Assembly (NCBI RefSeq): GCF_030295405.1
Contig: NZ_AP027080.1
Span: forward strand, 1,984,001-2,048,000
Source: Mesoterricola silvestris
GTDB lineage: Bacteria; Acidobacteriota; Holophagae; Holophagales; Holophagaceae
Length of the DNA: 64,000 nt
Direction of reading: 5' to 3'
This document shows, in pieces, positions 1 to 64,000 of the stretch; the first letter of the stretch is position 1, and every line of letters begins with the position of its first letter. A program made the position numbers and the translations under genes. The notes beneath the pieces were generated by a model. It had not been told where the DNA came from. It saw only the letters and a program-made list of their open reading frames with translations, and searched no databases.

Positions 1-1563
1 GAGGTTCACGGGCCGCTGGGGGTTGTTCACCAGGGCGTCCAGGCGGTCCAGGTCCGTGAAGAGCAGGTCGGGCCGCTTGTAGGGCACGAAGCGCCGGGCG
101 AAGCCGATGGTAAGGGCGTCGGGGTCCAGGGGGGCGGGGTCCAGGGGCGGCAGGCCCTGGCGGGCGCGCATGGCGGTCTGGCGCTCCCGCACGAGCTTGA
201 GCATGCGGCCCTTGAGGACCTTCTTGATCTCCCAGATCTCGGCGGGGTCGATGGCGGCGATCTTGGTCCACAGATCGGGACGCACGATGCCCTCCATCCA
301 GTTCACGCCCAGGTGGGTGGTCATGAGGGTGTTGAGCTCCGAGGAGAGCCAGGAGGGCACGTGCACGCCGTTGGTGATGTGCCCGATGGGCACGTCGTGC
401 TCGCTGCGGGTGGGCCACAGGTGCTGCCACATGGACCGGGCGACCTTGCCGTGCAGGGCCGAGACGCCGTTGGCGCGCCGGCAGTGCTTCAGGGCCAGCA
501 CCGTGGGGAGGAAGGCGGAACCCAGGTCCCCGGGGTTGGTGCGGCCCAGGCCCAGCACGTCGTGCAGGGGAAGCCGGAGCCCCTCGGCCAGGGCCCGCAG
601 GTGCTCCTCGGCGAGATCGGCGGGGAACTTGTCGTGGCCGGCCTCCACGGGGGTGTGGGTGGTGAACACCGTGCCCGAGGCCGCCTCGGCGATGGCCGCC
701 CAGGGCTCCATGCCGTCCTGCTGCACCCGGTGCCGGGCCCATTCCAGGATGGCGAAGGCCGAGTGGCCCTCGTTGAGGTGGATGACGCTGGGGGTGATGC
801 CCAGGGCCCGCAGGGCCCGGGACCCGCCCACGCCCAGGAGGAGCTCCTGCTGGATGCGCATGCGGTTGTCGCCGCCGTAGAGGTTGGCGGCCAGGGCCTT
901 GTCCTCCTCGCTGTTGGCGTCGTCCCGGGTGTCCAGCAGGATGAGGCGGATGCGGCCCACGTGGCATTCCAGGACCTTGGCCCACACCAGGCGCCCCGGG
1001 AGCTCCACGCTCACCCGCGCGGGCTTGCCGTCGGCGCCGATGGCGGGATACACGGGCAGGTCGTCCAGTTCGAAGGGCTCGCTCACGTCCTGCTGCCAGA
1101 AGGAGGCGTCCAGCAGCTGGGTGGTGTAGCCCCGGTGGTACATGAGGCCCACGCCCACCAGGGGCACGCCCAGGTTGCTGGCGCCCTTGAGGTGGTCGCC
1201 GGCGAGGATGCCCAGGCCGCCGGAGTAGATGGGCAGGGACTCGTGGATGCCGAACTCGGCGCAGAAGTAGGCCACGGGCCGGGACTGGAGGCTGCCGGCG
1301 TGGATCATGCCCCAGGTGGTCAGGGGGTTCAGGTACTCGTTGAGCTGGCGCAGGGCGCGGTCCGTGCGGGTGGCGATATCCACTTCGTCGGCGCGCTTCT
1401 CCAGCAGGGCCGGGGTGATCTCCTTGAGCACCCGCACGGGGTTGCGGTGGGCCTTGTGGTAGATGTCCAGGTCCAGGTCCCGGAAGATGGCGCGCACTTC
1501 GGGGCGCCAGGTCCACCAGAGGTTGCGGGTGAGCTTCTGGAGCTTCTGTTGGAGCGTATCCAT
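1..1563 (-). CDS. glgP: Alpha-glucan (glycogen/maltodextrin) phosphorylase, partial at left edge
   Basis: Releases glucose-1-phosphate from alpha-1,4-glucans in the cytoplasm. The 521 visible codons begin with the DUF3417 N-terminal region typical of the short bacterial alpha-glucan phosphorylases (Trp-rich start LWWTWRPEV near residue 15), followed by CAEFGIHESLP and the SGGLGILAGDH loop near residues 100-120 and HLNEGHSAF near 280. The C-terminal half with the PLP lysine lies outside the window. The ATG at 1563 follows an AGAAAGG stretch and lies 44 nt behind the glgB stop, so it is the last visible gene of a minus-strand glycogen operon with glgB and the debranching enzyme. Family assignment is firm; the preferred substrate (glycogen or maltodextrin) cannot be told. 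Confidence 0.93.
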   Translation of the reverse strand, partial: MDTLQQKLQKLTRNLWWTWRPEVRAIFRDLDLDIYHKAHRNPVRVLKEITPALLEKRADEVDIATRTDRALRQLNEYLNPLTTWGMIHAGSLQSRPVAYFCAEFGIHESLPIYSGGLGILAGDHLKGASNLGVPLVGVGLMYHRGYTTQLLDASFWQQDVSEPFELDDLPVYPAIGADGKPARVSVELPGRLVWAKVLECHVGRIRLILLDTRDDANSEEDKALAANLYGGDNRMRIQQELLLGVGGSRALRALGITPSVIHLNEGHSAFAILEWARHRVQQDGMEPWAAIAEAASGTVFTTHTPVEAGHDKFPADLAEEHLRALAEGLRLPLHDVLGLGRTNPGDLGSAFLPTVLALKHCRRANGVSALHGKVARSMWQHLWPTRSEHDVPIGHITNGVHVPSWLSSELNTLMTTHLGVNWMEGIVRPDLWTKIAAIDPAEIWEIKKVLKGRMLKLVRERQTAMRARQGLPPLDPAPLDPDALTIGFARRFVPYKRPDLLFTDLDRLDALVNNPQRPVNL

Positions 1564-1607
1564 GTCATCAAGCCTTTCTGGGGGGGCCCGTTGAGGAAAG
1601 CACTATC

Positions 1608-3794
1608 TTAGCCCAGTCGGAGCACCACCACCCCGAGGGGGGGCAGGGTGAGCTCCAGGGACTGGGGAAAGCCGTGCGCTGGAAGGGGTTTCGACGCCAC
1701 GGCGCCGCCGTTGCCGAAGTTCTGGCCCCCGTAAAGCGAGGCATCGGAATTGAGCACCTCCAGGTACGTCCCCGGGGCCGGCACGCCCACGCGGTACCCG
1801 TGGTGGGGCATGGCCGTGAAGTTCAACACCGCCACGGCGAAGGAGCCGTCGCCGGCCCGGCGGATGAGGGCGAGGATGCTGTTCTTCCGGTCCTCGCAGT
1901 CGATCCACTGGAAGCCGCCGGGCGCGCAGTCCCGTTCGTGGAGGGCCGGGAGGCCCCGGTACAGGGTGTTGAGGTCCCGCACCAGGCGCTGGACGCCCTG
2001 GTGCTCCTGGAACTGCAGCAGGCCCCAGTCCAGGGCCTTGTTGTGGTCCCATTCGTGGTCCTGGCCGAACTCGCCGCCCATGAACAGGAGCTTCTTGCCG
2101 GGGTGCAGGAACTGGTAGGCGAAGAGCAGGCGCAGGTTGGCGAACTGCTCCCACCGGGTGCCCGGCATGCGCCAGAGCAGGGACTTCTTGCCGTGGACCA
2201 CCTCGTCGTGGGAGAGGGGCAGCACGAAGTTCTCGGTGTCGTTGTAGAGCATGCTGAAGGTGATCTCGCCGTGGTGGTGCTTGCGGTGGAGCATGTTGCG
2301 GCCCAGGTAGGCCAGGGTGTCGTGCATCCAGCCCATGTTCCACTTGAAGCCGAAGCCCAGGCCCCCCGCGCTGGTGGGCCGCGAGACCATGGGCCAGGCG
2401 GTGGATTCCTCGGCCACGGTGCAGGTGTCGGGGAAGTGGGCGTAGACCGTCTCGTTGAGCCGGCGCAGGAAGGCCACGGCCTCCAGGTTCTCCCGGCCCC
2501 CGTAGCGGTTGGGCACCCACTGGCCCTGGGCCCGGCTGTAGTCCAGGTAGAGCATGGAGGCCACCGCGTCCACCCGCAGCCCGTCGATGTGGAAGCGGTC
2601 CAGCCAGAACAGGGCGTTGGCGATGAGGAAGTTCTGCACCTCGGTGCGCCCGTAGTTGTAGATGAGGGTGCCCCAGTCCATGTGGCGGCCCTTGCGGGGG
2701 TCGGCGTGCTCGTAGAGGTGGGTGCCGTCGAATTCGCCCAGGCCGTGGGCGTCGCCGGGGAAGTGCGCCGGGACCCAGTCCAGCAGGACCCCCAGCCCCG
2801 CCTGGTGGCAGCGGTCCACGAAGGCCTGGAAGTCCAGGGGGGACCCGTAGCGGCAGGTGGGGGCGAACATGCCCAGGGGCTGGTAGCCCCAGGAGGCGTA
2901 GAAGGGGTGTTCGCTCACGGGCAGGAGCTGCACGTGGGTGAAGCCCATCTCCCTGGCGTACGGGATGAGGGCGTCGGCCAGCTCCCGGTAGCCCATGAAC
3001 CCGCCGTCCTCCCGGCGGCGCCAGGAGCCCAGGTGCACCTCGTAGATGCTCATGGGGGCGTCGAAGCGGTTGGTTTTCCAGCGCCCGGCCATGTAGTCCC
3101 CGTCCCGCCATTCGTGGCCGCGGGGGTCGTGCACCACCGAGGCGGTGCCGGGGGCGTGCTCGCACTGGAAGGCGAAGGGGTCGGCCTTGAGGGGCAGCAC
3201 CTTGCCCGCGCCGCTCTTGATCTCGAACTTGTAGAGGTCCCCCGGGGCCAGGCCGGGGATGAAGAGCTCCCACACGCCCGACGACGCGAAGGGCCGCATG
3301 ATGTGCCGGCGCCCGTCCCAGTTGTTGAAGGTGCCCACGACGCTCACGCGCCGGGCGTTGGGGGCCCACACCGCGAAGTCCACGCCGGGCACGCCGTCCC
3401 GCTCCGAGGGGTGCGCGCCCAGCTTCTCGTAGAGGCGCAGGTGGGTGCCCTCGGCCATGAGGTAGACGTCCAGGTCCCCCAGGGCGGCGCTGAAGCGGTA
3501 GGGGTCCTCCATCTCCATGGGGTCCGGCCCCCAGCCGTGGACGCGGAAGTGGTAGGGGAACCACTTGCGCAGCCGGGGCAGCACCGTCTCGAAGATCCCC
3601 TCGGGGTGGGCCATGGCCAGCTCGGCCACCACCTCCCCGGTGGCCTCCTTCACCAGTTCCACCCGCGTGGCCCGGGGCGCGAAGACCCGCGCCTCCAGGC
3701 CCGATCCGGGCAGGGGATGGAGGCCGAAGACGTAGGCGGGGTTCGAGCAGTCCCCGTTCAGGAAGGCTTCGGCGTCGAATGCGGGATCAGCCAT
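1608..3794 (-). CDS. glgB: 1,4-alpha-glucan branching enzyme GlgB
   Basis: Creates alpha-1,6 branches in glycogen. The protein is 728 aa, the same length as the E. coli enzyme, with an N-terminal CBM48-type region (FAVWAPNARRVSVVGTFNNW near residue 145), a GH13 barrel and a C-terminal all-beta domain. GH13 catalytic residues are visible: nucleophile Asp in GLRVDAVASM (about residue 408), acid/base Glu in CTVAEEST (about 458) and Asp in LPLSHDEVVHG (about 528), matching the known spacing of the family. Its ATG overlaps the end of the upstream debranching gene by 8 nt and has GAGG just upstream, so the two are translationally coupled. Glycogen synthase and ADP-glucose pyrophosphorylase are not in this window. 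Confidence 0.97.
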   Translation of the reverse strand: MADPAFDAEAFLNGDCSNPAYVFGLHPLPGSGLEARVFAPRATRVELVKEATGEVVAELAMAHPEGIFETVLPRLRKWFPYHFRVHGWGPDPMEMEDPYRFSAALGDLDVYLMAEGTHLRLYEKLGAHPSERDGVPGVDFAVWAPNARRVSVVGTFNNWDGRRHIMRPFASSGVWELFIPGLAPGDLYKFEIKSGAGKVLPLKADPFAFQCEHAPGTASVVHDPRGHEWRDGDYMAGRWKTNRFDAPMSIYEVHLGSWRRREDGGFMGYRELADALIPYAREMGFTHVQLLPVSEHPFYASWGYQPLGMFAPTCRYGSPLDFQAFVDRCHQAGLGVLLDWVPAHFPGDAHGLGEFDGTHLYEHADPRKGRHMDWGTLIYNYGRTEVQNFLIANALFWLDRFHIDGLRVDAVASMLYLDYSRAQGQWVPNRYGGRENLEAVAFLRRLNETVYAHFPDTCTVAEESTAWPMVSRPTSAGGLGFGFKWNMGWMHDTLAYLGRNMLHRKHHHGEITFSMLYNDTENFVLPLSHDEVVHGKKSLLWRMPGTRWEQFANLRLLFAYQFLHPGKKLLFMGGEFGQDHEWDHNKALDWGLLQFQEHQGVQRLVRDLNTLYRGLPALHERDCAPGGFQWIDCEDRKNSILALIRRAGDGSFAVAVLNFTAMPHHGYRVGVPAPGTYLEVLNSDASLYGGQNFGNGGAVASKPLPAHGFPQSLELTLPPLGVVVLRLG

Positions 3795-6700
3795 GGGTTT
3801 TCCTCGGGGGGGTCGCGTCCAGTGTAAGCCAAACCCGGAGGGCCTCGGTGGCGCTCCAGGCCTGGGCGTCGCAGCCCCTCGGGGCGTGGGGGGCGTCCCC
3901 GTCCAGGATCTCGGGGAGCTGGCCCAGGCACCCGGAGGCCAGCAGCGCGTCCAGGGAGCCCAGGATGGCCCGGGCGGCCTCCACGGCCTGGGGCTGGCGG
4001 CCGTAGGCCAGGGCCAGGGCCTCGCAGAAGGTGGGCAGGAGCCAGACCCAGGCGGTGCCGTTGTGGTAGGCGGGCTTGCGCCGGGTGTCCTCGTCGCCCT
4101 CGTAGCGGCCCCAGTAGGGGTGCATGGGATCGTTGAGGAGGCCGGAGGGGCCGGTGATGGGCAGGGGCGAAAGCACCGGCAGGGGCGCCAGGGTGCGCAG
4201 GCCCCCGGGCACCAGGAGGTGCCGGGCGCAGGCCCCCACGGCCCGCCGGGCCCGGTCCCCCTCCACCAGGCCCAGGCTCACCAGGAAGAGCTGGTTGGGC
4301 CGCAGGTGGCCGTCGCCCCGGGCCAGGGCGGCGGGGACGCCCTCCCCGGCCTCCAGGTGGTCGTGGAAGTGGCCCAGCTCCTCGTCCCAGAAGAGGTCCA
4401 GGGAGGCCGTGGCCCGGGCCTCGAGCTCCGCCCAGGCGGGGCCCAGCCGGCGCAGGAGGCGGATCCACAGGGCCTGGATCTCCACTGGGTAGCCCTGGCG
4501 GGGGGTGCCGGCGGGGTAGTTGGTGTCCATCCAGGTGAAGTGGGAGGGGCTCCACACCAGGCCGGAATCGGCGTCCACCCGGATGCCGTTGGGGGTGCCG
4601 TCCCGGTAGCCCCGGGCGATGGCCTCCAGCACGGGCAGGAGATCGCCGGCCCCGGTTTCTTCGGCGGCCAGGGCGAACCAGAGCGGCGCGTCCGAGGTGT
4701 CCCGGTCGGCGGTGGAATCCGCCGACAGGGCGTTGGGCAAGGTGCCCCGGTCCTCGAAGGCGGCGAAGGTGCGCAGGATGCCCCGCACCTCCTCCCCCAT
4801 GCCCCCGGCCAGGAGCCCCCGGGCGGCGATGAAGGTGTCCCGGCCCCAGTCCAGGAACCAGGGGTAGCCGGCGATGACGGTGAGGCCTTCGCCCCGGCGG
4901 GCCAGGAAGGCCCGGGAGGCCTCCCACAGCTGGAGCCCGAAGCTGTCCCGGGGCGCGGGGGGGCGGCCCAGGGCCTCGGCGCGCAGTTGGGTGAAGCGGT
5001 GCAGATCGGAGCGGGAGGGTTCGTCCGGGTCGGCGCAGAGGGCGAGGGTGACCGCGCCGGGGCGGTCCAGGGGCAGCTCGAACCAGCCCGGGCTCCAGGC
5101 GTCGCCCTGGGCCGTCATGCCCCGGGAGGCCTCCACCGGGTGCGGGATGCCCAGGCACCATTCGGGCTCCCCGTGCCAGCGGCCCGTGTCCGTCCAGGCC
5201 GCGAGGCGCCGGTCCGGCGCGGGCTGGAAGAGGAAGCCCATGCCCCCCTCCCGGTCCCGGGTGCTGGCGCGGAAGTGGGCGTCGGCGCCGGCGTCGGCCC
5301 GGGTCTCGCCGTGGTAGCCGCGGTCCTCCAGGTCCAGGCGCACGGTGAGCACCACGCGCCCGCCCTCGGGCAGGTCGGCCCCGGCCGGGGGGGGGCCCTC
5401 GGGCCTTCGGAACCGCGCCACCACGGTGTTGCGGTCCGGCAGCATATCCAGGGTCAGTTCCACCTGCACCACCCGGCCGTCGCCGGCGGGCGCCGCGAAC
5501 ACCCAGCGGGCCGGGGGCCCCGGCGCGAAGTGCACGAGGTTCCCGCTGTCCAGGGGGGTGAGGAAGCCGTCGGCGTTCACCCAGGCCCGCAGCCGCTTGG
5601 CCAGCACGTGGCGGTCGCAGGGCACGGTGGGGTGCAGGTTGGCGGCCAGGAGGCAGTCGTACTTGGAGGCCACGGTGCCCAGGTCGGCCCGGAGCCGGGC
5701 CATGCCGCCCCGGCCGTTGGTGAGCAGGCAGGAGCCGTCCTTGGCGTGGCGCTGGAAGGCGGGCTCGGCCGACAGGAGCCGCAGGCGCCCGGGGGGCGGG
5801 GTGCGGGCTTCCTTGAAGCGCTCCAACTGGATCTCCGCGTCCAGGGGCAGGGAGGCCTGGGCCAGGCGGGCCGGGCTCACTGCGGCCATGTGGCCCGAGG
5901 CCGAGGGGACGCTGCGCAGGTGGAGGGGCCCCAGGCCCGGCACGCGCAGGGACACCGCGAAGGGGGCCGCGTCCTCCACCAGGAGCCAGTGCCCGGGGGG
6001 CAGGGGGGTCACCCGGCCCAGGTCCTGCAGGCCCCAGCGGATCACCTGGGGGTAGCCGCCCCGGGCCGCGCGCAGGGCTCCGGCCAGGTCGGCCCGGGCC
6101 GCGGCGGGGTCCAGGTAGGCCAGGGAGGCCAGGAAGGCCGCGGGGTCGGACCCGGCCAGGCCCGCCAGCTCCTCCCAGGGAATGGGGCCCAGGGTCTCGG
6201 CGGGCAGGACCGTGGCCAGGGCCTGGTAGGCCCAGGCGGCCTGGGCCCGGAGGGCGCGGTACGCGGGCCCCTGCAGGCCCCGGGGGGCCCGGGCCGGGGC
6301 CAGGCAGTGGGTGGCGTAGGGGCGCAGGGTGAAGGTGACGGAGCCGCCCGGGTTGGGGCGGGACCGGGGCGGGACCGGGCCCAGCAGGTCGAAGGCGGGC
6401 CGTCCCAGCTCCTCCCAGGCGGGGGCGGTGAGCTGCCATTCCTGGGGTTCCAGGGTGAGGTTGACCAGCACCAGCACCTGGTCCCGGCCGTCCCAGGACA
6501 CCCGGCGCAGGGCCAGCACCGGGGATTCCCCGGAGCTCAGGCGCTCCAGGCGGGCCCCGTCGAAAAAGCAGGGATGGGTGCCGAGCAGGTGATTGAGGGC
6601 CGCCAGTTCCTCCACGAGGTTCTCCGGGGCCCCCCAGGCCATGCCCCGGGCCTGGTGCACCTCGATCTTCTCGGTGGCCAGCCACTCCACGCCCCCGGTG

Positions 6701-8037
6701 AACCCGAAGGCCCCGCTGAGGCTGGCGAGGGCGCACAGGCGGTTGCGGTGCAGGGACCAGTCCGCGCCGCGCCGGGCGAGGCGGTCGTTGTCGTGGGTCT
6801 CGCTGTAGTGCACCAGGGGGCCGATGCTCCCGCCCTGGCGGATGGCGTGGTCCAGGTAGGCCGCCACGTCCCGGGGGGCGTAGTTCTGGAAGAGCTCCGA
6901 ATAGGCCCACTGCATGCCGCCTTCGGTGAGCAGGGTCTCCGTGGCCTCCCAGGACCCGCCCAGCCCCTCCAGCAGGAAGGCCGCGTCCGGGAATTCCTGC
7001 CGCACCCGGGCCACGATGTACTGCCAGGCCGGCAGCGGCACCATGTACCCGGCGTCGCAGCGGAACCCGTCCACGCCCCGCCGGCACCAGGTGAGCAGGG
7101 ATTCCGCCACCACCTCCCACAGGTGGGGCTCGCGGTTGTCCAGTTCCACCAGGTCGCCCCAGGTGACGCCCCAGGCCCCGGGGCTGTGGAAGGTGCCGTC
7201 GGGGTTCCGGTGGAACCACTGGGGGCGGCCTTCCATGAGGCGGGAGCCCCAGCCGGTGTGGTTCACCACGATGTCCAGGAACACGAGCCCCCCCCGCAGG
7301 TGCACGGCGTGGGCCAGCTCCTGGAACTGCTCGACGCCCGTGGTGCGCTCGTCGAATTCCACCAGGGCCGGATCGATGGCGGTGAGGTCCTGCTGGGCGT
7401 AGGGGCTGCCGAAGCGCCCGAAGCGGGCGAAGGTGGTGGGGGTGGGGCCCAGGGGCAGCAGGTGGAGGATGCGGCAGCCCAGGGTCTCCAGGATGTGGGG
7501 GACGCAGGCCGTGAGCTCCCGGAGCTTGCCCGAGGGGGGGATCACGGTGAAGCCGCGCTGGTCCAGGCTGTTGAGCTGCTCGTCCAGCATGGGCTCCCGG
7601 GTGCTGCGGCCGGCGCGGGCGGGCCCGAACATGCGGGTGAAGGCGCAGTAGATGGTGTTGCCCGTGCGCAGGTGGTCGGGGTGGACGGAGATGCCCACGT
7701 CGGCGCCCTCGGGCCAGTGCTGGGCGCCGGCCTCGTCCAGGCAGTAGGCCTTGGCCCGGAAATAGCCCACTTCGGTCAGGGGCAGGTCCAGTTCCCAGAG
7801 CCCGTCCCGCAGCTCCAGGGGGATGTCCCGCCAGGAGGCCCCGGCGAAGGTGCGGGCGCCGCTGGTGACGGCCCCGGACAGGGCGATGACCTCCTGCCGG
7901 GTCTGGGCCCCCCGTGTGAGGTTGGTGCGCAGGAAGGCCCGGCCTTCGCCCTGGAGCGTGAAGCGCACCCGGTCGCCCACATGGCGCACGATGCGGCTTC
8001 CGGGGGCGGGGGTCATGGCGGGCGGGGTCAAGGGCAC
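3787..8037 (-). CDS. Bifunctional glycogen debranching enzyme (GH13 glucanotransferase + GH133 amylo-1,6-glucosidase)
   Basis: A 1,416-aa protein with two catalytic halves, an architecture best known from eukaryotic glycogen debranching enzyme; many bacterial homologues carry only the glucosidase half. An N-terminal beta domain is followed by a GH13-like barrel: DIVVNHTGWG near residue 257, nucleophile Asp in GFRCDAGY near 329, acid/base Glu in AFLLEGLGG near 355 and ETHDNDR near 416. The C-terminal GDE_C (GH133) domain shows WGRDTFIAARGL near 1066, WMDTNYPAG near 1169, AYHNGTAWVW near 1325 and AWSATEALRV near the end. It would move maltosyl units and hydrolyse the 1,6 stub, feeding linear chains to the downstream phosphorylase. 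The start is uncertain: GTG at 8037 or ATG at 8016, neither with a good ribosome site. Confidence 0.9.
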   Translation of the reverse strand: MPLTPPAMTPAPGSRIVRHVGDRVRFTLQGEGRAFLRTNLTRGAQTRQEVIALSGAVTSGARTFAGASWRDIPLELRDGLWELDLPLTEVGYFRAKAYCLDEAGAQHWPEGADVGISVHPDHLRTGNTIYCAFTRMFGPARAGRSTREPMLDEQLNSLDQRGFTVIPPSGKLRELTACVPHILETLGCRILHLLPLGPTPTTFARFGRFGSPYAQQDLTAIDPALVEFDERTTGVEQFQELAHAVHLRGGLVFLDIVVNHTGWGSRLMEGRPQWFHRNPDGTFHSPGAWGVTWGDLVELDNREPHLWEVVAESLLTWCRRGVDGFRCDAGYMVPLPAWQYIVARVRQEFPDAAFLLEGLGGSWEATETLLTEGGMQWAYSELFQNYAPRDVAAYLDHAIRQGGSIGPLVHYSETHDNDRLARRGADWSLHRNRLCALASLSGAFGFTGGVEWLATEKIEVHQARGMAWGAPENLVEELAALNHLLGTHPCFFDGARLERLSSGESPVLALRRVSWDGRDQVLVLVNLTLEPQEWQLTAPAWEELGRPAFDLLGPVPPRSRPNPGGSVTFTLRPYATHCLAPARAPRGLQGPAYRALRAQAAWAYQALATVLPAETLGPIPWEELAGLAGSDPAAFLASLAYLDPAAARADLAGALRAARGGYPQVIRWGLQDLGRVTPLPPGHWLLVEDAAPFAVSLRVPGLGPLHLRSVPSASGHMAAVSPARLAQASLPLDAEIQLERFKEARTPPPGRLRLLSAEPAFQRHAKDGSCLLTNGRGGMARLRADLGTVASKYDCLLAANLHPTVPCDRHVLAKRLRAWVNADGFLTPLDSGNLVHFAPGPPARWVFAAPAGDGRVVQVELTLDMLPDRNTVVARFRRPEGPPPAGADLPEGGRVVLTVRLDLEDRGYHGETRADAGADAHFRASTRDREGGMGFLFQPAPDRRLAAWTDTGRWHGEPEWCLGIPHPVEASRGMTAQGDAWSPGWFELPLDRPGAVTLALCADPDEPSRSDLHRFTQLRAEALGRPPAPRDSFGLQLWEASRAFLARRGEGLTVIAGYPWFLDWGRDTFIAARGLLAGGMGEEVRGILRTFAAFEDRGTLPNALSADSTADRDTSDAPLWFALAAEETGAGDLLPVLEAIARGYRDGTPNGIRVDADSGLVWSPSHFTWMDTNYPAGTPRQGYPVEIQALWIRLLRRLGPAWAELEARATASLDLFWDEELGHFHDHLEAGEGVPAALARGDGHLRPNQLFLVSLGLVEGDRARRAVGACARHLLVPGGLRTLAPLPVLSPLPITGPSGLLNDPMHPYWGRYEGDEDTRRKPAYHNGTAWVWLLPTFCEALALAYGRQPQAVEAARAILGSLDALLASGCLGQLPEILDGDAPHAPRGCDAQAWSATEALRVWLTLDATPPRKTHG

Positions 8038-8049
8038 CTCGGGAGGGGG

Positions 8050-9384
8050 TCAGGCTTTCGTATCGGAAGGGGGGAGCCGGAAGGTGAAGGTGGCGCCGTG
8101 GCCCAGCTCGCTCGCCACGTCCACCTCCCCGCCCATGAGCACCGCCAGGTGCTTGACGATGGAGAGCCCCAGGCCCGTGCCCGGCACGGCCCGGGTGGCC
8201 GGGGCCCGGAAGAAGCGCTCGAAGACCCGGGGCAGGTCCTGGCCGCCGATGCCCGGGCCCTGGTCCGCCACGGCGAAGGCCAGGACCTCGCCCTCCAGGC
8301 GGGCCTCCACACGCACCTCCGAATCCGGGGGGCCGAACTTCACGGCGTTGGACACCAGGTTCTCCAGGAGCTGGCCCAGGCGCATGGGGTCGGCCCGGAA
8401 GGCGTGGTCCCGCACGGCGGGGTCCACCTCCGCGCGGATGCGCACATTGCGGGCCCGGCCCAGGGGCTCGACGCTCTCCATGAATTCCGCCATGAAGGGC
8501 CCCGCCGTCAGGGGCCTGGGATCCAGGCGCAGGGCGCCGGTCTCGATGCGGCTCAGTTCGGAGATGTCGTCCAGGAGCATGACCATGCGGTCGAGGCTGC
8601 GCAGGATGATCTTGAGGCTGGTCTCCCCCTCCGCCAGCACCAGGCCCCCGTCCTGGAGGTTCTCCACCGCCACGCGGATGCCCGTCACCGGGGTCTTCAG
8701 CTCGTGGCTGGCGTTGGAGATGAACTTCTGCCGGGTGGTCTCCAGGGCCTCGAAGTGGGTGATGTCGTCCAGGGTCACCAGCACCCAGGTGCCCTCCTCC
8801 CCCGGGGCGGGGAAGGGCACGGCCCGCAGACGGATGGTGCGGGGGTTGCGCTTGAGGGTCCATTCCCGGAAGGCGCCGCCGTAGGCATCCTGGAGATTGC
8901 GAAGGCTCTCGGGCTCCCGGAAGGCCGACACCAGGGATTCCCCCTCCCCCAGGTGGCTGGAGGCGCCCAGGATGGTGCGGGCCTTGGGGTTGAAGAGCCG
9001 GATCTGCCGGTCCAGGCCCAGGAGCACGATGCCGGTGCGCAGGTTGGCAAGGATCTGGCGCCGCACCTGGTCCTCGGCCTCCACCTCCGTGGCCAGGCGG
9101 TGGTTCTCGGCCTCCAGGGCCGCCCAGGCCCGGGGCAGGGCCCGGTACACCTCGTCCCCCTTCTCCGGCACGGGGAGGACCGCCAGGAGCCGCGCCATGC
9201 TCTCCCGGTGGCGCCGCATGGCGAGGGCCAGGGAGACCCCGCCGGCCGCGGCCGCCAGGAAGCCCGCCACCCGCAGCACCGGTTCGATATCGCTGGCCAT
9301 GAGCGCGCCCCCCGCCAGGGCCGCGGCCCAGGGCAGAAGGGGCAAGGTCATCCGCTGCGCGAGATCCGGATGAGCGTGGGTCAT
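8050..9384 (-). CDS. PhoR-like sensor histidine kinase
   Basis: A membrane sensor kinase of about 444 aa. Two hydrophobic segments lie in the first 60 residues, then a PAS-like region, HisKA (SHELKTPVTGI, phospho-His near residue 224), an N-box (ENLVSNAVKF), G1 (DQGPGIG) and G2 (GTGLGLSIVKHL). The ATG at 9384 is preferred over the one at 9408 because AAGGAG sits 10 nt before it. The gene ends 12 nt before the debranching-enzyme frame, so it appears to head the glycogen operon. No response regulator is adjacent, so the kinase is an orphan here. Its organisation most resembles PhoR, but the signal is unknown. Confidence 0.88.
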   Translation of the reverse strand: MTHAHPDLAQRMTLPLLPWAAALAGGALMASDIEPVLRVAGFLAAAAGGVSLALAMRRHRESMARLLAVLPVPEKGDEVYRALPRAWAALEAENHRLATEVEAEDQVRRQILANLRTGIVLLGLDRQIRLFNPKARTILGASSHLGEGESLVSAFREPESLRNLQDAYGGAFREWTLKRNPRTIRLRAVPFPAPGEEGTWVLVTLDDITHFEALETTRQKFISNASHELKTPVTGIRVAVENLQDGGLVLAEGETSLKIILRSLDRMVMLLDDISELSRIETGALRLDPRPLTAGPFMAEFMESVEPLGRARNVRIRAEVDPAVRDHAFRADPMRLGQLLENLVSNAVKFGPPDSEVRVEARLEGEVLAFAVADQGPGIGGQDLPRVFERFFRAPATRAVPGTGLGLSIVKHLAVLMGGEVDVASELGHGATFTFRLPPSDTKA

Positions 9385-9472
9385 GGTCGATGGGCTCCTT
9401 GGGTCCATTGTCCCGGCTAATCCCTCTGACAGATAGGGTTCTCCAACACTGAGGCACTATATGCAGAATTGA

Positions 9473-10900
9473 TTAATCCTTGGCCCGGGAGGCGTTCACC
9501 CCGGCGGTGCGGCCGAAGACGATGCACTCCGTGATGGCCATGCCGCCGAGGCGGCAGGCTCCGTGCACGCCCCCGGTCACTTCGCCGGCGGCGTACAGCC
9601 CGGGAATGGGCCGGTGCGAGGCGATGTCCAGCGCCCGGGCGCCCGCGTCGATCTGGATGCCGCCGTTGCAGTAGTGGATCTTGGGGCGCAGGCGCACCAG
9701 GTGGTAGGGCGCCTCGATGGGGAACCGCTCGTGGGCCGCCAGGGGCCGGCCGAATTCATCGTCCACGCCGTCCCGCAGGGAAAGGTTGAAGTGCCGCAGG
9801 GTGGCCTCCAGGGCCGGGAAGTCGATGGACTGGTCCTGGGCGAGGGCCTCCAGGGTGTCGTACCGCCGGATGGCCCCGCGCTTGAGGCCCTGGGCCAGGT
9901 TCGGGTACTGGCGCGCGGCCCGGCCGCCCACGATGAGCATGGGATCCCGCCCCGCGGCCACCATTTCCCGGGAGCGGGAAAGGCGGTCGGCCAGTTCGTT
10001 CACGAACCGTTTGCCGGTGGACGCGTCGATCATGATGCCGTGGGGAATGCCCACCAGCACCGAGAACATGGTGCTGACCCCCCAGCCCACCTCGTCCCGG
10101 GAGGTCCAGGGCCCCATCTGGATCCAGGAGAGGTGCACGGGCGTGGCGCCGATCTTCAGGGCGCTCACCAGGGCCTCGGCCGTGGCCCCCGGGTGGTTGG
10201 TGGTTTCCAGGGCGCCGGCCAGGCCCGGGTCGTGGATTTTGCGGAATTCAATGTCCTGGCAGTAGCCGCCGCTGGCCAGCACGACGCCCCGGGTGGCCCC
10301 GATGCGGCGCGGGGTGCCGCTTTGCGCCTGGGGGAAGATGTGGCCGGCCCGCACCTCGGCTCCGGCCACCCTGCCATCCCCGTCCAGGATGAAGGCCTCC
10401 AGGGCGGTCTGCAGCCGGATGGGAATGCCCAGCTCCCGGCACTTCACCAGCAGGGCCTGGAGGATCACGGAGCCCGAACAGTTTTCCGGGCTGTAGATGC
10501 GCGGAACGGAATGCCCGCCCCCGTGGTGCAGGCTCCCGGCGAAGACCACCCCCAGGAAGTCCCGGCACCACAGGAAGGCCTCCAGGGACCCGGCCGCCGC
10601 GGCGCGCACCAGGTCCGGATGGTTCAGGCCATGGCCGGCCTTGAACATGTCCTCCGCCAGCAGGTCCGGCGAATCGGCGATGCCGTCCCGGGCCAGGAGG
10701 GGGGCGTTGGCCACCGCGATGAGGCCCCCGCTCAGGGCGGAATTGCCCCCCGGCAGCGCCATCTTCTCGATGACCAGCACGGACCTGCCCGCCAGCCGAG
10801 CCTCGATGGCCGCCGAAAGCCCGGCGAACCCGGAGCCGATGACCAGGACCTCGAAGCTCTCGTCGAAGGCCGGCGGGTTTCCAGGACGGGGGCCGCTCAT
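9473..10900 (-). CDS. Cytoplasmic FAD-dependent reductase, fumarate-reductase flavoprotein family
   Basis: A 475-aa FAD_binding_2 protein without a signal peptide. The N-terminal dinucleotide-binding motif GSGFAG is near residue 18, followed by EKMALPGGNSALSGG; GGHSVPR (near residue 133) is the active-site segment of the fumarate/urocanate/acrylate reductase group, and GLYAAGEVTGGVHG near the C-terminus closes the FAD site. The ATG at 10900 overlaps the stop codon of the upstream regulator as ATGA, so the pair is coupled. A related flavoprotein, Tat-exported, is encoded divergently at 12694. The substrate could be fumarate, urocanate, an enoate or a ketosteroid; sequence alone does not decide. 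Confidence 0.85.
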   Translation of the reverse strand: MSGPRPGNPPAFDESFEVLVIGSGFAGLSAAIEARLAGRSVLVIEKMALPGGNSALSGGLIAVANAPLLARDGIADSPDLLAEDMFKAGHGLNHPDLVRAAAAGSLEAFLWCRDFLGVVFAGSLHHGGGHSVPRIYSPENCSGSVILQALLVKCRELGIPIRLQTALEAFILDGDGRVAGAEVRAGHIFPQAQSGTPRRIGATRGVVLASGGYCQDIEFRKIHDPGLAGALETTNHPGATAEALVSALKIGATPVHLSWIQMGPWTSRDEVGWGVSTMFSVLVGIPHGIMIDASTGKRFVNELADRLSRSREMVAAGRDPMLIVGGRAARQYPNLAQGLKRGAIRRYDTLEALAQDQSIDFPALEATLRHFNLSLRDGVDDEFGRPLAAHERFPIEAPYHLVRLRPKIHYCNGGIQIDAGARALDIASHRPIPGLYAAGEVTGGVHGACRLGGMAITECIVFGRTAGVNASRAKD

Positions 10901-12120
10901 GCGCCCACCGCCGTCTTCCGGCTGTTGAGGTATCCATGCAGGCTGATGCCGGCGGAGCCCGAAAGGCCCAGCTTCCGCCGGATGTTCTTGCGGTGGGTCT
11001 GGACGGTGTCGAAGGCCAGGTTCATGGTGGCGCAGATCTCCTTGGTGCTGAACCCCGCCAGGATGAAGTTGCAGACCTTCATCTCCGTCTTGCTCAGGCG
11101 GTGCAGGGCGAAATCCATCTGGGGCCCGGCGCCAGGGGCGAGGGAGGCCAGGAGCTCGCCCAGGAAGTCGATGTAGCCGTTGCGCACCTCGGCGCTGGGT
11201 GCGGAGCGGATCTTGTGGAGGATGGGCAGCAGGTCGCGGGTGATCCTCCGGGAGAGCTTGGCGGCGTGCTCCTCCTGCTCCAGCTGGATGTTCTTCAGGA
11301 CGTTGCGCAGGGCGATGTTGGCCTCCTCCGTGAGCACCTTCTCGCTCTTCAGCTGGCGCTCCATCTCCTTCTGCCCGGAGATGTCCTCCGTGATGATGAT
11401 CCAGAGCCGGCTCCCCTCCACCGTGATGAGGCTCACGGTGAACACCGCCGGAAAGCTGCTCTTGTCGAAGTAGAGCGCGGTGACCTCGTCGCTCAGCACC
11501 TGGTTCTCGATGATGGTGTCCAGCATCCGCAGGACGGTCTCCTGCCCCCGGGGGTCGCACAGGGAGCGGATGTGGGCCCCCTGGATGTTCTCGGGGTGGA
11601 TGCCGAAAGTCTCGCAGGCCTTCTGGTTGGAACCGATGACCTCCAGGTCCTCGTCCACGAGGATGATGCCCTTGCCCACGCCCTGGAAGACCGTGTGCAG
11701 CATCTTCTGGGACCGGGCCAGGGCCAGGGCCTGGGCCCGGTCCTTGACCTGGCGCTCCCGCTCCGCCCGGGGCGGGAAGGGGCTGGAGGATGCCGCCAGG
11801 AGCACCAGGAAGCCCCCCCCGTCCAGGGGGGCGACGCGGATATCGAAGTCGGCCTGGAGGGCGCCGCCGCTGAACCGGGGCACCTGGGCCGAGCAGAGCC
11901 GCAGGGCCCCCTCCAGCGTGTCGCAGGCCAGCCCCAGGCGCACCCAGAAGGCCGCGCCGACCGTGGCCGCGTCCCCCAGGAGCAGTGCGGCCCTGCGGTT
12001 GGCCTGGACGATGATTCCCCCCGGGTCCGTCACCAGCACCAGGTCCGAGGTGGCCTCGAACAGCTCCTGGCCCAAGGAGGCGTCCAGGGACGCCCGTCGC
12101 AGCTCCATGCCGTCTCCCAT
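10897..12120 (-). CDS. PAS-domain LuxR-type transcriptional regulator
   Basis: A 407-aa soluble regulator. Two PAS-like sensor regions (about residues 15-120 and 150-270; QKEMERQLKSEK marks the helix leaving the second) are joined by a helical linker to a C-terminal LuxR/GerE helix-turn-helix (FSTKEICATMNL and THRKNIRRKLGL, about 350-390). It is coupled by ATGA overlap to the downstream flavoprotein gene and lies back-to-back with the Tat-flavoprotein/cytochrome operon, so it probably controls one or both. The palindrome at 12520-12541 is a candidate target. A second ATG at 12108, preceded by GGGAG, is an equally good start. No REC domain is present; the ligand or redox signal is unknown. Confidence 0.87.
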   Translation of the reverse strand: MGDGMELRRASLDASLGQELFEATSDLVLVTDPGGIIVQANRRAALLLGDAATVGAAFWVRLGLACDTLEGALRLCSAQVPRFSGGALQADFDIRVAPLDGGGFLVLLAASSSPFPPRAERERQVKDRAQALALARSQKMLHTVFQGVGKGIILVDEDLEVIGSNQKACETFGIHPENIQGAHIRSLCDPRGQETVLRMLDTIIENQVLSDEVTALYFDKSSFPAVFTVSLITVEGSRLWIIITEDISGQKEMERQLKSEKVLTEEANIALRNVLKNIQLEQEEHAAKLSRRITRDLLPILHKIRSAPSAEVRNGYIDFLGELLASLAPGAGPQMDFALHRLSKTEMKVCNFILAGFSTKEICATMNLAFDTVQTHRKNIRRKLGLSGSAGISLHGYLNSRKTAVGA

Positions 12121-12235
12121 CCCCCGCCCTGGGACCGCGGGTCCGGTGGAGCCTGCCGTCCAAGCCTGGGGATGGTTCGATCATTGTCCCGCGCCGGGGC
12201 CCTGTCAACGGCGATGGGGGAATCCCCATCCCCTT

Positions 12236-12372
12236 TCATCCCCTGCATCGGCGTTCATCCCTGTTTCGCAGGGCCGGGGATCGGATGGGTCGGGGATTCC
12301 CGGTAATGGGCGCGCCGACCCAGGCCATCGCTGGCCCTGCGTAACAGGGATGAACGCCGATGCAGGGGATGA
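12236..12372. repeat. Dispersed palindromic repeat, copy A (paired arms)
   Basis: Two 40-nt arms, 12236-12275 and 12333-12372, are inverted copies with one mismatch, separated by 57 nt. Each arm contains the core ATCGGCGTTCATCCCTGTT followed by CGCAGGGCC. The same core recurs at 19859-19943, 44115-44197 and 48344-48458. This copy lies between divergent genes, so it is not simply a terminator. Confidence 0.9.
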
Positions 12373-12519
12373 AGGGGATGAAACGGGAACCCCTCACCAC
12401 ATGGATTTCCCATACCCCGATCCTCGGCCCCCGTTCCCGGGTTTGGGACCCCCACCCCCGAAATCACCCCGGCCAAATAATGACTCTAATAACAAAAATA
12501 ACAATAGTTACAATTTTTA

Positions 12520-12541
12520 TCGGGTAGCCATCCCTACCCGA
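12520..12541. promoter_or_regulatory. Perfect 8-bp inverted repeat, candidate operator
   Basis: TCGGGTAG (12520-12527) and CTACCCGA (12534-12541) are perfect inverted arms with a 6-nt spacer, a size typical of sites for dimeric LuxR/GerE regulators. It lies 22 nt upstream of the proposed -35 box of the flavoprotein operon. Assignment to the neighbouring PAS-LuxR protein is inference. Confidence 0.5.
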
Positions 12542-12562
12542 AATAGCCCCGCTTTCTCACCT

Positions 12563-12591
12563 TTGAGGGATTCCCGCCCGGGGCCTACTGT
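12563..12591 (+). promoter_or_regulatory. Candidate sigma-70-type promoter for the flavoprotein/cytochrome operon
   Basis: TTGAGG (12563-12568) and TACTGT (12586-12591) are separated by 17 nt. The start codon at 12694 would leave a leader of about 95 nt. Confidence 0.4.
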
Positions 12592-12693
12592 TGAATTAAT
12601 CCATAGGGTATTCATCCACTGCTGCGGTTGCGGCGGACCGGACCGCATGGGTCCCGGCCGCTGGACGAACACAAACCAGGAAAGGGGAAAACC

Positions 12694-14268
12694 ATGAAGA
12701 ACCCAGACAACCTCGAAGGAACGGGAACCCGGGAGGAAGGCCCCCAGGGCCCGGATCGCCGGGGCTTCCTCAAGACCTCCCTGGCCATGGGCATCGCCGC
12801 CACGGCCGGGACCTTCGCCCTCAACCTCGGCGCGGCGCCCGCGGCCGAAGCGCCGGTGAAGAAGAAGCTGCCCACCAAGTGGGACGAGAGCTATGACGTG
12901 GTGGTCATCGGCTCGGGCTTCGCGGGCCTGGCCGCGGCCGCCGAGGCCGCCGGCAAGGGCGCCACCGTGCTGATCCTGGAGAAGATGCCCGTGTACGGCG
13001 GCAACTCCATCATCAACGGTGGCGAGTACAACGCCTGGACCGACAAGCTGAAGATGCGCGAGAACTTCAAGCTGGGCGTGGACAGCTCCGACATCCACAA
13101 GGCCGACACCCTCAAGGGCGGCGATTTCTACGGCAGCCCGGAACTGGTGGAGATCCTCACCGCCGAATCCCCCAAGGCCCTGGACTGGATGATCGACGAG
13201 GGCGGCCTGAAGCTGCGCCCCGTGCTGAACCGCACCGGTGGCCACAGCCAGTACCGCACCCACACCTGCGTGGAAGGGGTCGGCAAGGGCTTCACCGAAG
13301 CCCTGCGGCGCATCGCCGAGAAGCGCGGCGCCAAGATGCGCCTCAAGGCCAAGGTGAGCTGGCTCTGGCGCAAGGACGTGGACAGCCCCGTGCTGGGCGT
13401 GGAACTGGAAACCGGCCGCGGCCCCGTGAATATCCGGGCGCGCAAGGCCGTCGTCCTGGCCTCGGGCGGCTTCGGCCGCGACGTCCCCATGCGCCAGGTG
13501 TACAACCCCTCCCTGAACGCGGGCTACAACTGCACCAACCACAAGGGCGCCACCGGCGAGATGATCCGCTACGCCCAGGCCATCGGGGCCGAGGCCATCC
13601 ACATGGCCTTCATCCAGCTCTACCCCTACGCCGACCCCGAAACCGGCATCCTGGACGCCCCGGCCGTGTACCCCTTCCGCGGGCCCGGCTATGGCATCGT
13701 CTACGTGAACGAGAAGGGCGTGCGGTTCGTCAACGAGCAGGAGCGCCGCGACGTGGTCTCCCGGGCGGAAATGGCCACCGGCGGCAAGAAGACCTTCTCC
13801 ATCTTCAACGAGGCGATGATCCCCAAGATGGGCACGATGGAAGAGGCCGAGAAGGCCGTGGCCGCGGGCCGCTTCGTGCGGGCCGCCACCCTGGGCGAGC
13901 TGGCCACCAAGATCGGCATCGACCCCGCCGTCCTCACCGAGACCATCAAGAAGCACGACGGCTACCTGAAGGCCAAGAAGGATCCCGAATTCGGCAAGAA
14001 CATCACCGACGTGATGATCTCCCAGGAGCAGGGCCCCTACTACGCCATCGCCCAGTGGCCCGCCGTCCACCACACCATGGGCGGGCTGCGCGTGAACAAG
14101 GACACCCAGGTGCTCGACATCTGGGGCAAGCCCATCCCCCGCCTCTACGCCGCCGGCGAAATCACCGGCGGCCTGCACGGCGCCAACCGTCTGGGCGGCA
14201 ACGCCACCCCGGACGCCACGGTGTTCGGACGCATCGCGGGCCTCAGGGCCGCCGCCGAGAAGATCTGA
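12694..14268 (+). CDS. Tat-exported flavoprotein reductase, fumarate/urocanate/(meth)acrylate reductase type
   Basis: A 524-aa protein. The twin-arginine signal RRGFLKTSLAMG lies near residues 23-34 with a hydrophobic stretch ending near LGAAPAAEA, so it folds with FAD in the cytoplasm and is exported. The FAD_binding_2 domain starts at YDVVVIGSGFAG (about 71-82), with EKMPVYGGNS, the active-site segment GGHSQYRTH (about 188-196) and LYAAGEITGGLHG near the end. The ATG at 12694 follows GGAAAGGGG. A seven-haem cytochrome and a tatA follow immediately, suggesting a two-subunit periplasmic terminal reductase rather than a single-chain flavocytochrome c. The electron acceptor is not decidable from sequence. 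Confidence 0.9.
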   Translation: MKNPDNLEGTGTREEGPQGPDRRGFLKTSLAMGIAATAGTFALNLGAAPAAEAPVKKKLPTKWDESYDVVVIGSGFAGLAAAAEAAGKGATVLILEKMPVYGGNSIINGGEYNAWTDKLKMRENFKLGVDSSDIHKADTLKGGDFYGSPELVEILTAESPKALDWMIDEGGLKLRPVLNRTGGHSQYRTHTCVEGVGKGFTEALRRIAEKRGAKMRLKAKVSWLWRKDVDSPVLGVELETGRGPVNIRARKAVVLASGGFGRDVPMRQVYNPSLNAGYNCTNHKGATGEMIRYAQAIGAEAIHMAFIQLYPYADPETGILDAPAVYPFRGPGYGIVYVNEKGVRFVNEQERRDVVSRAEMATGGKKTFSIFNEAMIPKMGTMEEAEKAVAAGRFVRAATLGELATKIGIDPAVLTETIKKHDGYLKAKKDPEFGKNITDVMISQEQGPYYAIAQWPAVHHTMGGLRVNKDTQVLDIWGKPIPRLYAAGEITGGLHGANRLGGNATPDATVFGRIAGLRAAAEKI

Positions 14269-14283
14269 TCCAGGCACGCACCG

Positions 14284-14312
14284 CCGCGGCCCCCCGGGAA
14301 GGGGGGCCGCGG
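14284..14312 (+). other. Strong intercistronic hairpin
   Basis: CCGCGGCCCCCC (14284-14295) pairs perfectly with GGGGGGCCGCGG (14301-14312) across the 5-nt loop GGGAA. It lies between the flavoprotein stop and the GGAGG of the cytochrome gene, without a U-tract. It may protect the upstream message or set subunit stoichiometry (inference). Confidence 0.7.
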
Positions 14313-14330
14313 CCACGGAGGACGCACCCG

Positions 14331-15011
14331 ATGCGACGATTCCATTCTCTCTGGGTCCTGGCGGCCCTGCTCCTGGCTTCGGCCGGGGGCCTGGGCGCCG
14401 CCCCGGCCAAGGCCGCGGGTTGCCGGGCCTGCCACGACGATTTCAAGCAGCTCCTGGGCGACGCCCATCCGCCCGTGAAGGGCCGGGCCATCGCCGAATG
14501 CCTGCCCTGCCACGGGAAGGCCTCCGGCAAGGGCGCCTTTTCCGTGCGGATCCACCGCGGCCATTCGGCCCCGGACAGCGGCGTGGCCTGCGCCGCCTGC
14601 CACGATTTCAAGGTGGGCCGCTCCTTCTCCGTCAAGGGCGCCAAGGCCAGCCTCGGCAAGCCCGACGCCGCCGATTTCGCCCGGGCCCGGGAATTCATGC
14701 CGGTGCCTGGGGATAGCGGCTTCCTGGCCTCCCACCACGCGAAGAAGCTGGTTTCCTGCGCCGGGTGCCACGGCGGCGCCTTCCCCCTGCGGGGCACCGA
14801 AGTGGCCAACGCCACCTGCCTGGCCTGCCACGGCACCCCCGAGGCCCTGGCGGAGAAGACGCGCCCCAAGGAAGCCCACGGCCTGAACCCCCACAAATCG
14901 CACTACGGGGACATCGCCTGCACCGCGTGCCATTTCGGGCACCAGCCATCGGTGGTCCTGTGCAAGGACTGCCATCCCAAGACCACCCTCGCCGTCCCCT
15001 TCGGGAAGTGA
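14331..15011 (+). CDS. Seven-haem periplasmic cytochrome c
   Basis: A 226-aa exported cytochrome. A signal peptide (MRRFHSLWVLAALLLA, ending near APAKA) is followed directly by the first of seven CXXCH haem motifs: CRACH, CLPCH, CAACH, CAGCH, CLACH, CTACH and CKDCH. Extra His residues (for example HRGHS, SHHAKK, HKSHYG) could act as distal ligands. GGAGG precedes the ATG at 14331. Its position behind the Tat flavoprotein makes it the likely electron donor, delivering quinol-derived electrons to the reductase FAD. Overall it resembles the small tetra-/multihaem c3/c7-type cytochromes of metal-reducing bacteria, but no exact subfamily was recognised. Confidence 0.92.
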   Translation: MRRFHSLWVLAALLLASAGGLGAAPAKAAGCRACHDDFKQLLGDAHPPVKGRAIAECLPCHGKASGKGAFSVRIHRGHSAPDSGVACAACHDFKVGRSFSVKGAKASLGKPDAADFARAREFMPVPGDSGFLASHHAKKLVSCAGCHGGAFPLRGTEVANATCLACHGTPEALAEKTRPKEAHGLNPHKSHYGDIACTACHFGHQPSVVLCKDCHPKTTLAVPFGK

Positions 15012-15045
15012 GGGGCCGGACCATCCGGCACGAATGGAGTGAACC

Positions 15046-15204
15046 ATGGGCAATCTCGGAATGACGGAAATCCTCCTGATCGGCGTCTGCCTGCTGATCT
15101 TCTTCGGCCCCTCCAAGCTCCCGGAGCTGGGCAAGTCGCTGGGCAAGGGGATCCAGGAGTTCAAGAAAGCAAGCAAGGAACTGACGTCGGGGATCAAGGA
15201 CTGA
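15046..15204 (+). CDS. tatA: TatA/E-type twin-arginine translocase subunit, additional copy
   Basis: A 52-aa protein: a short N-terminus, one transmembrane helix (EILLIGVCLLIFF), the FGP hinge followed by SKLPELGKSLGKGIQEFKKA, then a short charged tail, all diagnostic of TatA/E. The ATG at 15046 follows GGAGTGAACC. It is nearly identical in its core to the tatA encoded beside tatC at 61615-61803 but lacks part of the C-terminal tail. Its place right after a Tat substrate and its cytochrome partner suggests it supports export of that flavoprotein. Confidence 0.93.
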   Translation: MGNLGMTEILLIGVCLLIFFGPSKLPELGKSLGKGIQEFKKASKELTSGIKD

Positions 15205-15249
15205 AGCTGGACGTCGCCTGAAAAGGCGATCGAAAGGCGTTCCAAGGCG

Positions 15250-15278
15250 CGGCCACCTGCGGGTGGCCGTTCGCTTTA
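15250..15278 (+). terminator. Hairpin terminator after the additional tatA
   Basis: CGGCCACC (15250-15257) pairs with GGTGGCCG (15262-15269) around a TGCG loop and is followed by TTCGCTTTA. The U-tract is broken, so the terminator is probable rather than certain. Confidence 0.55.
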
Positions 15279-15341
15279 GTGGGGTTGCGGCTCCGGGAAA
15301 CAGGCGCACGCTTGAGATTGAATCAGGCGCCCCGGTGGATC

Positions 15342-15494
15342 ATGTCACGACCTCCCTCCCATCACATCCCCCTCAACCTCAAGATGTCCGCCGACCGGGT
15401 GCGAATGGGGAAGGCCGTGGCCCTGCGGCATGGCACCACGGTATCGGCGCTCGTGAGCGAGGTGTTAGGCATCTCCAAGCCCAAGCTCAGTTAG
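15342..15494 (+). pseudogene. Ribbon-helix-helix antitoxin-like fragment
   Basis: A frame of about 50 codons contains IPLNLKMSADRVRMGKAVA followed by HGTTVSALVSEVLG, the strand-helix-helix pattern of small MetJ/Arc-type antitoxins (DUF6364-like). It ends shortly after the second helix and has no toxin partner. The frame can be extended upstream to 15279 but no start has a convincing ribosome site. I read it as a remnant at the left edge of the toxin-antitoxin island. A functional 50-aa protein cannot be excluded. Confidence 0.4.
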
Positions 15495-15567
15495 GCATCT
15501 TCCACTGTTATTAATTCCGCCTTCTGCACACTGCTCGCTGTAGACTCAGTTCAAATCGACAGGAGAA

Positions 15568-16530
15568 ATGATGAAATGGCCTTGGTGGAAGGCGGCCCTT
15601 GTCAGTGTGCCCGCGATACTAATTCTTTTGGTGGCAACCGGTTCAATTACAAACGAGCACCGAGTGAGGACTTGGCGGCCCGATCCACAAAACGCATCCG
15701 GCCCCAAGCAGATCTGGGAAGCCTCATCGCCAGGCGCTGGTGTTCTGTCATTCTTTCAGCCCGATTCTCCAAGCAAAAAGGTCATGAAGACGATGGGCGT
15801 TGACCTATCAGAACAGGCCGACAAGGCAAAATCACCGGCCCCTGATCCAACCACAAACCCGCAAAAGTTGATCCGCACAGGACAGGTTTCTCTGGAAGTC
15901 AAAGATTACGAAATTGCGGTCAAAGGGTTGGAACAAGTTGTTTCATCAAGTGGTGGGTATGTTGCCAATACCGAAGTTCAACGCAGTGCGTCCGGGGCTA
16001 GAACTGGACAGGTGACCTTACGCGTTCCCGCAGCTGTTTTCAAGGATGCTGGTTCCAGGATTCGGTCCATTGGCAAGGTCCTCTCTGAAAGAACAAATAT
16101 TGAGGACGTGACAAAGGCCTACACAGACCTGGAGACGAGACTCCGTGTGAAGCGTGAGGCTCTTAACCGTTTGCGCGAGATCCTCAGGGCAAAGGCTGGG
16201 AGCTTGAAGGATGTCCTGGAGGTCGAAAAGGAAATTTCTCGCATAACAGAGGAGATCGAGTTGGCCGAAGGCCAGCGTCGATACTTCGATAATCAGATTC
16301 AACTCTCGACCATCACTGTCGACTTGGCTGAGCCTGAGCCCATCTCGATGGCGCGGCCTAGCTCTTGGCTGGCCCTAACTGAGGCCCTCCGAGATTCCGC
16401 TGCGATGATCGCTGGGTCATGTGCATTCCTGCTACGCCTCTTCTTGGTCTTACTACCATGGGCCGGCATCGGCTTATTGGTTGTCTGGGTCTACCGCAAG
16501 AAGAAGGGCAAGGTGAAAATCACCTCTTAG
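15568..16530 (+). CDS. DUF4349 membrane protein
   Basis: A 320-aa protein with an N-terminal membrane anchor (about residues 8-26), an extracytoplasmic DUF4349 core (about 98-255: LIRTGQVSLEVKDYEIAV, TLRVPAAVF, a coiled-coil-rich stretch from about residue 185 to 235, and YFDNQIQLSTITVDL) and a C-terminal transmembrane helix near 275-305 followed by a basic tail. The function of the family is unknown. AGGAG is 2 nt from the first ATG (15568) but 5 nt from the second (15571), so the second is the likelier start. Base composition is clearly lower in GC than the surrounding genes, which, with the toxin-antitoxin neighbours, suggests acquisition by transfer. Confidence 0.85.
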   Translation: MMKWPWWKAALVSVPAILILLVATGSITNEHRVRTWRPDPQNASGPKQIWEASSPGAGVLSFFQPDSPSKKVMKTMGVDLSEQADKAKSPAPDPTTNPQKLIRTGQVSLEVKDYEIAVKGLEQVVSSSGGYVANTEVQRSASGARTGQVTLRVPAAVFKDAGSRIRSIGKVLSERTNIEDVTKAYTDLETRLRVKREALNRLREILRAKAGSLKDVLEVEKEISRITEEIELAEGQRRYFDNQIQLSTITVDLAEPEPISMARPSSWLALTEALRDSAAMIAGSCAFLLRLFLVLLPWAGIGLLVVWVYRKKKGKVKITS

Positions 16531-16731
16531 GCCTGATGAGGCTTTACCCCCAGGCGCCGCGAGTCCCCGTTTCATCACCAATTGTACGTCTGCCTAACAA
16601 CGTGCTCGACCCGGACCCCGACGTGCCTTCATCCTTTCATCCCAAAGCCATTCCAACCGCCCTTCTCCGCCGACCTCGCCGCCACGGTGGGTCCGGTCAG
16701 CTGGGCCGGTAGCCAGCACCCGAGTGACCCC

Positions 16732-16759
16732 TTGACGAATGTATCCGAACGGCTACATT
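16732..16759 (+). promoter_or_regulatory. higBA promoter with overlapping palindromic operator
   Basis: TTGACG (16732-16737) and TACATT (16754-16759) are 16 nt apart. The whole spacer is a 22-bp palindrome, AATGTATCCG-AA-CGGCTACATT (16738-16759), with a single mismatched pair. An operator overlapping the promoter fits the autorepression known for HigA-type antitoxins. Confidence 0.65.
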
Positions 16760-16765
16760 TGGGAA

Positions 16766-17071
16766 ATGAACACGATTCTCCAAACCGACGATTTCCGCGC
16801 CTAGCTTGGAGAACTTAAGAATCGTCGGGCCAAAGCCATTATTTTCTATCGCCTTGATCGTGCTGCAAAAGGATACTTTGGCAATTCCAAGGCTCTGGGA
16901 GGCGGAGTCTCTGAGATGCGAATCGATACGGGGCCAGGCTATCGGATTTACTACACGCATAGGGGCGAGGTTATTTACCTGCTTCTCGTCGGTGGAGATA
17001 AGTCAACTCAATCCAGAGATGTCCAGCGATCGAGAGCACTGCTTAAATCCCTACCCAAGGAACAGCCATGA
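16766..17071 (+). pseudogene. higB: HigB/RelE-type (Gp49-like) toxin, inactivated by a nonsense codon
   Basis: Reading from ATG 16766 gives MNTILQTDDFRA, then TAG at 16802-16804, then an uninterrupted in-frame continuation: LGELKNRRAKAIIFYRLDRA, MRIDTGPGYRIYYT, YLLLVGGDKSTQSRD, ending at TGA 17069-17071, which overlaps the antitoxin ATG. The continuation is a full-length addiction-module killer protein of the RelE/ParE superfamily. The family usually has Trp at the position of the stop, so a single TGG-to-TAG change would explain the lesion. The rest of the frame is undamaged, so inactivation is recent, or the codon is read through, or there is a sequencing error. Confidence 0.85.
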
Positions 17072-17364
17072 CCAAGATCACTTTGTATGATGCCGCTGAT
17101 TACCTCGACAGCGAGGAAATGATTGCCGAATATCTTTCCGTAGCGATGGAAGATCCTGATCCTGAAATCTTCCTGCAAGCTGTTGCGGCTGTTGCCCGCG
17201 CGCGAGGCATGGCCCAACTTGCCAAAGATGCAGGCGTGTCACGCGAAAGCCTTTACAAGACGCTGGCACCCGGTGCCAAGCCAAGGTACGAGACCGTATT
17301 CAAGCTCATGCGTGCCCTGGGAGTCCAGTTCAATGTGAAAGCGGTGCACGGAAGTTCTGCTTAA
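17068..17364 (+). CDS. higA: HigA-type antitoxin, HTH (addiction module antidote)
   Basis: A 98-aa protein of the antidote family that follows Gp49-like toxins: N-terminal YDAADYLDSEEMIAEYLSVA and a C-terminal XRE-type helix-turn-helix (GMAQLAKDAGVSRESLYKTL, about residues 47-66; then ETVFKLMRALGV). It is intact while its toxin gene carries a premature stop. Coupling is by ATGA overlap at 17068-17071. It would bind the palindrome at 16738-16759. Confidence 0.88.
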   Translation: MTKITLYDAADYLDSEEMIAEYLSVAMEDPDPEIFLQAVAAVARARGMAQLAKDAGVSRESLYKTLAPGAKPRYETVFKLMRALGVQFNVKAVHGSSA

Positions 17365-17366
17365 AG

Positions 17367-17783
17367 TCAGGCAGACCCCCTCGAAGAAGTATTGAACGCC
17401 TCCCGAAGCCCGAGGTGGGTGGCAAAGGGTTCGAAATCCCTATCGCTATGAAGAAGCACCAACCCGTTCTTAATGCATCGCGTCGCGATTAGTGTATCGA
17501 TCGTTTTGCGAACGGTTACGCCATGTCCCCTTAGGACCCGAAAATTCCTCGCGGCCTGGATGGCCACTTCTCGATCAACGATGTTGACCAGTTGGAACGA
17601 ATTCAGCAGCTGCTTTGCGCTGTTGAAATCCCTATCCTTTTGGAATCCCTGAAGAACTTCCGCCAGAATCAAGTCCCCAACCGCCAGGGGCTCATTTCCC
17701 AGCAATGCATCCAGCATCTCTGCTTGAGGGGTGGCCGTTCCGCGGAAGTAGTCGATCCATACGCTCGAATCGACCAGAATCAC
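17367..17783 (-). CDS. vapC: VapC-type PIN-domain ribonuclease toxin
   Basis: A 138-aa PIN-domain protein with the acidic metal-binding set in place: Asp5 (LVDSSVWIDY), Glu42 (LAEVLQGF), Asp96 (TIDTLIA) and Asp114/Asp116 (HSDRDFEPF). PIN toxins are Mg-dependent RNases held inactive by their antitoxin. It starts with GTG at 17783 in a GTGA overlap with the vapB stop, with AGGAG just upstream inside vapB. Both genes look intact, so this pair is probably functional, unlike the neighbouring higBA. Confidence 0.9.
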   Translation of the reverse strand: MILVDSSVWIDYFRGTATPQAEMLDALLGNEPLAVGDLILAEVLQGFQKDRDFNSAKQLLNSFQLVNIVDREVAIQAARNFRVLRGHGVTVRKTIDTLIATRCIKNGLVLLHSDRDFEPFATHLGLREAFNTSSRGSA

Positions 17784-17974
17784 TTGTCTCTCCTCATTTC
17801 CCCAAGGTCACCTTCCCAGTGAAGCTTCCCGCGAAACCTTCGCACCTCTTCCTGCTGGTGGAGCTTGACCAGGGTCCTGAGGCCCAATTCGACGGCCTCC
17901 CGCTTGGTCTTCAATCCTGTAACCTTAAGCGCATCACGCATAAGCGTGTCATCGATGACAATATTGGTGCGCAT
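17780..17974 (-). CDS. vapB: VapB-type antitoxin
   Basis: A 64-aa antitoxin: the N-terminal ribbon-helix-helix MRTNIVIDDTLMRDALKVTG, then LKTKREAVELGLRTLVKL (VapB_antitoxin/DUF2191 pattern), and a charged C-terminal arm (RRFRGKLHWEGDLGEMR) that would wrap around VapC. The ATG at 17974 has GGAGG 9 nt upstream and the gene overlaps vapC. Confidence 0.88.
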   Translation of the reverse strand: MRTNIVIDDTLMRDALKVTGLKTKREAVELGLRTLVKLHQQEEVRRFRGKLHWEGDLGEMRRDK

Positions 17975-17975
17975 G

Positions 17976-18005
17976 ATGTGTAGCCTCCATCCGAAGCATA
18001 CACAT
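17976..18005 (-). promoter_or_regulatory. Candidate vapBC operator
   Basis: ATGTGTA (17976-17982) and TACACAT (17999-18005) form a perfect inverted repeat with a 16-nt spacer immediately upstream of vapB, straddling its ribosome site. VapBC complexes bind such palindromes for autoregulation. Confidence 0.45.
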
Positions 18006-18292
18006 AATGGGTCCCCACCTGGTTTCGCGCAACCGCCACTCTTTTCTCTCTGTGGTATCTGCCCTTTGTGCCCCGACTCGAGTCGGCGCTTTTCAAAACC
18101 AACGATCCGCGGCGCAGCCGGGGGGACCTGAACGGCCACCTCAACGTTCCCTGTAGGAATTCGCCCGTTCGCTGTTCGGGGTAGGCCGTTCGCCGGTGGC
18201 GGCCGCTGTGGAACTTCGGAGGGCGCATCCTTGGGGACGTGACCCCCAGGCCCCGGGCCTGTACCCGGCCACCCGTTCCTCGGGAGTCGACC
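18006..18292. other. Intergenic spacer between vapB and the serine hydrolase gene
   Basis: About 290 nt without a gene. It marks the return from the low-GC island to high-GC sequence. At 18150-18205 it carries GCCCGTTCGCTGT and GCCGTTCGCCGG, short units that recur near 27958 and 32998-33035. Confidence 0.5.
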
Positions 18293-19639
18293 ATGGATTA
18301 TCGAACCGTCCTTCTCGCCCTGGCCCTCGCGGCCCCGGCCCTGGCGCTGCCGGTGCCCGGGGCGGAGGTGCCGGCCCAGGTGGAGGCCTACCTGGAGCCC
18401 CTGGTGAAGCGGGACCTCATCAGCGGGTCGCTCCTGCTGGCCCGGGGAGGGCAGGTGCTGGTGGCCAAGGGGTTCGGTCCGGCGAACCGGGAATGGGGCG
18501 TGCCCAACGGGGTGGATACCAAATTCCGGCTGGGTTCCCTTTCCAAGCAGTTCACGGCGGCGGGCATCCTGCTGCTGGAGCAGCGGGGGCTGCTGCGCCT
18601 GGAGGATCCGCTGGCCAAGTTCCTCCCGGGCTTTCCGGGGGGCGGGCGCATCACCCTCCACCAGCTCCTTTCCCACACCTCGGGACTGGCCAATTTCAAC
18701 CAGCTGCCCGACTACTGGGAGAAGAACCTCCACCCCTGGAACCTGGCCCAGGTGATCGATTGGTTCAAGGACCAGCCGGTGCGCGGCCAGCCGGGAGAGG
18801 TGTGGTCCTATTCCAACGCGGGGTACACCCTGCTCGCCGCGGTGATCGAAAAGGTTTCGGGGAAGGACTTCGCCACATTCCTGCGGGAGGAGCTGTTCCG
18901 GCCCCTGGGCATGGCGGCCACCGGGGTGGACCAGCACGAGGACATCCTGGGGCGGAGGGCCGACGGCTACGTGAAGGACGAGAACGGCGTAAAGCGGGTG
19001 AGCTACCGGGACATGCCCTTCATGAACGGGGCGGGTTCCCTCTATTCCACGGTGGGCGACCTGCTGCGGTGGGACCGCGCCCTGCGCACGGACCAGCCCC
19101 TCTCCCGGGCCAGCCGGGAGCGCCTGTTCGCCCCCGTGAAGGAGCACTACGCCTGCGGCTGGTTCGTGGACCGCCGCTTCGGCCGGGCCCTCATCAGCCA
19201 TTCCGGGGACATCACCGGCTTCCGCTGCGATATGCAGCGCTTCGTGGACGACGATGTCACCGTGATCCTCCTCCTGAACCTCGAAAGCACCTTCACCGCC
19301 GCCGTGGCCCGGGACCTGGGCGCCATCGCCCTGGGCGAGCCGTACAAGCCCGCCCTGGTCCCCGAAGGCATCGGCGCCGCCCCCGGCGTCCTGGCGGAAG
19401 TGGCCGGATCCTACGCCCTGGACCCCCGCACCACCCTGGTCCTGGCCCCCAGGAACGGCCAGCTCATCGCCCAGGCCCCCGGCATGCCCAGCGCCCCGGC
19501 CATCCCCCAGGCCGACAACCTCTTCTTCGTCCAGGAATGGAACGGCATGCTCCGCATCCAGCGGGGAGCCGACGGCCAGGTCACCGGCCTCCGGCTCACC
19601 CAGGGGGCCCGGACGATCCCGGCCAAGCGGCTGCCCTGA
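18293..19639 (+). CDS. Secreted serine hydrolase, class C beta-lactamase/esterase family
   Basis: A 448-aa exported protein with a signal peptide (MDYRTVLLALALAAPALA). The beta-lactamase fold motifs are Ser82-x-x-Lys85 in GSLSKQFT, Tyr173-Ser-Asn in WSYSNAGY and His303-Ser-Gly in SHSGDITG. The last deviates from KTG and is common in esterases and D-aminopeptidases of this family. A C-terminal domain of about 100 aa follows. The ATG at 18293 has GGGAG 6 nt upstream, which is why upstream in-frame starts were rejected. It is probably a periplasmic esterase or peptidase; antibiotic hydrolysis is not implied. Confidence 0.88.
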   Translation: MDYRTVLLALALAAPALALPVPGAEVPAQVEAYLEPLVKRDLISGSLLLARGGQVLVAKGFGPANREWGVPNGVDTKFRLGSLSKQFTAAGILLLEQRGLLRLEDPLAKFLPGFPGGGRITLHQLLSHTSGLANFNQLPDYWEKNLHPWNLAQVIDWFKDQPVRGQPGEVWSYSNAGYTLLAAVIEKVSGKDFATFLREELFRPLGMAATGVDQHEDILGRRADGYVKDENGVKRVSYRDMPFMNGAGSLYSTVGDLLRWDRALRTDQPLSRASRERLFAPVKEHYACGWFVDRRFGRALISHSGDITGFRCDMQRFVDDDVTVILLLNLESTFTAAVARDLGAIALGEPYKPALVPEGIGAAPGVLAEVAGSYALDPRTTLVLAPRNGQLIAQAPGMPSAPAIPQADNLFFVQEWNGMLRIQRGADGQVTGLRLTQGARTIPAKRLP

Positions 19640-19696
19640 TGGGTCGCGGCCGGGGCCGGCCGTCCTTGGAGCCGGAGGTCCCCACGGGCCTTCCCC

Positions 19697-20191
19697 GCCG
19701 GGGGCCGCTGACGTTGCCCGCGGGTTCCGAAAGGCGGCGGCGACCCAGCGGGGTTCCCGTTTAGGCCGCCGACCCACCGGTACCGTCGGATGCCGGTCCT
19801 CGCAAGCTGCGTTCCGGATCCTCCGGTTAGCCGTAGCTCGGCCTGCCTGGAGTGAGTTCCAGGTTGAGCAGATCCCCGTTCATCCCCTCAATCGGCGTTC
19901 ATCCCGGTTTCCGCAGGGCTGTCGCTGAGGTGGGTCGGAGCGCAAGTTACTCGATGTCCCCAGCCCAAATGTGGCGATACCTCCCACCGAAGTTCAAACG
20001 GGGAACAGGATCCATGCGCCCCGTTCCAGACGGCCCTACCCCGGAACCAGGCTACGGCTAACCGGAGGATCCGGACCGCAGCTTGCGAGGACCGGCATCC
20101 GACGGTACCGGTGGGTCGGCGCCCACAACGGGAACCCCGCTGGGTCGGCGCCGCCTTCCGGAACCCGTAAGCGACCGCAGCGGCCCCCGGC
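19697..20191. repeat. MITE-like element with 141-bp inverted arms, copy 1
   Basis: Arms 19697-19837 and 20051-20191 have equal length and are inverted copies of each other, with the best match from CCGACCCACCGGTACCGTCG through CTCCGGTTAGCCGTAGC and weaker outer parts. Both outer ends read GCCGGGGGCCGC. The 213-nt centre contains repeat copy B. The element fills most of the space between two convergent genes and encodes no protein. A second element with the same ends and shared internal motifs lies at 55608-55970. Confidence 0.85.
19859..19943. repeat. Dispersed repeat, copy B (single arm)
   Basis: About 85 nt beginning CCAGGTTGAGC and containing ATCGGCGTTCATCCC followed by GCAGGGCTG. It matches copy C (44115-44197, opposite strand) along its whole length and copies A and D in the core. 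It lies inside the MITE-like element. Confidence 0.85.
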
Positions 20192-20263
20192 AGAGACTCC
20201 CGGAAAGGGCGGAAACGTACAAACGCGCGGGGGCCCCACCCCGGGACCCCCGCACCCCCCCGA

Positions 20264-20824
20264 TCAGAAGCTGGCGAACCGGTAGGATACGCCCAGGCTG
20301 AACCAGGAGGGCTGGTAGAGCTTATTGAATTCGGTCTGGGTGAAGGAGACGACCCCATGGACCTTGGGGGAGATCTCGTACTCCAGCCCCAGACGGCCGG
20401 ACAGCTTTGTGCCCTTGCCGGCGTTGTTGCGGCCGCCGGCGTCGGTGAAGGTCGGGGAGGAGGTGTCGTCCTGCTTCCACTTGAGGATGCCCATGCCCCC
20501 GAAGAAGGTCACCTTGCCGGAGACCTTGAGGACGTCCAGGCCGGCGTGGAGGTGGTGGGGGGTTCCGGATTCCAGGCCCGAGCCGTCCACCCCGCGGAGG
20601 GACAGCAAGTTGGCGTAGAGGCGGAAGCCCAGGCCGGGGCTGGTCCCGGTGCGCAGGGCGAGGCCGGCGTGGTAGCCGGCCAGGTTGCCCGTTTTGACCA
20701 TCCGGTTCAGGGTGCCGGTGGCCACGAGGGCGCTCACCTGGCCTTCGAGGCCGAAGGTGGGCGCCTGGGCGTGCAGGCCTGACGGGAGGAGGGCCAGCAG
20801 GGCGATGGTTCGCGTCAAAATCAT
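20264..20824 (-). CDS. Small outer-membrane beta-barrel protein
   Basis: A 186-aa protein with a signal peptide (MILTRTIALLALLPSGLHA). The mature part is rich in alternating strands with Gly and aromatic residues (for example GLGFRLYANLLSL, GKVTFFGGMGILKW, WFSLGVSYRF) and ends in Phe, the usual terminal residue for BAM-dependent barrels. The second ATG (20824) is preferred because AGGAG is 8 nt upstream; the first is only 2 nt from it. It lies 37 nt downstream of the TonB-dependent receptor gene on the same strand. Function unknown; OmpW/OmpA-like 8-strand barrels are the closest fold guess. Confidence 0.75.
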   Translation of the reverse strand: MILTRTIALLALLPSGLHAQAPTFGLEGQVSALVATGTLNRMVKTGNLAGYHAGLALRTGTSPGLGFRLYANLLSLRGVDGSGLESGTPHHLHAGLDVLKVSGKVTFFGGMGILKWKQDDTSSPTFTDAGGRNNAGKGTKLSGRLGLEYEISPKVHGVVSFTQTEFNKLYQPSWFSLGVSYRFASF

Positions 20825-20861
20825 GGTCATTGCTCCTGGGAAAGGGTTCGGTGGCGGCTGG

Positions 20862-23800
20862 CTACCACTTGATGCCGGTCGAGATCATCACCCACCGGCC
20901 TCCGGTGAAATTGGACGTTCCGTCGCCGCCGTAGGTGCCGAAGCCCGTGCGGTTGCCGGACGCGCTCACGACCCAGGGCGACGCATAGAAGCCCGCGGTG
21001 GCGGAATTCGTGGCCGGGGCGGGGGAGACGGTGGTCTGGGCGGTGGAGACCGTGGTCAGCTGCCAGTGGTTGAAGACGTTGTAGACCGTGACTTCAAGGA
21101 AGTAGCGGACCTTGGACACCACGGGGACATCGATGCCCAGCTTGAGGTCGAAGTTGAAGGAGTCATTCATCCGGCCGAAGCCGCGCTCGCCGAAGTAGCG
21201 GTTGTAGGTGGACGGGTACTGGCCGACGATGGGGCTTCCGGCCGCGGCCGCGTCGGCCTGGGCCTCGAAGGCGTTGGTGCGGGTCAGGCTGTAGCACTCG
21301 CCGCCGGCGTAGTTGAAGAGCAGGGAGGCGTTGAAGGCAGCCCCCGCCTGGCTCCGGGTCAGGTAGTCCAGGTGGATGCTGCTGCGGTGCCGCTGGTCGC
21401 TGTTCAGGTAGCCCATGGGCGCGAAGTAGGAGGTGTCCCGGCCGCGGCTGTAATGGACCGAATCATAGGTGCCCAGCGGATCGCCGACGGGCCCGGTGTT
21501 GGTGCCGCCGGAATCGCCGCCTTCGCCGTTGCCCCGCAGGACCGCGTAGGTGTAGTTGCCGCCCAGGGTCAGCTCGCGGCTGAGCCGGGCCGCGAAATCG
21601 AATTCCAGGCTGGTGTACTCGCGCTTGAGGCGGGGGTCGGTGATCCAGCGGGTGGCCACGGTGCCCACGGGGGGGATGCCGGTGCCCGCCCGGGGGGCAT
21701 AGGCGGTCTCATCGCCGATGGTGAGAATGTCGTTGTAGAGGTTCTTCCAGTCCCGGCGCACCACCGCGGCCTTGAAGTAGGACCCGTCCGGGTAGGCGTG
21801 CTTGATGTCGAAGCTCCATTCGTTGACGGAAGGGGCCTTGAGATTGGATTGCACGAAGTTGCCCGAGGCCCCCCCGACCCCCTGGAAACCGTTGGCGTTC
21901 AGGGCCCAGTTGGCGAGGTTGGTGACGTCGGCGTAGGTGGCGGCATAGTTGCTGGGGGCGCCCCAGCTGTACCATTCCCGGACGGGGTTGCCGGCGAAGG
22001 TGAACTTGTTGGTGAAGCCATCGTGCAGCCTGCCGGTGTAGGTGGCGAAGCTGGCCCGGAAGAGCCAGGCCTGGTCGCCCCATAGGTCGTAGGTGGCCTG
22101 GAGGCGCGGGGACCAGGCGCTGGACTTGATATTGGGGGCGCCCAGGGTGTCCTTGGCGGTGACCTCGTCGTAGCGGCCGCCCACCATGAGCTGGAGCTTG
22201 TCGTTCACCGCCAGGGTACCGTTCAGGTAGAGGCCGGTGGTCCGGGTCGTGGCGACGCCGGTGGCGGAGACGCCGATCTCCATGGTATTGATCTGGTCGG
22301 GATCATCGGCCCAGTTGGTCACCCGGTACGTGCCGTCCGGGTTCCGCCCTTCCAGGAAGATGCGGTTGCCGGTGGGCGATTGTTCATTGGGGGCCGAGCG
22401 CTCCTGGTTGAGGTACTCGAAGCCCATGTCCACCGTCCAGGTCCCGATGGGCGTGGCGGGGCTGAACCAGGTGAGATTGGCGATGGCCGTCTTGATGTCC
22501 CGTTCATCCGGGGACCCCGCCTTGAAGGCGCCGTTGTTGAACGCGTAGAAGCCGCCGTTGCTGTAGCCCACGTAGATGCGCTGGGGGAACGGGGCGTCGG
22601 CGCGGCCGCCGCCGCCCAGGCTGTCCTTCTTGACGGCGTAGCGCGCTTCCAGGGTGGTGGAGCTGGAAAGGATTCCCCGGTAGCCCAGCGTCCAGTAGGT
22701 GTTCTTGTTCGCCGAATCGTAGAGGGCGGCCGGTTCCACCTCCCCGCCGATGCTGCGGTTGGTCTGGGTGGTCTCGTTCTTGTTGGCGGTGAACTCCAGC
22801 GTGTGGTTCAGGCCGAGGCCGAAGGTGAGCTTGCCTTCCCAGAACTTCAGGGTGCCGATGCGGGTGTAGGGCTGGCCATTGGTGGGGGCCTGGTAGGCCG
22901 GCTCGCCGAAGAGGGTCGACAGGCCCTGGGTGGAATAGAGGGCCGCGGCGATGCTGTTCTGGGGATCCTTCTTGGTGGAGACGGAGAACCAGATGCGGTC
23001 CTTGAGGATCGGGCCCCCGATGATCAGCGTGTAGGACGCGTTGCGCAGGTCCTCGCTGAGGCCGGTGCCCGAATTGATGGGCGCGCTCGCGGGCCGCAGG
23101 CCGCGGGGGCTGACGGCGTACCACGAATTGCGGCTCAGGTTCATGCGCAGGATGCCGGTGAATTCGTTGCTGCCCGTCTTCGTGATGGCGTTGATGACGC
23201 CGCCGGTGAAGTTGCCGTACCGGGCGTTCACGGGGCTCTGGATGACCTGGGTCTCGGCGATGGAATCGTCCACGTAGAAGAAGCGCCCCGTGGTGTCGCC
23301 GTACATGTTGTCGGCGATATCGGTGCCGTTGAGCAGGAAGCGGTTCCCCGTGGTCTGCCCGCCGCGCATGGTGATGCGCATCCCCGCCAGGGTGTTGGTG
23401 GTCACGCCCGGGGTGAGCAGGGCGATGGTGTCCATGCCCCGCGTCGTCCTGGGGATGATGTCCATGATTTCCGAGGTGATGTTGGTGCTCGACTTCACAT
23501 CGGTCTTGTCGACGGCGGCGGTGGCGGCGATGACTTCCACGGTGGTGCCGGCCTCGGCGACCTTCCCCAGCACGATGTCCTGGCGGATGACCGCGCCCAG
23601 CCCCACGTCCATGGTGACCGAGTTGGTGTGGTAGCCCTCCTTGATGGCATCGATGCGGTACGAGCCCGGCGGGAGGAGCGGGGCCCGGTAGGCGCCCTTG
23701 GCCTCCGTGACGACGGTGCGCACGCCCTGCAGGGCGGGGGAACTGAGGCGGATCTTGACGCCGGCCAGGCCTTCGCCGGTGCGGGTGCGCACCGTGCCGA

Positions 23801-23891
23801 CCACCTGGCCCGTGGATTCCTGGGCGGCCGCCGGGGCCGCGATCAGGGCGAGGGCCGTCAATGAGAGCTGGCGAATGGGGAATCGGATCAT
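20862..23891 (-). CDS. TonB-dependent receptor, Oar-like, with carboxypeptidase-regulatory N-domain
   Basis: About 1,009 aa. The signal peptide (ends near APAAAQ) is followed by a CarboxypepD_reg-like domain (about residues 25-110: GTVRTRTGEGLAGVKIRLSS), a plug domain (RGGQTTGNRFLLNGTDIADN near 180 and VNARYGNFTGGVINAITKTG near 225) and a large beta-barrel. This is the Oar/large TonB receptor type expanded in Acidobacteriota. The ATG at 23891 is chosen because GGAG lies 6 nt before it. It sits between two small barrel genes on the same strand, likely co-transcribed. The ligand is unknown (oligosaccharide, peptide or siderophore). Confidence 0.9.
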   Translation of the reverse strand: MIRFPIRQLSLTALALIAAPAAAQESTGQVVGTVRTRTGEGLAGVKIRLSSPALQGVRTVVTEAKGAYRAPLLPPGSYRIDAIKEGYHTNSVTMDVGLGAVIRQDIVLGKVAEAGTTVEVIAATAAVDKTDVKSSTNITSEIMDIIPRTTRGMDTIALLTPGVTTNTLAGMRITMRGGQTTGNRFLLNGTDIADNMYGDTTGRFFYVDDSIAETQVIQSPVNARYGNFTGGVINAITKTGSNEFTGILRMNLSRNSWYAVSPRGLRPASAPINSGTGLSEDLRNASYTLIIGGPILKDRIWFSVSTKKDPQNSIAAALYSTQGLSTLFGEPAYQAPTNGQPYTRIGTLKFWEGKLTFGLGLNHTLEFTANKNETTQTNRSIGGEVEPAALYDSANKNTYWTLGYRGILSSSTTLEARYAVKKDSLGGGGRADAPFPQRIYVGYSNGGFYAFNNGAFKAGSPDERDIKTAIANLTWFSPATPIGTWTVDMGFEYLNQERSAPNEQSPTGNRIFLEGRNPDGTYRVTNWADDPDQINTMEIGVSATGVATTRTTGLYLNGTLAVNDKLQLMVGGRYDEVTAKDTLGAPNIKSSAWSPRLQATYDLWGDQAWLFRASFATYTGRLHDGFTNKFTFAGNPVREWYSWGAPSNYAATYADVTNLANWALNANGFQGVGGASGNFVQSNLKAPSVNEWSFDIKHAYPDGSYFKAAVVRRDWKNLYNDILTIGDETAYAPRAGTGIPPVGTVATRWITDPRLKREYTSLEFDFAARLSRELTLGGNYTYAVLRGNGEGGDSGGTNTGPVGDPLGTYDSVHYSRGRDTSYFAPMGYLNSDQRHRSSIHLDYLTRSQAGAAFNASLLFNYAGGECYSLTRTNAFEAQADAAAAGSPIVGQYPSTYNRYFGERGFGRMNDSFNFDLKLGIDVPVVSKVRYFLEVTVYNVFNHWQLTTVSTAQTTVSPAPATNSATAGFYASPWVVSASGNRTGFGTYGGDGTSNFTGGRWVMISTGIKW

Positions 23892-23921
23892 AGCTTGCTC
23901 CATGGGATCCAAGACATTGGG

Positions 23922-24569
23922 TTAGAAGCGGATGCCGAACCGGATTTCCGAGGCCGCGCTCGTGCCGGTGCCGCCCCGGGGATCGCCGAGGCGCACGGTG
24001 AAGACATTGGCCTCCACGCTGAAGATCCCGGTGATGCGCCAGCCCAGGCCCGCCACGGCGCCGATGGACGTGGTCTTCTTGTCCAGGTCGTCCATGATCG
24101 TGACGATGGACGAAGGGGCCCCGCCGGTGTAGGTGATGCGCGAGCCCGTATCCCGGACGTTGACCTTGTAGAGGCCCAGGCGCAGGCCGGCCTGGACGTA
24201 CAGCTCCGGCACCAGGTCCCGCCGGTAGAGGGCCGTGACCTCGGGCCCCTTGGCGTCCGGCTTGGTGATGCGGGCCTCGTAGGTGCCGTCGGGCCGCGGC
24301 GTGGGGATGCTGGAGACGGTGGCGAGGTCGCCGGGGAAGAACCGGTAGCCCAGGCCCAGGACCATGGCCTGGTCCTTGGCGTAGCGGTAGGCGAACTCCA
24401 CCTCCGCCCCGAAGCCGTAGCCGGCGTTGCCCATGAGGGTCTTGGCCGATCCGGTGGTGGGGCCGCCGCCGAACTTCAGGGAACCGACCCAGCCTTCCTG
24501 CGCCTGGAGCGCCGTGGCCGCCATGACGGCCACCAGGGCAAGCCGTGAACGTGAGGAACGTGTTGACAC
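23922..24569 (-). CDS. Outer-membrane beta-barrel protein
   Basis: A 215-aa exported barrel: basic N-terminus (STRSSRSR), hydrophobic LALVAVMAATALQA, then repeated amphipathic strands (GAEVEFAYRYAKD, MVLGLGYRFFPG, LYVQAGLRLGLYKV, GAVAGLGWRIT) ending in RFGIRF with terminal Phe. The GTG at 24569 is chosen because GGAGGT lies 7 nt upstream; upstream ATGs lack a ribosome site. It is the first gene of the barrel-receptor-barrel group. The specific function is not recognised. Confidence 0.72.
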   Translation of the reverse strand: MSTRSSRSRLALVAVMAATALQAQEGWVGSLKFGGGPTTGSAKTLMGNAGYGFGAEVEFAYRYAKDQAMVLGLGYRFFPGDLATVSSIPTPRPDGTYEARITKPDAKGPEVTALYRRDLVPELYVQAGLRLGLYKVNVRDTGSRITYTGGAPSSIVTIMDDLDKKTTSIGAVAGLGWRITGIFSVEANVFTVRLGDPRGGTGTSAASEIRFGIRF

Positions 24570-24887
24570 TGGTCTGACCTCCGCGGCCATGCCGCAATGA
24601 ATGGAAGGGTTTGGAGTGAATGGCAAAAGCATCCCTCTCCGCGCCCCTTCGCGGTTCCTCGATCCGCCCACCGGCGGGATCCCCGCACGGAGGCGCCGCT
24701 GGGCCCCAGGGAAGGCGGGGTTTCCGCCAGGGAACGGAATCCCGGTCCCGGCCGCCGGCGGCCTTCCCTGGAAGGAACCCGCGCGTTTCCGGTGCCGCGC
24801 TTCCGCTGGGCGGCGCGATCCAACCGCCGGCTGGACGCGGCGGGACCCTGCGGCGCGGGCGATCCATCCTCGGGTGGGGGGAGGGCG

Positions 24888-25130
24888 ATGGACGTCAGGG
24901 AATGGAACCTGCGCAGGCTGGTGGAGGAGAACCGGGTGCCCGCCCCGGGGCTGCGCGGAAAGCAGGAGCGGTACCGGCGGCTCCAGCGGGAGCTGGCCGC
25001 GCTGGAGGCGGCGCCCTTCGGATCACATGCCGAGGAGTTCCTTCAGCTTGGGCGTGGCGGTGCGGCTGACTTCGAGATCGAGGCCTTCGCCCACGCGTAC
25101 TTCGGCGCGGCCTCCGAAGACGGCGCGTAG
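24888..25130 (+). CDS. Hypothetical small charged protein overlapping the LytTR gene
   Basis: An 80-codon frame. The first 45 or so codons (MDVREWNLRRLVEEN, then LRGKQERYRRLQRELAALEA) have the strong GC3 bias of real genes and a helical, Arg/Glu-rich composition; GGGGGGAGGG precedes the ATG. From about 25023 the frame runs antisense through the 3' end of the LytTR gene, where codon bias is lost. Either the gene overlaps its convergent neighbour or only its 5' part survives. No family recognised. Confidence 0.35.
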   Translation: MDVREWNLRRLVEENRVPAPGLRGKQERYRRLQRELAALEAAPFGSHAEEFLQLGRGGAADFEIEAFAHAYFGAASEDGA

Positions 25131-25772
25131 CGCCAGCACCGCCTCGGGGCGCAGGAGGATGTGCCGCTGGATGCGGATGAAGCGCGCCCCCGGAAAGGCG
25201 TTCTCCACCTCCGCCAGGCTCCGCCAGGAGGTGCGGTAGCGCTTGCCCTGGGCCCAGGCCCAGGCTACCTCCGTCACCACTTCGAAGTGGCTCACGCGCT
25301 TGAGGTCCAGGAATACGTGGCCCTCCCCGGCCCGGGCGGGGAACCGGTTGGGGAGGGCGGCCGGCGCATGGGCCTCGCCCCGGAGGGTCCGCGGGAGGCC
25401 GCCCTGCCGGAGGCGGTGGAGGGTCCGGGCCAGGCGCTCGGGGTCCACGGGCTTGAGCAGGTAGTCCACCGCCGCCACGTCGAAGGCGCGCAGGGAGTGC
25501 TCGGGGTGGGCGGTGACGAAGACCAGGGGCGGCAGCTTCACCAGGCCGCCCAGTTCGCCGATCACCTCGAAGCTGGAGGCGCCGGGCATGTAGATGTCCA
25601 GGAAGAGGGCGTCCACATCGGGTTCCGTGTGGAGCCAGGCCATGAGCGCGGGGCCATCGTTCAGCTCCGCCACCACGTCGCATCCGGCTTCCTGGAGCAT
25701 CCGGCCCAGGCGCTTGCGGGCCAGGGGTTCGTCTTCGGCCTGGGCGACGCGCAGGTGGCCATTGGGTTTCAT
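25023..25772 (-). CDS. LytTR-family response regulator
   Basis: A 249-aa regulator: N-terminal REC domain (AEDEPLARKRL; phospho-Asp in LFLDIYMPG near residue 58; FVTAHPEHSL; Lys in YLLKPVDP) and a C-terminal LytTR DNA-binding domain (about 145-245, with RTSWRSLAEVENAFP and FIRIQRHILL). The ATG at 25772 overlaps the kinase stop as ATGA, with GGAGG upstream. It is the output partner of the two LytS-type kinases encoded just upstream. Confidence 0.93.
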   Translation of the reverse strand: MKPNGHLRVAQAEDEPLARKRLGRMLQEAGCDVVAELNDGPALMAWLHTEPDVDALFLDIYMPGASSFEVIGELGGLVKLPPLVFVTAHPEHSLRAFDVAAVDYLLKPVDPERLARTLHRLRQGGLPRTLRGEAHAPAALPNRFPARAGEGHVFLDLKRVSHFEVVTEVAWAWAQGKRYRTSWRSLAEVENAFPGARFIRIQRHILLRPEAVLALRAVFGGRAEVRVGEGLDLEVSRTATPKLKELLGM

Positions 25773-26830
25773 AGCGCCTCCTGAAGGACGGGGAAGGTGA
25801 GTTCGGCGCGGGTGAGCGCCGGGGTGTGCACGAGGCGGAAGGCGCCTTCCTCCCCGAAGGCCAGCCGGAGGCGGGCCTCCAGGTCGTCGAGGCCGCGGCT
25901 CGGCGCCTGGGGCGGAACCGGGGCGGCCACCGGGTTCTCCACCTGGAGGGCCACGCGGCCTCCCTGGAGCTGGCCCGAGATGCGCAGCTCGCCCCCGGCC
26001 GGGGGCAGGGCCAGGGCGTGCTTGATGGCGTTCTCCACCAGCGGCTGCATGAGGAAGGGGGGCACCAGCACCTCGTCCAGCTCGGGGTCCCATTCCCAGG
26101 CGACGCGCGGGGCCGTGCCCAGCCACAGGCCTTCCAGTTCGAGGTAGCGCTCCACCAGGGCGCGCTCCGACGCCAGGGAAACCAGGTGGCTCCGCCCGTG
26201 GTCCATGATGCGCCGGAACAGGCCGCTCAGGCGCATGGAAGCGCGTTCGGCCGCCGCGGGATCCAGCCGGATCAGGTCCACCAGGCGGTCCATGGCCTCC
26301 AGGAAGAACCGGGGGTTCATCTGGCCCCGGAGGAGCATCCAGCGGGCCGCCTGGGCTTTCTGTTCGGCCTCCTCCCGGGCGGCGTCCTCCTTCTGGAAGG
26401 CCACGACGCCGAAGCCCATCAGGCAGGACATGGTGATGAAGGTGACGGCGAAGCTGCGCAGGAGGTACAGGCCGTAGGACAGGGATCCCGGGCGCACCAG
26501 GGCGTGCACGCCCATGCGGAGCAGCAGGACCGGGATAAAGCAGGCGGTGCCGAACAGAAGGGCCTGGCCCAGGCCCCGGAGGAGGGGGGGGTAGTCGCCG
26601 GGCCGGCCCGTCCACTGCCAGGGCCAGGGGCCCACCCAGATGCCGCAGCCGTTGGAGGTGAGCACCGCGAGGAAGTAGAGGCCGTAGTACCAGAGGGGCC
26701 GGGGGGGACCGGCGTGGGGCACCAGGGTATCCGAAAGGAAATTCGTCAGCCCCAGGGCCAGCACGATGGCCCAGGTCCAGGGCCTCCGGCCCTGGACGCG
26801 GCTGAGCGCGAGGATCTCGGGCAGGGTCAT
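25769..26830 (-). CDS. LytS-type sensor kinase paralogue lacking the phospho-acceptor His
   Basis: A 353-aa protein with about four transmembrane helices (residues 15-150), a short coiled coil, a His_kinase (PF06580-like) region and a GHKL ATPase domain (QPLVENAIKHAL near 265; ending RGLDDLEARLRLAF). In this family the motif is NPHFLFN; here it reads MNPRFFLEAMD, with Arg174 at the phospho-His position and Glu where the Asn is expected. The neighbouring paralogue keeps NPHVFFNAMN with His174. The protein may therefore be a pseudokinase that modulates its partner in a heterodimer. It overlaps both neighbours by ATGA. Confidence 0.9.
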   Translation of the reverse strand: MTLPEILALSRVQGRRPWTWAIVLALGLTNFLSDTLVPHAGPPRPLWYYGLYFLAVLTSNGCGIWVGPWPWQWTGRPGDYPPLLRGLGQALLFGTACFIPVLLLRMGVHALVRPGSLSYGLYLLRSFAVTFITMSCLMGFGVVAFQKEDAAREEAEQKAQAARWMLLRGQMNPRFFLEAMDRLVDLIRLDPAAAERASMRLSGLFRRIMDHGRSHLVSLASERALVERYLELEGLWLGTAPRVAWEWDPELDEVLVPPFLMQPLVENAIKHALALPPAGGELRISGQLQGGRVALQVENPVAAPVPPQAPSRGLDDLEARLRLAFGEEGAFRLVHTPALTRAELTFPVLQEAL

Positions 26831-27900
26831 GGGCGCTCCCGGCCGGCGAGGCGGCGTGAAGGGAATTCCAGCACGGCCCGGGTCCGCCCCCCGTCCGCGT
26901 CCAGGCGGAAGCGGGCCTGGCCCCCGAAGGCCAGGGCCAGGCGGGCTTCCAGGTTGTCCAGTCCGCTCCCTCCGCTTTGGCGCGGCGCCAGGGGGCGCCC
27001 GGTGTTGTCCACCTGGAGCCGGACCCGGTCCCCCCCCAGGCTTCCGGCGATGCGCAGCTCCCCGCCCGAAGGATGGGGCGCCAGGCCGTGCTTGATGGCG
27101 TTTTCCACCAGGGGCTGCAGCAGGAGGGGAGGGGCGATGATCCCGTCCAGGGCGGGGGCCCAGTCCCAGGTGACCTGGAGCCGCGCCCCCAGGCGCAGGG
27201 CCTCGATGGCCAGGTAGTGCTCCAGCAGCTGCCGCTCCTCCCGCAAGGGGATCCACCCGGCCTGCCCCAGGGCCGTGAGGCGCCGGTAGAGATCCTTCAG
27301 GTCCAGGGCCGCCCGCTCCGCGGCCGCGGGGTCCTCGGCGATGAGCTCCGTGAGGTTGTTCATGGCGTTGAAGAACACATGGGGGTTCAAGTGGCCCCGC
27401 AGCAGGATCCGCTGGGCTTCGTCGGCCTGCTTTTGGGCCTGGAAGCGCGCTTCCAGCACCCGCTCCCGGGCCACGATGCCGAACCCGATCAGCGCGAAAA
27501 GGCAGACGTAGAAGAAGAAGACGTACTGGAGGTAGGCCGGGGCCGTGAGGTGCGCCGCCCCCCGGTTCAGGGACTTGCCCGCCACCAGGATCCAGGAGAC
27601 CGGGAGGTAGGCCAGCACCGCCGTGGCCAGGCTCTGGCCCAGGCCCCGGGCGGGATGGGGGTAGATCCCCCGCCGGCCCGTCCAGAGCCAGGGCCAGGGG
27701 CTGAGGAGCACCACGGTGCCGTTGATCAGGAGGATGACCAGGAAAAAGGCCCCCAGCCGTCCCAGGGAAGGGTGGGGACCCGGGAGCAGGAGCGAGCCGA
27801 TGCCGAGGTAATCCGAAATGCCCAGGGCGATCACCATGGCCCACACCAGGGGCTTGCGGCACTGGGCACGGTGGAAGAGGCGGATCTCGTCAAAGGTCAC
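26827..27900 (-). CDS. LytS-type sensor histidine kinase
   Basis: A 357-aa kinase with four or more transmembrane helices, then LRGHLNPHVFFNAMNNLTEL with phospho-His174 and a GHKL ATPase domain (QPLVENAIKHGL, SGLDNLEARLALAF). The GTG at 27900 is chosen because it aligns with the start of the tandem paralogue and places the key residue at the same position, 174, in both; the longer frame starts with TTG. It overlaps the second kinase gene by 4 nt, forming a kinase-kinase-LytTR operon. The signal is unknown. Confidence 0.9.
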   Translation of the reverse strand: MTFDEIRLFHRAQCRKPLVWAMVIALGISDYLGIGSLLLPGPHPSLGRLGAFFLVILLINGTVVLLSPWPWLWTGRRGIYPHPARGLGQSLATAVLAYLPVSWILVAGKSLNRGAAHLTAPAYLQYVFFFYVCLFALIGFGIVARERVLEARFQAQKQADEAQRILLRGHLNPHVFFNAMNNLTELIAEDPAAAERAALDLKDLYRRLTALGQAGWIPLREERQLLEHYLAIEALRLGARLQVTWDWAPALDGIIAPPLLLQPLVENAIKHGLAPHPSGGELRIAGSLGGDRVRLQVDNTGRPLAPRQSGGSGLDNLEARLALAFGGQARFRLDADGGRTRAVLEFPSRRLAGRERP

Positions 27901-28048
27901 GGGATGTCCGGGGGGTGGATGACCCAATCATATCCCCGCCCTTCCCTGGAGGGGAGCCGCCGTTCGCCGGTCCCCCGGGACCGCTCCCTGGATGGGGGCC
28001 CCGGAGGGGAGCCGGGCGGCGCACGCTTTTCGTCCTGGAGAAGACACG

Positions 28049-30775
28049 ATGCTCATGAAAACCCTCGCCCCCCTTCTCGTGGCCTCGGCCCCCCTTCTGG
28101 CCACCGGCTACCCGGTCCCCCCGGTGGAGTACCAGGCCTTCACCCTTTCCAACGGGTTGAAGGTGCTGGTCCACGAGGATCACAAGGCGCCCATCGTGGC
28201 TTTCAACATCTGGTACCACGTGGGTTCCAAGAACGAGCGGCCTGGCAGGACCGGGTTCGCCCACCTGTTCGAGCACCTCATGTTCAATGGAAGCGAGCAC
28301 TTCAACGACGACTACTTCAAGGTCCTGGAGGGGCTGGGGGCCACGGACCTCAACGGGACCACCAACAACGACCGCACCAACTATTTCGAGAATGTCCCCA
28401 CCAGCGCCCTGGATGCGGTGCTCTGGATGGAATCGGACCGCATGGGCCACCTGGTGGGGGCCATCACCCAGGCGCGCCTGGACGAGCAGCGGGGCGTGGT
28501 CCAGAACGAAAAGCGGGAAAACGACAACCAGCCCTACGGTCTGGTGGAGGAAGCCCTCGCCCGGGGCACGTACCCCCCCGGCCATCCCTACTCCTGGCCC
28601 ATCCTGGGCGCCATGGAGGACCTGGCCGCGGCCAGCGTGGAGGACGTGAAAGCCTGGTTCCGGCGCTACTACGGCCCCACCAACGCCGTGGTGGTCCTGG
28701 CGGGGGATATCGACCTGAAGACCGCCAAGGCGAAGATGGAGGCCCATTTCGGCGCCATCCCCCCCGGCGACCCCCTGGAGCGGCCCCGGGCCTGGGTCCC
28801 CCGGCCCGTGGGCATCCGCCGCCAGACCCTGCAGGACCGCGTCTCCCAGCCCCTCCTGAACCTGGTGTGGCACACGCCGGAGGACGCCCACCCGGAAACG
28901 GTCCGGCTGGACCTTCTGGCCAGCGTGCTGGGGGGCGGAAAGACCTCCCGTCTGTACCGCCGTCTGGTGGAACAGGAGCAGATCGCCAGCCAGGTCGAAG
29001 CCTCCAACTACTCCCGGGAGATCGCCGGCCAGTTCAAGGTGGAGGTGCTGGCCCGGCCGGGCGCGGATCTGGGGCGCATCGAGGGGATCATCCAGGAGGA
29101 AATGGCCCGGCTCTTCGAGCAGGGCCCCGCCGAGGAGGAACTGGCGCGCCTCAAGACCGTGCATTACGCCAACTACCTGCGCCGGCTGGAGCGCATCGGC
29201 GGCTTCGGGGGGAAATCCGACCTGCTGGCGGGGGGCCTGGTGCTGGACGGGGATCCCGCCTTCGGGGCCCGGAGCCTCAAGGACCTCCTGGATGTGCGGC
29301 CGGAGGACCTGAAGGCCGCCGGGCGGAAGTGGCTCTCGGACGGCTTGTTCGTTCTGGAGGTGCAGCCCTTCCCGGCGGCCCGGGCCGCGGGGAGCGACGT
29401 GGACCGGTCCCGGGTGCCGGTGCCGGGGGCGGCCCCGGCCCTCACCTTCCCCCGGCTGCACCGGGCCACCCTGGCCAATGGCCTCAGGGTGGTGCTGGCC
29501 CGGCGCGACGCGGCTCCCGTGGTGCAGTTCCGGCTCCTGGTGGAAGGCGGGGCCGCCGTGGACGCCCAGGTCCCCTCCGGGGCCGGAACGGCCACGCTGG
29601 CCATGGCCATGCTCGACGAGGGCACCCGGAACCTGGGCGCCAAGGAACTGCGGGAGCAGTTCCAATCCCTGGGCATGGGCCTGACGGCCCGGGCCTCCCT
29701 GAACCAGTTCCAGGTGGCCATGGGGGCCCTGAAGCCCAACCTGGACCGTTCCCTGGAGCTGTTCGCCGAGGTGGTCCTGCATCCTTCCTTCCCGGCCCCG
29801 GCCTTCGAGCGGCTCCGGAAGGAGCGGATCCTGGAAATCGCCCAGGAGAAGGAACTCCCCGAGGCCCTGGCGGGCCGGGTCGTCGGCCCCCTCCTTTTCG
29901 GCCGGGCGCACCCCTACGGCAACCCCCTGACGGGCACCGGGTTCGAGCGCACCGTGGCCGCCATGAAGGTGGAGGAGCTCCGGGAGCTCCACCGGGCCTG
30001 GTTCCGGCCCGGGAACGCCACCCTGGTGGTGGCCGGGAACGTGGGCCTGGAGGAGCTGCTGCCCGGGCTCCAGCGCACCTTCGGGACCTGGGCCCCGGGG
30101 CCGGCGCCCCGGGTCCCGGTGCCGCCGGCGGCCCCGGGTGGGACCACGACGATCTACCTGGTGGACAAGCCCGGCTCCATCCAGTCGGTGGTGAACATGG
30201 TGGCCATCGTCCCGCCCCGGTGGGAAAGCGATGAACCCGCCGTGCAGGCCCTGAACGCCATCCTGGGCGGCATGTTCACCGCCCGCCTGAACATGAATCT
30301 GCGGGAGGACAAGCACTGGACCTACGGCGCCCGGGCCCGGGTGTACGGCTCCCGGGGGCCCCGCCAGATCCACGCCGGCGCTTCGGTGCAGACGGACCGC
30401 ACCAAGGAGACGGTCCAGGAACTTGAAAAGGAGATGCGGGGCATCCTCGGCGAACGGCCCATCACCGCCCAGGAGCTGGCCTTCGCCCAGCGGAACCTGA
30501 CCCTGAGCCTGCCGGGGGCCTTCGAGACCACCGAGGCCCTGGCGGCGGGCATGGGGACCCTTCAGACCTGGAACCTTCCGGACGACCACTTCGCCACCTT
30601 CGTGCCGAGGGTGAACGCGCTGACGGTGGCGGACCTGGACGCCGCGGCCCGCAGGATCATCCCCGCCCGCGGCCGCACCTACGTGGTGGTGGGCGACCGG
30701 GCCAAGGTGGAGAAGGGGCTGCGGGAACTGGGCGACGTGAAGCTGGTGGATGCCGACGGCGCCGTGCTGCCGTAG
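28049..30775 (+). CDS. M16-family zinc metallopeptidase, two-domain, exported
   Basis: A 908-aa pitrilysin-family protease with a signal peptide (MLMKTLAPLLVASAPLLA). The N-terminal M16 unit has the inverted zinc motif H72-LFE-H76 in AHLFEHLMFNGS, with downstream conserved EQRGVVQNEKREN. The second M16 unit (from about residue 470, LHRATLANGLRVVLARRD) lacks the HxxEH motif, as usual for the non-catalytic half. The ATG at 28049 has GGAG 9 nt upstream. It probably degrades oligopeptides in the periplasm, consistent with the adjacent S46 dipeptidyl peptidase and amino-acid permease. Confidence 0.93.
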   Translation: MLMKTLAPLLVASAPLLATGYPVPPVEYQAFTLSNGLKVLVHEDHKAPIVAFNIWYHVGSKNERPGRTGFAHLFEHLMFNGSEHFNDDYFKVLEGLGATDLNGTTNNDRTNYFENVPTSALDAVLWMESDRMGHLVGAITQARLDEQRGVVQNEKRENDNQPYGLVEEALARGTYPPGHPYSWPILGAMEDLAAASVEDVKAWFRRYYGPTNAVVVLAGDIDLKTAKAKMEAHFGAIPPGDPLERPRAWVPRPVGIRRQTLQDRVSQPLLNLVWHTPEDAHPETVRLDLLASVLGGGKTSRLYRRLVEQEQIASQVEASNYSREIAGQFKVEVLARPGADLGRIEGIIQEEMARLFEQGPAEEELARLKTVHYANYLRRLERIGGFGGKSDLLAGGLVLDGDPAFGARSLKDLLDVRPEDLKAAGRKWLSDGLFVLEVQPFPAARAAGSDVDRSRVPVPGAAPALTFPRLHRATLANGLRVVLARRDAAPVVQFRLLVEGGAAVDAQVPSGAGTATLAMAMLDEGTRNLGAKELREQFQSLGMGLTARASLNQFQVAMGALKPNLDRSLELFAEVVLHPSFPAPAFERLRKERILEIAQEKELPEALAGRVVGPLLFGRAHPYGNPLTGTGFERTVAAMKVEELRELHRAWFRPGNATLVVAGNVGLEELLPGLQRTFGTWAPGPAPRVPVPPAAPGGTTTIYLVDKPGSIQSVVNMVAIVPPRWESDEPAVQALNAILGGMFTARLNMNLREDKHWTYGARARVYGSRGPRQIHAGASVQTDRTKETVQELEKEMRGILGERPITAQELAFAQRNLTLSLPGAFETTEALAAGMGTLQTWNLPDDHFATFVPRVNALTVADLDAAARRIIPARGRTYVVVGDRAKVEKGLRELGDVKLVDADGAVLP

Positions 30776-30777
30776 GC

Positions 30778-32853
30778 TCACACCTTCCCCTTCAGTTCGG
30801 CGACCAGGGCGTGGGCCTCGTAGATCCTGGCGAGCACCTCCAGGATTCCCCGGGCGTCCACGCTCACCGAGCGGTTGACCTGGACGTCGTAGAAGTACCG
30901 GCCGGGGAGGGAATCGATGTTGCCGTCGAAGGCCAGGCCCACCAGTTCGCCCTGGCGGTTGACCATGGGGCTTCCGGAATTGCCGCCGATGGAATCGTGG
31001 GTGCTGAGGAAATTGTAGGGGGTGCGGAGGTCCAGGCGGGCACGCCGGTCCAGCCAGCGCTGGGGCAGGGCCCAGGAGCCTTTCTCGGCCCGGGGACCCC
31101 AGGCGTCGGCGCGGTCGTAGAGGCCGCCCAGGGTGGTGAAGGGCTGGAGGAGGGTGCCCAGGCCCTGGCAGGTGGACACGGTGCCGTAGCTCAGCCGCAG
31201 GGTGAAGGTGGCGTCGGGGTACTTGGCGCGGCCGTACACCGCGAAACGGGCCCGGGCGATGCGGGCGCCGTGCTCGGCGAGGACCCGCTGCACCTCCAGC
31301 TGGGACTGCCTCAGGCTGCGGCCCAGGGGGTCCAGGGCCCGGGCCAGGACCAGGAAGGGATCCTGGCTGGCCTGGATGGCGTCCGGGCCCTTTTCAAGCA
31401 GTTCCCTGCGGAAGGCGGCATCCTGCAGGCGCGTTCCGGCCACGGCGGCCCTGGCGGCCGCCTCCGGCGAAGCGCCGCCCAACATGGCCCGCACGAAGGG
31501 GTGGCCGGGCCCCAGTTCTTCCAGGGCCTCCCGCAGTCCGGCGGTGAATTCCCGGATCTCCTTTTCCGCGTGGAAGGGGGCCGCCTGCTTCAACGCGGCC
31601 AGCATGGTCCGAAGGGCCTGCTCCTCCTTGAATTCCGCCAGGCGCTCCCCGGGGGCCTTGGCCTGTTCCACGGGCAGGCGCACCAGCTGGAGGGCCATGG
31701 CGAACAGCGAACTGCCGCAGGTGCCCACCGCGAGGGCCTCCCGGTGAAAGGCCCGGCGGCGCCCCAGGGCCTCCTCGATCCGGGCCCAGCTTTCGCCCGC
31801 CTCGGCCCGGAGCCGGGGATCCTGGTCCACCCGGGCCCGCAGCTCCGCTTCGGCCCCGGCCACCCGTTCCATGGCGGCCCGGTTGGCGAGCCCGGCAAGC
31901 TCCCCGGCGAAGACCTTGGAGAAGTTCTCGGCGCCCATGAGCTGGCTGGACACCTCCTGGGCCTGGGCCTCGCCGAGCCGCGCGTGGGCGCGGTAGGCCT
32001 TCTTCAGCCGCTCCTCCCGGCGCAGGCGGTAGGGGACCGCCTCCTCCCGGGCGAAGGCCATCTGGGCCACCGTATCCAGCCGGTTGGTGGAGCCCGGGTG
32101 GCCGACCATGAAGACGAGATCCCCCAGGGCCGCGCCCTGGTCGGCCCACCGCAGGTGATGGGGCGGATGGAAGGGCCGGCCGTCCTCGTACACCCGGAAG
32201 AAGGTCAGGTCCAGGTCGTGGCGCGGATAGCTGAAGTTGTCCCAATCCATGCCGAAGCCGGCCACCGCGTACTCGGGGGCCATGACCAGGCGCACGTCAT
32301 CCAGGCGCTTGTACTGGTAGATCCAGACTTCGCCACCCTGGTAGAGCAGGACCGGTTCGCAGCGCAGCCCGGTCTTCCGGCCCGCTTCGGCCACCAGGCG
32401 GTCGATGACCTCCCCGCGCGCCTTCCCGGCTTCCCCGGGCGCCAGGCCCGGCGGAACGGCCCGGTCCACCCGCGCGGTGATGTCCTCCATGGCCACCAGG
32501 AACTGGGCCGTGAATCCGGGAACCTTGATCTCCTGGTCCCGGCTGGCGGCGAGGAAGCCCTCCCTCACGTAGTCGTGGCCCGGGCCGGAGACCTGCTGGA
32601 TGGCGCTGTGGGCCACATGGTGGTTGGTGAGGAGCAGGCCGTCCCGGCTCACGAAGGAGGCGCTGCCCCGGGGAACCCGCACGGCGGCCTGGCGCACGTG
32701 GTCCAGCCAGGCAGGGTCAGGGCTGAAGCCGTACTGCGCCTTCAGGGGGCCCAGGGGCAGATTATCGAAGGTCCACATACCCTCATCGGCGCCCAGACGG
32801 GCGGTGGCCAGGAAAAGGGTCAGGAGGTGGAGGGACAGGCGGGGGCCGTGCAT
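30778..32853 (-). CDS. S46-family dipeptidyl peptidase (DPP7/DPP11 type)
   Basis: A 691-aa exported serine peptidase: signal peptide (MHGPRLSLHLLTLFLATARLG), then the S46 start DEGMWTFDNLP, catalytic His in LLTNHHVAHSAI (about residue 80), Asp in YPRHDLDLTFF (about 212) and Ser in GGNSGSPMVNRQGE (about 626). S46 enzymes remove dipeptides from N-termini in the periplasm of asaccharolytic Gram-negatives. AAGGAG precedes the ATG at 32853. The gene is convergent with the M16 peptidase, stop codons being 2 nt apart. Confidence 0.95.
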   Translation of the reverse strand: MHGPRLSLHLLTLFLATARLGADEGMWTFDNLPLGPLKAQYGFSPDPAWLDHVRQAAVRVPRGSASFVSRDGLLLTNHHVAHSAIQQVSGPGHDYVREGFLAASRDQEIKVPGFTAQFLVAMEDITARVDRAVPPGLAPGEAGKARGEVIDRLVAEAGRKTGLRCEPVLLYQGGEVWIYQYKRLDDVRLVMAPEYAVAGFGMDWDNFSYPRHDLDLTFFRVYEDGRPFHPPHHLRWADQGAALGDLVFMVGHPGSTNRLDTVAQMAFAREEAVPYRLRREERLKKAYRAHARLGEAQAQEVSSQLMGAENFSKVFAGELAGLANRAAMERVAGAEAELRARVDQDPRLRAEAGESWARIEEALGRRRAFHREALAVGTCGSSLFAMALQLVRLPVEQAKAPGERLAEFKEEQALRTMLAALKQAAPFHAEKEIREFTAGLREALEELGPGHPFVRAMLGGASPEAAARAAVAGTRLQDAAFRRELLEKGPDAIQASQDPFLVLARALDPLGRSLRQSQLEVQRVLAEHGARIARARFAVYGRAKYPDATFTLRLSYGTVSTCQGLGTLLQPFTTLGGLYDRADAWGPRAEKGSWALPQRWLDRRARLDLRTPYNFLSTHDSIGGNSGSPMVNRQGELVGLAFDGNIDSLPGRYFYDVQVNRSVSVDARGILEVLARIYEAHALVAELKGKV

Positions 32854-33105
32854 GGCGTCTCCTTGGGAGGGGGTCCGCACCAGGATGGGACGGGCCCCCC
32901 GGGCGGCTCGCCGCATCCAGCCAGCGGAAATGCGAGGACGGCGAACGGGGGGATCCGTCCAGGGAGGGGCCGCCGGGGGTTTCCCTGGGCGGGAGGCCCC
33001 GTTCGCCGGAGGAAATCGCCCGTTCGCTGTGGGGGGCCGTCCGGCCTCCGGCGCCGGGTGGATCCTTGCGGGGGCGGGCGCGTCCCGTCCCCTGCGCGAG
33101 GCCCC
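32854..33105. other. Divergent spacer with short inverted repeats
   Basis: About 250 nt between the S46 peptidase and methyltransferase genes. It contains CGGCGAACGGGG near 32938 and its inverse CCCCGTTCGCCGG near 32993, plus ATCGCCCGTTCGCTGT near 33016, units also present near 18150-18205 and 27958. It must hold both promoters, but no confident -35/-10 pair was seen. Confidence 0.5.
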
Positions 33106-34026
33106 ATGCGACTCCACGTCCTGACCCTGCTTTCCTGCCTGGCCGTCCCGGGCCCCGCCGCCCCGGTGCAGGACCCGCTCCCGGCGCGGCTGGAGGAGGC
33201 GCGCAAGGCCGCCGATCCGGCGCGGGCCCTGGCCCTGGCCGAGGCGCTCAACGAGCAGGTGGAGCCCATCCACGTGGAATCCCTCTTCCTCCTCGCCAGC
33301 GCCTACGCCCGGCTGGGCAACCGGCCCAAGGCCTACGAATGGCTGCAGCGGGCCGTGGACGCCGGCTTCTGGGATGTGGACGCCATCCGGGAGGGCGAGG
33401 CCTTCAAGGCCTTCCGGGGGGAGCCGCGGCTCAAGGCCCTGGCCCGGCAGGCCTGGGCAAAGGGCTACCTGTCCATGCTGGAACGCAAGGAGCGGGCCGC
33501 CTTCCAGAAGCCGGAGCGGATCCTGGCCTCCCTGGCCTTCAGGCCCGGCGAGCGGGTGGCGGACGTGGGGGCGGGGTCGGGCTACTTCACCGTCCCCGTG
33601 GCCCGGGCCGTGGGCCCCACGGGCTCGGTGCTGGCGGTGGACATCCTCCAGGACATGCTCGACTACGTGGAAAGGCGCGCCCAGGCCGAACAGCTCACGA
33701 ACATCAAGCTGCTGCGGAGCCGGGCCGACGATCCCATGCTGCCCGCCGCGGGCGCCGACACCATCCTGCTGGTGGACGTCCTGCACTACGTGAAGGAGCG
33801 CACGCCCTTCGCCGTCAAGCTGAAGGCCGGCCTCGCCCCCGGCGGCCGCATCGTGGTCATCGACTACATCCCCAAGCCCATGTCCGAGCGCCCCTGGGGC
33901 CCCTCCGTGGACCAGCAGTTCTCCCGGGACACCATGGACCGGGAAATGGCCGCCGCGGGCCTGAAGCGGGTGCAGGCCTTCGACTACCTCCCCGAGCAGT
34001 GGTTCGCCGTGTATGGGGCCGAATAG
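33106..34026 (+). CDS. Exported class I SAM-dependent methyltransferase with TPR-like N-region
   Basis: A 306-aa protein. The N-terminus (MRLHVLTLLSCLAVPGPAA) looks like a signal peptide, with LLSC as a possible lipobox. Residues 25-110 are helical and TPR-like (AYARLGNRPKAYEWLQRAVD). A Rossmann methyltransferase domain follows, with SAM motif VADVGAGSGYFTVPVA near 153, acidic ILAVD-type turn (VLAVDILQD) and LVDVLHYVK. An exported SAM enzyme is puzzling because SAM is cytoplasmic; the N-terminus may instead be an uncleaved anchor. The permease gene overlaps its 3' end by 14 nt. Confidence 0.8.
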   Translation: MRLHVLTLLSCLAVPGPAAPVQDPLPARLEEARKAADPARALALAEALNEQVEPIHVESLFLLASAYARLGNRPKAYEWLQRAVDAGFWDVDAIREGEAFKAFRGEPRLKALARQAWAKGYLSMLERKERAAFQKPERILASLAFRPGERVADVGAGSGYFTVPVARAVGPTGSVLAVDILQDMLDYVERRAQAEQLTNIKLLRSRADDPMLPAAGADTILLVDVLHYVKERTPFAVKLKAGLAPGGRIVVIDYIPKPMSERPWGPSVDQQFSRDTMDREMAAAGLKRVQAFDYLPEQWFAVYGAE

Positions 34027-35323
34027 CCCCCGGCGGGAGCTGGGCCTGCTGGACGTCACCTGCCTGATCGTGGGGATCATCGTGGGCACGGGCATCTACC
34101 AGGTGGCCCCCGACGTGGCCCGCGGGGCAGGGGGCCCCTGGCGCCTCCTGGGGCTCTGGGCCCTGGGCGGGGCCCTTTCCCTGTGCGGCGCCTTGGGCTA
34201 TGCGGAATTGGCCTCGGCTTATCCTCGGGAGGGGGGCGACTACGTGTACCTCACCCGGGCCTACGGCTCCCGGGCGGGGTTCCTGTTCGGGTGGCTCCAG
34301 CTGGCGGTGGCGCGCCCCGGCGATATCGCCATCCTGGCCTTCGCCTTCGCCACCTACGCCCGGGCCATCTGGGACCCCTGGCCCGGGGGAGGGCCGGCCC
34401 TGCGGGTGTACGCCCTGGCCGCGGTGGCCGGGTTGACGGCCATCCACATGGTTGGCGTGCGGGCCAGCCGCTGGACCCAGAACCTGCTCACGGCCGTGAA
34501 ATTCCTGGGACTCCTGGCCATTGCCCTGGCGGCCTGCCTCAAGGACGCCCGCCCTCCCGTCGCCGGGCCCCAGGCCCCCCTGCCGCTGAGCGTGGCCCTG
34601 ATCCTGGTGCTCTTCACCTACGGCGGGTGGAACGAAATGGCCTACGTGGCCGCGGAGGTGCGCCAGCCCGGCCGGAACCTCATCCGCGCCATGGTGCTGG
34701 GCACCGGGGCCGTCACCGGCCTCTACCTGGCCGTGACGCTGGCCTTCCTGCACCTGCTGGGCTTCCAGGGCCTTTCGGCCTCCCGGGCCGTGGCCTCCGA
34801 GGCCTTCGGCCAGGTGCTGCCGGCCCTGGCGGGCAAGGCCCTGAGCGCCCTCATCTGCCTGTCGGCCCTGGGCGCCCTGGGGGGCATCATCTTCACCGGC
34901 GCCCGGATCTCGTACGCCGTGGGCCGGGACCACCCCGCCTTCCGCCCCCTGGCGGCCTGGGACGGGGCCGCCGGCGCCCCCCGGAGGGCCCTGCTGATCC
35001 AGGGACTGGTGGCCGCCGGCCTGGTGGTGGCCCTGGGTGCCCTGGTGGACGCCCTGGTGTACACCGCCGCCGCCGTCTACCTCTTCTACCTGGCCACGAG
35101 CCTGGCCGTGTTCGTCCTCCGCCGCCGCGACCCCCAGGTGCCCCGCCCGTACCGGGTCACCGCCTACCCGCTGCCCACCCTCGTCTTCTGCGCCGTTTGC
35201 CTCTTCCTGATCCACGGCGCCGTGGCCTACAGGCCCCGCACCGCCGCCGCGGCCTTCGGGGTCCTGGCGCTGGGCCTGCCCATCCACGCCTTCGGGCGCC
35301 CCCGGCCCGCCCAGGAGGGGTGA
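34013..35323 (+). CDS. APC-superfamily amino-acid permease (LAT-like)
   Basis: A 436-aa integral membrane protein with about 12 helices. TM1 has the broken-helix signature IVGIIVGTGIYQV; ALGYAELASAYPREGGDYVY is the conserved TM2-3 region; FTYGGWNEMAYVAAEV matches the TM6 signature of the LAT family. It probably imports amino acids by exchange or proton symport. It overlaps the preceding methyltransferase gene and is followed by a strong terminator. With the S46 and M16 peptidases nearby it fits peptide scavenging. Confidence 0.9.
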   Translation: MGPNSPRRELGLLDVTCLIVGIIVGTGIYQVAPDVARGAGGPWRLLGLWALGGALSLCGALGYAELASAYPREGGDYVYLTRAYGSRAGFLFGWLQLAVARPGDIAILAFAFATYARAIWDPWPGGGPALRVYALAAVAGLTAIHMVGVRASRWTQNLLTAVKFLGLLAIALAACLKDARPPVAGPQAPLPLSVALILVLFTYGGWNEMAYVAAEVRQPGRNLIRAMVLGTGAVTGLYLAVTLAFLHLLGFQGLSASRAVASEAFGQVLPALAGKALSALICLSALGALGGIIFTGARISYAVGRDHPAFRPLAAWDGAAGAPRRALLIQGLVAAGLVVALGALVDALVYTAAAVYLFYLATSLAVFVLRRRDPQVPRPYRVTAYPLPTLVFCAVCLFLIHGAVAYRPRTAAAAFGVLALGLPIHAFGRPRPAQEG

Positions 35324-35401
35324 CAGGGCCGGCGATCGCCAATTTTCCGTGGCCTGGAAGGACGCGATTTAACATAAATAAAGGAATGTAAGGCCAATGC
35401 C

Positions 35402-35434
35402 GACGCCCCGGCTCCCCGCCGGGGCGTCATTTTT
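35402..35434 (+). terminator. Rho-independent terminator after the permease gene
   Basis: GACGCCCCGGC (35402-35412) pairs perfectly with GCCGGGGCGTC (35418-35428) around TCCCC, followed by ATTTTT. It separates the permease unit from the dcw cluster. Confidence 0.9.
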
Positions 35435-35503
35435 CGCTTTACTTCCGGCTTGTGACATAACAAACCATTTCTAAACTGGGGAGTGGAATTAAACGGAACA
35501 AAT

Positions 35504-35528
35504 TGGGCTGAAGTGGCAATTTGTGGCA
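35504..35528 (+). promoter_or_regulatory. MraZ-box-like repeats upstream of mraZ
   Basis: TGGGC (35504), TGGCA (35514) and TGGCA (35524) recur with an exact 10-nt period, i.e. three TGG-type pentamers separated by 5 nt, the known arrangement of MraZ operators (TGGGN repeats). They lie about 50 nt before the mraZ start. A candidate promoter, TTGTGA (35450) and TAAACT (35472), lies just upstream. Autorepression of the dcw operon by MraZ is the inferred role. Confidence 0.7.
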
Positions 35529-35578
35529 TTTCTCCCCTACCCCCTGCAATCTTTGAATGTTGTTGAAAGGCGATCCCG

Positions 35579-36043
35579 GTGCTGCGACTTCGCGGAAATG
35601 CACCGGCCACCGTGGATGAAAAGGGCCGTCTCAAGCTGCCCACCACCTTCAAGGCCGACCTGGATGTCTTCGCCAAGGGCGAGGGCCAGCCCGGGCTCCG
35701 CGCCTACCTCACCTCCCTGGACGGCAAGGGGGCCCGGCTCTATCCCCTGCCCGTGTGGGAGGCCATTGAGGCCCGGCTGGCCTCGGTTCCCGGCACCAAT
35801 CCCGCCAAGCGCCGCTTCCTGGAAGTGACGGCCTACTACGGTTCGGAAGTGGAGCCCGACGCCCAGGGGCGCTTCGTCATTCCCCCCACCCTGCGCGAGG
35901 CCGCGAGCCTCGTGGGCGAGGTGGCGATCCTCGGGCAGATGGACCATCTGGCCATCTGGAACAAGGAAGCCTTCGCGGGCCGGCTCGTGGCCGATCCCCT
36001 CACCACCGAGGACCTGGCGGCCCTCGCGGACCTGGGGATCTGA
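35579..36043 (+). CDS. mraZ: MraZ, transcriptional regulator of the dcw cluster
   Basis: A 154-aa protein with two AbrB-like SpoVT/MraZ repeats: the first around ATVDEKGRLKLPTTF, the second around VEPDAQGRFVIPPTLREAA. It starts with GTG at 35579 (AAAGG about 8 nt upstream), immediately before LRLRGNAPATVDEKGR. First gene of the division/cell-wall cluster; rsmH follows after 2 nt. Confidence 0.93.
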   Translation: MLRLRGNAPATVDEKGRLKLPTTFKADLDVFAKGEGQPGLRAYLTSLDGKGARLYPLPVWEAIEARLASVPGTNPAKRRFLEVTAYYGSEVEPDAQGRFVIPPTLREAASLVGEVAILGQMDHLAIWNKEAFAGRLVADPLTTEDLAALADLGI

Positions 36044-36045
36044 CC

Positions 36046-37029
36046 ATGGAACCCGTCGTCCACATTCCCGTCCTCCTGGCCGAAGTGCTGGAGAACCTCC
36101 CCGTCCCCGAAGGGGGGCGCGTCCTGGACCTCACCCTGGGCCTGGGCGGCCACGCCGAGGCCATCCTGGCCCGGAGCGACGCCGGCACCCGGTACCTGGG
36201 CGTGGACCGCGATCCGGCGGCCCGGGAGCGCGCCAAGGCCCGCCTGGGCTCCGACGCCCGGCTCACCATCCTCGCCGATACCCACGAGGACGTGTGGGAC
36301 CACCCGGCCTTCCAGGCCTGGCAGCAGCTCCAGGCCCCCGAGGGCCTCGACGTGGTGCTCCTGGACCTGGGCGTCTCCACCCTCCAGCTGCGGGACCCCG
36401 GCCGGGGCTTCAGCTTCATGGAGGAAGGCCCCCTGGACATGCGCATGGACCCGGAATCCGGGGAGACCGCCCTGCAGTGGCTCGCCGCCCAGAGCGACGA
36501 ATCCCTGGCGGACGCCCTCTACGCCTTCGGGGAGGAGCGGGCCTCGCGGCCCATCGCCCGGAACATCCTCCGGGCCCTGCACGACGGGCGCCTCCGCTCC
36601 ACCTTCGACCTGGCCCAGGCCATCTACAAGGTCCTGCCCCGGGACGTGGCCCGCAAGAAGAAGCAGATCGACCCCGCCACCCGCACCTTCCAGGCCATCC
36701 GCATCGCCGTCAACGGCGAACTGGGGCGCCTCGCCGCGACCCTGGAAAAGGCCGTGGCCCTGCTCAAGCCGGGGGGCCGCATCGGCGTCATCTCCTTCCA
36801 CAGCCTCGAGGACCGCATCGCCAAGCAGACCCTGCGGCGCCTCGCGGGCGTCTACGACGGCCCGGGGCGTACCTCCCCCGTCGCTTTGCCCCGGCTCATC
36901 AAGCTGGTGCACCCCGGGGGCCTCAAACCCACCGAGGCCGAATGCTCCGCCAACCCCCCCTCCCGTTCCGCCCGGCTGCGGATCGGCGAACGGCTCTCCG
37001 ATTCCGAATCCACGAGGAACCCGCGATGA
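36046..37029 (+). CDS. rsmH: 16S rRNA (cytosine1402-N4)-methyltransferase RsmH
   Basis: A 327-aa SAM-dependent methyltransferase (MraW). Characteristic segments: HIPVLLAEVLENL at the start, LDLTLGLGGHAEAIL (SAM loop), LLDLGVSTLQL, GRGFSFMEEGPLDMRMD, FQAIRIAVNGEL and ISFHSLEDRIAKQ. It modifies C1402 in the ribosomal P site. Standard dcw position between mraZ and ftsL; its stop overlaps the next ATG as ATGA. Confidence 0.97.
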   Translation: MEPVVHIPVLLAEVLENLPVPEGGRVLDLTLGLGGHAEAILARSDAGTRYLGVDRDPAARERAKARLGSDARLTILADTHEDVWDHPAFQAWQQLQAPEGLDVVLLDLGVSTLQLRDPGRGFSFMEEGPLDMRMDPESGETALQWLAAQSDESLADALYAFGEERASRPIARNILRALHDGRLRSTFDLAQAIYKVLPRDVARKKKQIDPATRTFQAIRIAVNGELGRLAATLEKAVALLKPGGRIGVISFHSLEDRIAKQTLRRLAGVYDGPGRTSPVALPRLIKLVHPGGLKPTEAECSANPPSRSARLRIGERLSDSESTRNPR

Positions 37030-37403
37030 ACGGAAAACGGTACGATCAGCGCCAGACCCTGTCCCATTCCTCCCGCCAGGTGGAAGGCGAGGGCGTGCTC
37101 CGCATGCTCCTCCTGGTCTTTGCGCTGGCCATGCCCCTGGCCTCCATGGCCTACCTGAAGATCCAGCACACCCGCATCAGCTACGAGATGAGCGATATCC
37201 GGGAGAAGATCCACCAGGAGGAGGAGGCCCGCCGGACGCTCCTCCTGGAGCGCTCGCGCTTCCAGAGGGACGAGGAGGTCCAGGCCTTCGCCGTCAAGAC
37301 CGGCCTGGTGCCCCACAAGCAGAGCCACCTGATCCCCACGGTCTTCACCAAGGAGGATCAGCGCCTGGCCAAGCTGCTGCCCCCAGGGCAGGTTGGACTC
37401 TAG
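37026..37403 (+). CDS. ftsL: FtsL-like divisome protein
   Basis: A 125-aa bitopic protein: about 25 cytoplasmic residues, one transmembrane helix (VLRMLLLVFALAMPLASMAYL), then a periplasmic coiled coil (ISYEMSDIREKIHQEEEARR) and a short tail. Identification rests on topology, size and position between rsmH and ftsI; FtsL sequences are poorly conserved. It would form the FtsQLB scaffold with partners not in this window. Confidence 0.8.
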   Translation: MNGKRYDQRQTLSHSSRQVEGEGVLRMLLLVFALAMPLASMAYLKIQHTRISYEMSDIREKIHQEEEARRTLLLERSRFQRDEEVQAFAVKTGLVPHKQSHLIPTVFTKEDQRLAKLLPPGQVGL

Positions 37404-37444
37404 TAGGATTGTAGAGGCCCTCCAGGGCTTGAAAGTGATTCCCA

Positions 37445-39592
37445 TTGGCGATCGGCGGCATCCTCAGCGGCTCTCCTTCGCCCAGGCGCCTCCTGGGAAG
37501 GCCCGAGGCCTCGGATCTCGTGGCCGCTCGCCTGCCTTGGATCCTGGGGGGAGGCCTGGTGTGGGTGCTGATGATCACCCTGCGCCTGCTCTGGCTCCAG
37601 GGGGTGCAGCACACGTACTACCGGCTCCGGGCCGAGCGCCAGCACACCACCGTGGTGCCCATCGCCCCCATCCGGGGTGAGCTGAGGGACCGCCGGGGCG
37701 GCTCCCTGGCCATTTCCCTGAAGGTCGACAGCCTCTTCGCCAACCCGCCGTCCTTCTATCCGGACTTCCGGGCCGGGAAGGGCGACACGGAGCGGAACTG
37801 GGGCGAGCCGGACCGGCAGAGCGCCCAGAAGGTGGCGGCCCAGCTGGCGCCCATCCTGGAGATGTCCCGGGCCTCCATCCTGGAGCGGCTCCTGCGCAAG
37901 AAGCCCTTCGTGTGGCTCGAGCGCCAGCTTCCCGCCAGCAAAGTGGCCGCCATCAAGGCCCTGAAGATCGACGGCGTGGACTTCCTGCCCGAAAGCAAGC
38001 GCCACTACCCCCGGGGGAGCCTGGCCTGCCAGATCGTCGGGTTCATCAATATCGACGGCCAGGGCCAGCTGGGCATCGAACGCACCTTCGACGAGCAGCT
38101 CGCGGGCAAGCCCGGCGAGCTCATCGCCCCCCGGGACGCCAAGGGGCGGCTCCTCATCATGCAGGAGAACTACGCCAAGGTCCCGGTGAACGGGTCCACC
38201 CTCCAGCTCACCATCGATTCCACCATCCAGCACATCGTGGAGGAGGCCCTGGAGGAGGGCGTGCGGCGCAGCCACCCCGCCACCGCCTACGCCGTGGTGG
38301 TGGATCCCCAGACCGGGGAGATCCTGGCCATGGCCGGCACCCCCACCTTCGACCCCAACCACATCATGCCCAAGCGCTTCCTCAACCGGTCCGAATCCGA
38401 ATGGACCGCGGCCGAGAAGGAGGACTACAAGCGCGAGATGGAGCGCCAGAAGGCCGCGCGCAAGGTGCACCCGGTGGAGGACAGCTACGAGCCCGGCTCC
38501 ACCATGAAGATCTTCACGGCGGCCATGGCCCTGGAGGAGCACAAGGTGCACCTGGGCGAGATGATCGCCTGCGAGGCGGGGAGGTGGAAGTACGCCGACA
38601 AGGTGGTCACCGACACCCACAGCCACGGCACCATCCCCTTCGAGGCGGTGCTCTGGCAGAGCTCCAACATCGGCGCCGCCAAGATCGGGCTGCGCCTGGA
38701 CCCGGCGGTGCACTTCCAGTACCTGCGCAAGTTCGGCTTCGGCGAGACCACGGGCCTGAATTTCCCGGGGGAGACCGCCGGGCGCCTCCAGGCCCCGGAC
38801 CGGTGGAGCCGCACCACCCAGCTCACCATGAGCTACGGCTACGGCCTCTCCGCCTCCCCCCTGCAGGTGCTCATGGCCGGGTGCGTCCTGGCCAACGGCG
38901 GCAAGCTCATGCAGCCCTACATCATCCAGAAGATCTTCAACGACCAGGGCAACCTGCTCCAGGAATTCAAGCCCAAGGTCAAGGAGCAGGTGATCAGCGA
39001 GGAGACCTCCGCCATGATGCGCGAGGCCCTCAAGGGCGTCATCACCAACGGCACCGGCAAGATGGCCAAGCTCGACGGGAACATCGAGGCCTTCGGCAAG
39101 ACCGGCACCTCCCGCAAGCTCGTCAACGGCCAGTACGAGATGCGCCGCCACTACGCCTCCTTCCTGGGCTTCTTCCCGGCCGACAAGCCGCAGTACGGCA
39201 TGCTCTTCATGCTGGACGACCCCGCCGGGGACGCCACGGGCGGCGACGTGGCGGCCCCGCTCTTCAAGAAGATCGGCGACGCCATCATGCGCTACCGCCT
39301 CTCCCTGCCGGATTCGGGGCAGGAGGCCGACCTCAAGCTGGGCCTCCGGGACTGGCCCGTGAGCGAGAACGACGAGGCGGTGGTGCACGTGGAGATCGGG
39401 AAGGTCCCCGACCTCAAGGGCCTCACCCTCAAGGCCGCCATCCTGCGGGTGGTCATGGCGGGGGGCGTGCCCAAGCTGGACGGCCTGGGCGACGGCGGCG
39501 GCAGGGCCTTCCGGGTGGATGGCCAGGACCCCGCGCCGGGTTCGGCCCTGGAACCCAACGGCGCCGTGAAGATCAAGCTGAGGGCCCCATGA
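37445..39592 (+). CDS. ftsI: Class B penicillin-binding protein FtsI/PBP3 with PASTA domain
   Basis: Septal peptidoglycan transpeptidase of about 715 aa: N-terminal transmembrane helix, dimerisation domain (IRGELRDRRGGSLA) and transpeptidase domain with Ser352-Thr-Met-Lys355 (EPGSTMKIF), Ser-Ser407-Asn (WQSSNIGAAK) and Lys552-Thr-Gly (FGKTGTSRK). A C-terminal PASTA-like module follows (VPDLKGLTLKAAI to AVKIKL), an arrangement of the SpoVD type. The start is unclear: TTG at 37445 gives the full N-terminus but has a weak ribosome site; GTG near 37520 is an alternative just before the membrane helix. It overlaps murE by ATGA. Confidence 0.93.
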   Translation: MAIGGILSGSPSPRRLLGRPEASDLVAARLPWILGGGLVWVLMITLRLLWLQGVQHTYYRLRAERQHTTVVPIAPIRGELRDRRGGSLAISLKVDSLFANPPSFYPDFRAGKGDTERNWGEPDRQSAQKVAAQLAPILEMSRASILERLLRKKPFVWLERQLPASKVAAIKALKIDGVDFLPESKRHYPRGSLACQIVGFINIDGQGQLGIERTFDEQLAGKPGELIAPRDAKGRLLIMQENYAKVPVNGSTLQLTIDSTIQHIVEEALEEGVRRSHPATAYAVVVDPQTGEILAMAGTPTFDPNHIMPKRFLNRSESEWTAAEKEDYKREMERQKAARKVHPVEDSYEPGSTMKIFTAAMALEEHKVHLGEMIACEAGRWKYADKVVTDTHSHGTIPFEAVLWQSSNIGAAKIGLRLDPAVHFQYLRKFGFGETTGLNFPGETAGRLQAPDRWSRTTQLTMSYGYGLSASPLQVLMAGCVLANGGKLMQPYIIQKIFNDQGNLLQEFKPKVKEQVISEETSAMMREALKGVITNGTGKMAKLDGNIEAFGKTGTSRKLVNGQYEMRRHYASFLGFFPADKPQYGMLFMLDDPAGDATGGDVAAPLFKKIGDAIMRYRLSLPDSGQEADLKLGLRDWPVSENDEAVVHVEIGKVPDLKGLTLKAAILRVVMAGGVPKLDGLGDGGGRAFRVDGQDPAPGSALEPNGAVKIKLRAP

Positions 39593-41067
39593 AGTTCAGC
39601 GAATGGATGCGGGATCAGGACGTGTTCGCGGCCGCCGGCGCCGACCCCGAGGTGGCCCACGTCACCTGCGACAGCCGCGAGGCCGGCCCCGGATGGGCCT
39701 TCGTGGCCCTCAAGGGGGAGGTGCGGGACGGGGCGGATTTCGTGCCCGCCGCCCTGGCCCAGGGGGCCAGCGCCATCCTCGCCGACCGGGACCTGGCCGT
39801 GCAGGCGCCCTTCGCGCGCCTGGGCCACGGCCGGCGCACCATGGCCCACTTGGCCCGGCGCCTGTACGGGCAGCCCGACCTGGCCCTGGCCCTCATCGGC
39901 GTCACCGGCACCAACGGCAAGACCACCACCACCACCCTCATCCGGCAGCTCCTGCGGGGCTCGGGCCTGGGCTGCGGCCTGGTGGGCACCGTCCTCAACG
40001 CGGCCGGGGACCTGGAGGAGGAGGCCACCCGCACCACCCCCGAAAGCCCCGCCTTCTACCGCTGGCTGCGGCGCTCCGTGGAGGCCGGCGACGCCGCCTC
40101 GGCGGTGGAGGTGTCCAGCCACAGCCTCATGCTGGACCGGGTGGAGGGCGCGCGGTTCAAGGTGGGGCTCTTCACCAACCTCACCCAGGACCACCTGGAC
40201 TTCCACGGGGACATGGAGACCTACTTCGAGGCCAAGGCCCGGCTCTTCACCCAGTGCGGGACCGCCCTGGCCAACGCCGACGACCCCTACGGCAGGCGGC
40301 TCCTGGACCGGCCCGGGGTGCTGGGGTACGCCATCGAGGGCCCCGGCGCCTACCGGGCCGAGGACCTGGTCCTGACCCCCACGGGCACCTCCTTCCGCCT
40401 CGCCGCGCCCGGGGGGGCCTTTGAGGTGGCCAGCCCCCTCCTGGGGCGCTTCAACGCCTACAACCTGCTGGCGGCCCTGGCGGCCCTGGCGGAGGCGGGC
40501 TTCCAGCTGCCCGCCCTGATTCCGGCCGTGAAGGGCCTCACCGGCGCCCCGGGGCGCCTGGACCGGGTGGACTGCGGCCAGGCCTTCGGCGTCATGGTGG
40601 ATTACGCCCACACCCCCGACGCCCTGGAGAAGCTGCTCCTGGAGGGCCGGCGCCTCCTGCCCCCGGGAGGGCGGCTCCACGTGCTCTTCGGCTGCGGCGG
40701 GGACCGGGACCGCACCAAGCGCCCCATCATGGCCGCCGCGGTGGCGGCCCGGGCCGACGTGCTCTGGCACACCTCCGACAACACCCGGGGCGAGGACCCC
40801 GAGCGGATCCTGGACGACGCGGCCCAGGGCGTCCCCGAGGGGCTGCGGGCCGATCCGGAACGCTACCACCGCGTGGCGGACCGCGCCCTGGCGGTGACCG
40901 AGGCCCTCGCGGCCTGCCGCCCCGGGGACCTGCTGCTCCTGGCCGGCAAGGGCCACGAGCCCTACCAGGACATCCGCGGCACCAAGCACCCCTACAGCGA
41001 CCGCGGCGCCGTGGAGGCCGTCCTCCAGGGCCGCGCGGTGCCCCGCCCCTGGGCGGTGACGGCATGA
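39589..41067 (+). CDS. murE: UDP-MurNAc-tripeptide ligase MurE
   Basis: A 492-aa Mur ligase that adds the third stem amino acid. ATP loop VTGTNGKTTTTT near residue 107; EVSSHSLMLDRV, the carbamylated-Lys region NLTQDHLDFHG and VDYAHTPDALEKLL follow. The diamino-acid-selectivity motif reads SDNTRGEDP (near 397), close to the DNPR motif of meso-diaminopimelate-adding enzymes (Asn and Arg kept, Pro replaced by Thr), so meso-DAP is the likely substrate. Overlaps ftsI and murF by ATGA. Confidence 0.95.
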   Translation: MKFSEWMRDQDVFAAAGADPEVAHVTCDSREAGPGWAFVALKGEVRDGADFVPAALAQGASAILADRDLAVQAPFARLGHGRRTMAHLARRLYGQPDLALALIGVTGTNGKTTTTTLIRQLLRGSGLGCGLVGTVLNAAGDLEEEATRTTPESPAFYRWLRRSVEAGDAASAVEVSSHSLMLDRVEGARFKVGLFTNLTQDHLDFHGDMETYFEAKARLFTQCGTALANADDPYGRRLLDRPGVLGYAIEGPGAYRAEDLVLTPTGTSFRLAAPGGAFEVASPLLGRFNAYNLLAALAALAEAGFQLPALIPAVKGLTGAPGRLDRVDCGQAFGVMVDYAHTPDALEKLLLEGRRLLPPGGRLHVLFGCGGDRDRTKRPIMAAAVAARADVLWHTSDNTRGEDPERILDDAAQGVPEGLRADPERYHRVADRALAVTEALAACRPGDLLLLAGKGHEPYQDIRGTKHPYSDRGAVEAVLQGRAVPRPWAVTA

Positions 41068-42431
41068 GCGGCCTCTGGAGCCTCGCCGAGGCCGGCGCCC
41101 GGGTGGGCGGAACCCTCGTGGGCGACGGGGAGGTGGTCCCCGCGGCCCTGTCCATGGACACCCGCACCCTGGGGCCCGGCAGCTGCTTCGTGGCCATCCG
41201 GGGCCAGCGGGACGGCCACGATTTCGCCCCGGCGGCGGTGGCCGCCGGGGCGGGCTCGATCCTGGCCGACCACGAACTGGCCGTGCCGGTGCCCCAGCTC
41301 CTGGTGCCCGACACCCTGGCCGCGCTGCAGCGGTGGGGCCAGGCCCGGCTCGAGGCCTTCCGGCCCCCGCACGTGTTCGCCGTCACGGGTTCCGTGGGCA
41401 AGACCGGCACCAAGGAGCTCCTGGCCGCCGCCACCGGCGCCTGGAAGACCCCGGGCAACCGCAACAACACCCTGGGCCTGCCCGAGGCCCTGGCCACGCT
41501 GCCCGCGGGCGTGCCCGCGGTGGTGCTGGAAATGGGCATGAGCACCCCGGGCGAGATCCGCCGGCTCACGGAGATCGCGCCCCCGGACCTGGGGCTCATC
41601 ACCAACATCGGCCAGACCCACATGGAGAACTTCGTGGACGGCCAGGAGGGCATCGCCCGGGCCAAGGGCGAACTGGTGGCGGGGCTGCGTCCCGGGGGCC
41701 AATGGGTGCACCTGGCCGGCGACAGCTGGTGCCGCTGGGTGGCCATGCAGCCCTGGGCCCGGGCCCGGGCCGTGCCCGTGGGCCGCGGCAGCGCCTTCGG
41801 GTGGCAGGACGAGGAATCCCTGGGCCTGCTGGGGGAGCGCTTCGAGCTGCGGTTCCCCGGGGGGACGGTGCCGGTGCGCCTGCGCCTGCGGGGTTCCCAC
41901 CACGTGCGCAACGCCGCCCTGGCGGGGTCCCTGGCCATCCTGGCCGGCTATGCCCCCGGGGCGGTGGCCCAGGCCATGGGCGAGGTGGACGCGGGCCCCG
42001 GCCGGGGGCGCCTCCACGCCCTCCGGGGCGGCGGCTGGCTCCTGGACGAAAGCTACAACGCCATCCAGGAATCCATCCTGGCCTGCGGCCGGGCCCTCCT
42101 GACCCTGGAGGGCGGGGACGCCGTGGCCGTGCTGGGCTGCATGCGGGAACTGGGGCCGGGAGCCGCGGCCGTGCACCGGGAGACCGGCGAAGGCCTGCGG
42201 GCCCTGGGCTTCGGCCGCGTCCTGGTCTACGGGGACCAGGCCCAGGCCCTGGCCGAGGGCTTCGGCCCCGGGGCCAAGGCCTTCCCCGACTTCGAATCCC
42301 TTCGCGACGACGCCCCGGGCCTGGGTTCCATCCCGGCGGGCGCGCGCATCCTCGTCAAAGGCAGCCGGTTCTGGCGTTCGGAACGGGCCGTCGAGTGGCT
42401 ACTCGAAACCTTCTCTTCCGGAAAACCATGA
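41064..42431 (+). CDS. murF: UDP-MurNAc-tripeptide:D-Ala-D-Ala ligase MurF, divergent motifs
   Basis: A 455-aa ligase completing the pentapeptide precursor. It has the MurF N-domain (MDTRTLGPGSCFVAIRG), ATP loop VTGSVGKTGTKELLA (near 109), PGNRNNTLGLPEAL, EMGMSTPGEIRRL and TNIGQTHMENF. Two usual motifs vary: the loop has GKTGTK where GKTTTK is common, and the central/C-domain motif reads DESYNAIQES (near 331) instead of DDxYNANPxS. Position in the cluster and overall layout still support MurF. Confidence 0.93.
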   Translation: MSGLWSLAEAGARVGGTLVGDGEVVPAALSMDTRTLGPGSCFVAIRGQRDGHDFAPAAVAAGAGSILADHELAVPVPQLLVPDTLAALQRWGQARLEAFRPPHVFAVTGSVGKTGTKELLAAATGAWKTPGNRNNTLGLPEALATLPAGVPAVVLEMGMSTPGEIRRLTEIAPPDLGLITNIGQTHMENFVDGQEGIARAKGELVAGLRPGGQWVHLAGDSWCRWVAMQPWARARAVPVGRGSAFGWQDEESLGLLGERFELRFPGGTVPVRLRLRGSHHVRNAALAGSLAILAGYAPGAVAQAMGEVDAGPGRGRLHALRGGGWLLDESYNAIQESILACGRALLTLEGGDAVAVLGCMRELGPGAAAVHRETGEGLRALGFGRVLVYGDQAQALAEGFGPGAKAFPDFESLRDDAPGLGSIPAGARILVKGSRFWRSERAVEWLLETFSSGKP

Positions 42432-43516
42432 TCCCCTGGCTCCTCCTCCCCTTCCGCGACGCCCTCCCGGGCTTCACCGTGTTCCGCTACATCACCTTCC
42501 GGGCCGCCATGGCCGCGGCGACGGCCATGGTCCTCTCCATCCTCCTGGGACCCTGGGTGATCCGCACCCTCACCCGGCTGAAGATGGGCCAGCCCATCCT
42601 GGAGGACAGCCCGGACACGCACCAGGCCAAGGCCGGCACCCCCACCATGGGCGGCCTGCTCATCGTGGGCACCATCCTGGCGTCGACCCTGCTGTGGTGC
42701 GAATTCCACAGCGGCGGCATCTGGGTGGCCCTGGTGTCCCTGGTGGGCTTCTGCGCCGTGGGCGCCATCGACGATACGCGAAAGCTCCTGCGCAAGCAGA
42801 ACCTGGGCCTGCGCAGCTGGCAGAAGATGCTGCTGCTGGTGGCCATCACCCTGCTGGTGTCCTGGCTCATCCTCCACTTCAATCTGCGGGGCACGGCCAC
42901 CAGCCACCTCTCGGTGCCCTTCTTCAAGAAGTTCCGCCCCGACGTGGGGGTCTTCCTGGTGCCCTGGATCTGCCTGGTGGTGGTGGGCACCAGCAACGCC
43001 GTGAACCTCACGGACGGCCTGGACGGCCTGGCCATCGGCGGCACCCTCATCGTGGCCGCCACCTTCGCCATCCTGGCCTACGTGGCCGGCAACGCGAAGA
43101 TGGCCCAGTACCTCTTCGTCCCCTTCGTGCCCGGGGGCGGCGAACTGGCCGTGTTCCTGGGCGCCATGAGCGGCGCCTCCCTGGGCTTCCTGTGGTTCAA
43201 CGCCCACCCCGCCGAAGTCTTCATGGGCGACACCGGCTCCCTGGCCCTGGGCGGCGCCCTGGGCACCGTGGCCATCATGATCAAGCAGGAACTGCTCCTG
43301 GTCATCGCCGGCGGCCTCTTCGTGCTGGAGGCCATGAGCGTGATCCTGCAGGTGGGCAGCTTCAAGCTGCGCGGCGGCAAGCGCATCTTCCGCATGGCCC
43401 CCTTCCACCACCACCTGGAGCTGGGCGGGCTGAAGGAGACCAAGGTGGTGATCCGGCTGTGGATCACGGCCATCGTCTGCTGCATGCTGGCGCTCAGTTC
43501 CCTCAAGCTCCGGTAG
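42428..43516 (+). CDS. mraY: Phospho-MurNAc-pentapeptide transferase MraY
   Basis: A 362-aa polytopic protein making lipid I at the inner membrane. Signatures: AGTPTMGGLLIV near residue 70, GAIDDTRKLLRKQNLGL near 113, NAVNLTDGLDGLAIGG near 190, EVFMGDTGSLALGG near 265 and the HHH motif in APFHHHLEL near 328. It overlaps murF by ATGA. Its stop codon (43514-43516) is followed without any gap by an antitoxin remnant in the same frame. Confidence 0.97.
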   Translation: MIPWLLLPFRDALPGFTVFRYITFRAAMAAATAMVLSILLGPWVIRTLTRLKMGQPILEDSPDTHQAKAGTPTMGGLLIVGTILASTLLWCEFHSGGIWVALVSLVGFCAVGAIDDTRKLLRKQNLGLRSWQKMLLLVAITLLVSWLILHFNLRGTATSHLSVPFFKKFRPDVGVFLVPWICLVVVGTSNAVNLTDGLDGLAIGGTLIVAATFAILAYVAGNAKMAQYLFVPFVPGGGELAVFLGAMSGASLGFLWFNAHPAEVFMGDTGSLALGGALGTVAIMIKQELLLVIAGGLFVLEAMSVILQVGSFKLRGGKRIFRMAPFHHHLELGGLKETKVVIRLWITAIVCCMLALSSLKLR

Positions 43517-43798
43517 CCGGGATCGCCGGAAGGAGATCGTCTGGATGCGCTGGTGACCCTCGTCGAAGCCTATGAGCGAATCCACTTCCCCATGGACCTG
43601 CCTGACCCCATCGAAGCGATCAAGTTCGTGATGGAGCAACGCGGGCTGAGTCCGAAGGACCTTGTGCCGGCCATTGGGCGGATGAACCGGGTGTATGAGG
43701 TCCTGAACCGCACCCGGCCTCTCACCCTCGCGATGATCCGGAACCTTCATGAAACCTTCGGCATACCAGCGGAGAGCCTGATCAAGCAAACGGCGTGA
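43517..43798 (+). pseudogene. HigA-type (COG5499) antitoxin, N-terminally truncated
   Basis: Starting at the codon after the mraY stop, the frame reads PGSPEGDRLDALVTLVEAY and continues through FPMDLPDPIEAIKFVMEQRG, the XRE helix-turn-helix (LSPKDLVPAIG, VYEVLNRTRPLTLAMIRNL) to IPAESLIKQTA. This is the C-terminal 90 or so residues of HigA antitoxins, which normally have about 40 more N-terminal residues. The only nearby start is GTG at 43553 without a proper ribosome site, and no toxin gene is adjacent. I read it as an insertion remnant. Confidence 0.75.
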
Positions 43799-44114
43799 GG
43801 CTTTGCGGAAGCCCGGGAAGACCGGGTCGGCGCCCATTCGAGAAGGAGCCCCATGTCGGAATCCTCCCGAGGCGTTCGGGGTGTGGAAACGCATCGATCG
43901 CCCGCATGGCGATCTGGTTCAACCTTTAACTTGGTTTTCTTTATCCTGCCTTTTCCCCTGAATCCGGTTAATCCCCGTTTGAACCCCGCAGGGAGTTGCC
44001 GCCATCTTGAATTGAGGTGGCCCATGGGAATCCAGGCCCCCCTCGCCGAGCAGAGATTTTTCCGGCTTCCATGGGATGAACGGAACTCGAAATCAAGGGC
44101 GTCGAGGAACTTTC
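43799..44114. other. Intergenic spacer inside the dcw cluster
   Basis: About 315 nt without a credible gene. It has a pyrimidine/AT-rich patch near 43921-43980 and leads into repeat copy C. Codon bias typical of this genome is absent in all frames. Confidence 0.5.
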
Positions 44115-44197
44115 GCTCCGGCCAACCTGAACTTCAGCCCTGCTGAAACTGGGATGAACGCCGATGGGTGGGATGGACGGGGATCCGCTCAACCTGG
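44115..44197. repeat. Dispersed repeat, copy C (single arm)
   Basis: Reverse-complement match to copy B over about 83 nt, from CGCTCCGGCCAACCTGAACT to CGCTCAACCTGG, including the core GGGATGAACGCCGAT. It lies between convergent genes in the interrupted dcw cluster. Confidence 0.85.
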
Positions 44198-44246
44198 AAA
44201 AGCCCCTTCATAAGGATTTCATGACACCTCGGGGTTGCCGACACGC

Positions 44247-44978
44247 CTAGAAGACGAGCGGTTCGGGTTCCCCGAAGATGAAGCCCTGGCCCCAGGGGAC
44301 GTCCGCGTCGATGACGGCCTGGAGTTCCTCGGTGGTCTCGATGCCTTCCACGATGTAGCCCACGCGCATGCGTTCGGCGAACCGGGACAGGGCGTTGAGC
44401 AGGGCGGCCTGGTAGGGGCGGCGGTGGATGCCGCGCACGAGGCTCTTGTCCACCTTGAAGAAATCGGGGGAGAGGTGGGCCATGTGGGCCAGGGAGGCGA
44501 TGCCCGAGCCCAGGTCGTCCACGGCGATGCGCACCCCCAGGGCCCGGAGGCGCTTGGAGAAGAACTCCAGCTGGTCGAGGCTGTGGCGGGAATAGCTTTC
44601 GGTGATCTCGAAGACGACCCGGTGGGGGGGGATGGACAGGTTCCAGAGCCAGGGCTCGATCTGGTACCAGAATTCGGGGTGCTCCAGGGTCAGGGGATCC
44701 AGGTTCACGAACAGGAGGTGGTCGGTGATGGGGTGGCGCTCGAGGGTGGTGAAGATGGCCCCCAGGCACAGGAGGTCCAGGCGCACCCGGGATTCCGCCG
44801 AGAGGGAGACGTCCACCAGGAGGTCGCCCACGGTGCGCATGACGCCGGGCTGGGTCTCGAAGCGGGTGAGCACTTCCCGGGCCACCGTGGCCCCGTCCTT
44901 GAGGTCGATGATCGAATGCGTGTAGGTGACCGCGGGACGCCGGAAATCCAGAATGCTCTCGAGTAGGGATTGGTTCAT
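44247..44978 (-). CDS. EAL-domain cyclic-di-GMP phosphodiesterase
   Basis: A 243-aa stand-alone EAL protein with no sensor domain or membrane segment. The signature motif is EVL (AREVLTRFE) instead of EAL, but the catalytic and metal ligands look present: Asn in LLFVNLDP, Glu in VFEITES, the DD pair in AVDDLGSGIASL, Lys in FKVDKSL, Glu in EGIETTEEL and the terminal WGQGFIFGEP. It is likely active, hydrolysing c-di-GMP to pGpG. It is oriented against the dcw genes and sits between mraY and murD. Confidence 0.9.
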   Translation of the reverse strand: MNQSLLESILDFRRPAVTYTHSIIDLKDGATVAREVLTRFETQPGVMRTVGDLLVDVSLSAESRVRLDLLCLGAIFTTLERHPITDHLLFVNLDPLTLEHPEFWYQIEPWLWNLSIPPHRVVFEITESYSRHSLDQLEFFSKRLRALGVRIAVDDLGSGIASLAHMAHLSPDFFKVDKSLVRGIHRRPYQAALLNALSRFAERMRVGYIVEGIETTEELQAVIDADVPWGQGFIFGEPEPLVF

Positions 44979-45050
44979 CCAGCTCCGCCTTGCCGAGGTC
45001 TATTTTCACTTCTTTTGCCGCCGGTGCCAAACTGGAAGAAAGGAGTGGGC

Positions 45051-46403
45051 ATGGGCAGGGTCGTGGTGGTGGGCGCGGGGCGTTCGGGGATGGGGGCTGC
45101 GGAGCACCTGGCGAAGGCGGGCAGGGACGTGGTGGTGACCGAGGGCAAGGCGGGCCCCGACGAGGCCGCTGCCGCTCGTTTGTCTGCTCAGGGCATCCCC
45201 GCCGTGTGGGGCTCCCATCCCATGACCCTGCTGGACGATTGCGAAGAGCTGGTGCTGAGCCCCGGGGTCAGCCCCGCCATCCCCTTCGCCGCGGAGGCCG
45301 CCCGGCGCGGGATCCCGGTCATCGGGGAGCTGGAACTGGCCCACCGGGCCCTGCGGGCCCGCCGGGACGATTCCATGGTCCTGGCCATCACCGGCACCAA
45401 CGGCAAGAGCACCACCACCGATCTCACGGCCCACCTCCTCAAGCAGGCGGGCCTTCCCGCCCGGGCCTGCGGCAACCTGGGCATCCCCCTGGTGGAGGCC
45501 CTGGAGGGGGCCGAGGAGGGCACGCGCTTCGCCCTGGAATGCTCCAGCTACCAGCTGGAGACGGTGCGGGACTTCCACGCCGAAGCCGCGGCCACGCTCA
45601 ATCTCACCCCGGACCACCTGGCCCGCCACGGCACCATGGAGGCCTACCGGGCCGCCAAGGTGCGGATCTTCGGCCACCAGACCCCCCGGGATCTGCGCCT
45701 GACGCCCCTGGCCGACCCCGCCTTCGAGGCCATGGCTCCGGGCGGGGGGCAGTCCGCGCATTTCGGCTGGACGGCCCCCGAGGGCCCCGGAGCCTGGTGC
45801 GATGACCACGGCACCCTCTGGCTGGTGGACGACCACGGCGAGCACCCCCTGGTGCACCGCACGCGCCTGCTGATCCCCGGCGACCACAACGTGGAGAACG
45901 CCCTGGCCGCCGCGGTGCTGGCCGGACACGGCGGCGCCGACCTGGACGCCATCCGGGAAGGGCTGCGCACCTATCCCGGGCTCGCCCACCGCATCGCCCT
46001 CTGCGGGGAGCGGGGCGGAATCAAGGCCTACAACGACTCCAAGGGCACCAACGTGGACGCCACCCTCATCGCCGCGCGGGCCCTGCCGGGGCCCCTGGTG
46101 CTGCTCCTGGGGGGCCAGGACAAGGGGAGCAGCTACGCCCCCCTGCGCGAGGCGCTCGCGGGCAAGCTGCGGTCCCTGGTGTTCCTGGGCGAAGCCATTC
46201 CCCAGCTGGAACGGGACCTGGGCGACCTGCCCCACGTGGCCGTCCAGCCCTTCGACGACGCCGTCGCCGCCGCGCTGGGCCTGGCCCGGGAGGGGGACCA
46301 GGTGCTCCTGAGCCCGGCCTGCGCCAGCTTCGACCAGTTCCGGAACTTCGAGGAGCGGGGGGAGCACTTCGAGGCGCTGATCCGCGACTGGGCCAAGGCC
46401 TGA
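45051..46403 (+). CDS. murD: UDP-MurNAc-L-Ala:D-Glu ligase MurD
   Basis: A 450-aa Mur ligase adding D-glutamate. Rossmann start VVVVGAGRSGMGAAEHL, LSPGVSPAIPF, ATP loop ITGTNGKSTTTDLT near residue 115, ECSSYQLETV, NLTPDHLARHG, GDHNVENALAA, NDSKGTNVDAT and SPACASFDQF are all standard MurD. The ATG at 45051 has AGGAG 5 nt upstream; longer frames run antisense into the EAL gene and were rejected. One nucleotide separates its stop from the next gene. Confidence 0.96.
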   Translation: MGRVVVVGAGRSGMGAAEHLAKAGRDVVVTEGKAGPDEAAAARLSAQGIPAVWGSHPMTLLDDCEELVLSPGVSPAIPFAAEAARRGIPVIGELELAHRALRARRDDSMVLAITGTNGKSTTTDLTAHLLKQAGLPARACGNLGIPLVEALEGAEEGTRFALECSSYQLETVRDFHAEAAATLNLTPDHLARHGTMEAYRAAKVRIFGHQTPRDLRLTPLADPAFEAMAPGGGQSAHFGWTAPEGPGAWCDDHGTLWLVDDHGEHPLVHRTRLLIPGDHNVENALAAAVLAGHGGADLDAIREGLRTYPGLAHRIALCGERGGIKAYNDSKGTNVDATLIAARALPGPLVLLLGGQDKGSSYAPLREALAGKLRSLVFLGEAIPQLERDLGDLPHVAVQPFDDAVAAALGLAREGDQVLLSPACASFDQFRNFEERGEHFEALIRDWAKA

Positions 46404-46404
46404 C

Positions 46405-48288
46405 ATGGACGCCGCGGCCGAAGTGCGGTACCTCTCCCTGGCCGGCCCCGGGCCCCGGGCCGGGCGGATCCTCGTGGTGGACGCGGACCGCCAGCGCCTC
46501 GGCCTCCTGGAGGAGGGCCGCCTGAAGGCGGAGTACCGCATCTCCACGGGCGCCGCGGGCATCGGCGGCGAGGACGGCTCCTTCCGCACGCCTCCGGGCT
46601 GGCACCGCATCCACGCCCGCATCGGGGAAGGGGCCCCCGCCGGCGCCGTCTTCCGGGAGCGGGTGGCCACCGGCGCCGTCTGGGAGGGCGAACCCCTGGG
46701 GGAGGACCTGATCCTCGGCCGGATCCTCACCCTGGACGGCCTGGAGCCGGGGGTGAACCGGGGCCCCGGCGTGGATTCCCTGCAGCGCACCATCTACATC
46801 CACGGCACGAACCAGCCCGGCCTCCTGGGGACCCCGGCCTCCCACGGGTGCGTGCGCATGGCCTGCGAGGACGTGCTGGAGCTCTTCGACCGGGTGCGGG
46901 AGGGGGACCGGGTGCTCATCGCCCGGGGCCCCATGGGCCGCCTCCATTTCGCCGGGGCCGGGGGCAGCGGCATGAGCGCCCTGGCCCAGTTCGCGGTGCG
47001 GGAGGGGCCCGTGAGCGGCAGCGACCGCGGCTTCGACCAGGGGCGCAACCCCGGGGGCCGGGCCCTGCTGGAGCAGGCCGGCGTGGCCATCCTCCCCCAG
47101 GACGGCTCCGGGGTCCAGGGCGCCGCGGCGGTGGTGTACTCCACCGCCGTGGAGGAGGAGGTGCCCGATATCCGGGAGGCGCGCCGCCTGGGGATCCCCC
47201 TCCTCCACCGGTCCGAACTGCTGGCCCACTACGTGGGGCGGTACCGGACCCTGGCCTTCTCGGGCACCAGCGGCAAGTCCACGTCGGTGGCCATGGCCTT
47301 CGAGATCCTGCGCGGGGCGGGCCGCGACCCCTCCGTCATCACCGGCGGCGACCTGCGCGCCCTGCGGGCCCAGGGGCTCTTGGGCAACGCCTGGGCCGGG
47401 GGCTCGGACCTGCTGGTGATCGAGGCCGACGAGAGCGACGGATCCCTGGTGCGGTACCGCCCCGCCGTGGGCGTCGTCCTGAACCTGCAGAAGGACCACA
47501 AGGCCATGGAGGAGGTGGCGGCCATGTTCGCCACCTTCAGGGCCCAGGCGCGGGAGGCCTTCTGCGTGGGGGACGCCCCGAACCTGGAGGCGCTGGCCAA
47601 GGACGCCCTGGTGTTCGGGCCGGGGTCCCGGGCGGACCTCCGGTGCGAGAACGTGGAGGAGGGCCCGGAGGGGTGCGCCTTCACGGTGCGGGGCGTGCGG
47701 TTCCACGTGCCCGTCCCCGGGCTGCACAACGTGGAGAACGCCCTGGCCGCCATCGCCGGGTGCTTCTCCGTGGGCGTGCCGCTGCCGGCCATGGCCGCGC
47801 CGCTGGCGGGCTTCCAGGGCGTCGCCCGGCGTTTCCAGAGCCTGGGCACGGCCCGGGGCGTGGAGGTGGTGGACGATTTCGCCCACAACCCCGCCAAGAT
47901 CGCCGCCTCCCTTCGCACCGCGCGCCACCGCGGGACCCGCGTGCTGGCGGTGTTCCAGCCCCATGGCTTCGGCCCCCTGCGCTTCCTCCGCAGGGAGTTC
48001 GTGGAGGCCTTCGCCCAGGGCCTGCGCCCCGGGGACCGGTTCTGGATGCTGGACGTCTTCTACGCCGGCGGCACCGTCACCCGGGACATCTCCTCGGAGG
48101 ATGTGGTGGCCGATATCCGCGCCCAGGGGGCCCCGGCCCTCCATGCCCCCTCCCGGGAGGGCCTCGTGGCGACCCTCGCGGCCGAGGCCCGGCCCGGGGA
48201 TATCGTCCTGATCATGGGCGCTCGCGACCCCTCGCTCACGGACCTGGCCCAGGCCGTGCTGGCGGCGCTCCGGAGCCCTGGGCCCTGA
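46405..48288 (+). CDS. Fusion protein: YkuD L,D-transpeptidase/carboxypeptidase domain + MurC-type Mur ligase
   Basis: A 627-aa protein with two unrelated peptidoglycan domains. Residues 1-175 form a YkuD (ErfK/YbiS/YcfS/YnhG) domain: RILVVDADRQRLGLLEEGRL, STGAAGIGGEDGSFRTPPGW, and the catalytic signature His133 (IYIHGTNQPG) to SHGC-VRM with Cys149. Residues 178-627 are a MurC-like ligase: HFAGAGGSGMSALA, ATP loop SGTSGKSTSVAM, VIEADESDGSLV, VPGLHNVENALAAIA, ARRFQSLG, VVDDFAHNPAKI and VLAVFQPHGFGPLRF. There is no signal peptide or membrane segment, so the YkuD domain should be cytoplasmic. Several ligase positions differ from standard MurC (Ser for His in the ATP loop, HNP for HHP). AAGG precedes the ATG; the gene is coupled to murD. 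It could be MurC, or a recycling ligase of Mpl-like role. Confidence 0.92.
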   Translation: MDAAAEVRYLSLAGPGPRAGRILVVDADRQRLGLLEEGRLKAEYRISTGAAGIGGEDGSFRTPPGWHRIHARIGEGAPAGAVFRERVATGAVWEGEPLGEDLILGRILTLDGLEPGVNRGPGVDSLQRTIYIHGTNQPGLLGTPASHGCVRMACEDVLELFDRVREGDRVLIARGPMGRLHFAGAGGSGMSALAQFAVREGPVSGSDRGFDQGRNPGGRALLEQAGVAILPQDGSGVQGAAAVVYSTAVEEEVPDIREARRLGIPLLHRSELLAHYVGRYRTLAFSGTSGKSTSVAMAFEILRGAGRDPSVITGGDLRALRAQGLLGNAWAGGSDLLVIEADESDGSLVRYRPAVGVVLNLQKDHKAMEEVAAMFATFRAQAREAFCVGDAPNLEALAKDALVFGPGSRADLRCENVEEGPEGCAFTVRGVRFHVPVPGLHNVENALAAIAGCFSVGVPLPAMAAPLAGFQGVARRFQSLGTARGVEVVDDFAHNPAKIAASLRTARHRGTRVLAVFQPHGFGPLRFLRREFVEAFAQGLRPGDRFWMLDVFYAGGTVTRDISSEDVVADIRAQGAPALHAPSREGLVATLAAEARPGDIVLIMGARDPSLTDLAQAVLAALRSPGP

Positions 48289-48294
48289 CGGGCG

Positions 48295-48326
48295 ATCCCG
48301 CGCGTCCGCCGGGGATGCTTTTTTTT
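48295..48326 (+). terminator. Probable intrinsic terminator after the fusion gene
   Basis: ATCCC (48295-48299) can pair with GGGAT (48312-48316), extended imperfectly, and is followed by GC and eight T residues (48319-48326). It ends the cell-wall operon. Confidence 0.55.
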
Positions 48327-48343
48327 CCCCTTGAATCCCATAC

Positions 48344-48458
48344 ATCGGCGTTCATCCCTGTTCCGCAGGGCCAGCGACAGGTTGGGCAGGCGCCTCCCGA
48401 GCGCGGGTCCGCCGCCCCATCCCTGCCCTGGCCCTGCGGAACAGGGATGAACGCCGAT
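48344..48458. repeat. Dispersed palindromic repeat, copy D (paired arms)
   Basis: Arms 48344-48374 and 48428-48458 are perfect 31-bp inverted copies, starting ATCGGCGTTCATCCCTGTT and ending CAGGGCCAG, separated by 53 nt. Same core as copies A-C. Confidence 0.92.
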
Positions 48459-48519
48459 TATTGGGATGAATGGGGAGCCCTTCGTCTGGCGGTGGCGGAT
48501 AATTTATTTATATTATGCC

Positions 48520-48771
48520 ATGCTCCTCGCCCTGGCCCTCCCCGCGCTCCTCCTCCTGGAATCCCCTCCCCGGCCCTCCCCCCGGAGCCTGGTTGATTTT
48601 CGCCTTGATCAACCCCCGGAACCCCGCGTCCAGCCGGCCTGGATCCTCCCCGATCCGCCGGATCCGCCGGTGCCCAAGGGCCGGGACGGTTCGGGGGACA
48701 TCTGGGGCTACGCCCCCGAGGCTTCCCTCAGCTCCGGTCGCCCAGGGAAAGGACCAGCACCGCGGCGATGA
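48520..48771 (+). CDS. Doubtful small exported proline-rich protein
   Basis: From the ATG at 48520 a frame of about 83 codons starts with a hydrophobic MLLALALPALLLLES and continues proline-rich (RVQPAWILPDPPDPPVPKG). Codon bias is moderate; its 3' end is antisense to the EamA transporter gene. A very AT-rich stretch (48498-48515) upstream could be a promoter. No family recognised; it may be spurious. Confidence 0.25.
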   Translation: MLLALALPALLLLESPPRPSPRSLVDFRLDQPPEPRVQPAWILPDPPDPPVPKGRDGSGDIWGYAPEASLSSGRPGKGPAPRR

Positions 48772-49603
48772 CCAGGGCCCCCCCGGCGAGCTGGGGCGCC
48801 CGGAGGTGCTCGCCCAGGAGCAGGGCGCCCAGGAGGGCCGCGGCCACGGGCTCCACGGTGCAGGCGATGGAGGCCTGGGTGGCGCTGATGCGGGAGAGGC
48901 CTTCCATGACGAGCACGGTGGGCACCACGGTGCCCAGCACCGCCAGGCCCGCCACGCTGGCCCAGGCGCCGGCGCCCAGGGCGGGGTGGATCCCCCCCAG
49001 GAAGGGCGCCAGGGCCAGGAAGACCAGGGTGGCGAAGGTGCTGATCCAGAGGGTGGACACCAGGGCGGGGACGCCCCGCTGGAGCCGGGCCCCCAGGAAC
49101 ATGTAGAAGGCGTAGCCCACGGAGCTGGCCAGGCCCAGGGCGACGCCCAGGGGGTCCAGGCGCGTGGCGGGGAAGCCGATGGCCAGGGCGATCCCGCCCA
49201 GGGCGAGCACCAGGGCCAGGAGGCCGCCCCTGCCGGGGCGCTCCCCGCGCAGGAGCCAGGCCAGGACCAGGACATGGGCGGGGTAGAGGTAGAGCAGCAG
49301 CACCGTCAGGGCCACCGGGATCCGGCGGCTGGACACGAAGAACAGCCCGGCCTCCAGCACGAAAAGGGCGCCCATGAGGGCCAGCCCCCCGAGCCGGGCC
49401 CGGGGGAGGCGGACCCCGTGGCGCCGGGGCACCAGGGCCCACAGGAGGAGCGCGGCCAGGGCGAAGCGCAGGGCCAGCGCGGTGGGAACGTCCACCCCCC
49501 GGGCGGCGGCGAAGCGGTTGAAGATGCCGATGGAGGCGAAGCTGCAGCCCGCCAGCACCACCAGGAGGATGCCGCCGGTGCGGGCGCGGGCCTCCGCCCT
49601 CAC
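48728..49603 (-). CDS. EamA/DMT-family permease
   Basis: A 291-aa membrane protein with ten predicted helices in two EamA repeats, the second starting near residue 150 (GVALGLASSVGYAFYMFLGA) with the conserved ending VEPVAAALLGALLLGEHL. These transporters move drugs, metabolites or amino acids, usually outward. It starts with GTG at 49603 in a GTGA overlap with the kdsB stop, so it is coupled to kdsB. Substrate unknown. Confidence 0.88.
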   Translation of the reverse strand: MRAEARARTGGILLVVLAGCSFASIGIFNRFAAARGVDVPTALALRFALAALLLWALVPRRHGVRLPRARLGGLALMGALFVLEAGLFFVSSRRIPVALTVLLLYLYPAHVLVLAWLLRGERPGRGGLLALVLALGGIALAIGFPATRLDPLGVALGLASSVGYAFYMFLGARLQRGVPALVSTLWISTFATLVFLALAPFLGGIHPALGAGAWASVAGLAVLGTVVPTVLVMEGLSRISATQASIACTVEPVAAALLGALLLGEHLRAPQLAGGALVIAAVLVLSLGDRS

Positions 49604-50379
49604 CGGGAGCGCATGAGGAGAAGGCCTTCCACCGCGGGGATATCCGCGGGGACGTCCACGCCCAGGCTCAGGTGCGGCGTGCGGGCCACCCCGATGGCCA
49701 TGCCCGCCGCCAGGGCCCGGAGCTGTTCGAGCATCTCGAGCTTCTCGAGGGGATGGGGGGGCAGGGCGGTGAAGGCGCGCAGGGCCTCGGGCCGGTAGCC
49801 GTAGATCCCCAGGTGGCGCAGGTAGGTCTCCAGGTGCTGGGGGCTCAGCCAGGGGCGGAAGTCGGCCAGGAAGAGGGTGCTGTTGCGCAGGTAGGGGATG
49901 GGGCTGCGGCTGAAGTAGAGGGCGCGGCTGTGGTCGTCCAGCACCACCTTGACGTTGTTGGGGTTGAAGAGTTCCTCCGCGCTGGTGAAGGGGCAGGCGG
50001 CCGTCGCCATGGGCAGGCCCGGGTTCCGCTCCAGGAGGCTCACCACGCCGGCGATGGTGGAAGGGTGCATGGCGGGTTCGTCGCCCTGGATGTTGAGCAC
50101 CACGTCGAAGGGCTCGCCCAGGGCGTCGTAGGCCGCGGCCACCCGGTCCGTGCCCGAGGGCAGCGCCGGGTCCGTGAGGACCACCCGGCCTCCGAATCCC
50201 TCCACCGCCGCGGCGATGCGCGCGTCGTCCGTGGCCACCACCACCGCGTCCACGCCCGGCGCGTCCCGGGCCGCCTCCCAGACCCACTGGATCATGGGCC
50301 GCCCGGAAATGAGGGCCAGGGGCTTGCCGGGAAACCGGGAGGCCTGGAATCGGGAAGGAAGGACGGCGAGCGTGCGCAT
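49600..50379 (-). CDS. kdsB: 3-deoxy-manno-octulosonate cytidylyltransferase KdsB
   Basis: A 259-aa CMP-Kdo synthetase that activates Kdo for lipid A core assembly. Motifs: LPSRFQASRFPGKPLALISG at the nucleotide-binding N-terminus, VVVATDDARI, PSGTDRVAAA, VVLNIQGDEPAMHP and HLGIYGYRPEAL; YLRHLG and the C-terminal GVDVPADIPAVE complete the family pattern. Its presence shows the organism makes Kdo-containing LPS. Confidence 0.96.
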   Translation of the reverse strand: MRTLAVLPSRFQASRFPGKPLALISGRPMIQWVWEAARDAPGVDAVVVATDDARIAAAVEGFGGRVVLTDPALPSGTDRVAAAYDALGEPFDVVLNIQGDEPAMHPSTIAGVVSLLERNPGLPMATAACPFTSAEELFNPNNVKVVLDDHSRALYFSRSPIPYLRNSTLFLADFRPWLSPQHLETYLRHLGIYGYRPEALRAFTALPPHPLEKLEMLEQLRALAAGMAIGVARTPHLSLGVDVPADIPAVEGLLLMRSR

Positions 50380-50539
50380 GGGAGCGGCCTTTCGGTGACG
50401 GTTTGATCATAGCAAGGCCGAGGCCCCATGGGCTTCCGGGGCCCGATGCCCGCTGCCCAGGAACTCCTGCGTGGAAAATTCGCGGCCGATCACGCACAAT
50501 CAAGGGTTTGGCTAGCAGGATCAGACACCGGAGGTTCCA

Positions 50540-51541
50540 TTGACTCGAAGGTTCGCCATTCCCGTGGGCATCACCGCGACGGGCCAGCACTACCCCGATC
50601 GGATCGTCACCAACGATGAGCTTTCGAAGATGGTCGACACCAGCAACGAGTGGATCCTCTCCCGCACCGGCATCCGCCACCGCCGCTGGGTCGAGCCCGG
50701 CACCGGCTCCTCCGACCTGGGCGTGGCCGCCCTGCGCATGGCCCTGGAACGCCGGGGCATGGGCGCCGACGAACTGGACGCCATCATCTGCTGCACCGTG
50801 ACCCCCGACATGTTCTTCCCGTGCACCGCCGCCCTCATCCAGGACAAGATCGGCGCCTCCAACTGCTTCGGGTTCGACATGAACGCGGCCTGCTCCAGCT
50901 TCCTGTTCGGCATGACCACCGGGGCCAGCCTCATCGCCGGCGGCACCGTGAAGAAGGTGGCCGTGGTGGGCTGCGACGTGATGACCTCCATCATGGATCC
51001 CACGAACCGCAACACCGCCGTGCTCTTCGGGGACGGCGCGGGCGCCGTGATCCTGGAGCAGGTGGAGGAGGGCCACGGCATCCTGGACTACGAGCACGAG
51101 ATCGCGGGCTTCGGCGCCCCCTTCCTCTGCATGAAGGCGGGCGGCTCCCTGCGCCCGGCCACCGCGGAGACCGTGGCCAACCGGGAGCACTTCATCCACC
51201 AGGACGGCAAGGAGGTCTACAAGAACGCCGTGCGGGAGATGGCCGAAGTGAGCCGGCTCATGCTGGACCGCAACAACATCAGCCCCGCCGACCTGGCCCT
51301 GTTCGTGCCCCACCAGGCCAACCTGCGCATCATGGACGCCGCCGCCAAGCGGCTGGAACTCCCCTACGACCGCATGGCCAGCAACATCGCCGAGTACGCC
51401 AACACCACCTCCGCCACCCTGCCCACCGCGCTGCACCAGTCCCTGGAGGCCGGGAAGGTCAAGAAGGGCGATCTGATCGTCTTCGCCGCCTTCGGCGCCG
51501 GGTTCACCTGGGGCGGGACCCTCATGCGCTGGGCCGTGTGA
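50540..51541 (+). CDS. fabH: Beta-ketoacyl-ACP synthase III FabH
   Basis: A 333-aa condensing enzyme that starts fatty-acid chains from acyl-CoA and malonyl-ACP. Catalytic triad: Cys118 (NAACSSFLFG), His258 (VPHQANLRI) and Asn288 (EYANTTSATLP; the usual motif is GNTSAAS). DTSNEWILSRTGIRHRRW is the standard FabH N-region. The start is TTG at 50540, supported by GGAGG 5 nt upstream and the absence of other fitting codons. Coupled to rsmD by overlap. Substrate chain length is not evident. Confidence 0.95.
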   Translation: MTRRFAIPVGITATGQHYPDRIVTNDELSKMVDTSNEWILSRTGIRHRRWVEPGTGSSDLGVAALRMALERRGMGADELDAIICCTVTPDMFFPCTAALIQDKIGASNCFGFDMNAACSSFLFGMTTGASLIAGGTVKKVAVVGCDVMTSIMDPTNRNTAVLFGDGAGAVILEQVEEGHGILDYEHEIAGFGAPFLCMKAGGSLRPATAETVANREHFIHQDGKEVYKNAVREMAEVSRLMLDRNNISPADLALFVPHQANLRIMDAAAKRLELPYDRMASNIAEYANTTSATLPTALHQSLEAGKVKKGDLIVFAAFGAGFTWGGTLMRWAV

Positions 51542-52068
51542 GGATCATCGCGGGCACCCTCAAGGGCCGGCGCCTGGCGGCCCCGGAGGGATCCCTGGCG
51601 GTTCGCCCAACGGCCGACCGTGCCCGGGAGGCCCTCTTCTCCATCCTCCAGAAATGGCCCATGGGCCCCTTCCTGGACCTGTACGCCGGCACCGGCGCGG
51701 TGGGCCTGGAGGCCCTGTCCCGGGGGTTCGCCCCGGTGACCCTGGTGGAGAAGGCCCCCGAGGCCCTGAAGTGCCTGAGCGCCAATGCCCGGGGCGCCGA
51801 TGCCCGGGTCCTGGCCCAGGACGTCCGGCGCCTGGGCCCGGAGGCCTTCTCCGGCCTGGCGGTGGCCTTCGCGGACCCGCCCTACGAGGCGGCCCTGGAG
51901 GCCTGGGGCCTCCTGGGATCCCGGATCGCGGGGTGGCTGGCCCCGGACGGGATCCTGGTCTTCGAGGCCGGCGCCGGGACCGCCCTCCCCGCGGCCCCGG
52001 GCCTGGAGGAGGTGGAAACCCGCCGGTACGGGGCCGCGGAGTTCCATATCTTCCGCTTGGCGCGCTGA
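51538..52068 (+). CDS. rsmD: 16S rRNA (guanine966-N2)-methyltransferase RsmD
   Basis: A 176-aa methyltransferase: RIIAGTLKGRRLAAP start, RPTADRAREALFSIL, SAM motif FLDLYAGTGAVGLEALSRG and catalytic FADPPYEAAL. It starts with GTG at 51538, overlapping the fabH stop by 4 nt (GTGTGA context). It methylates G966 of 16S rRNA. Confidence 0.94.
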   Translation: MRIIAGTLKGRRLAAPEGSLAVRPTADRAREALFSILQKWPMGPFLDLYAGTGAVGLEALSRGFAPVTLVEKAPEALKCLSANARGADARVLAQDVRRLGPEAFSGLAVAFADPPYEAALEAWGLLGSRIAGWLAPDGILVFEAGAGTALPAAPGLEEVETRRYGAAEFHIFRLAR

Positions 52069-52088
52069 GGTCTGGTTAAACTTCTCGG

Positions 52089-53759
52089 ATGCCGCGGGTA
52101 TCCATCAAGACCAAGCTGAGCGCCGTCATCAGCATCCTGGTGCTGGCCTTCGGGCTGTTCAACCTGGTCTACATCCCCCTCACCGTCAAGCGCCAGTTCC
52201 AGGCCCAGGCGGAAGCCAGCCTGCACATGGTGGCCGAGACCGCCAGCTACGCCCTGGCCTCGGCCATGGAGCACCGCGACCGCACGGAGGTCGCCCGGAT
52301 CCTGGAGGGCGTCAAGAACATCCCCTCCTTCAGCTTCTCGGTGGTCTTCGACGAGAAGGGCGCGGCCGTGGACGAATCCCCGGCGGCCCCCTCCTGGGTG
52401 GCCGCCTATGCCCGCACCGACGGCAGGACCGGCACCCGCCTGCGCGCCTCCGACGGCATCCTGGTGGCGACCTCGCCCATCTTCTTCCGCGGCGCCTCCG
52501 GGGACCACGTGGGAACCCTGGTGGTGGGCTTCACCACGGACGAGATCCGGCAGATGGTGCGCGCCAACATCCGCCAGGCGCTCTGGGTGGGCGGCACCGC
52601 GGTGGGCGTGGCCATGCTCCTGGGCATCTACCTGGCCAGGCTCTACATCCGTCCCCTGGTCACCCTGACCGAGGCCGTGCAGCAGGTGGCAAGCGGCAAC
52701 CTCCAGGGCATGGCCGTGGGGGCCACCTCCCACGACGAGCTGGGGGTCCTGGGCCGGAGCTTCGAGGTGATGACCAACAAGCTGAGGATCAGCCGGGACG
52801 AGATCGAGCTCCAGAACAAGCTCCTGGAATCCCGCGTCCACGAGCGCACCGGGCAGCTTCTGGAGACCATCTGGGAGCTGGAGGAGATCCGCGCCAACCT
52901 GGAAAAGCTCGTGCAGGAGCGCACCCGGGGCCTGGAGCAGTCCCGGGCCGAGCTGAAGGCCTGGGCAGGCACCCTGGAGGAGAAGGTGCAGGAGAAGACC
53001 CAGGAGCTCACCGAGGTCAACGACAGCCTCCTGGTGAGCCTCCAGCGGCTTCAGGAACTGGACCGCATCAAGAGCGAATTCCTCGCCAACATGAGCCACG
53101 AGCTGCGCACCCCGCTCAACGCCGTCATCGGCTTCTCGGGCCTGCTCCTGCAGGAGGGGGAGGGGAGGATCCCTCCGGACGTGAAGATGGACCTGGGCAT
53201 CATCCACCAGAACGGCCGCAACCTCCTGGGCATGATCGACTCCATCCTTGACCTTTCCAAGATCGAGGCGGGCCGGTTCGAGCTGGACCTGGTCCCCATG
53301 GACCCGGGGCCGGCCCTGGACGAGGTGGCCGCCATGGCCACGGGCCTGATCGCGAACCGCCCCATCGCCTTCACCGTCGAGGTCCTGGGCGGGCCCTTCC
53401 GGATCCTGGGGGACACCGCCCGCTTCCGGCAGGTGGTCACCAACCTGGTGGGCAACGCCATCAAGTTCACCGCGCAGGGTTCCGTGGGGGTGCGCATGGA
53501 GCGCGCCGGGGACCGCCTGCGCATCGCCATCCGGGACACGGGCATCGGCATGAACGAGGACGAGATCCAGAGGCTCTTCAGGCCCTTCCAGCAGGTCGAC
53601 GGCAGCATCACGCGCCGCTTCGGCGGCACGGGCCTGGGCCTCGCCCTCTCCCAGCGCCTGGCCATGGCCATGGACGGAAGGATCACCGTTGAAAGCGAAA
53701 AGGGCAGGGGGAGCACCTTCACGGTGGACCTTCCGCTCCTGCCGGAGGCCCACCCATGA
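52089..53759 (+). CDS. Membrane sensor histidine kinase with periplasmic sensor, HAMP and coiled coil
   Basis: A 556-aa kinase: TM1 (about 12-32), a periplasmic domain of about 130 aa (YALASAMEHRDRTEVARIL), TM2 (about 163-182), HAMP (RPLVTLTEAVQQVASGNL), a long coiled coil (about 230-325), HisKA with phospho-His337 (ANMSHELRTPLNAVIGFSG) and HATPase_c (NLVGNAIKFTAQ, DTGIGMNEDE, GGTGLGLALSQRL). It overlaps the next gene, a REC-containing protein, by ATGA, so the two form a signalling pair. The stimulus is unknown. Confidence 0.93.
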   Translation: MPRVSIKTKLSAVISILVLAFGLFNLVYIPLTVKRQFQAQAEASLHMVAETASYALASAMEHRDRTEVARILEGVKNIPSFSFSVVFDEKGAAVDESPAAPSWVAAYARTDGRTGTRLRASDGILVATSPIFFRGASGDHVGTLVVGFTTDEIRQMVRANIRQALWVGGTAVGVAMLLGIYLARLYIRPLVTLTEAVQQVASGNLQGMAVGATSHDELGVLGRSFEVMTNKLRISRDEIELQNKLLESRVHERTGQLLETIWELEEIRANLEKLVQERTRGLEQSRAELKAWAGTLEEKVQEKTQELTEVNDSLLVSLQRLQELDRIKSEFLANMSHELRTPLNAVIGFSGLLLQEGEGRIPPDVKMDLGIIHQNGRNLLGMIDSILDLSKIEAGRFELDLVPMDPGPALDEVAAMATGLIANRPIAFTVEVLGGPFRILGDTARFRQVVTNLVGNAIKFTAQGSVGVRMERAGDRLRIAIRDTGIGMNEDEIQRLFRPFQQVDGSITRRFGGTGLGLALSQRLAMAMDGRITVESEKGRGSTFTVDLPLLPEAHP

Positions 53760-55564
53760 CCGCGCCCAGGATCCTCTGCATCGAGGACAACTTCGTGAAC
53801 TGGAGGCTGGTGCAGCGCCTGCTCACCCAGGCCGGCTACGACATGCACTGGGCCGAGGAGGGCCTCAAGGGCTTCGAGCTGGCCCGGGAGCTCAAGCCCG
53901 CCCTGGTGCTCCTGGACATCAACCTCCCGGGCCTGTCGGGGTTCGAGGTGGCCACCAAGTTCAAGCACGATCCCGAGCTCAAGGCGGTGCCCCTGGTGGC
54001 CCTCACCGCCAAGACCCAGAAGGCCGAGCGCGAAACGGCCCTGGTGGCCGGCTGCGACGGATTCATCCCCAAGCCCCTGGACCCCTTCACTTTCGTCGAC
54101 CAGGTGGGGGCCTTCCTCCAGGGCCGCCGGGAGGAGCTGGAGAAGGCCCTGGAGGCCCCGGCCCTGCGCCAGTTCAACGTCCAGATGCTCGAGCACCTGG
54201 AGCTGCAGCTCAAGGAGGCCCAGGAGGCCAACCGCAAGCTCACCGAGGCCCGGGCCGCGCTGGAACAGCGCAGCGGCAGCCTCTCGCGGCTCCTGGCCCT
54301 GAGCCGCGAGATCCTCACGGAGCACGACCCCAGGACCCTCCTCCTGCGCATCCTCTCCGAAGTGCGGGCCGAGGTGGGCGCCACGGGCCTCACGGCGTAC
54401 CGGCTGCACACCAGCGGCAGCTACTACGACGGCGTCCGCTGGAACGGGGAGACCTTCGACGCCCTGCCGGTGCTTCCCCTCGGCCACACCTTCGTGGTGC
54501 GGGCCTGGTCCATGGGGGCCGCGGGCATCCTCCACGGGGAAGCCCTGCGGAGCAGCCGCCTCTGGGAGGAGGGGCTGGACCTGGGCCTCTGGCCGCCCAT
54601 GGGCAACGTGGCCCTGGTGGTGCTCCGCACCCACCAGGACGGGCAGGAGATCGCCGGCTTCTGGATCCTCAGCCGCCCCGCGGACCGGCCCTTCCTGGCC
54701 CAGGAGCTGGAAATGGCCACCCTCCATGCCAGCATCGCCCTGGTGAGCCTGGAGAACGCCGAGCTCATCGAGAACCTCAACAACAGCACCCGGGCCCTGG
54801 CCTCGAGCTACGAGCGCATCGAAGGCGCCTACCAGGACCTCCAGAACGCCCGGGCCGACCTGAACCGCCGGGACCGGCAGGCCCTCCTGGGCGACCTGTT
54901 CACCAAGATCGCCCAGCGCCTGGAGGCCCCCGTGCAGAGCCTGCACCAGCAGAGCCAGGTGCTGGACCACCTCCCCGCCCCCGACGGCAACGGCCTGCCC
55001 GAGGCCCACCCCCGGGCCCTGGCCGAGATCCGGGAGGCCGTGTCCAAGATCGACGGCCTCCTGAAGGCCCTGCTGAGGCGGGTGGGCCGGGAAGCCCCCA
55101 GCAAGCCCGAGTGGCTGGACCTCCACGACCTCATCCAGCAGGAACTGGAGCTGCTCCAGGCCGAGGGCGTCATCCCCGCCGAGGTGGAGGTCGTCCAGGA
55201 CCTCCGGGCCCGGGTGCCCCTCATCTACGGCGTGTACGGGGACTTCGCCAGCACCCTGCTCAACGTGGTGCACCACGCCCTGGGCGGACCGACCCCGTCC
55301 CCGGTCCTCGCCATCCGGTCCACCCGCACCGAGGAGGCCTTCCTCCTCCAGGTCAACGACGAGGGCGGCGCCATCCCTCCCTCCGAACTGGAAATGGCCT
55401 TCGAGCCCTTCTCGGGCCTCCACCAGCAGGCCGTGATGGGCGTCCGGAGCCCCGGCGAAGGCCTGGCCGTGTGCAGGCAGCTCCTGGCCGCCTACCAGGG
55501 CGAAGTGGACCTCATAAACCTCGGCGAAGGCACCTCCCTGACGCTGAAGATACCCCTCCGCTAG
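53756..55564 (+). CDS. REC-GAF protein with degenerate histidine-kinase C-terminus
   Basis: A 602-aa protein: REC domain (LCIEDNFVNWRLV; phospho-Asp54 in VLLDINLPG; Lys in FIPKPLDP), a coiled coil, a GAF-like region (about 185-340), another coiled coil, then a kinase-like C-terminus. The HisKA-equivalent reads LLGDLFTKIAQRLEAPVQSL, with Gln where the phospho-His would be, and the ATPase domain is eroded (NVVHHALGG, NDEGGAIPP, SPGEGLAVCRQLL). It probably receives phosphate from the upstream kinase and acts by protein interaction. No DNA-binding or cyclase output is visible. Confidence 0.85.
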   Translation: MTAPRILCIEDNFVNWRLVQRLLTQAGYDMHWAEEGLKGFELARELKPALVLLDINLPGLSGFEVATKFKHDPELKAVPLVALTAKTQKAERETALVAGCDGFIPKPLDPFTFVDQVGAFLQGRREELEKALEAPALRQFNVQMLEHLELQLKEAQEANRKLTEARAALEQRSGSLSRLLALSREILTEHDPRTLLLRILSEVRAEVGATGLTAYRLHTSGSYYDGVRWNGETFDALPVLPLGHTFVVRAWSMGAAGILHGEALRSSRLWEEGLDLGLWPPMGNVALVVLRTHQDGQEIAGFWILSRPADRPFLAQELEMATLHASIALVSLENAELIENLNNSTRALASSYERIEGAYQDLQNARADLNRRDRQALLGDLFTKIAQRLEAPVQSLHQQSQVLDHLPAPDGNGLPEAHPRALAEIREAVSKIDGLLKALLRRVGREAPSKPEWLDLHDLIQQELELLQAEGVIPAEVEVVQDLRARVPLIYGVYGDFASTLLNVVHHALGGPTPSPVLAIRSTRTEEAFLLQVNDEGGAIPPSELEMAFEPFSGLHQQAVMGVRSPGEGLAVCRQLLAAYQGEVDLINLGEGTSLTLKIPLR

Positions 55565-55607
55565 GGGGGGGGGCGGCCCTTGGGGCGTTCGGCTTTGACG
55601 GTCCTTC

Positions 55608-55970
55608 CCTGCCGGGGGCCGCGGGCCGTCACGGACCGGTTCCACCCGTCCATTGCGACCCACCGGGGTCCCGACCCCTTGCGCCGACCCATCGGTAGCG
55701 CCAGCAGCAAGCTGCTGCTGGCGCTTGCCGTCATCCGATGGGGTCAGGTGGATGAGGAAGTGGGGCGCGCGGACTCCCGGCAATCGTACGGGCCGTGCGC
55801 TGAAGGAGTGCCTCCCACGTTCTCGACCAGCTTAGGTCATTGGATAACGGCAAGCGCCAGCAGCAGCTTGCTGCTGGCGCTACCGATGGGTCGGCGCAAG
55901 GTGTTGGGACACCGGTGGGTCGCGGTTTACCGGTGGGACCGGGCGGTGACGGTCCGCGGCCGCCGGCAGG
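55608..55970. repeat. MITE-like element with 133-bp inverted arms, copy 2
   Basis: Arms 55608-55740 and 55838-55970 are inverted copies with a 97-nt centre. Outer ends read CCTGCCGG. Each arm contains GCGCCGACCCATCGGTAGCG followed by an internal hairpin (AGCGCCAGCAGC / GCTGCTGGCGCT). End sequences and CGACCCA-CGG motifs match the element at 19697-20191. No protein frame with genome-like codon use is present. The element occupies most of the 487-nt gap between convergent genes. Confidence 0.85.
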
Positions 55971-56051
55971 CAGGCTTGGGCGGGACAGAAGGGCCCAGGT
56001 GCGCCGAGGGCCCCGGCCAAGGGGAGGCCGGGGCCCTCGGTGGCGGGGTGG

Positions 56052-57071
56052 CTACTTGAGTTCCTTGAGGAATTCCTTGACCTCGCCGGCCTTCTTGCCG
56101 GTGGGGGCGATTTCCATGTACTTCTTGAAGGCTTCCTTGGCGGCCTTGGGGTTCTCCAGGCTGAACTCCACCACGCCCAGCAGCCAGTAGCTGTCGGCGA
56201 ACTTGGGGTCGGTCGCGATGGCCTTGGTGACGAAGGCCTTGGCTTCCTTGAACTTGCTGGCGTTGAAGGCGGCGACGCCGTCGTTGTAGGCCAGTTCGGG
56301 GCGGGGGCCCATGATGGCGTCGATGGCGGCCTGGTAGGTCTTGACGCCCTCGGCGTCGTTCTTCACCTTGGCGATGTCCAGGAGGGCCACGAGGATGCGC
56401 TGGTCCTTGGGGTTGCGCTTGTAGGCGTTCACCAGGTAGGGCTCGGCCTTGAGCATCTGGGCCTGCTGGGTGGGGTCGGCCTTGCCGGTCTCGTAGAGGG
56501 TTATGCCCAGGACCCGCTCCACCGTGGGGAGGTTCTTTTCGATGGTGGCCCGGGACTCGGCGTCCTTGAGGTCCACCAGGGCCTGGTTGAAGTCGGCCAG
56601 GGCGGAGGTGACCAGGGGCAGGGCCTCCGCGTAGTTCTGGGCGTTGTAGAGTTCAACCGCGGCGTTGAAGGAGGCGGACGCGGCCATGGACTTGCCTTCG
56701 CCGGGGGGCAGGTTGGCGAGGTTCGCCTTGAGGGCCTCGTCCGAGGCCTGCTGGGGGGTGAGCAGGACGATATTGATGGTGGTGATGTCCGCGAGCTTGA
56801 CCTTCAGATTCTGCTTCTGGGTCTGGTAGCCGGGGGCCGAAACGGAGAAGGTGAAGTCCTTGGGTTCAAGGCCCACCTGCAGGTAGGTGCCCTTTTCGTC
56901 CGTTTTGATCTCCTTGGTCCAGTTGATGTCGGAGCGGCTCATGGTGATGATGGCCCCGGCCACGGGCTTGCCTTCCTTGTTGGTGACCTTGCCGCCGATC
57001 CGGCCGGTGCTTTCGGCCGCCAGCGTCAGGCAGACCGCAGGGATCATGATGGCCGTAATGAGGTTTCGCAT
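56052..57071 (-). CDS. Exported carboxypeptidase-regulatory-like/TPR protein
   Basis: A 339-aa secreted protein: signal peptide (MRNLITAIMIPAVCLTLAA), a CarboxypepD_reg/CNA-B-like beta domain (residues about 22-110: GRIGGKVTNKEGKPVAGAII), then TPR-like helices (AVELYNAQNYAEALPLVTSA; GVAAFNASKFKEAKAFVTKA; GVVEFSLENPKAAKEAFKKY). The ATG at 57071 has GGAGG 4 nt upstream; the longer frame was rejected. Likely a periplasmic scaffold or outer-membrane-associated protein; exact role unknown. It reads toward the MITE-like element. Confidence 0.82.
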   Translation of the reverse strand: MRNLITAIMIPAVCLTLAAESTGRIGGKVTNKEGKPVAGAIITMSRSDINWTKEIKTDEKGTYLQVGLEPKDFTFSVSAPGYQTQKQNLKVKLADITTINIVLLTPQQASDEALKANLANLPPGEGKSMAASASFNAAVELYNAQNYAEALPLVTSALADFNQALVDLKDAESRATIEKNLPTVERVLGITLYETGKADPTQQAQMLKAEPYLVNAYKRNPKDQRILVALLDIAKVKNDAEGVKTYQAAIDAIMGPRPELAYNDGVAAFNASKFKEAKAFVTKAIATDPKFADSYWLLGVVEFSLENPKAAKEAFKKYMEIAPTGKKAGEVKEFLKELK

Positions 57072-57169
57072 ATTGCCTCCGAATAACCCCATGGTCCCAT
57101 TTATGCAAGGGTTTGAGAAGTGGGCCGGAGGTGAACTGTGATACGCTGCCTTCAACCCACGGAGTGACC

Positions 57170-59101
57170 ATGATTGCAACGGTTACACGGTCGTCCACGC
57201 ACGCGTTGGAATCCGTGACCGCCAGAATGCTCAGCGCAGTGATAAATGCTTCAAATAAAAGCGTTAGAGTTCTCCTGGGCGTCCTTCTCCTGGTGATGGC
57301 CGGCGGCCTGTGCGCTGCCGTCCCCGAGCCCGCCCCCCGGGTCCACCAGGACCTGCTCCCCGCCGTGGCCCTGAGCCACTGCGCGGAGCGGCTCAAGCCC
57401 GCCTTCCGTTCCGGGGACCCCGCCGCCATCCAGGCCGCGGTCCAGGACGTGGAGCTTCTGCGCCGGACCTACGGAACCCTGGACGTGCTGCCCCTGGTGG
57501 AGGCCATGGCCATCTACGCCCGGGACCTGGGCGCCCAGGGCGAGCCGGCCCTGGGCCTGAAGGTGGTCGACACCGTGGAACGCTGGGCGCCCCGGTACCC
57601 GACCCTCCTGGGCACCCGGGTCATCCTCATGCGCCAGCAGGGCCCCCAGGGGTACCTGTGGAGCATCGCCGACGTGCTGGAGCTGACCCGGCTCCGCCTG
57701 GCCAATCCCTACCACCGCTGGCTTTGGGCCGTCCAGCACCTGGCCTGGGTGCGGCTCATGGCCACCCTGCTCCTGTGGGGATTCGCCCTCACCCTGGCCA
57801 TCCGGTACCGCCGGGTGTTCCGCAACATCTGGGAGGAGCCGCTGCGGCGCGGCGCCATGAACCCGCACGTGATGGCGCTCCTGGGGGCCTTCCTGATCAC
57901 GCTGCCGGTGATCTTCGGCCTGGACCCCGGCATCGTCGCCATGGTCTGGCTCTGGCTGCTGGCGCCCTTCCTCCTGCCCCTGGAGATCCGGGCGACCCTC
58001 CTGATCCTCCTGCTGCAGCTGGTCCATCCGGCCCTGTCCCTCCTGGAGCCCATGGCCGCCGTGCGGCCCAGCCCCAGCATCGTGACCCTCCAGCTGCGGC
58101 CCCAGGCCCAGACGGGAATGGAACATGCCCTGTCCCTCCTGCCCCAGGACGACCGCACCTTCCTGGAGGGCTGGCGCCAGCTGCAGTTCCAGGAATGGTC
58201 CCGGGCCCTGGCCACCTTCGGGTCCCTGCGCAAGACCCATCCCGACCGCGCCGAGGTCCTCAACAACCTGGGCGTGGCCAAATACCAGCTGGGCGACCTC
58301 ACCGGGGCCCAGGCCTGCTTCGACGAGGCCGCCCTCCTGGGGCCGGACCGGGGCGAAATCCTCCTGAACCAGAGCGTGGTGGCCTTCCGGCAGATGGACG
58401 GGCCCCTGGGCTTCGCCAAGCAGGAGGATGCCAGGCGGATCGCCCCGGACACCTTCAACCGGATCCTGGCCGCCAATCAGGCCCGCAACGACCAGCGCAC
58501 CTTCGCCCTCCCCCTTCCGGACAACCCGGCCCGGGTGGCCGTCCTGGCCAGTGCCCAGGAGGCGCCCGCCGACCGAGGGCCTGGCCGCGCCCGGGACCTG
58601 CTCCTGATCTTCAACTTCTGCCTTCCCATCGCGGCCGCGGTGGCCTTCTATTTCCGCCTCAAGAAGAGCATCAGCGAGGCGCACCCGTCCCAGTGCACCC
58701 GGTGCGGCGACCCCTTCCACACCACCGACAGCCCGGATGCCTTCGTGTGCTCCAAGTGCCATCACCTCTTCGTGCTCAAGGACGGGCTCCACGGGGAGAG
58801 CCGCAAGCGGAAGGTGGAGGAGGTGGGATCCTTCCAGTCCGCCCAGCGCTGGCTGCACCGGAGCCTCATCCTGCTGCTGCCCGGGGCGGACCTGGTGCTC
58901 ATCGGGGAGACCCGGGAGGGCCTGCTGGAGTATTCCTTCCTGTGCTTCGCCCTGGGCGTCGTTCTCGCCACGGGGCGGTCCGTGCGCTACTCCGGGGAGG
59001 TTCTGCCGGATCCGGCTTCCATCTGGATGCCCCTGGGGCTTATGCTGCTGGCGGTGCTGTTTCTTCGCTCCTGGTTGAAGCTCCTGCCGAGAAGGGGATA
59101 G
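57170..59101 (+). CDS. Multi-span membrane protein with TPR and zinc-ribbon segments
   Basis: A 643-aa protein not assigned to a named family. In order: short N-terminus with a helix/signal anchor (VRVLLGVLLLVMAGG, about residues 45-60), a helical extracytoplasmic part, three or four membrane spans (about 190-300), a TPR unit (VLNNLGVAKYQLGDLTGAQACF, about 363-385, split here by notation only), another span (LLLIFNFCLPIAAAVAFYF), a four-Cys zinc ribbon (CTRCG-x16-CSKC, about 510-535) and two C-terminal spans. GGAG is 5 nt before the ATG at 57170. The DUF4388 gene follows after 4 nt, so a shared pathway is likely. Confidence 0.72.
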   Translation: MIATVTRSSTHALESVTARMLSAVINASNKSVRVLLGVLLLVMAGGLCAAVPEPAPRVHQDLLPAVALSHCAERLKPAFRSGDPAAIQAAVQDVELLRRTYGTLDVLPLVEAMAIYARDLGAQGEPALGLKVVDTVERWAPRYPTLLGTRVILMRQQGPQGYLWSIADVLELTRLRLANPYHRWLWAVQHLAWVRLMATLLLWGFALTLAIRYRRVFRNIWEEPLRRGAMNPHVMALLGAFLITLPVIFGLDPGIVAMVWLWLLAPFLLPLEIRATLLILLLQLVHPALSLLEPMAAVRPSPSIVTLQLRPQAQTGMEHALSLLPQDDRTFLEGWRQLQFQEWSRALATFGSLRKTHPDRAEVLNNLGVAKYQLGDLTGAQACFDEAALLGPDRGEILLNQSVVAFRQMDGPLGFAKQEDARRIAPDTFNRILAANQARNDQRTFALPLPDNPARVAVLASAQEAPADRGPGRARDLLLIFNFCLPIAAAVAFYFRLKKSISEAHPSQCTRCGDPFHTTDSPDAFVCSKCHHLFVLKDGLHGESRKRKVEEVGSFQSAQRWLHRSLILLLPGADLVLIGETREGLLEYSFLCFALGVVLATGRSVRYSGEVLPDPASIWMPLGLMLLAVLFLRSWLKLLPRRG

Positions 59102-59105
59102 GCGA

Positions 59106-60275
59106 ATGGCTCTGGAAGGCTCGCTCCGCGATTTCGATCTCTTTTCCCTGTTCAACATGATCAAGACCCAGGGGAAGAGCGGGACCCTGGTGCTCTCCCG
59201 CGCCCAGGAGTTCGTGAAGATCTTCTTCGACCAGGGGGAGATCGTCGGCTGCGATTCCAACCAGGTGCGCATGGAGGACCGGGTGGGCGCCATGCTGGTG
59301 CGCCTGGGGCGGCTTTCGGGCGAAGAGCTCATGGCCATGATCCACCGCCAGCGCCAGACCCTCAAGCGCATGGGCACCCTCCTCCTGGAATCGGGCCGGG
59401 TTTCGCCCCAGGATCTCCAGGACGCCCTGTTCAACCAGGCCATGTCCATCATCTACCGCACCTTCCGGTGGGTGGAGGGGGACTACCGCTTCGATTCCAT
59501 CCTGCCCCAGGAGCTGGACCGGGAGAATTTCCCCGCCATCCCGGTGGACACCGTCCTCATGGAGGCGGCGCGGATCATGGACGAGTGGCCCGAGGTCCAG
59601 CGCCGCCTCCCCGACAACGGCCTCCCGCTGCGCAAGACCGCCTACGGCGCGGGCCTGAACCTGGACATCGACAAGGACCTCTCCCAGGTGCTGGACGGCG
59701 CGTCCATGAACGTGGAGGGCTCGGGCCTCACCCACGAGCAGGAGACGGTGCTCACCTACTTCTCCAGCTCCACCAGCATCCAGAACGTGCTCCAGATCAG
59801 CCGCTACGACGAGCTGGACACCTGCAAGATGATCGCCCAGCTCCTGGAGGCCGGGATCCTGGAGGTCTCGTCGGAGGCCGAGGAGCGCAAGCCCTCCGTG
59901 TGGGTCCTGCCCCCCGCCATGATGGGCCGGGAGGCCGCTCCCCCCCAGGGCCCGTCCTGGCTGTTCTGGCCCGCCGTGGTCCTCTTCCTGGCGTTCCCCC
60001 TGGCCTTCTACGTGCCCCATTCCAGGGCCTCCGCCAACCAGGGCCTGGCCAGCCTCCAGCGCGCCGATGTGCAGGTGTCCACGGACCCCGCCACCATGGC
60101 CCGCCAGGTGTGGGCCTTCCGCATGGCCTCCCCCGCCGACGGCGGCCGGAAGCTGGCGGAATCCCTGGGCATCGCCCTGGATCCCCACCTGGTCATCCCG
60201 GATCTCAGCCGGCAGCCCAATCCGTTGGTGCCCACGCCCCAGGACAAGGACCTGGATCCCGCGCCGGCCACCTAG
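59106..60275 (+). CDS. DUF4388 (PATAN-like) domain protein with C-terminal membrane anchor
   Basis: A 389-aa protein. The N-terminal 100 residues are DUF4388 (MALEGSLRDFDLFSLFNMIK, GTLVLSRAQEFVKIFFDQGE), a domain frequent in gliding, delta-proteobacterial and acidobacterial signalling proteins. The middle is helical (about 120-265) with a winged-helix-like ISRYDELDTCKMIAQLLEAG. One transmembrane helix lies near 283-302 (WLFWPAVVLFLAFPLAFYV), leaving a C-terminal extracytoplasmic tail. Coupled to the membrane TPR/zinc-ribbon gene upstream. Biochemical role unknown. Confidence 0.85.
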   Translation: MALEGSLRDFDLFSLFNMIKTQGKSGTLVLSRAQEFVKIFFDQGEIVGCDSNQVRMEDRVGAMLVRLGRLSGEELMAMIHRQRQTLKRMGTLLLESGRVSPQDLQDALFNQAMSIIYRTFRWVEGDYRFDSILPQELDRENFPAIPVDTVLMEAARIMDEWPEVQRRLPDNGLPLRKTAYGAGLNLDIDKDLSQVLDGASMNVEGSGLTHEQETVLTYFSSSTSIQNVLQISRYDELDTCKMIAQLLEAGILEVSSEAEERKPSVWVLPPAMMGREAAPPQGPSWLFWPAVVLFLAFPLAFYVPHSRASANQGLASLQRADVQVSTDPATMARQVWAFRMASPADGGRKLAESLGIALDPHLVIPDLSRQPNPLVPTPQDKDLDPAPAT

Positions 60276-60276
60276 G

Positions 60277-60582
60277 ATGCGTTTCGCCGCAAACCCTTCG
60301 CCCCGCCTGGAACTCTTCCAGGATCCCGACGCCTTCCTCCAGCTCGCGCTGGTCAGACTGGACCTCCTGTTCGAGGCCGATCCGGCGCGGCGCAAGCAGC
60401 TTCGGGAACTGGAACAGGTGCTTGAAGGGCTGGAGTGGGATTGGCCCCTTCCGCCCGCCCAGCGCATCCGCAGGCACAGGCCCCTGGACCTGGGGGACGT
60501 ATTCCGGAAATCCGTGGAACTGACCGCCAGCGACATCCCGGGCCGGTTCCGCCACGCCCCTGGAACCCGCACCCAAAGCTAA
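60277..60582 (+). CDS. Hypothetical small protein downstream of the DUF4388 gene
   Basis: A 101-aa cytoplasmic protein with a helical, charged composition (LVRLDLLFEADPARRKQLRE; LEGLEWDWPLPPAQRIRRH). It starts 1 nt after the DUF4388 stop and keeps the genome's GC3 bias to its end, which supports a real gene. No family recognised. It ends just before the long inverted repeat at 60600. Confidence 0.6.
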   Translation: MRFAANPSPRLELFQDPDAFLQLALVRLDLLFEADPARRKQLRELEQVLEGLEWDWPLPPAQRIRRHRPLDLGDVFRKSVELTASDIPGRFRHAPGTRTQS

Positions 60583-60599
60583 TAAGGCGTCATTTTTTT

Positions 60600-60746
60600 C
60601 TTTTCCCAGCGCCCCAGCGAGCCCTCTGCGCCCCAGCGTTTGATCCTTTCCTGGAATTCCCGGCGCGATTGTAACAATCGCGCCGGGGGAACCTAGAAAA
60701 AATCAAACGCTGGGGCGCAGAGGGCTCGCTGGGGCGCTGGGAAAAG
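60600..60746. repeat. Long perfect inverted repeat enclosing a second hairpin
   Basis: Arms 60600-60644 and 60702-60746 are perfect 45-bp inverted copies; each contains GCGCCCCAGCG twice. The 57-nt interior holds another perfect stem, CCGGCGCGATTGT (60660-60672) with ACAATCGCGCCGG (60674-60686). It lies between two convergent genes. Neither side provides a U-tract in the needed orientation, so it is not a classical intrinsic terminator. Confidence 0.93.
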
Positions 60747-60774
60747 CAGGATCTTTTACACGGTCAGAATGGTC

Positions 60775-61590
60775 CTACTCCGGTTCGATCACATCCAGCC
60801 GCGGCTTGCGGGGACGGGCGAACCAGGCCACCAGGACGGAGACGAAATAGAGGGCCTCCAGCACCACCCCGAAGAAGATCGTCGTGACGATGACGTCGCC
60901 CGGGGTCAGGAAGGCGCTGATGGTGAAGATGGCCACCGTGGCGTGGCGCCAGTACTTCAGCAGCCAGGTGGCGGTGACCAGGCGGAAGCGCGCCAGGAAG
61001 AACACCAGCACCGGCAGCTCGAACATGAGGCCCGTGCCCACCACCGTGTAGATGAAGAGGTCCAGGTAGTCCTCCAGGTGCAGGTTGGTGCGCAGTCCGG
61101 CCTGCATGGCCTCCTTGAAGAGGATGTCCCCCAGGAAGGCGAAGGCGTTCCAGTAGGCGAAGGCGGCCCCCCCCAGGAAGCAGCCGGTGGTCACCAGGAC
61201 GAAGGGGATCGCGAAGCGCCGCTCGCGGCTGTAGAGCCCGGGCTTGATGAAGCCCCAGATCTGGCCGAAGAGGAAGGGCGCCGCCACGAAGATCGCGGCC
61301 CACACGGCCAGCCTCATGAGGGAGAAGAAGGGCTCCGTGAGGCTGGTGTAGGCGAAGGGATCGAAGACCGTGGGGATCGGCAGGTGGGCGGCCTGGGCCT
61401 GGGCGATGGCGTGCTTCTTGAACGTTTCCATGAAGGGCTTCTGGGCCCATACCATGAGCCGGAAACGGAAGAAGTAGGTCAGGGCGAAGGCCCCCGCGAC
61501 GATGAGCAGGCTGCGGATGAGCCGCACCCGCAGCTCGTGCAGGTGCTCCCAGAAGGACATCTGGTTGGGTGGCGTTTCGGGTGTCGTCAT
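60775..61590 (-). CDS. tatC: Twin-arginine translocase subunit TatC
   Basis: A 271-aa six-span membrane protein that binds twin-arginine signal peptides. It starts with the typical SFWEHLHELRVRLIRSLL and has PFLFGQIWGFIKPGLYSRERR in the conserved cytoplasmic loop/TM3 region, FELPVLVFFLARF and FLTPGDVIVTTIFFGVVLEA. The loop between TM1 and TM2 is long (about residues 45-90). It is encoded directly downstream of tatA on the minus strand. Confidence 0.96.
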   Translation of the reverse strand: MTTPETPPNQMSFWEHLHELRVRLIRSLLIVAGAFALTYFFRFRLMVWAQKPFMETFKKHAIAQAQAAHLPIPTVFDPFAYTSLTEPFFSLMRLAVWAAIFVAAPFLFGQIWGFIKPGLYSRERRFAIPFVLVTTGCFLGGAAFAYWNAFAFLGDILFKEAMQAGLRTNLHLEDYLDLFIYTVVGTGLMFELPVLVFFLARFRLVTATWLLKYWRHATVAIFTISAFLTPGDVIVTTIFFGVVLEALYFVSVLVAWFARPRKPRLDVIEPE

Positions 61591-61614
61591 GAAGGGGAGG
61601 TCGGGCGCCCCGAG

Positions 61615-61803
61615 CTATTTCTTCTCGGACGGGTTGCTGCCGACGTCCTCCTTGACGGAGTCGGTGATCTCGCGGCTGGCCTTCTTGAACTCCTGGATCC
61701 CCTTGCCCAGAGCCTTGCCCAGTTCGGGCAGCTTGGAGGGGCCGAAGAAGATCAGCAGCAGGATGCCGATCAGAAGCATTTCCGTCAAACCGAGATTGCC
61801 CAT
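61615..61803 (-). CDS. tatA: Twin-arginine translocase subunit TatA
   Basis: A 62-aa protein: one transmembrane helix (LTEMLLIGILLLIFFG), PSKLPELGKALGKGIQEFKKA amphipathic region and an acidic C-terminal tail (SVKEDVGSNPSEKK). AAGGAG lies upstream of the ATG at 61803. With tatC it gives the core translocase; the second tatA at 15046-15204 shares most of the first 45 residues. Confidence 0.95.
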   Translation of the reverse strand: MGNLGLTEMLLIGILLLIFFGPSKLPELGKALGKGIQEFKKASREITDSVKEDVGSNPSEKK

Positions 61804-61899
61804 GGGTCCTTCTCCTTGATCTGGTCAGAGGCTTCGAGGCGCCAACGCGGACCTGAGGCCATCGTCAGGTTGGCACGATTCGGCGCCTTAGGGGTAAGT

Positions 61900-63255
61900 T
61901 TATGCCTGGGAAACGGTTACGCGGCCGATGGAATGGTAGGTCCAGCCCGCGGCCTTCATGGCCTCCGGCCGGAACAGGTTCCGTCCGTCGAACATCACCT
62001 TGGCCTTCAGGAGGCCGCCCACCTTCTCCAGGTCCGCGGCGGCGTACTGGGGCCACTCGGTGGCGATGAGCAGGGCGTCGGCGCCCCTGCAGGCCTCCAT
62101 GAAGTCCGCGGCGTACTCCACCCGGTCCCCCAGCTTGGCCTTGACGTTCTCCATGGCCTCGAAGTCGTGCACCACGACCCGGGCGCCCAGGGACGCGAGG
62201 CTGTCGATGAGCTCCATGCTCATGGCCTCGCGGATGTCGTCCGTGTGGGCCTTGAAGGCCAGGCCCCACAGGGCGAACCTGCGCCCCGCCAGCGGCGCGG
62301 GGGCCCCCGAGGCGCAATCGTAGTGGGCGCGCACCTTCAGGGCCAGCACCTGCTTCTGGTGGCGGTTGGCCTCCACCGTGGCTTCCAGGGCCCGCAGGGG
62401 ATGGGCGTTCTCCCGGCCCACCTTCAGGAGGGCCTGGAGGTCCTTGGGGAAGCAGCTTCCGCCGAATCCGGGGCCGGGGTTCAGGAAGAATTTCCCGATG
62501 CGGTGGTCGCTGCCGATGCCCTGCTTGACGAAATCCACGTCCGCGCCCACCTTCTCGCACAGGCCGGCGATCTCGTTGATGAAGCTGATGCGCAGCGCGA
62601 GCATGGCGTTGGCGGCGTACTTGGTCAGTTCGGCGCTGGGGGGGTCCATGCGGAGCCACTGGCCGCCGCTGGCCTCCAGGAATTTCCCGTAGAGCCCCTT
62701 CATCACGGCGGCGGCATGATCCGTCCTGCAGCCCACCACGACCCGGTCGGGCCGGATGAAATCGTCGATGGCGCATCCCTCGCGCAGGAATTCGGGATTG
62801 GACACCACCTCGAAGGGGCGGTCCGTCTTGGCCGCGATGGCCGCGTGCACCCGGGCCGCGGTGCCCACGGGGACGGTGCTCTTGTCCACCACCACGAGGG
62901 GCTTGGCGTCCAGGGGGCGCAGGGCCATGGCCGATCCGATGGCGCCGGCCACCGAGAGCACGTACTGCAGGTCCGCGCTGCCGTCCTCGCTCTGGGGCGT
63001 GCCCACGCAGATGAAGGCGGCGTCGGCCGCGGCGATGCCGTCGCTGAGATCGAGGCTGAAGGCCAGGGAACCCGAGGCCTGGTGCCGCGCCAGGAGCTCG
63101 TCCAGGCCCGGCTCGTAGATGGGGGAGACGCCTTCGCGGATCTTGGCGATCTTGCCCGCGTCGTTGTCGATGCCCAGCACGCGGTGCCCGGCTTCCGCGA
63201 AGCCGGCCGCGGCCACAAGGCCCACATATCCAGTGCCGATGACCAGGATCTGCAT
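61900..63255 (-). CDS. ugd: UDP-glucose 6-dehydrogenase
   Basis: A 451-aa NAD-dependent enzyme oxidising UDP-glucose to UDP-glucuronate for surface polysaccharide precursors. N-terminal Rossmann motif IGTGYVGLVAAAGFAEAGH, YEPGLDELL, CVGTPQSEDGSADL, DKSTVPVGTA, NPEFLREGCAI, catalytic Cys268 in GFGGSCFPKDL and the C-terminal LWGLAFKAHTDDIRE are all present. The ATG at 63255 is chosen over an upstream in-frame start because AGGAAGAG precedes it. It is divergent from the TolQ/ExbB gene. Confidence 0.95.
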   Translation of the reverse strand: MQILVIGTGYVGLVAAAGFAEAGHRVLGIDNDAGKIAKIREGVSPIYEPGLDELLARHQASGSLAFSLDLSDGIAAADAAFICVGTPQSEDGSADLQYVLSVAGAIGSAMALRPLDAKPLVVVDKSTVPVGTAARVHAAIAAKTDRPFEVVSNPEFLREGCAIDDFIRPDRVVVGCRTDHAAAVMKGLYGKFLEASGGQWLRMDPPSAELTKYAANAMLALRISFINEIAGLCEKVGADVDFVKQGIGSDHRIGKFFLNPGPGFGGSCFPKDLQALLKVGRENAHPLRALEATVEANRHQKQVLALKVRAHYDCASGAPAPLAGRRFALWGLAFKAHTDDIREAMSMELIDSLASLGARVVVHDFEAMENVKAKLGDRVEYAADFMEACRGADALLIATEWPQYAAADLEKVGGLLKAKVMFDGRNLFRPEAMKAAGWTYHSIGRVTVSQA

Positions 63256-63337
63256 TCTCTTCCTCTCGCTGTGTGACGGTGTCGCGCAGGGGCGCACCCC
63301 TTCAAGTGTATCCGTTGCCCAACTGGAGCGCGAGCCT

Positions 63338-63346
63338 TGGTAGAAT
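63338..63346 (+). promoter_or_regulatory. Extended -10 element before the TolQ/ExbB-type gene
   Basis: TGGTAGAAT fits the TGnTATAAT extended -10 consensus closely, 20 nt before the coding start at 63366. The nearest -35-like box, TTGCCC at 63315, is 20 nt away, too far for a normal spacer, consistent with reliance on the extended -10. Confidence 0.5.
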
Positions 63347-63365
63347 CACCTGCGAAGGAGGAATC

Positions 63366-64000
63366 ATGGCTTACATGGGCCTGATGGCAGGACAGGGTGT
63401 CAACCTTTGGGAAGTGGTGCTCCACGCCGGCACCGTGGCCCGGGTCGTGCTGCTGATCCTGGGGGCCTTCTCCATCACCAGCTGGGTCATCATCGTGCAG
63501 AAGGCGATCCTGCTCAGCCGCAGCAAGGGCGTCACCGACAGCTTCCGGGCCGTGTTCCGCAAGACCACCAATTGGGGCGAGCTCAAGGGCCGCGCCGGCG
63601 AATTCACCATGAGCCCCCTGGTGGGGCTTTTCACCGCGGGCTTTTCCGAAGTGAACTACCAGCTGCGCCCCGCGCCGGGCCCCGCCGGCCAGAAACCCCA
63701 GATCAAGAGCATGGAGGCCGTGGAGCGCTGCCTCCAGCGGGCCTCGGTGGTGGAGATGGGCCGAATGGAGAACTACCTGGGCATCCTGGCCACCATCGCG
63801 GCCGTGAGCCCCTTCGTGGGCCTGTTCGGGACGGTGTGGGGCATCATCGACGCCTTCCACGGCATCGGCACGGCGGGCAACGCCAGCCTCGCCACGGTGG
63901 CCCCCGGCATCTCCGAGGCCCTGGTGGCCACGGCCCTGGGCCTGGTGGCCGCCATCCCCGCCCTGATGGCCTACAACTTCTTCCAGGGCCAGCTCAAGCA
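63366..64000 (+). CDS. MotA/TolQ/ExbB-family proton channel subunit, partial at right edge
   Basis: 211 codons are visible. TM1 (ARVVLLILGAFSITSWVIIV) is followed by a cytoplasmic domain and the conserved second and third membrane segments with ATIAAVSPFVGLFGTVWGII and ISEALVATALGLVAAIPALM, the signature of TolQ/ExbB. AAGGAGG lies 4 nt before the ATG. It energises TolA or TonB by proton flow. TolQ or ExbB cannot be decided without the downstream genes. Confidence 0.92.
   Translation, partial: MAYMGLMAGQGVNLWEVVLHAGTVARVVLLILGAFSITSWVIIVQKAILLSRSKGVTDSFRAVFRKTTNWGELKGRAGEFTMSPLVGLFTAGFSEVNYQLRPAPGPAGQKPQIKSMEAVERCLQRASVVEMGRMENYLGILATIAAVSPFVGLFGTVWGIIDAFHGIGTAGNASLATVAPGISEALVATALGLVAAIPALMAYNFFQGQLK

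Follow-up and report, generated by a model that had tools for sequence, protein, structure and literature searches.

An ElsL-like YkuD domain fused to a Mur ligase of a third MurC/Mpl-type clade: a candidate enzyme for the salvage of peptidoglycan peptides

The closest described counterparts of the gene analyzed here are separate enzymes. ElsL of Acinetobacter baumannii was shown experimentally to be a cytoplasmic LD-carboxypeptidase that acts before Mpl, and when this L,D-carboxypeptidase is lost, the ligation of tetrapeptide becomes a toxic event (PMC8649774). Among the ligases, Mpl is marked by an (S/T)AFFDKRSK motif (PMC3060825), and in HiMurC, binding of the incoming amino acid is attributed to residues His376, Arg377, Arg380, Tyr346 and His348 (Das et al., PMC3060825). 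Free murein tri- and tetrapeptides are the substrates of YkfC-type NlpC/P60 proteins, which cut gamma-D-Glu-mDAP (PMC9928106). Fused cell-wall enzymes are represented by the MurC-Ddl fusion (NF011171 type) and by AmiR of Caulobacter (PMC13046382), which differ from the present case in their partner domains and steps.

Here, we describe a gene that joins a YkuD domain to a Mur ligase, found in a stretch of 64,000 nucleotides from Mesoterricola silvestris (contig NZ_AP027080.1, positions 1,984,001 to 2,048,000), hereafter the window. A literature search, with most subscription papers outside its reach, found no paper naming a YkuD-Mur ligase fusion, and within the literature searched the fusion is apparently undescribed.

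The fusion gene, its setting and its distribution

The gene (46405..48288, forward strand, as are all features below unless stated) starts with ATG and runs uninterrupted through 627 codons, as an earlier note on this DNA had read it; its two domains were delimited by profile matches. Residues 21-172 (46465..46920) form an ElsL-like YkuD domain (PF03734, 80.9 bits against a Pfam gathering score of 23.4), and residues 180-607 (46942..48225) form a full Mur ligase with an N-terminal UDP-binding domain, a central ATPase domain containing GTSGKST at residues 287-293, and a C-terminal acceptor domain (Pfam, alignment and structure match). GC3 is 0.97 in both halves alike, so both read as coding in one frame. 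The N-terminus is not hydrophobic (maximum KD19 of 0.64 over the first 40 windows), in line with the earlier statement that the protein has neither a signal peptide nor a membrane helix.

In the window, the fusion ends a run of cell-wall genes in the order rsmH, ftsI-like PBP, murE, murF, mraY, murD and fusion, and the stop codon of murD (TIGR01087, 367 bits; 44970..46403) lies one base before its ATG. This run lacks ftsW, murG and a canonical murC, bearing out the earlier remark on the absence of ftsW and murG around the fusion. A gene for an EAL-domain protein (44247-44978, reverse strand) interrupts this dcw run between mraY and murD. The position after murD is that of the window's genus; in single-contig genomes of other Holophagaceae, the fusion is located elsewhere, far from murD. 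No conserved recycling genes were found adjoining the fusion, whose neighbors are lineage-specific; in Hyphomicrobiales they are, by reading, cobalamin-type genes.

The fusion is present in many Holophagaceae relatives, and a scan of public genomes also located it in Candidatus Eisenbacteria and, within Hyphomicrobiales, in Methyloceanibacter and its kin. We compared 28 copies from Holophagaceae (Acidobacteriota) and these two groups. His133, Ser146, Gly148, Cys149 and Arg151 of the YkuD half are invariant, as are Lys291, Glu340, Asp342, His365, Arg475, Arg476, Asp490, Asp491, His494, Asn495, Lys498, Gln518, Pro519, His520, Gly521 and Arg607 of the ligase half. The YkuD motif was earlier given as His133 with Ser146-His-Gly-Cys149; these residues are as described, but the second residue of SHGC, His147, is not invariant and is Cys in a Methyloceanibacter copy (L043). 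The identity to the nearest copy is 82% for the YkuD half and 85% for the ligase half, and this similarity indicates that neither half is decaying. The fused forms make up one clade in the ligase tree and one clade in the YkuD-half tree, which fits a single fusion event, after which the two halves stayed together and reached different phyla by transfer or deep inheritance.

The earlier note named a stop codon or frameshift between the domains as a result that would defeat its reading. An artefact of this kind, whether an assembly join or a stop lost between two genes, is refuted for practical purposes: although frameshifts interrupt the gene in a few drafts (L058, L059, G147), the frame in the window is intact, and the fused form occurs in complete genomes of one contig (G000, G001, G004, G008, G013), across three phyla and in 28 conserved copies. 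The three broken loci, considered as naturally split two-gene versions, look like frameshifted drafts, and no split version is claimed.

The ligase half and its clade

Among NCBIfam models, murC (TIGR01082) fits the ligase half best, at 288-289 bits against a cut-off of 335, and the score for Mpl (TIGR01081) is 98-100 bits against a cut-off of 388.7. In a tree of 75 ligases, the fusion-type sequences form a clade of their own (support 100/99) beside one of Mpl and one of canonical MurC. Membership of Mpl was rejected on score, tree and motif, since EADESDGSLVRYRP stands where Mpl has (S/T)AFFDKRSK after EADEYD. Membership of MurC was rejected on score, tree and the L-Ala-binding residues, of which the fusion keeps His348 and His376 and replaces Tyr346 with Phe (as in Mpl), Arg377 with Gly and Arg380 with Pro.

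These replacements belong to a wider pattern. Shared by the 61 third-clade sequences compared are Ser289 (His in MurC and Mpl), Asn495 (His), Lys498 (Glu or Ala), Gly or Ala at 521 (HiMurC Arg377), Pro or Ser at 524 (Arg380), Gly556 (Glu) and Arg607-Asp608. In the window, they can be followed in the alignment along three motifs: DDFAHNPAK (residues 490-498; 47872..47898), in which Asn495 replaces His and Lys498 the Glu of MurC; QPHGFGPLRF (residues 518-527; 47956..47985), in which Gly521 and Pro524 occupy the positions of the HiMurC L-Ala-binding arginines (residue list from PMC3060825); and GARDPSL (residues 605-611; 48217..48237), in which the clade-invariant Arg607-Asp608 stands where MurC has GAG(D). 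The departures from standard MurC pointed out earlier, GTSGKS and HNP, are real, and both GTSGKST and Asn495 are invariant throughout the clade. At the acceptor site, the nearby Glu352 of HiMurC is replaced by Lys, and Arg607 is new; by alignment, both L-Ala-binding arginines of MurC have been lost in the third clade, and the site has acquired a Lys and an Arg that are invariant.

The AlphaFold model of the fusion (mean pLDDT 94) matches HiMurC with bound product (1p3d) over 432 residues of the ligase half (Z 46.2, rmsd 1.9); for the match to Mpl (3hn7), Z is 31. The fold has the ATP and UDP-MurNAc sites of MurC, with Lys291, Glu340 and His365 invariant. The fusion thus resembles MurC in domain order, fold, and ATP and UDP-MurNAc residues, and differs from it in that the equivalents of the P-loop His, His349, Arg377, Arg380 and Glu352 are all changed and in its separate clade. 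With Mpl (E. coli Mpl; PaMpl, 3hn7) it would share the reaction proposed below, and it does share Phe for Tyr346 and the lack of Arg at positions 377 and 380, whereas its low score, its separate clade and the missing EADEYD-(S/T)AFFDKRSK segment and EPxSNTM motif set it apart. As judged from alignment and model, the ligase shares the architecture of MurC and has a remodelled acceptor pocket, which we infer to accept tripeptide. The earlier view that it is no standard MurC stands, but the Mpl-like step proposed for it falls to a ligase that the phylogeny against MurC and Mpl places in neither.

Unfused third-clade ligases occur in Elusimicrobiota, planctomycetes and others. In Elusimicrobiota that also have canonical MurC (L060-L063, L068), the ligase gene directly follows a gene of one family, stop next to start except at L060 (below). 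This upstream gene encodes a C39-SH3-NlpC/P60 protein in the three scanned, with a VDCSGL cysteine motif in the three checked and a signal-like N-terminus. It is YkfC-like, unrelated to YkuD, and of a type that cleaves gamma-D-Glu-mDAP (PMC9928106); no ElsL-type protein was found in these two-ligase Elusimicrobiota. Because two different murein-peptide enzymes are tied to one ligase clade, this coupling is the best sequence evidence for a murein-peptide role. At L060:4036-7353, the NlpC/P60 protein and a clade ligase share one frame of 1105 amino acids, either a second fusion or a draft error. Another genome of Methyloceanibacter's order has an unfused clade ligase that is 39% identical (L250:4499-5869).

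Other unfused members point to a different acceptor. In gut Elusimicrobiaceae and three planctomycete genomes, only a third-clade ligase and no canonical MurC was found. At L087:3210-9985 (Elusimicrobiales), where the sole MurC-type ligase is of the third clade, its gene follows dapA, asd and dapB and adjoins murD and murE. Since MurD and MurE need UDP-MurNAc-L-Ala, this ligase probably uses L-Ala there, and by its gene context the third clade can probably also use L-Ala, at least in Elusimicrobiaceae. Overexpressed E. coli Mpl also accepts L-Ala (PMC3060825), so a peptide role in the two-enzyme fusion genomes is still compatible with this finding, at lowered confidence.

The YkuD half and the recycling enzymes of fusion genomes

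The YkuD half has ElsL (NF040925) as its best NCBIfam match, as an ElsL-like function would lead one to expect, though its 127-131 bits lie below the cut-off of 270. Other YkuD proteins of the genomes searched score about 20-39 bits with this model, and none in any genome searched passes the cut-off. Solved structures gave only weak, motif-level YkuD matches by sequence. Like ElsL, the fusion has a leaderless YkuD domain with catalytic His, Cys and Arg of the same kind; unlike ElsL, which is encoded by a separate gene and acts before Mpl (PMC8649774), it is fused to its ligase. Stand-alone ElsL-like YkuD proteins with signal-like N-termini were seen in one genus (L149, L151, L155), and without them in its sister genus (L153, L157, L158); the compartment of this class may be switchable.

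The suggestion that the true MurC lies elsewhere proved correct: a second, canonical MurC with the full L-Ala-binding set is encoded at G000:C1:1197787 of the window's genome (553 bits). Canonical MurC was also found in all ten fusion genomes searched from Hyphomicrobiales and Eisenbacteria, and the copies aligned keep the L-Ala residues. Profile searches, on which all genome-wide absences given here rest, found no Mpl above cut-off in the window's genome and no Mpl-level match in any of 24 fusion genomes. In another family of the same class, six genomes without the fusion have a true Mpl (315-341 bits), and five of the six also have a stand-alone ElsL-like YkuD, so that the two functions occur there as the separate genes that the earlier note had proposed to look for. 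None of 121 genomes of Methyloceanibacter's order has Mpl at E<=1e-70; the order being Mpl-free, replacement of Mpl by the fusion was rejected for Hyphomicrobiales, where the fusion is a gain. The mutual exclusion of Mpl and fusion follows deep clades and therefore reflects few independent events.

AmpG scores above its cut-off in the window's genome, where its gene lies close behind ddl, in all six Hyphomicrobiales fusion genomes tested and in 10 of the 11 from Holophagaceae; in Eisenbacteria, it is weak or missing. The search for LdcA, another check proposed earlier, found no cytoplasmic candidate: the only S66 (LdcA-type) protein encoded in the window's genome has a twin-arginine-type signal at its N-terminus, looks exported and was rejected as a cytoplasmic LdcA, which leaves the fusion as the only cytoplasmic L,D-carboxypeptidase candidate found in this genome. 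An S66 peptidase is present in two Eisenbacteria with an unfused ligase (L066, L069; G055, G057) and in none of four Eisenbacteria fusion genomes; the former are two cases only. No Amidase_2 (AmpD-type) protein was seen in 7 of 11 Holophagaceae fusion genomes and 3 of 4 Eisenbacteria, and the window's genome has two matches, one of them lipoprotein-like. One possible source of free peptide is periplasmic release followed by uptake through a peptide transporter. A separate island of the window's genome (L242, G000:C1:2368001-2388000) encodes MurQ, a second AmpG-like permease and, by reading, a BadF-like sugar kinase, together with the lipoprotein-like Amidase_2 and the Tat-type S66 peptidase.

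Proposed function and its alternatives

We consider it about 60% probable that the fusion is a cytoplasmic bifunctional enzyme for peptidoglycan-peptide salvage, the substrates, step order and any channelling of which we infer as follows. The YkuD half would trim recovered tetrapeptide to tripeptide, the ligase half would attach free tripeptide to UDP-MurNAc at the expense of ATP, bypassing MurC, MurD and MurE, and their coupling would keep tetrapeptide from ligation. Trimming followed by ligation was already proposed in the earlier note; the canonical murC elsewhere, the lack of an Mpl match and the ElsL-like half speak for it, but the ligase is not Mpl, and clade members that are sole ligases, the main evidence against it, suggest L-Ala. 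The greater nearness of the ligase to MurC than to Mpl (288 versus 100 bits; Z 46 versus 31) also counts against the salvage reading, as do the missing Amidase_2 proteins of several fusion genomes, the lack of an ElsL-type protein in two-ligase Elusimicrobiota and the small number of independent events behind the Mpl/fusion exclusion. Further points in its favor are the catalytic residues kept in both halves, the changed acceptor site, the NlpC/P60 coupling in Elusimicrobiota, the AmpG matches and the exported look of the S66 protein.

That nearness is the starting point for a different explanation, in which the ligase half is an alternative MurC adding L-Ala, and its carboxypeptidase partner either regulates the supply of precursors or trims tetrapeptide for some other purpose. 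It agrees with the sole-ligase genomes of Elusimicrobiaceae and three planctomycetes, with the locus beside DAP-synthesis genes, murD and murE, and with the place of the fusion right after murD in the dcw run of the window's genus. However, every fusion genome searched for it has a canonical MurC, with intact L-Ala residues in those aligned, the clade lacks Arg377 and Arg380, the fusion lies far from murD elsewhere in Holophagaceae, and an L,D-carboxypeptidase partner makes little sense for an L-Ala ligase; we regard this explanation as unlikely. Rather less probable still is a ligase of relaxed specificity or with another acceptor (L-Ala-gamma-D-Glu dipeptide, longer murein peptides or another amino acid). 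The pocket is unlike those of both MurC and Mpl, and Mpl itself takes several peptides (PMC3060825), but the partner in three phyla is of the LD-carboxypeptidase type, which converts tetrapeptide to tripeptide, and the NlpC/P60 protein of Elusimicrobiota, given its signal-like N-terminus, may act in another compartment. Doubt may also fall on the YkuD half, which could be an L,D-transpeptidase-type exchange enzyme or a mere binding or regulatory domain, since most YkuD proteins are transpeptidases, the ElsL score is far under its cut-off (131 versus 270), and several same-class stand-alone relatives have signal-like N-termini. The fusion, however, is leaderless and tied to an ATP-dependent cytoplasmic ligase, and its His, Ser, Gly, Cys and Arg are invariant, which makes a role other than carboxypeptidase quite improbable.

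The salvage reading can be extended to the whole clade, although we hold the extension only tentatively, at somewhat under even odds. The third clade may be a UDP-MurNAc ligase family that evolved for murein-peptide salvage, was twice tied to a peptide-cutting partner (the ElsL-type fusion and the YkfC-like NlpC/P60 coupling), was carried over three phyla as a one-gene module into Mpl-free lineages, and had a specificity loose enough to take the place of MurC altogether in some planctomycetes and in gut Elusimicrobiaceae.

Many bacteria have AmpG but neither LdcA nor Mpl, and these are assumed to break recovered stem peptides down to amino acids, as has been argued for Caulobacter (PMC13046382). 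If one gene supplies both missing steps, the re-use of tripeptide is wider than searches for Mpl suggest, alphaproteobacteria included. The third clade is also a natural test of the choice between amino acid and peptide in Mur ligases, and with the fused form one could cleanly study why ligation has to wait for trimming.
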